This document shows positions 1 to 15,527 of a stretch of 15,527 nucleotides of DNA, in pieces. This stretch comes from Bacteroidota bacterium (GTDB taxonomy: Bacteria; Bacteroidota; Bacteroidia; Bacteroidales; JAAYUG01), in the NCBI GenBank assembly GCA_021812865.1, contig JAKAMP010000006.1, positions 1-15,527 of the forward strand. Direction: 5' to 3'. Under the pieces are notes generated by a model that ran no database searches, was not told the DNA's origin, and saw only the letters and a list, made by a program, of their open reading frames with translations. Positions within the stretch are counted from its first letter, which is position 1, and every line of letters begins with the position of its first letter. The position numbers and the translations under genes are program-made.

Positions 1-957
1 GCTGGAAACTTTCCTGCAGCGATCAAAACCGTGGCTGAATGGTTTCCCAGGAAGGAAAGGGCTTTTGCTACCGGTATTTTCAATTCAGGGACTAATCTCG
101 GCGCCATCATTGCTCCCCTTACGGTTCCTCTTATTGCGCTGAATTGGGGCTGGCAGTGGGCTTTCATTCTCACCGGCACCATAGGCCTGATCTGGATCGC
201 CTTCTGGTTCATGTTCTATGAAGTGCCTTCCCGGCATAAGAAGCTTTCAAAGACCGAATACGATTATATTCATATGGACCAGGAAGCTGAAGCAACTGAA
301 ACAGGAGAAGCCAGTATCAGCTGGTTCAGCCTGTTCCGTTACCGGCAAACCTGGGCTTTTTTCCTCGGTAAGCTGCTTACCGACCCCGTATGGTGGTTTT
401 ATCTGTTTTGGTTGCCTTCCTTTCTGAACAAGGAGTATGGCATGACAAAGACTGAGCTGGCATTCCCCATAGCTATAGTTTACAGCATGACTTTTATCGG
501 CAGCATTTTTGGCGGCTGGCTATCGGGGTACTTCATCGAACGCGGGTGGACTGTGGCCAGGGCAAGAAGCACAGCCATGTTCATCTTCGCCCTGTGTGTA
601 CTGCCTGTGATATCTGCCCAGGCGTTGGGAAAATTCAATCCATGGTTTGCCATCATCATTATTGGCATTGCCGCTTCGGCACACCAGGCATGGTCGGCGA
701 ACATTTTTACCACCGCAAGCGACATGTTTCCAAAGAAAGCAGTGGCATCGGTGGTTGGTATCGGTGGAATGGCCGGGGCAGTGGGTGGCATACTCATTGC
801 CGGTTTTGCAGGTATCATCCTCGACCATTTCAAAGCCCTGAACCATATTGAAACCGGCTATTACATCCTATTTTTTATTTGCGGATTTGCCTACATCACA
901 GCCTGGGTGGTAATCAACCTGGTGGCTCCAGGTATGAAAAGGGTGGAAATGAAATAA
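1..957 (+). CDS. exuT: ExuT-type hexuronate MFS transporter, C-terminal part (5' end outside window)
   Basis: This is an inner-membrane major facilitator superfamily permease of the anion:cation symporter branch, which imports hexuronates such as galacturonate or glucuronate with protons. The frame is open from base 1, so the gene starts left of the window and 318 residues are visible. The first codons read AGNFPAAIKTVAEWFP, followed by KERAFATGIFNSGTNLGAI. This is the conserved ExuT/GudP-type segment around helices 4-5. The rest shows the expected hydrophobic segments separated by a central cytoplasmic loop rich in E, K and T (about residues 75-105). The protein ends at a TAA after a short basic tail. 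The substrate is inferred from this family signature and from uxaC in the same window. Related permeases carry glucarate, so substrate choice is moderately certain while the family is secure. Confidence 0.85.
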   Translation, partial: AGNFPAAIKTVAEWFPRKERAFATGIFNSGTNLGAIIAPLTVPLIALNWGWQWAFILTGTIGLIWIAFWFMFYEVPSRHKKLSKTEYDYIHMDQEAEATETGEASISWFSLFRYRQTWAFFLGKLLTDPVWWFYLFWLPSFLNKEYGMTKTELAFPIAIVYSMTFIGSIFGGWLSGYFIERGWTVARARSTAMFIFALCVLPVISAQALGKFNPWFAIIIIGIAASAHQAWSANIFTTASDMFPKKAVASVVGIGGMAGAVGGILIAGFAGIILDHFKALNHIETGYYILFFICGFAYITAWVVINLVAPGMKRVEMK

Positions 958-1016
958 TCCGGGCCGGAATAAGGTTTTTAACAGGATTAGCCTTTCTTCA
1001 CCATAATTTCATTAAC

Positions 1017-1493
1017 ATGAACATCCTGATCATTTACGATTCCTTTTTCGGGAATACCGAGAAGATAGCTTTTGCCATGAGGGATGCCCTGCAGGGTTCT
1101 GCCACTGTTCAATGCATTCGCATCCATGAAGTCGTCCCTGAGAAACTGAATGACATCGATCTTCTCATAGTCGGCTCGCCTACCAGGGGATTCAGACCTA
1201 CCAAACCCATCGTCCAATTTTTAGACAAACTGCCGGCCGATATACTTAAAAATGTTAAAGTAGCTGCCTTCGACACCAGGATCGACGTGGCTAAGGTGAA
1301 TTCACGCTTCCTGCATTTCATGGTCAGAATATTCGGGTATGCTGCCCAGCCTATAGCCGGCCGGCTTTCCAGGAAAGGAGGAACGATGGGTGCATCACCC
1401 GAAGGATTCATCGTTAAAGAATCTGAAGGACCCCTGGAGGATGGAGAGCTTGAAAGGGCGTACAAATGGGCAAAAGAGCAGGCCGGAGTTTAG
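1017..1493 (+). CDS. Flavodoxin-family protein
   Basis: This is a 158-residue flavodoxin-like FMN protein. The ATG at 1017 was chosen because it begins directly at the first beta strand (MNILIIYDS); upstream in-frame codons overlap the end of the transporter gene and encode no domain. The FMN phosphate loop is visible as S9-FFGNTEKIA, the usual T/S-x-x-G-N-T pattern. The second flavin loop is GSPTRGF at residues 53-59. The C-terminal half (GTMGASPEGFIV and a final acidic/basic helix) agrees with a long-chain-like single domain. Proteins of this kind carry one or two electrons at low potential in the cytoplasm. Its partner is unknown. It lies 60 bp after the transporter and about 450 bp before the Hdr-like operon, so a role as an electron carrier for that complex is possible but not shown. 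Confidence 0.8.
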   Translation: MNILIIYDSFFGNTEKIAFAMRDALQGSATVQCIRIHEVVPEKLNDIDLLIVGSPTRGFRPTKPIVQFLDKLPADILKNVKVAAFDTRIDVAKVNSRFLHFMVRIFGYAAQPIAGRLSRKGGTMGASPEGFIVKESEGPLEDGELERAYKWAKEQAGV

Positions 1494-1945
1494 CCAGATA
1501 AAATGATTGCTGCGACCTGTTATTTCCTGTTCATGATACGAAGGAGTGACCTGCGGTTTACCTGAATAGATCACGGAATCTCAAACTTCAAACCGCATAT
1601 TGGAATCGGTAGCCAGAGCGTAGACAAGTGGTTGCCATGCCCTATTCAATCCATCTTTTTTCCTGCCTCTTGAGAGCATGCATTTGCCTCATTTGAAGAT
1701 TTGTCAGCCACAGACGAATACCAGAGAAACCCTTCGCTCCCCGCTTGACCAGCCATACCATGCGCTGAGAACAGCAGACCAAGCCCGTAAGTATAAATAC
1801 CACCTTTGTATAAGCTAAAACGCTTATAGTAATTATTTCACAAGCATTACGCATTTAGTCTGTTTTTTGAATGGCCTGTAAGCCATACATTTGTTTTGTG
1901 GAGAAAAGGCTGGATTCTGAAGGGTATAATCGATAAAACACATAC
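1494..1945. other. 452-bp stretch without a convincing gene
   Basis: Nothing here reads as a protein gene on the plus strand. On the minus strand a 70-codon open frame (1854 to 1642) has no recognisable domain, and other minus frames just beyond it give short protein-like strings that are interrupted by stops. This could be a decayed gene or chance. No tRNA cloverleaf or strong terminator hairpin was found. The right end holds the candidate promoter of the Hdr-like operon. Confidence 0.4.
1866..1893 (+). promoter_or_regulatory. Candidate Bacteroidota-type promoter of the Hdr-like operon
   Basis: TACATTTG at 1886-1893 fits the Bacteroidota -7 consensus TAnnTTTG. A TTTG at 1866-1869 could be the -33 element. 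The spacing of 16 bp is a little short of the usual 19-21 bp. The start codon of the first gene lies 52 bp downstream. This is the best match in the intergenic region, but it was judged by eye only. Confidence 0.4.
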
Positions 1946-2650
1946 ATGGGAGCTCTTTATGACAGGTTGAAACAGGATATCCGTTTTGAAGAGGGACTGA
2001 AAGCCTGCATCAACTGTGGAACCTGCACTGCCATTTGTACAGCCGCGGAATTCTATGACTACGATCCCCGGCTGGTGACCGACACTGTGCAAAGCAAAGA
2101 CGATGCAAAAATCGAGGCCTTGCTGAAAAGTGAGACGATATGGTATTGCGGGGAATGCATGTCGTGTAAAACCCGTTGCCCTCGCGGCAATACGCCCGGT
2201 CTCATCATCATGGCACTGCGTTCTCTTTCACAGGAGATGGGTTATTTTGTGGAATCTGAAAAGGGGCGTCAGCAGCTTGCTCTGAAACGGATGGTGGGCG
2301 AAACCATTCTTGATTTGGGATATTGTGTTCATGCAAGTCACATGGATACAAGTTTGTTTCCCGAACAGGGACCAATGTGGGACTGGGTAAGCCAAAGCCG
2401 TAAGGAAGTATACAACCGCTTAGGCGCTAACTATGATGGCGAAGGATCTGGCGCCATGCGTAAAATACCCAGGGAATCCCTGAATGAACTGTCGGCTATA
2501 TTCGATCAAACAGGCGCTACGGAACGGTTTGAAAAGATAGAAAAACTTTCTGAAGAGAAGGCGAAGGAAATGGGCCTCGGATTTGATGAAGGCAAGTCCT
2601 GCGAATATTTTAATTATGTATATACCGGTAAACACCCGGAGGAATCATGA
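1946..2650 (+). CDS. HdrC-like iron-sulfur subunit of an Hdr-like complex
   Basis: This 234-residue cytoplasmic ferredoxin-type subunit resembles heterodisulfide reductase subunit C (sHdrC1/QmoC N-terminal class). Two [4Fe-4S] sites are visible: C21-x2-C24-x2-C27-x3-C31 and C68-x2-C71-x2-C74-x3-C78 followed by PRG. In the family these two cubanes relay electrons between the HdrA flavoprotein and HdrB. After the cluster domain comes an alpha-helical extension of about 150 residues, with a K/E-rich stretch near 190-210, that is longer than in minimal HdrC proteins and may serve in subunit contact. It is the first gene of a five-gene run. Its stop codon overlaps the next start by 4 bp (ATGA), which points to coupled translation. 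The family is secure, while the exact complex type (sHdr, Qmo-like or other) is inferred from the operon. Confidence 0.88.
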   Translation: MGALYDRLKQDIRFEEGLKACINCGTCTAICTAAEFYDYDPRLVTDTVQSKDDAKIEALLKSETIWYCGECMSCKTRCPRGNTPGLIIMALRSLSQEMGYFVESEKGRQQLALKRMVGETILDLGYCVHASHMDTSLFPEQGPMWDWVSQSRKEVYNRLGANYDGEGSGAMRKIPRESLNELSAIFDQTGATERFEKIEKLSEEKAKEMGLGFDEGKSCEYFNYVYTGKHPEES

Positions 2651-3717
2651 AATTAGAAGGTAAAAAGCGAATCTGGAGCGAATACCAGAAAGAAATTGCC
2701 GATGATCATTATTATTATGCCCGGAGCTGCATCCGGCAGAATTTTTTTCCCGCCTCGGAAACCATCTTCCTGCGTATCATGCAGCAGGAACTGGGAAAGG
2801 ATATCAAGGATGATGCCCGGCACACTACCTGTACGGGGATTGCATACCACAGCGATTTGGTTCCTTTCGACACAACCATGACGGTGGTGGCCAGGCTCTT
2901 CTCGCTGATGACGGAAGCAGGGTATGAAAACTATGCACCCTCATGCATCACTTCCTTCGGTTTGTATTCCGAAATCCTGGAAACATGGGAACATCACCCG
3001 GAAATTGAAGCCAGGGTGAGGGAACACCTGTGGAAATCTACCCGTCGCGAATTCAAAAAGCCTAAAAACCTGGCTCATGCCAGTGATATAGTATATAAAT
3101 TCAGGCACCGGATCGCTGAGAAAGGCAAATACAGGCTTGTAAATCATAAAACCGGTGAGCCGTTGAAGGTGGTGGAACACATTGGCTGCCACTATTCGCG
3201 CATGTTCCCGCATAAGGGAGTCGGAGGAGCTGAATATCCATACGTGCTGGTTGGAATGATCGAGGCCTGGGGAGGCGAAGTGGTTGATTACCCCGAACGC
3301 CGCCATTGCTGTGGTTTCGGCTTCAGGCAATACCTCGTTAAATCGAACCGTGGCTATTCCATTTCCAGTTCGAGGAAGAAATTTGAGAGCATGGAACCTT
3401 TCAAACCCGACATGATCATTACCAATTGTCCGGGCTGCCCCTACTTCCTTGACCGCTGGCAGTATGCCATCAGTGAAATGGAAGGTAAAACATATGGGGA
3501 GAACGGCAATGGTATTCCTGTGTTGACCTATGAAGAAACGGCCGGACTGGTAATGGGATATGATCCATGGGATCTGGGGTTTCAGATGCACCAGGTGTCG
3601 GTGGAACCGTTGCTCGACAAGATCGGTGTACCTTATGACCCTTATGCGAAATACCTGGGTGTGAACGGAAAATTTATCGGGACTCCCGAGCATCCCGAGG
3701 TTTTAAAAGTGTATTGA
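2647..3717 (+). CDS. HdrB-like CCG-domain subunit with a reduced first cysteine motif
   Basis: This 356-residue protein has the two-domain architecture of heterodisulfide reductase subunit B. HdrB holds non-cubane [4Fe-4S] clusters at which disulfide chemistry occurs. The C-terminal domain has a complete five-cysteine CCG motif: C181 (GCHY), C221-C222 (HCCGFGF), C261 and C264 (NCPGCPYF). The N-terminal domain is incomplete: C28 (SCIRQNF), a single C62 where CC is expected (TTCTG), and C100 (PSCITSF) where CxxC is expected. Three of five ligands therefore remain, so the first cluster may be an ordinary cubane or absent. An insert of about 80 residues separates the two domains. The gene starts within the stop codon of the HdrC-like gene and is followed 3 bp later by the HdrA-like gene. 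This one-complete, one-incomplete pattern favours a specialised HdrB rather than the methanogen enzyme. Confidence 0.85.
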   Translation: MKLEGKKRIWSEYQKEIADDHYYYARSCIRQNFFPASETIFLRIMQQELGKDIKDDARHTTCTGIAYHSDLVPFDTTMTVVARLFSLMTEAGYENYAPSCITSFGLYSEILETWEHHPEIEARVREHLWKSTRREFKKPKNLAHASDIVYKFRHRIAEKGKYRLVNHKTGEPLKVVEHIGCHYSRMFPHKGVGGAEYPYVLVGMIEAWGGEVVDYPERRHCCGFGFRQYLVKSNRGYSISSSRKKFESMEPFKPDMIITNCPGCPYFLDRWQYAISEMEGKTYGENGNGIPVLTYEETAGLVMGYDPWDLGFQMHQVSVEPLLDKIGVPYDPYAKYLGVNGKFIGTPEHPEVLKVY

Positions 3718-3720
3718 TGC

Positions 3721-4752
3721 ATGAAAAATGTTATTGTTATAGGTGGAGGAGTCGCTGGCATGGAATCGTCAGCCCAGCTTGCCGACATGGGATACCAGGT
3801 TACCCTGGTTGAAAAGGAAAGTAAGCTTGGAGGACATGTAGACCAGTGGGATTTTCTATTTCCGAACCACCGTCCCGCCCGCGAGATCATCGATTCGCTC
3901 AAGCAGCGTCTCAACTATAAGGTGGAGGTGAAGCTCGGAACGGAAGTGGAATCCATGCAGCGTAATAATGGACAATACGCCGTGAAACTGAACAGCACTG
4001 AAGTTCTTCATGCCGATGCCCTGCTGCTTGCTTCAGGCTTCGACCTGTTCCCCGCCCAGAAGAAAGAGGAATACGGATATGGTATATATAATCATGTGAT
4101 CACCGCTGCCGATCTTGAAGAAATTTTCCGTTCCGGAAATCTTCGTAAGGTGGTCTCTGGCAATACGCATCGCATCGGAATAGTGCATTGCGTGGGATCC
4201 AGGGATGAAAAAGTGGGTAACGAATACTGCTCAAAGGTTTGCTGTGTTACCGGGGTGAAACAGGCCATCAGGCTTCGCGAAGCTTTGCCGGAATACGAGG
4301 TGTTCAACTTCTATATGGACCTGCGCATGTTTGGCCGCTATTTTGAAGACCTGTACCGCGAAGCCCAGGAAAAATGGGGAGTGCAGTTTGTGCGTGGCCG
4401 TGTATCGGAAGCATCGGAGGATGTGAAAGGCAATGTGGTGGTGAAGGTAGAGGATACGCTTGCCGGCCGGCCCATGAAGATAAGCCTGGATCTGCTGATT
4501 CTCCTCACAGGCTTCATTCCGTCAAAGGGAACCTCCAGGCTGGGTGATTTGCTGCAACTCGAGTTTGGCAGTGACCGTTTTCTCAAACCTGCCGACGAAC
4601 ACCTGCTGCGAAATCATTCAAAACTGGAAGGTGTGTTTCTGGCGGGCGCCTGCACCGGACCCCGTTCCATTGCCGAAACCATTACCGATGCCAGGGCTGC
4701 TGTACTCGAAATAGCTGCTTTTTTCAGGGATAAAGTAACCGTGCATGAATAA
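3721..4752 (+). CDS. Short HdrA-like FAD flavoprotein
   Basis: This 343-residue flavoprotein belongs to the HdrA/QmoA/sHdrA family. Residues 3-13 (NVIVIGGGVAG) form the dinucleotide-binding fold, followed by the E31-KESKLGGHV segment typical of HdrA. C157 (HCVGSRD), C170, C174 and C175 (YCSKVCC) are the family pattern for a flavin-adjacent [4Fe-4S] site. The C-terminal FLAGACTGPRSIAETITDARAA stretch begins near residue 306 and closes the FAD domain. The protein lacks the N-terminal ferredoxin region and the C-terminal ferredoxin domains of full-length, bifurcating HdrA (about 650 residues), and so resembles the short sHdrA and QmoA forms. No NADH- or ferredoxin-oxidising partner is encoded nearby. 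It overlaps the next gene by 8 bp. It probably passes electrons between HdrC-type subunits through FAD; the direction cannot be told from sequence. Confidence 0.88.
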   Translation: MKNVIVIGGGVAGMESSAQLADMGYQVTLVEKESKLGGHVDQWDFLFPNHRPAREIIDSLKQRLNYKVEVKLGTEVESMQRNNGQYAVKLNSTEVLHADALLLASGFDLFPAQKKEEYGYGIYNHVITAADLEEIFRSGNLRKVVSGNTHRIGIVHCVGSRDEKVGNEYCSKVCCVTGVKQAIRLREALPEYEVFNFYMDLRMFGRYFEDLYREAQEKWGVQFVRGRVSEASEDVKGNVVVKVEDTLAGRPMKISLDLLILLTGFIPSKGTSRLGDLLQLEFGSDRFLKPADEHLLRNHSKLEGVFLAGACTGPRSIAETITDARAAVLEIAAFFRDKVTVHE

Positions 4753-5089
4753 ATTCGGATATACCATTAGCCGCGATAACCAGATCGATTACGATAAGGT
4801 GGACCGGAGCATGGCTGCATTCATCGAAAAAAATGAACCTACTTTCCGGATTTGCATACAATGCGGTTCCTGTGCAGCATCATGCAGCGCCGCCAATTTC
4901 ACCCGCTTCAGTTTTCGCAAACTGTGCCTGTTGATCAGGAGAGGATTGACCGACGATGTGCAGAAAGAGGTGAGCAAATGCATGCTCTGTGGCAAATGCA
5001 GGCTTGTTTGTCCACGCGGAGTCAATACCAGGAACATTATTCTGAACGTTCATCAGGCCCTTCACAAAACCACAGTGTATGAACTTTGA
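4745..5089 (+). CDS. Small second HdrC-like ferredoxin subunit
   Basis: This 114-residue protein has two [4Fe-4S] motifs, C37-x2-C40-x2-C43-x3-C47 and C79-x2-C82-x2-C85-x3-C89-PRG, spaced as in HdrC and in the HdrC half of QmoC. The 30-residue N-terminal arm has no recognisable motif, and there is no membrane segment. The ATG at 4745 lies inside the end of the HdrA-like gene (8-bp overlap), and its own end overlaps the following membrane gene by 11 bp. That position, between HdrA and a membrane-anchored CCG protein, matches hdrC2 in sHdr clusters. It probably connects the soluble C1-B1-A part to the membrane subunit. It is shorter than the first HdrC-like protein (234 residues), so it is unlikely to be a simple duplicate. 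Confidence 0.85.
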   Translation: MNKFGYTISRDNQIDYDKVDRSMAAFIEKNEPTFRICIQCGSCAASCSAANFTRFSFRKLCLLIRRGLTDDVQKEVSKCMLCGKCRLVCPRGVNTRNIILNVHQALHKTTVYEL

Positions 5090-6905
5090 TGTTTTTACAT
5101 TGCCTTTTTCAGTCGGACTGGTGTTCATCATCAGCTATTTCCTGGCTATGTGTATACAGTGGATAAGGAACCTTTCCGCTACTGAGAGGCTTCTGCTGGT
5201 GAAAGGGATATTTTCATTCAAGACCTTCACTTCCATCAAAGAGGTGGTACTCGAAAGCCTCCTGCACCGGAAAATTTTCAGGGTCAACCCCCTGCTGGGT
5301 TATATGCACATGAGCCTTGCCTTTGGCTGGTTCATGCTCATTATCATGGGAAACCTCGAAGCAAGGGCATACAATCCCATTCCCATTCACCCGCCTTATT
5401 ATCCCATCTTCTTCCGCTTTTTTGAACCCGATACAGGAACCTTTAAATATTCGGTTTTCTACGAATTTCTCATGGATTTTCTTCTGCTGTTTATCCTCAG
5501 TGGCGTGAGCTTAGCCTATTTCAAGCGGTTCAGGTCAATGGCGCTGGGAATGAAACGGACCTCCAAACTGAAATCGTGGGACAAATGGGCCCTTGCTGCT
5601 TTATGGATGATCTTTCCCCTTCGTCTGCTCGCGGAAAGTTTCACCTCCGGTATTTATGAAAGCGGTGGGTTTCTTACCGGTACGCTGGGAAGGTTTTTTG
5701 CCGAATTTCTTCCGGTTGAATACCTTGCATACCCTGCCTGGTGGGCCTATTCCATTGCCCTGGGAACCTTCTTTATCAGCCTGCCTTTCAGCCGTTACAT
5801 GCATATTCCCACAGAAATCGTTCTTATATTTTTCAGGAATTACGGCATCCGTTCTTCAGAGAAAATCAATGGCTTTGCCGATATCGAAGTGAAATCGTGT
5901 TCGCGTTGCGGGATTTGCATCGATGTGTGCCAAATGTCGTCCAGCCTGAATCAGCAGAATACCCAGTCGGTCTATTTTCTTCGATCTGTTCGCGACCGGT
6001 CAATGACCAAATCGCTGGCCGATCAGTGCATGGAGTGCGGTAGATGCTCGCAGATATGCCCGGTAGGGATCGATCTCAACACCCAGCGCTACCTGGCAAG
6101 AAGAAGAGTTCATGAGGAGTTCCGCTCCGATTTCAGCTACCTGCCCGATTTGCAGACCCGTAAAACCGACGTGATCTTTTTTGCGGGATGCATGGGGCAT
6201 CTTACCCCGTCGGTGATCCATTCCATGAAAAAGGTGCTTGATCATGCGGGTATTCGTTACTGGTTTATGGATGAAGATGGAAGCATTTGCTGCGGTCGTC
6301 CGCTCAAACTGGCTGGCAAGGCTGAAGAAGCCGCACAACTTATGAAAAAAAACAGGGCAGCGATCCTGGCCTCAGGGGGAACCACCTTTGTAACCTCCTG
6401 TCCCATCTGCCTGAAAACATTCACTGAAGATTATGACCTCAAACAGATGAGGCTGTATCACCATTCCCAATACCTCCTGAAACTCTGGTTTGAAGGGAAA
6501 ATCCAACTGGAAAAGCAGATGCAGAAGGCGGTATACCATGATCCCTGCGAGCTCGGACGTGGCCTTGGCATTTACGATGAACCCCGGGAACTGATTCAAC
6601 GGATGATGATCCTCAAGGAACCTGAAAACACCGGAGAAAATGCTTTGTGCTGCGGAGGAAGCCTTGCACACCAGGAAATGTCATCCGTTCAACGCAGGAA
6701 AATTGCATTCGATGCAGCTGCCAAACTTACAATTGATCATCCCGATTACCTTGTCACCGCTTGTCCTTCCTGCAAGAAAACCTTTCAGCAAGCTTCACCG
6801 GTTGAAGTGAAAGATGTGGCTGAACTGGTGTATGCAGCCATTCAGGACCGGGGCAGAAAAACAGCTCTGAAATCCAGGGAGATTGCCGCTGCTGAAGCTA
6901 ATTGA
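5079..6905 (+). CDS. Membrane-anchored Fe-S protein: heme-b-type domain fused to HdrD/DsrK-like CCG domains
   Basis: This 608-residue fusion has a membrane half and a soluble half. Five hydrophobic helices (about residues 9-29, 74-94, 130-150, 170-187, 220-239) resemble the NarI/DsrM/HdrE anchor. H77 (YMHMSLAFGW) and H242 (RYMHIPTE) are candidate heme b ligands. Two [4Fe-4S] motifs follow: C274-x2-C277-x2-C280-x3-C284 and C317-x2-C320-x2-C323-x3-C327. Two complete CCG motifs come next: C371/C404-C405/C441/C444 and C490/C524-C525/C562/C565. The architecture equals HdrE plus HdrD, or DsrM plus DsrK, in one chain. In those families the membrane part exchanges electrons with menaquinone and the CCG part acts on a disulfide. 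As last gene of the operon (11-bp overlap with the preceding gene) it is the likely quinone module of the complex. Its physiological substrate is unknown. Confidence 0.88.
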   Translation: MNFDVFTLPFSVGLVFIISYFLAMCIQWIRNLSATERLLLVKGIFSFKTFTSIKEVVLESLLHRKIFRVNPLLGYMHMSLAFGWFMLIIMGNLEARAYNPIPIHPPYYPIFFRFFEPDTGTFKYSVFYEFLMDFLLLFILSGVSLAYFKRFRSMALGMKRTSKLKSWDKWALAALWMIFPLRLLAESFTSGIYESGGFLTGTLGRFFAEFLPVEYLAYPAWWAYSIALGTFFISLPFSRYMHIPTEIVLIFFRNYGIRSSEKINGFADIEVKSCSRCGICIDVCQMSSSLNQQNTQSVYFLRSVRDRSMTKSLADQCMECGRCSQICPVGIDLNTQRYLARRRVHEEFRSDFSYLPDLQTRKTDVIFFAGCMGHLTPSVIHSMKKVLDHAGIRYWFMDEDGSICCGRPLKLAGKAEEAAQLMKKNRAAILASGGTTFVTSCPICLKTFTEDYDLKQMRLYHHSQYLLKLWFEGKIQLEKQMQKAVYHDPCELGRGLGIYDEPRELIQRMMILKEPENTGENALCCGGSLAHQEMSSVQRRKIAFDAAAKLTIDHPDYLVTACPSCKKTFQQASPVEVKDVAELVYAAIQDRGRKTALKSREIAAAEAN

Positions 6906-7021
6906 TGTTCGTTCCCAGCCATATGAGAAAGCAACTGCCTGATTTCTTCTACAGCCGGGTGCTGCCCTCCGGAATCCATTGTGAATCATTGAATACGAAC
7001 TGTCTGCCCAAAGTTAAAATT

Positions 7022-7978
7022 ATGAGGAACCTCGCATTCAGCTTTCATGCTGTTTTACTCGCCACGATCCTGCTCCTTTCTTCCTGTGGTAGATCGGTTA
7101 AAAAGAGTGAGATTGCCGGCGATGTAAGCATCTCAGGTGCATTTGCTTTATATCCTATCGCAGTTCAGTGGGCTGTGGAATTTCATAAAGTACACCCCGA
7201 TGTCCAGATTGATATTTCAGCCGGCGGGGCAGGGAAAGGCATTACCGATGCGCTGAGCAATATGGTCGACCTGGGCATGGTTTCCCGGTCCATTTCGCCC
7301 GAAGAGATTGCCAAGGGAGCATGGTTCATTGTTGTAGCCCGCGATGCTGTGATTCCGGTTGTCAATGCATTGAACCCCGTATTGGACAGCTTGCAATTAC
7401 ATGGAATGACCCGGGAACAGATGATTTCCGTTTTTATAAGTCATTCAATAACCAACTGGGATCAATGCTTTCATACTCCTTTAAACGGACGGATAAATGT
7501 ATATACGCGTTCTGATGCCTGCGGGGCCGGTGAAATGTGGGCCAGGTACCTGGACGGGGTACAGAATGATATTCAGGGGGTTGGTGTGTACGGCGACCCG
7601 GGAATGGCCGATGCCCTGAAATCGGACAAAAACGGAATCGGGTATAATAACCTTATTTTTGCCTACGATATGCATACGCGCAAGGTATACAACGGATTGG
7701 CTGTTGTTCCCATTGACCTCAATGGAGATGGTATCATTGATTCATATGAGAGTTTCTATCAGAATATTGATTCCCTGATGTCGGCCGTCCGGCATGGTCT
7801 GTACCCCTTTCCACCGGGCAGGGAATTGTACTTTGTCTGTAAAGGTAAACCCACCAGCAAAACGGTGGTTGCCTTCCTTCGCTGGATACTTACAGACGGT
7901 CAGCAATATCTCTCTGATGCAGGATATGTTAAGTTGCCAGCAGATATGGCCGAATCCGAGCTAAAAAAACTGGATTGA
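7022..7978 (+). CDS. pstS: PstS-like phosphate-binding lipoprotein
   Basis: This 318-residue substrate-binding lipoprotein belongs to a phosphate-type ABC importer. The ATG at 7022 was chosen because it begins a signal peptide with lipobox LSSC (lipidated C22); the frame opens earlier, at 6902, but the extra 40 codons are not signal-like. Family motifs include SISGAFALYPIAVQW (residues 37-50), the oxyanion-binding SAGGAGKGITDAL (66-78) and RSDACGAGEMW (163-173). A loop at 232-243 (D232, N234, D236, G237, I239, E243) matches an EF-hand calcium loop; similar acidic loops occur in this subfamily. The protein is expected on the outer face of the inner membrane. The next genes encode the permeases and ATPase. 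Phosphate is the likely ligand, although other oxyanions cannot be excluded by reading alone. Confidence 0.82.
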   Translation: MRNLAFSFHAVLLATILLLSSCGRSVKKSEIAGDVSISGAFALYPIAVQWAVEFHKVHPDVQIDISAGGAGKGITDALSNMVDLGMVSRSISPEEIAKGAWFIVVARDAVIPVVNALNPVLDSLQLHGMTREQMISVFISHSITNWDQCFHTPLNGRINVYTRSDACGAGEMWARYLDGVQNDIQGVGVYGDPGMADALKSDKNGIGYNNLIFAYDMHTRKVYNGLAVVPIDLNGDGIIDSYESFYQNIDSLMSAVRHGLYPFPPGRELYFVCKGKPTSKTVVAFLRWILTDGQQYLSDAGYVKLPADMAESELKKLD

Positions 7979-8020
7979 AATGGTTGGTATTTCAACAATC
8001 ATGCGGTTGAGCACATCTGC

Positions 8021-8989
8021 ATGTGGAATATAAATGCCGGTGCTGAACCAGGTGTAAATACTTCAAAACGGATGAAAGAAAGGCCCATAGGACCGAAAAT
8101 ATTCTCATTGAACCGTTACCTGAAAGACAGGGTAGGGGAAACCTGGATGATCATCGCCTTTGTTATGGTACTGCTGTTGCCTTTCATTGTTGGGGCAGGA
8201 CTTTATTTAAAATCAAGGATTCTTCTGCAGGAGCATTCTATCTGGACATTGCTGGTTTCGGGAAACTGGAACCCACAGAAAGGTGAATTCGGTCTGGCTC
8301 CCTTTATTGTCAGTTCATTATGGGTGACAGCGCTTGCCGTGCTCATAGCTGTTCCTGTAAGCCTGCTTTCAGCCATTCACCTCACACAATATGCGCGGAA
8401 ATGGTTTCTGAACGCCATGCACCCGGTAATCGATATTCTTGCAGGGTTGCCCTCGGTTATTTATGGCGTGTGGGGTGTACTGGTAGTGGTGCCTTTTGTA
8501 AAACGTCTGGCAGAATGGTTTGATATTTCGGTTTCAGGGTACAGCATTCTTGCAGGAGCCATCGTGCTGGCCATCATGATTATTCCCTTTATACTGAATA
8601 TCCTGATAGAAGTATTCCGCACCATTCCGGAAGAACTTACGGAAGCATCGCTATCCCTGGGTGCAACACACTGGCAGACCATCAAGAGGGTACTGCTCCG
8701 GAAGGCTGTAACAGGAATCATTTCGGCTGTGGTGCTGGGCGTTTCCAGGGCTTTTGGCGAGACTATCGCTGTGCTCATGGTGGTGGGCAATGTGGTTCAT
8801 ATTCCCAAAGGAGCGTTCCAGCCCGGCTACCCGTTGCCTGCATTGATCGCCAATAATTACGGGGAGATGCTTTCCATTCCCAGGTATGAAGCTGCGCTCA
8901 TGCTATCGGCCCTGGTGCTGTTCAGCGTGGTGCTGCTCTTTAATTTCGCTTCACGTATAGCCATTGTTCAATTCGAAAAACGCGTCTGA
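8021..8989 (+). CDS. pstC: Phosphate ABC transporter permease PstC
   Basis: This 322-residue inner-membrane permease shows about six hydrophobic helices (near residues 42-64, 93-117, 139-160, 178-197, 235-257, 292-312). Its cytoplasmic EAA loop, E208-ASLSLGATHWQTI, docks onto the ATPase. The GLPSVIYGVWG segment (142-152) and SRAFGETIAV (242-251) are PstC hallmarks. The start is uncertain: ATG at 8021 gives a 17-residue extra leader, while ATG at 8072 (MKERPIGPKIF) gives a more usual N-terminus. It begins 42 bp after pstS and is followed 3 bp later by pstA. PstC and PstA together form the phosphate channel. Confidence 0.87.
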   Translation: MWNINAGAEPGVNTSKRMKERPIGPKIFSLNRYLKDRVGETWMIIAFVMVLLLPFIVGAGLYLKSRILLQEHSIWTLLVSGNWNPQKGEFGLAPFIVSSLWVTALAVLIAVPVSLLSAIHLTQYARKWFLNAMHPVIDILAGLPSVIYGVWGVLVVVPFVKRLAEWFDISVSGYSILAGAIVLAIMIIPFILNILIEVFRTIPEELTEASLSLGATHWQTIKRVLLRKAVTGIISAVVLGVSRAFGETIAVLMVVGNVVHIPKGAFQPGYPLPALIANNYGEMLSIPRYEAALMLSALVLFSVVLLFNFASRIAIVQFEKRV

Positions 8990-8992
8990 AAA

Positions 8993-9853
8993 TTGAAACT
9001 GAATTTCCGGAAAACAGAAGAATACTTCTTCAGACTGGTGATGCTGGCCTGTACGGTGGTGATTGTGGCTGCCCTGCTGGTAATCATCTTCAGCATCCTG
9101 AAACGCGGGCTTCCCTCGCTCAGTTGGGAGATGATATCCCAGAAGCCAAAGGGTGGGTTTTATTTCGGCAAGGAAGGCGGCATACTGAATGCCATAATGG
9201 GTTCACTTTACCTGGCCATAGGAGCCACTGTCATTGCCATGTTTGTGGGCGTACCGGTGGCCCTGTATATGAATGTGCATATTCTCAAAAGAAAGTACAT
9301 GGTCAATACCATGCGCTTCCTGCTCGACCTGCTGTGTGGTATACCTTCCATTGTGTATGGCGCGTTTGCTTTCACCATCATGGTGATGATCGGACTGCGT
9401 ACCTCCCTGCTGGCCGGAATGCTAACTGTGGCTGTATTTATCATTCCCATCATCATCAGGGCTATGGATGAGGTGCTAAGGACCATCCCCCGCGGACTGA
9501 TGGAGGCCTCCTTGTCGGTGGGCGCAACAAAAGGAGAGGTGGCGTACAAAATATTTATCCGGCAATCCTTTCCCGGACTGGTTACTGCGTTGCTGCTCTC
9601 CTTTGGCCGGGCAATTGGCGATGCCGCAGCGGTGCTCTTCACTGCCGGATTCACCGACAATATACCATCTTCCCTTACCCAGCCTGCAGCAACCCTTCCG
9701 CTATCCATTTTTTTTCAATTAGGTTCGCCCATGGAAGAAGTGAAAAATCGTGCTTATGCTGCTGCCATAATCCTTACCCTGATTGTTCTCCTGCTCTCGG
9801 TGGCATCCCGGTATTTCTCCCGGAGGTATAAAAAACACAGTATTAAATTCTGA
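8993..9853 (+). CDS. pstA: Phosphate ABC transporter permease PstA (TTG start)
   Basis: This 286-residue permease is the partner of PstC. Helices lie near residues 16-35, 70-93, 110-133, 139-156, 200-218 and 254-273. The EAA loop is E171-ASLSVGATKGEVAYKI, and GIPSIVYGAFAF (116-127) and FGRAIGDAAAV (204-214) match PstA. The preferred start is a TTG at 8993, three bases after the pstC stop, because it gives the usual short basic, amphipathic N-terminus (MKLNFRKTEEYFF). An ATG at 9041 would begin inside the first helix and looks too late. The gene ends 2 bp before pstB. Confidence 0.86.
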   Translation: MKLNFRKTEEYFFRLVMLACTVVIVAALLVIIFSILKRGLPSLSWEMISQKPKGGFYFGKEGGILNAIMGSLYLAIGATVIAMFVGVPVALYMNVHILKRKYMVNTMRFLLDLLCGIPSIVYGAFAFTIMVMIGLRTSLLAGMLTVAVFIIPIIIRAMDEVLRTIPRGLMEASLSVGATKGEVAYKIFIRQSFPGLVTALLLSFGRAIGDAAAVLFTAGFTDNIPSSLTQPAATLPLSIFFQLGSPMEEVKNRAYAAAIILTLIVLLLSVASRYFSRRYKKHSIKF

Positions 9854-9855
9854 GT

Positions 9856-10617
9856 ATGAGCGAAACTATAAAGATAAATATCCGAGATCTCAACCTGCAT
9901 GCAGGAAAGAACCATATTCTCAAAAATGTCAATATTTCTGTTCCGAAGAATAAGATCACGGTAATCCTTGGCCCGTCAGGTTGCGGCAAAACCACGCTGC
10001 TCAAAACACTCAACCGGCTTACCGATCTGAACCCGGAGATCAGGGTAACCGGCTCTATTCAAATCGACGAGGAAGATATCCTGCATACTACCAGCGACAT
10101 TCACGACATAAGGAAACGTATGGGACTGCTTTCCCAGCGCCCGTACCCTCTTCCCATGTCGATATTTAATAATGTGGCTTTCGGACTGAAGATCAGCGGG
10201 AGGAGAAGGAAGAAAATACTGCATAAAAGGGTGGAGCATTACCTCCGGCAGGCAAGCCTTTGGGACGAGGTTCAACACCGGCTAAGGGAACCAGCCATTA
10301 GCCTGTCAATTGGTCAGCAGCAGAGGCTTTGCCTGGCACGCGGACTGGCTGTAGATCCCGATATCATCCTGGCCGATGAGCCTACATCGGCCCTCGACCC
10401 CGTATCCAGCGCTGCTATCGAAGAGAAATTTATCGAACTGAAGAATAATTATACCATCGTGGTGGTGACTCATATCCTGAGGCAGGCCAGGCGCATTGCC
10501 GATCATGTGGTGTTCATGTATATGGGCGAGGTGGTGGAACAGGGCCCGGCAGCGGAAATATTACACAATCCGCAAATGGAAAAGACCAGGCAATACTTAA
10601 ATGGAGCCTTTTACTGA
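9856..10617 (+). CDS. pstB: Phosphate ABC transporter ATP-binding protein PstB
   Basis: This 253-residue cytoplasmic ATPase energises the PstCA channel. Walker A is GPSGCGKTT (39-47) and the Q-loop is LLSQRPYPLP with Q94. The signature motif at 150-154 reads LSIGQ instead of the usual LSGGQ. Walker B is IILADEP (170-176), followed by the D-loop SALD (178-181), and the switch histidine is H206 in VVVTHILRQA. NRLTDLNPEIRVTG after Walker A and MEKTRQYLNG at the C-terminus are typical of PstB. The length agrees with the family (about 250). No phoU follows: the next gene is convergent, only 21 bp away. Confidence 0.88.
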   Translation: MSETIKINIRDLNLHAGKNHILKNVNISVPKNKITVILGPSGCGKTTLLKTLNRLTDLNPEIRVTGSIQIDEEDILHTTSDIHDIRKRMGLLSQRPYPLPMSIFNNVAFGLKISGRRRKKILHKRVEHYLRQASLWDEVQHRLREPAISLSIGQQQRLCLARGLAVDPDIILADEPTSALDPVSSAAIEEKFIELKNNYTIVVVTHILRQARRIADHVVFMYMGEVVEQGPAAEILHNPQMEKTRQYLNGAFY

Positions 10618-10638
10618 CCAGCGTATGCCTTGAGATTG

Positions 10639-12045
10639 CTAATCGTAAAATCCAAAGTAATCTCTCGCGTTGAAATAGCTGATGTCTTCAACCATTTTAC
10701 CCAGCCGGTTCATATCGTTGGGCAGCTCCCCTTTTTCAACGTCATTGCCCAGGAGGTTGCACAGTATCCGTCTGAAATACTCATGGCGCGGATAGGACAG
10801 GAAGCTGCGGCTGTCGGTGAGCATACCCACAAAGCGACTCAGTAACCCGAGTTGACTCAATGTATTCAATTGTCTTTCAATCCCGTCTTTCTGGTCCATA
10901 AACCACCAGCCGCTGCCGAACTGCATCTTGCCGGGAACTGACCCGTCGTTGAAATTGCCGCACATGGTTGCGATCATTTCATTATCGCGGGGATTGAGAT
11001 TGTACAGGATGGTTTTGGCCAGACGTTGGTTCCGGTCCAGCCGGTCAAGGAATTTTGAAAGGGGGCGGGCCATTTCGGAATCTCCGATGGAGTCAAAGCC
11101 TTTGTCCGGTCCCAGTGCCTCGAACAGACGAAGCGAATTGTTTCGCAGTGCCCCGGTATGGAATTGCTGTACCCAGCCCCGTTCATGATCCATCAAGGCA
11201 AAATGTACCAGCATGGCCGATTTGAATTTGCGAATCTCCTCAGGCTGAACACTTTCGCCTTTTCTAGCCTTGATAAATATTTTATTTACTTCCGTTTCGG
11301 TATAATCTTCGGCAACCATGGTTTCCAGTCCGTGGTCGGATAGCCGGCATCCCATGGAATGAAAGAAATCATGCCGGCCCTGCAATGCATATAGCAGATC
11401 GTTCAGGTCTGCAATTTCAGTATTGGATGTTTCTTCCAGTTTTAGCAAATAAGCATTATAGGCATCGGGGTTTTCAATGGCCATGGCTTTGTCGGGCCTC
11501 CAGGCGGGCAAAACCATGATTTCAAATCCGTCCTTCCTTATGCGAAAATGATGTTCCAGGCTGTCTGCAGGATCATCGGTGGTGCAAATCACTTCAACCT
11601 TCATCATCCTGAGAAGGTTACGCACGCTATATGCAGGAGTACGCAGCATGGCATTGGCCTTTTCCCAAATTTCAGCGGCTGTGTCGGGATTCAGCAAAAG
11701 CTCAATTCCAAAGGTTCTTTTCAGTTCAAGGTGGGTCCAATGATAAAGCGGATTCCGGTATGCATAAGGAACCGTTTCCGCCCATTTCTGAAATTTCTCC
11801 CTGTCGGAGGCGTTGCCCGTGCAGTATTTTTCTTCCACTCCATTGGCCCGCATGGCCCTCCATTTGTAGTGATCACCTTCAAGCCAAATCTGTGCCAGGT
11901 TGTCGAACTGCCTGTCGGTGGCGATATCTTCGGGCGAGAGGTGGCAGTGGTAATCGATGATGGGCATCCTGGCTGCGTGCTCATGATAAAGAATTTCTGC
12001 GGTGCGGCTATGCAGGAGGAAGTTTTCGTCAAGGAATTTTTTCAT
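10639..12045 (-). CDS. uxaC: Uronate isomerase (glucuronate/galacturonate isomerase)
   Basis: This 468-residue cytoplasmic enzyme converts D-glucuronate to D-fructuronate and D-galacturonate to D-tagaturonate, the first step of hexuronate catabolism. It belongs to the amidohydrolase superfamily. The N-terminus MKKFLDENFLLHSRTAE leads into the metal-site motif DYHCH (H33, H35). Other family segments are CTTDDPADSLEHH (154-166), RPDKA (183-187), HTGALRNN (296-303) and LTDSRSFLSYPRHEYFRR (409-426). The length matches the usual 465-475. It lies 133 bp downstream of the glycosidase-like lipoprotein gene on the same strand and converges with pstB. The other uronate pathway genes (uxaB, uxuA, kduD-like) are not in the window. 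The ExuT-like permease at the left edge is the probable import partner. Confidence 0.95.
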   Translation of the reverse strand: MKKFLDENFLLHSRTAEILYHEHAARMPIIDYHCHLSPEDIATDRQFDNLAQIWLEGDHYKWRAMRANGVEEKYCTGNASDREKFQKWAETVPYAYRNPLYHWTHLELKRTFGIELLLNPDTAAEIWEKANAMLRTPAYSVRNLLRMMKVEVICTTDDPADSLEHHFRIRKDGFEIMVLPAWRPDKAMAIENPDAYNAYLLKLEETSNTEIADLNDLLYALQGRHDFFHSMGCRLSDHGLETMVAEDYTETEVNKIFIKARKGESVQPEEIRKFKSAMLVHFALMDHERGWVQQFHTGALRNNSLRLFEALGPDKGFDSIGDSEMARPLSKFLDRLDRNQRLAKTILYNLNPRDNEMIATMCGNFNDGSVPGKMQFGSGWWFMDQKDGIERQLNTLSQLGLLSRFVGMLTDSRSFLSYPRHEYFRRILCNLLGNDVEKGELPNDMNRLGKMVEDISYFNARDYFGFYD

Positions 12046-12178
12046 TTCCGGTATTATATATTAATGCAGGTGTTTTTGACTGATGTATGATTGTTTGAAA
12101 ATGACAGGGAAATGAAGCAGTCTTATACTTTGATGTACAAATTGCCATTCAGAGCAGGGCAGATGCATATGTTTGTGT

Positions 12179-13759
12179 TTACCTGGTATCCTGAATTTCT
12201 TTCCTGTACCCAAAGTTGTTACCCTGCTGGCTTTCCGTATCTGCGGGTTCAACAATGAACCTTTGTCTGCGACCTTTTCTGTAAAGGATCACACGCTCAG
12301 AACGGGGCATCAATATCTCCAGCAGATGTTCGCCTGCTTTTCTTACTCTTACCGGAGGTTTCGACTCAATGCCTAAGCTGTCGGCCGGAAGATCGGTCTG
12401 CAGTTTGCATGGCTTGCCGTCGAGACTTATGATGGAGATGAAATCGGTGCGCCCGTTGGCATATACTGCGCTTATCATATAGCTGCTGCCCGCCATGATC
12501 CCATGGAATGATATATTTTTCCATGCCTTGGGTATCCCAGGAAATACATACAGGGTACTGTCTTTATACTGAAGCAGCATTTTTTGAATAGTTGAAAGGG
12601 CTGTTTCGCTGGCATTTGCAGAATTGTCGGTTGATTTAAGGGTATTGGGAGTGAGCAGGGAGAGGTATTTTTCAAGTTGTTTCAGGGATGAGTCGGGGTG
12701 CCCTTCGGCTGCATAATCCAGAGCGGCCTCTGCCCAGCGTCGGTTCTTCATGGCCTGGCTGGGATCGCCTGGAAGGATTATCGGTACAGATCGGATTATG
12801 CCACAGGCAGCCTTGTATTTCTGTAGCCAGTAAAAATTCTCAAGCTTCAGGTCTGGCAGTGAAATAAACGTTTTTTCATAATACTGGTGCCACCAGCGCC
12901 GGTGCGAACTCACCAGGCTTTCAGAATTCACCAAGGTTCCGCGTTTTAATTCGCTGAACGCATCGAGTTCCCTGCCCTGACTGTTACTGGACACCGAAAT
13001 AGAGGAAAAAAACCGTATTCCTTTATAATTTTTTTCCGTTACGGTTCCTATGGTATATTCAAGTCCCGGCCTGAGCTTCTGCCTGTACTGAACCATGTTT
13101 GCCCTGGTTTCCTTCAGCGTATTCCTGTTGCTGATGCAGGGTTTTGGAAGCTTTTCCCCATAGTCTCCAATAAGGGATATCTTCCCTACCGGAACTGGAA
13201 TAAATTCCCAGTCTGCACTCTCTGCTCCAGTGAAATTAGCCTCGGTAACCAGCAGGGGAAGTGAACTGTGTACAAAAGCCCTTAGATTCAAGCTGCCTGA
13301 ATCCGTTACTATTTTACCCTTCAATTCAGCGTTCCATATGTCGAATCTCAGGTTTATGCTTTGTATCCTGCCCCTGGTATGCAATGCAAATTGTCCAAGC
13401 ATGAGGCGCGAAAAGAAATGTGCTCCCGGTGTGAGCGAACAGGTGTCTACTACATCGGAACGGTTCAGGTCAAACAGGATGACATGGTTATCCATCCCTT
13501 TATGTTTTTGATCCGGACTATGCACAATCACCCCCATCAGCGGGTTTCCAAGAACCGGGGCATCGTATATGCTCGGGGTCAGGGTATCCCAGATCATATC
13601 TTGCCGCTGCATCATCTTCTCCCAGGATACATCAAGCCTTACCCTTCCTTTGTCCCTGGGCGTACAACTCATAACTGCCAGGATGATAGCGGGCAGGATA
13701 TAGAATGAAAGCCGGTTTCCCTTCAGTTTCTCCGTTCTGAAGTCAACAATTTTCATCAT
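12179..13759 (-). CDS. GH95-like glycosidase-related lipoprotein, apparently lacking most of the catalytic barrel
   Basis: This 526-residue lipoprotein has a hydrophobic N-terminal segment (residues 18-31) and a lipobox ending at C32. Residues 55-300 resemble the N-terminal beta-sandwich of GH95-like/DUF5703-type glycosidases (WDTLTPSIYDAPVLGNPLMGV, where GNPLMG replaces the usual GNGxxG). Residues 288-318 (RRWWHQYYEKTFISLPDL, then NFYWLQKYK) are the usual linker into an (alpha/alpha)6 barrel. The barrel then nearly disappears: only about 75 residues follow before the C-terminal beta domain begins at 397 (QYKDSTLYVFPGIPKAW). Full-length relatives are about 700-850 residues. No frameshift or stop is seen, so this looks like an in-frame internal loss, and the usual catalytic carboxylates are probably missing. 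It may be a carbohydrate-binding remnant or a decaying gene. Family assignment is from recalled motif similarity and is moderately sure. Confidence 0.6.
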   Translation of the reverse strand: MMKIVDFRTEKLKGNRLSFYILPAIILAVMSCTPRDKGRVRLDVSWEKMMQRQDMIWDTLTPSIYDAPVLGNPLMGVIVHSPDQKHKGMDNHVILFDLNRSDVVDTCSLTPGAHFFSRLMLGQFALHTRGRIQSINLRFDIWNAELKGKIVTDSGSLNLRAFVHSSLPLLVTEANFTGAESADWEFIPVPVGKISLIGDYGEKLPKPCISNRNTLKETRANMVQYRQKLRPGLEYTIGTVTEKNYKGIRFFSSISVSSNSQGRELDAFSELKRGTLVNSESLVSSHRRWWHQYYEKTFISLPDLKLENFYWLQKYKAACGIIRSVPIILPGDPSQAMKNRRWAEAALDYAAEGHPDSSLKQLEKYLSLLTPNTLKSTDNSANASETALSTIQKMLLQYKDSTLYVFPGIPKAWKNISFHGIMAGSSYMISAVYANGRTDFISIISLDGKPCKLQTDLPADSLGIESKPPVRVRKAGEHLLEILMPRSERVILYRKGRRQRFIVEPADTESQQGNNFGYRKEIQDTR

Positions 13760-13783
13760 ACCTGGAATGAAAAAAATAGATCA

Positions 13784-13791
13784 TAAAGATA
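13784..13791 (-). promoter_or_regulatory. Candidate -7 box of the glycosidase-like gene
   Basis: On the minus strand these bases read TATCTTTA, one mismatch from TAnnTTTG, 24 bp before the start codon at 13759. No good TTTG -33 element lies at the expected distance. The same octamer occurs at a similar distance before the lipocalin-like gene. Confidence 0.28.
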
Positions 13792-14006
13792 GCGATTTCC
13801 TGCTGCATTGGAAGAACCGGAGACTCACTCAAACTAAGAAGTTTCATTTTCTGATGTTTCTGATCCCAACCACAGATACAGCAGGAAGGCAGGAACAACA
13901 TAAGGAAATATACCATACAGGGTGTCGCTTACGAAATGCGAATGTCTGTCAATGACTAGTTGAAAGGCGGTTGCATTCATATTGTTTTGCCAGTAAACGA
14001 TTCCCT

Positions 14007-14465
14007 TTAAAGTTTAACGTATTTTTCAATTGTAACCTGGTTTACACCAATATCGTTTTTGCTCTCAACGCCCTTAAGGGTAAGGGTATCATGACTGAAA
14101 CCGGCTTTGAAAGAAACGGTCAATCCTTCCCAGTCCCTGTAATTGCAGTATTCGAGGTGTTCGGTATAGGTGCTGTCGGTAAATGAGCATTCTCCTCCGC
14201 CGGATACGAAAGTCGCGGTAGTCGAATCCTTGCCCTTGTTCAGATCATGGTACAAAAAGGCAAAGTGTGAGCCAGTGATGATTTTGATCATTTTCTTACC
14301 ATTCAGATTTTCTCTCAGGATAGTATCTTTTGTGTGCGATTCTGAAGAAAGCAGCCTCCATGTTCCGGCAAGCCTGCTCTTCAGATTTTCCTGACCCGGG
14401 TTGGAATGGCATGCAACAAGCAGCATAGTGGTAATACCCATAATAAATGCAATTGATTGTTTCAT
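14007..14465 (-). CDS. Lipocalin-like lipoprotein
   Basis: This small secreted lipoprotein has 152 residues, with signal sequence MKQSIAFIMGITTMLLVAC and lipidation at C19. After a short linker, LAGTWRLLSSES (32-43) is the G-x-W first-strand motif of lipocalin-like folds. MIKIITGSHFAF (59-70), GGGECSFTDSTYTEHLEY (89-106) and the final VTIEKYVKL fit the lipocalin-like/DUF4488-type family of Bacteroidota, which contains many lone small lipoproteins of unknown ligand. Four cysteines remain if the lipid cysteine is counted with C93 and C107 as two; these two could pair. The gene is divergent from the GH92 gene across 205 bp and probably has its own promoter. Function is unknown; binding of a small hydrophobic or phenolic compound would be a guess. 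Confidence 0.7.
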   Translation of the reverse strand: MKQSIAFIMGITTMLLVACHSNPGQENLKSRLAGTWRLLSSESHTKDTILRENLNGKKMIKIITGSHFAFLYHDLNKGKDSTTATFVSGGGECSFTDSTYTEHLEYCNYRDWEGLTVSFKAGFSHDTLTLKGVESKNDIGVNQVTIEKYVKL

Positions 14466-14487
14466 AGGATTTGGTTTAGTTGAAATT

Positions 14488-14495
14488 TAAAGATA
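14488..14495 (-). promoter_or_regulatory. Candidate -7 box of the lipocalin-like gene
   Basis: On the minus strand this reads TATCTTTA, 22 bp before the start codon at 14465, close to the Bacteroidota TAnnTTTG consensus. An AT-rich tract lies upstream, but no clear TTTG -33 element is present. Confidence 0.3.
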
Positions 14496-14569
14496 AGAAA
14501 TGAAATGAATATTTTCATCAGGCCGTGCAAGGTTGGCATCATTTACCTGTATGCAGGAGGACTGGCACG

Positions 14570-14589
14570 GATATGATATTATTCATATC
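14570..14589. repeat. Inverted repeat, 7-bp arms with 6-bp spacer
   Basis: GATATGA at 14570-14576 and TCATATC at 14583-14589 are perfect inverted arms around TATTAT. The site sits in the divergent region between the lipocalin-like and GH92 genes, about 80 bp before the GH92 start. A dimeric regulator site is possible. It is AT-rich and lacks a T-run, so it is unlikely to be a terminator. Confidence 0.35.
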
Positions 14590-14670
14590 AATGTATTCAG
14601 GAATAGGCTATATTAGCCTGATTTTCGCACCTGTGTTATGAGAAGGGTAATAATAAATAACATCAATTCA

Positions 14671-15527
14671 ATGAAGCGGTTAATCCTCGTTATTTTTTCC
14701 TTCGGACTTCTGCTCAGCGTTTCTTCGCAGACGCAGCAGCCTGTAAAAGACTATACCCGGTTTGTAAACGTATTTATCGGCTCCGGCTCGGTCGATAGCC
14801 TGAGCTTGTCAGGAAGCAACTTTCCTGGAGCATGTTACCCTTTCGGACTTGTACAACTCAGTCCGGATACCCGCGAATATCCCGATGATCCCTGCAGTGG
14901 TTACGAATACAAGGATAAGACCATCGTAGGTTTCAGCCATACCCACCTGAGTGGAACGGGTTGTCCCGACCTGTACGATTTCTTGTTTATGCCTTATGGA
15001 GGTGAAATCAAATGGAAACCTGGGAGCGATGACGGTTCTGCGAAAGGATTCCGCTCTGCATACAGCCATGCGAATGAAAAAGCCTACCCCGGGTATTACA
15101 GTGTGCTGCTCGACGACTATAAGATCAGGGCTGAACTCACAGCCACCGAGCACTGCGGCATGCATCGCTATACTTTTTCCAACAACGATCCCTATCACCT
15201 CATGATCGACCTCGATCATTCGCTCACGCGTACCAGTCCTTACCGCTACTGCAAAATCATTACGGCACAGGTAAGGGTGGTCGACAATAAAACAGTGGAA
15301 GGATACCGCATCATTTCCGGCTGGGCCAAACTGCGGAAGGTGTATTTCAGGGCTGAGTTTTCCCGCCCGTTCACATCGCATGTGGTGAAAGCCGGTACTT
15401 ACGAGTTTCCCAATGTGCCGGTTGCCAATCATGCCGATCTGCGCATTGTGCTGAACTTCGATAAGGATAATAACCAACCTCTTCTCGTGAAAGTAGGCCT
15501 TTCTTCTGTTTCGTCCGAAGGCGCCCG
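14671..15527 (+). CDS. GH92 alpha-mannosidase, N-terminal part (3' end outside window)
   Basis: The frame is open from ATG 14671 to the right edge (285 codons plus two bases). Residues 1-19 form a signal peptide with probable cleavage near SVSS/QTQQ. The mature protein begins KDYTRFVNVFIGSGS, then SNFPGACYPFGLVQLSPDT (49-67), SGYEYKDKTIVGFSHTHLSGTG (76-97) and LFMPYGGE. These are the signature blocks of glycoside hydrolase family 92, calcium-dependent exo-alpha-mannosidases that trim mannose from N-glycans, yeast mannan or related glycans. Complete members have about 750 residues; the visible part is the N-terminal beta-sandwich, so the catalytic acid and base in the alpha-barrel are outside the window. 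DLYDFLF replaces the more usual DxGDxLF in the signature. Linkage preference (1,2, 1,3, 1,4 or 1,6) cannot be told. Confidence 0.9.
   Translation, partial: MKRLILVIFSFGLLLSVSSQTQQPVKDYTRFVNVFIGSGSVDSLSLSGSNFPGACYPFGLVQLSPDTREYPDDPCSGYEYKDKTIVGFSHTHLSGTGCPDLYDFLFMPYGGEIKWKPGSDDGSAKGFRSAYSHANEKAYPGYYSVLLDDYKIRAELTATEHCGMHRYTFSNNDPYHLMIDLDHSLTRTSPYRYCKIITAQVRVVDNKTVEGYRIISGWAKLRKVYFRAEFSRPFTSHVVKAGTYEFPNVPVANHADLRIVLNFDKDNNQPLLVKVGLSSVSSEGA

Follow-up and report, generated by a model that had tools for sequence, protein, structure and literature searches.

A conserved five-gene Hdr-like operon of Bacteroidales that may encode a membrane-anchored thiol:menaquinone oxidoreductase

The sHdr clusters of sulfur oxidisers are the described systems closest in gene order to the locus reported here. 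In type I, as in Hyphomicrobium denitrificans, the genes run C1-B1-A-hyp-C2-B2 with a soluble HdrB2, and the cluster includes LbpA along with the hyp gene (PMC6067878). Type II is defined by shdrC1B1AHB3 and etfAB in one cluster (PMC11582611). An example in the Chloroherpeton thalassium genome (L063) starts HdrC1-HdrB1-short HdrA and additionally carries LbpA, a fused HdrB3, a gene of 251 aa that separates HdrA from this HdrB3, EtfB and EtfA, with a 679-aa EMO encoded nearby whose first CCG site is lost. EtfD/EMO/FadF proteins combine a membrane heme b domain with two [4Fe-4S] clusters and two CCG domains, and in EtfD the heme b is bound via His78/His241 with a putative menaquinone close by. 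Methanogen HdrDE likewise pairs a membrane heme protein with an HdrD-type two-site CCG protein (PMC13083937). Finally, FlxABCD-HdrABC and QmoABC draw on the same HdrA, HdrB and HdrC families, the former with a long HdrA and FlpD, the latter with two HdrA subunits and a membrane HdrC.

We analyzed a 15,527-nucleotide window (contig JAKAMP010000006.1) from a Bacteroidota bacterium of the order Bacteroidales. Five plus-strand ORFs follow one another there, starting with an HdrC1-like protein of 234 aa (1946..2650; Pfam Fer4_8, NCBIfam HdrC below cut-off) and an HdrB1-like protein of 356 aa (2647..3717) that has a CCG domain and matches HdrB of solved Hdr with a best E of 7e-28. A short HdrA-like flavoprotein of 343 aa (3721..4752) matches 6tjr (349 aa) over nearly its full length, a likeness to sHdr type I, and its assignment is backed by a tree. 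An HdrC2-like protein of 114 aa with two [4Fe-4S] motifs (4745..5089; Fer4_8) precedes a membrane subunit of 608 aa (5079..6905), identified by Pfam, whose nearest solved chain is 9ojn (E 5.7e-15). HdrC1 and HdrB1 overlap by 4 bases, HdrA and HdrC2 by 8, and HdrC2 and the membrane subunit by 11, with a 3-base gap between HdrB1 and HdrA. Combined Pfam and NCBIfam calls read HdrC-like, HdrB-like (CCG), HdrA-like, HdrC-like and, for the last protein, a dicluster ferredoxin followed by two CCG domains, every NCBIfam Hdr match lying below its curated cut-off. Rfam and tRNA searches of the window gave no match. In a gene-order survey, the same single-strand order is kept in 40 of 46 Bacteroidales loci, the window included, and is therefore not due to chance. 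The initial annotation had proposed this order, its likeness to sHdr clusters and a membrane-fused last subunit belonging to the operon itself, and all three are upheld.

The membrane subunit consists of an N-terminal membrane domain, a dicluster ferredoxin (C274-C327) and two CCG domains. Both five-cysteine CCG sites (C371 C404 C405 C441 C444; C490 C524 C525 C562 C565) are kept in 44/44 loci. Candidate heme histidines are also conserved (H242 in 44/44, H63 and H77 in 43/44), and the subunit's histidines align with the heme histidines of EMO proteins. A crude hydropathy scan gave four windows, two of them overlapping, and did not confirm the five helices first counted. By sequence the protein has every element that defines EMO/EtfD, namely the membrane domain, dicluster Fer4, two CCG domains and bis-His heme positions. 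However, EtfD/EMO/FadF proteins have CxxH and Thr variants where the module has five-cysteine sites, and its first CCG domain reads C441-P-I-C444 instead of CxxH. A tree of the last subunit gives the module its own clade (98/99), outside a 15-row clade (99/98) that comprises EMO, sHdr-EMO and HdrB3 together with two Chlorobi CCG rows; omitting those two rows lowers the support to just 88/80. Support for joining the module to the DsrK rows is low (56/9), and long branches come together in this tree, so only its clades are relied on.

HdrB1 has a reduced N-terminal CCG site, at which C28, C62 and C100 remain, and a complete C-terminal site (C181 C221 C222 C261 C264), a pattern found in 158/158 aligned sequences. 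In all 158, Thr or Ser replaces Cys41 and Ser replaces Cys81 of the N-terminal site, in contrast to methanogen-type HdrB, which is defined by two complete sites. The serine at the Cys81 position is shared with 119/120 type II sHdr sequences, whereas at the position of the module's Cys261 type II sHdrB1 carries Asp. The C-terminal site also keeps, in 158/158, the equivalent of Cys234, to which PMC13083937 assigns a bridging role in Hdr. HdrB1 of the module thus combines an sHdrB1-type defective N-terminal site with a complete Hdr-type C-terminal one. Its tree (a quick method, with SH-aLRT support only) is unrooted and has very long branches, roughly 3 to 6 changes per column between groups; therefore its kinship to sHdrB1 rests on the shared Ser103 and Thr/Ser61 pattern rather than on the tree.

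Cysteines are equally well preserved in the other soluble subunits. All eight of the two HdrC1 motifs (C21 C24 C27 C31 and C68 C71 C74 C78) occur in 38/38 aligned loci, and all eight of HdrC2 in 34/34. HdrA has a FAD/Rossmann fold and four cysteines (Cys157, Cys170, Cys174, Cys175) in 40/40 aligned loci. Its match to HdrA profiles is split in two, the inserted ferredoxin part between the halves being missing; at 343 aa and with FlpD not associated, it lacks the extra ferredoxin domains and FlpD/MvhD partner of a bifurcating HdrA. The module HdrA clade (100/98) is sister to a three-row sHdrA clade (100/100; union 99/95), yet outside it, and is separate from the rows taken as Qmo. With the references used, no tree places the module firmly within a characterized group that shares the fused subunit, the outcome that would have overturned the original proposal.

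The last subunit is present in 90 of 295 sampled genomes of the order, about 30%. The module is therefore not a rarity, although the setting had been presented as one where such complexes are little described. HdrB1 occurs in 40/40 genomes with the last subunit and in 0/40 without it (80 genomes tested). This co-occurrence still holds in G395, G512, G609 and G483, where the two lie on different contigs. In G483 the HdrC1-HdrB1 pair sits within a thioredoxin/thioredoxin reductase/OsmC cluster, and HdrA-HdrC2-last subunit is found at another place. In G418 the operon adjoins DsrE2-DsrE-TusA-FlpD-QmoABC, with one opposite-strand gene between. Each context is known from one genome. Three genomes carry a second HdrC1-HdrB1 pair in the company of NifX/DUF134-type genes, a hint that such pairs also serve other purposes. 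One named carrier originates from horse faeces. Among the best 120 matches listed for HdrA and for HdrB1, which give no reading on absence outside Bacteroidota, database names of the module subunits follow Hdr. Across the 395 genomes searched within the phylum, the window's own HdrA was the sole one to score better than E 3.9e-65, the type II sHdr level.

Searches for partners were largely negative. Neighborhood clustering of 47 loci recovered no conserved substrate gene beside the operon and no other family in more than 6/47 loci; its crude ORF caller found HdrC2 in just 34 loci, so a small conserved gene could be missed. DsrC (16/40 carriers vs 11/39 non-carriers), TusA (17/40 vs 15/40) and FlpD (33/90 vs 64/205) do not track the module, and within the order's loci searched DsrE, TusA and FlpD lie beside it in G418 only. 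Neither the window nor those loci contain an EtfA/EtfB match at E≤1e-6. The initial annotation saw no lipoate-binding protein, TusA or MvhD gene. This stands for the window, which has no LbpA, TusA or FlpD/MvhD match, yet FlpD/MvhD is present elsewhere in the same genome (contig C57). A single LbpA query, run against 41 module genomes with the window's own 79% complete genome among those covered, gave no LbpA-level match. The best E was 4.9e-21, whereas LbpA of two sHdr genomes scored 2.9e-105 and 2.4e-71; a second, GcvH-like match in an sHdr genome (1.1e-21) is comparable to that best value. Two or three lipoyl-type matches each were seen in five of the module genomes. A menaquinone-pathway marker is found in 32/40 carriers and 29/40 non-carriers. 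Both MqnA/D and MenD markers are missing in eight of 40 carriers, all at least 96% complete. MqnA/D is weakly associated with the module (24/40 vs 14/40, p 0.04 uncorrected) and MenD is not, as profiled with TIGR00173 because PF16582 alone was too insensitive.

Judged by sequence, the module falls outside both sHdr types, Qmo, Flx-Hdr and EMO as their definitions were tested, because of its own HdrA clade, the site mix of HdrB1 and the separate membrane-subunit clade. Unlike type I, it has no hyp gene and ends in the membrane protein instead of HdrB2. It resembles type II in its first three genes, its sister HdrA and a membrane CCG protein encoded nearby, but has a separate HdrC2 rather than a fused HdrB3, no EtfA/EtfB match in the window or the loci searched, and both CCG sites in the membrane subunit. 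The LbpA association expected of any sHdr was likewise not found with the one query in 41 module genomes. It has one HdrA where QmoABC has two. Compared by description with HdrDE, its membrane component is one polypeptide, accompanied by HdrCBA-C2. Flx-like and Qmo-like clusters also occur at other places in this genome or in other members of the order, and we take them to be separate systems. Overall, the module looks like a membrane-bound cousin of the sulfur-oxidizing Hdr enzyme.

We propose, with confidence about evenly poised, that many Bacteroidales use it as a self-contained membrane-anchored Hdr-like complex, a putative thiol:menaquinone oxidoreductase. The five proteins would form one complex, with a thiol as donor and menaquinone as acceptor. 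The electron donor would be a thiol, persulfide or thiol protein of the cytoplasm, oxidized at the C-terminal noncubane site of HdrB1. HdrC1 would relay the electrons to HdrA, which has a flavin and a cluster, and HdrC2 would carry them on to the membrane subunit, where they would travel by way of the ferredoxin domain and heme b to reduce menaquinone. This direction is suggested because most thiol/disulfide couples have a more negative potential than menaquinone. The proposal draws on the conserved order (40/46), the HdrB1 co-occurrence (40/40 vs 0/40), the kinship of HdrA to sHdrA, the intact HdrB1 C-terminal site (158/158), the aligned heme histidines, and the thioredoxin and TusA/Qmo contexts of G483 and G418. 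Against it stand the lack of a conserved substrate gene, the failure of DsrC, TusA and FlpD to track the module, the 8/40 carriers without menaquinone markers, the restriction of each context to one genome, and the second HdrC1-HdrB1 pairs. More tentatively, and with doubt prevailing, it may be a respiratory complex that couples a thiol/persulfide pool to the quinone pool via three complete noncubane-type Fe-S sites.

Other readings assign the same parts different roles. Operation in reverse or with energy input, in which reduced flavin or quinol drives cytoplasmic disulfide reduction as in methanogen membrane HdrDE, would suit the intact five-cysteine sites of the membrane subunit (44/44), which resemble Hdr catalytic sites, and the overlay of EtfD on an HdrDE model in PMC13083937. 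We consider it unlikely, given the short HdrA, whose profile matches are interrupted where an insert is missing, the lack of another family conserved beside the operon and an adjoining FlpD in G418 only. Slightly less probable again is an sHdr-like reaction, in which sulfane sulfur on a carrier would be oxidized to sulfite and quinone would accept the electrons. The HdrA sister relationship, the shared HdrB1 serine (158/158 and 119/120) and the adjoining TusA/DsrE/Qmo genes of G418 speak for it, but the 41 module genomes gave no LbpA-level match to the one query, the order's loci no EtfA/EtfB match and adjoining DsrE/TusA in G418 only, TusA is not associated, and type II sHdrB1 has Asp at the Cys261 position.

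The complete five-cysteine sites, of which HdrB1 has one (158/158) and the membrane subunit a pair (44/44), could also serve two thiol pools, HdrB1 acting on one and the CCG pair on another, while quinone would be a regulator or a third partner. This is improbable to a further degree, since PMC13083937 describes the equivalent EtfD clusters as shielded and as an electron wire, one of them being non-catalytic. Least probable in our estimation is an EMO/EtfD fed by Etf and acyl-CoA dehydrogenases, with the Hdr subunits as accessories. Architecture and heme motif are alike and the best solved relative is an EtfD chain, but the module clade lies outside that of EMO, sHdr-EMO and HdrB3, a five-cysteine site replaces the CxxH site of EtfD, HdrB1 is present in 40/40 carriers, the genome encodes a separate EtfD-type CCG protein, and EtfA/B matches are absent from the order's loci.

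Literature searches listed no description of the module, a conserved five-subunit redox unit carried by roughly 30% of the genomes sampled from the order. A name of its own would help surveys to avoid counting it among sHdr or methanogen-type Hdr. The sister-group position of its HdrA bears on what the sulfur-oxidizing sHdr was built from. If thiol electrons do enter menaquinone, electron disposal in these presumed fermenters would have to be drawn differently, and if the respiratory reading is true, supposedly fermentative anaerobes would gain a thiol-driven electron entry to anaerobic respiration.

The five plus-strand ORFs form a single tight unit: HdrC1 (1946–2650; Pfam dicluster ferredoxin), HdrB1 (2647–3717; CCG), HdrA (3721–4752; FAD/NAD oxidoreductase), HdrC2 (4745–5089; dicluster ferredoxin) and a membrane subunit (5079–6905; a dicluster ferredoxin and two CCG domains). 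NCBIfam Hdr models match these ORFs, with every match under its curated cut-off. The window is one contig (C421) of a 553-contig, 3.17 Mb assembly with a listed completeness of 78.7%, and the G+C content of the operon is 0.489 vs 0.476 for the remaining window. A binning error is unlikely because the window HdrA groups with that of another genome of the same family (G437; 100/98 in the HdrA tree). Directly 3′ of the operon lies what we take, from translations, to be a phosphate ABC transporter set (6902–10617, plus strand; a PstS-like lipoprotein, two permeases and an ATPase), followed on the minus strand by a presumed uronate-isomerase-like gene, also named from its translation (10639–12045). 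A galactonate-type MFS gene occupies 1–957.

The gene order read from the window in the initial annotation is kept in most sampled loci of the order Bacteroidales: by tblastn, C1-B1-A-C2-E, where E is the membrane subunit, is found on a single strand in 40 of 46 loci (the window and 45 fetched loci). Two loci have the arrangement C1-C2-E-B1-A and four are partial (L051, with E at a contig end, L052, L070 and L073); two of the loci in this gene-order count (L043 and L055, on contigs of 101,093 bases each) are probably from the same genome. Any other detected protein family neighbors the module in at most 6 of 47 loci. At E ≤ 1e-30 the membrane subunit is present in 90 of 295 sampled genomes of the order, own genome included, and in 82 of 244 when only good-quality genomes are counted. 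A single scan gave names for six carriers, namely five MAGs labeled Bacteroidetes or Bacteroidales and one of a Marinifilum sp.; the assignment of the order to Bacteroidales is taken from these names. Across the phylum, HdrA was matched at E ≤ 1e-40 in 15 of 395 genomes, the own genome among them, and in none of the five further genomes of the order within this draw; the other 14 matches (best 3.9e-65) look, from their flanks, like loci of type II sHdr, Qmo or a long HdrA. HdrB1 was found in 40/40 carriers vs 0/40 genomes lacking a membrane-subunit match at E ≤ 1e-30 (Fisher p 2e-23), counting one piece at a contig end (G406) and three f57 genomes with HdrB1-HdrA on a separate contig (G395, G512 and G609).

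Mean column identity is higher for HdrB1 (72%; 24 of 39 sequences) than for the membrane subunit (50%; 30 of 44). The latter retains in all 44 loci its eight ferredoxin cysteines, H242, H461, H462, H487 and the CCG cysteines (C371, C404, C405, C441 and C444; C490, C524, C525, C562 and C565), with H63 and H77 in 43. HdrB1 was compared with the solved chain 5odc using 158 partly non-independent module sequences (39 loci and 119 of the best 120 matches listed, one over-long match being omitted). In 5odc numbering, all 158 have cysteine at positions 9, 42, 78, 153, 193, 194, 231 and 234 and serine at Cys81, and Cys41 is replaced by threonine (134) or serine (24). Type II sHdrB1, represented by 120 matches listed out of 2,076, shares the serine at Cys81 (119 of 120, the other being threonine) but has aspartate in all 120 at Cys231, where the module keeps cysteine. 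PMC13083937 names Cys81 and Cys234 as bridging residues located at the catalytic irons of Hdr. Of the two Hdr-type catalytic sites, module HdrB1 thus retains one, and the other is lost as it is in type II sHdrB1.

Trees were built with few reference rows, mainly from the same phylum. In the HdrA tree (40 rows, including 23 of the 40 available module sequences) the module forms a clade (100/98) that unites with three sHdrA rows (themselves 100/100) at 99/95. This union excludes the rows treated as Qmo, Flx-Hdr and methanogen HdrA, of which three QmoB-like rows come closest (96/97). The HdrB1 tree (63 rows) separates module, type II sHdrB1 and HdrB into three distinct groups (SH-aLRT 86, 98 and 99) on very long branches. 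In the membrane-subunit tree (39 rows) the module, with 20 of 44 sequences, forms a clade at 98/99, EMO groups with EtfD at 99/97, and EMO, sHdr-EMO, HdrB3 and two Chlorobi CCG rows group at 99/98. The nearest solved chain, the EtfD-type 9ojn, has residue numbers (T539, H583 and C584) that agree with the EtfD numbering in excerpts of PMC13083937. Among these references, the HdrA phylogeny proposed in the initial annotation places the module next to but outside sHdrA and apart from the Qmo and methanogen rows, and the HdrB phylogeny shows it as a group separate from type II sHdrB1 and HdrB.

A type II sHdr cluster is encoded in a genome named Chloroherpeton thalassium and in one other genome of the phylum; it comprises LbpA, C1, B1, A, B3, EtfB, EtfA, EMO and a DsrE-like gene (named by sequence comparison and after excerpts of PMC11582611). 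In C. thalassium, a thioredoxin match lies between LbpA and HdrC1 (L063, near 11252, minus strand). LbpA, EtfA and EtfB have no match within the searched loci of the order; for the window itself, the initial annotation had already seen no gene for a lipoate-binding protein. A single LbpA query finds the LbpA of the two sHdr genomes at 2.9e-105 and 2.4e-71, and in 40 of 41 module genomes reaches only 4.9e-21 at best (two or three such matches in five of the 41), about the level of a second, GcvH-like match in C. thalassium (1.1e-21).

The own genome holds two more Hdr systems on other contigs. One (C57, 1768–8423, plus strand; L116) has the order HdrC-HdrB-long HdrA-FlpD, and the next genes are Flx-like and encode Fe-S and NAD(P)H-type oxidoreductase proteins (the Flx names being our assumption), making it a separate soluble Hdr system; the other is a QmoA/QmoB-like pair (C433, 4–3197, minus strand; L084). 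An EtfD-type CCG protein is encoded on C127. Two genomes of the order carry a DsrE, DsrE2, TusA, FlpD, QmoA, QmoB and QmoC-like cluster (L173, 11051–17168; L177, 12077–15001, with L059, 1–5634), which seems to be a distinct sulfur-carrier/Qmo system, and by-eye comparison places TusA and FlpD matches at most about 600 bases apart in 14 of 80 genomes. One genome of the order that consists of a single contig encodes a CCG protein (G615:C1, 2462560–2464712) that groups with DsrK rows on long branches and adjoins a DsrC gene.

No tested partner tracks the module across genomes. FlpD was found in 33/90 carriers vs 64/205 others (p 0.42; 290 genomes searched, five taken as negative unsearched). In hand-picked subsets of these 90 and 205, whose composition varies slightly between comparisons, carriers vs non-carriers gave 16/40 vs 11/39 for DsrC, 17/40 vs 15/40 for TusA, which is absent from the own genome, and 32/40 vs 29/40 for menaquinone markers (MqnA/D or MenD above cut-off); both MqnA/D and MenD are missing from G395, G402, G428, G435, G464, G474, G500 and G609. 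Genomic clues, few in number, favor thiol or sulfane-sulfur chemistry. In one genome (G483) A-C2-E stands apart from the C1-B1 pair, whose neighbors encode DUF5714, a thioredoxin, thioredoxin reductase, OsmC and another thioredoxin; in another (G418) the module adjoins DsrE2-DsrE-TusA-FlpD-QmoABC, and in a third (G457) a similar cluster is found near a fragment of HdrB1 that contains two stops. A second C1-B1 pair in three genomes (G467, G473 and G615) is accompanied by DUF134 and NifX-type genes, joined in two of these genomes by MinD-type ATPases. The loci of second pairs with NifX-type (Nitro_FeMo-Co) and DUF134 genes (L166, L167 and L168) resemble orange-protein operons.

Titles and abstract beginnings in open-licence PMC, which most subscription papers fall outside, yielded no description of the module, nor did the excerpts consulted. 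Nearest in print, likened by description rather than sequence, are heliobacterial clusters of HdrABC and a smaller HdrD with a heterodisulfide cytochrome reductase downstream, and the membrane-bound Hdr-like complex of Aquifex aeolicus (the former described in excerpts of PMC13209566, the latter a title among its references). According to excerpts of PMC12345210, a survey whose criterion was all six sHdr subunits in order, at 40% identity, assigned 334 of 406 to Proteobacteria MAGs. We rate the module as a variant within the Hdr/sHdr kind, undescribed in the literature searched.

An electron wire through such a membrane protein has been proposed from structure for EtfD only, in the excerpted text of PMC13083937. 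For the module, we infer the complex, direction, substrate and acceptor: a thiol or persulfide would be oxidized at the HdrB1 C-site, and electrons would travel by way of HdrC1, HdrA and HdrC2 into the membrane subunit, which would hand them on to menaquinone. Such a route from thiol or persulfide to menaquinone is the likeliest role of the module.
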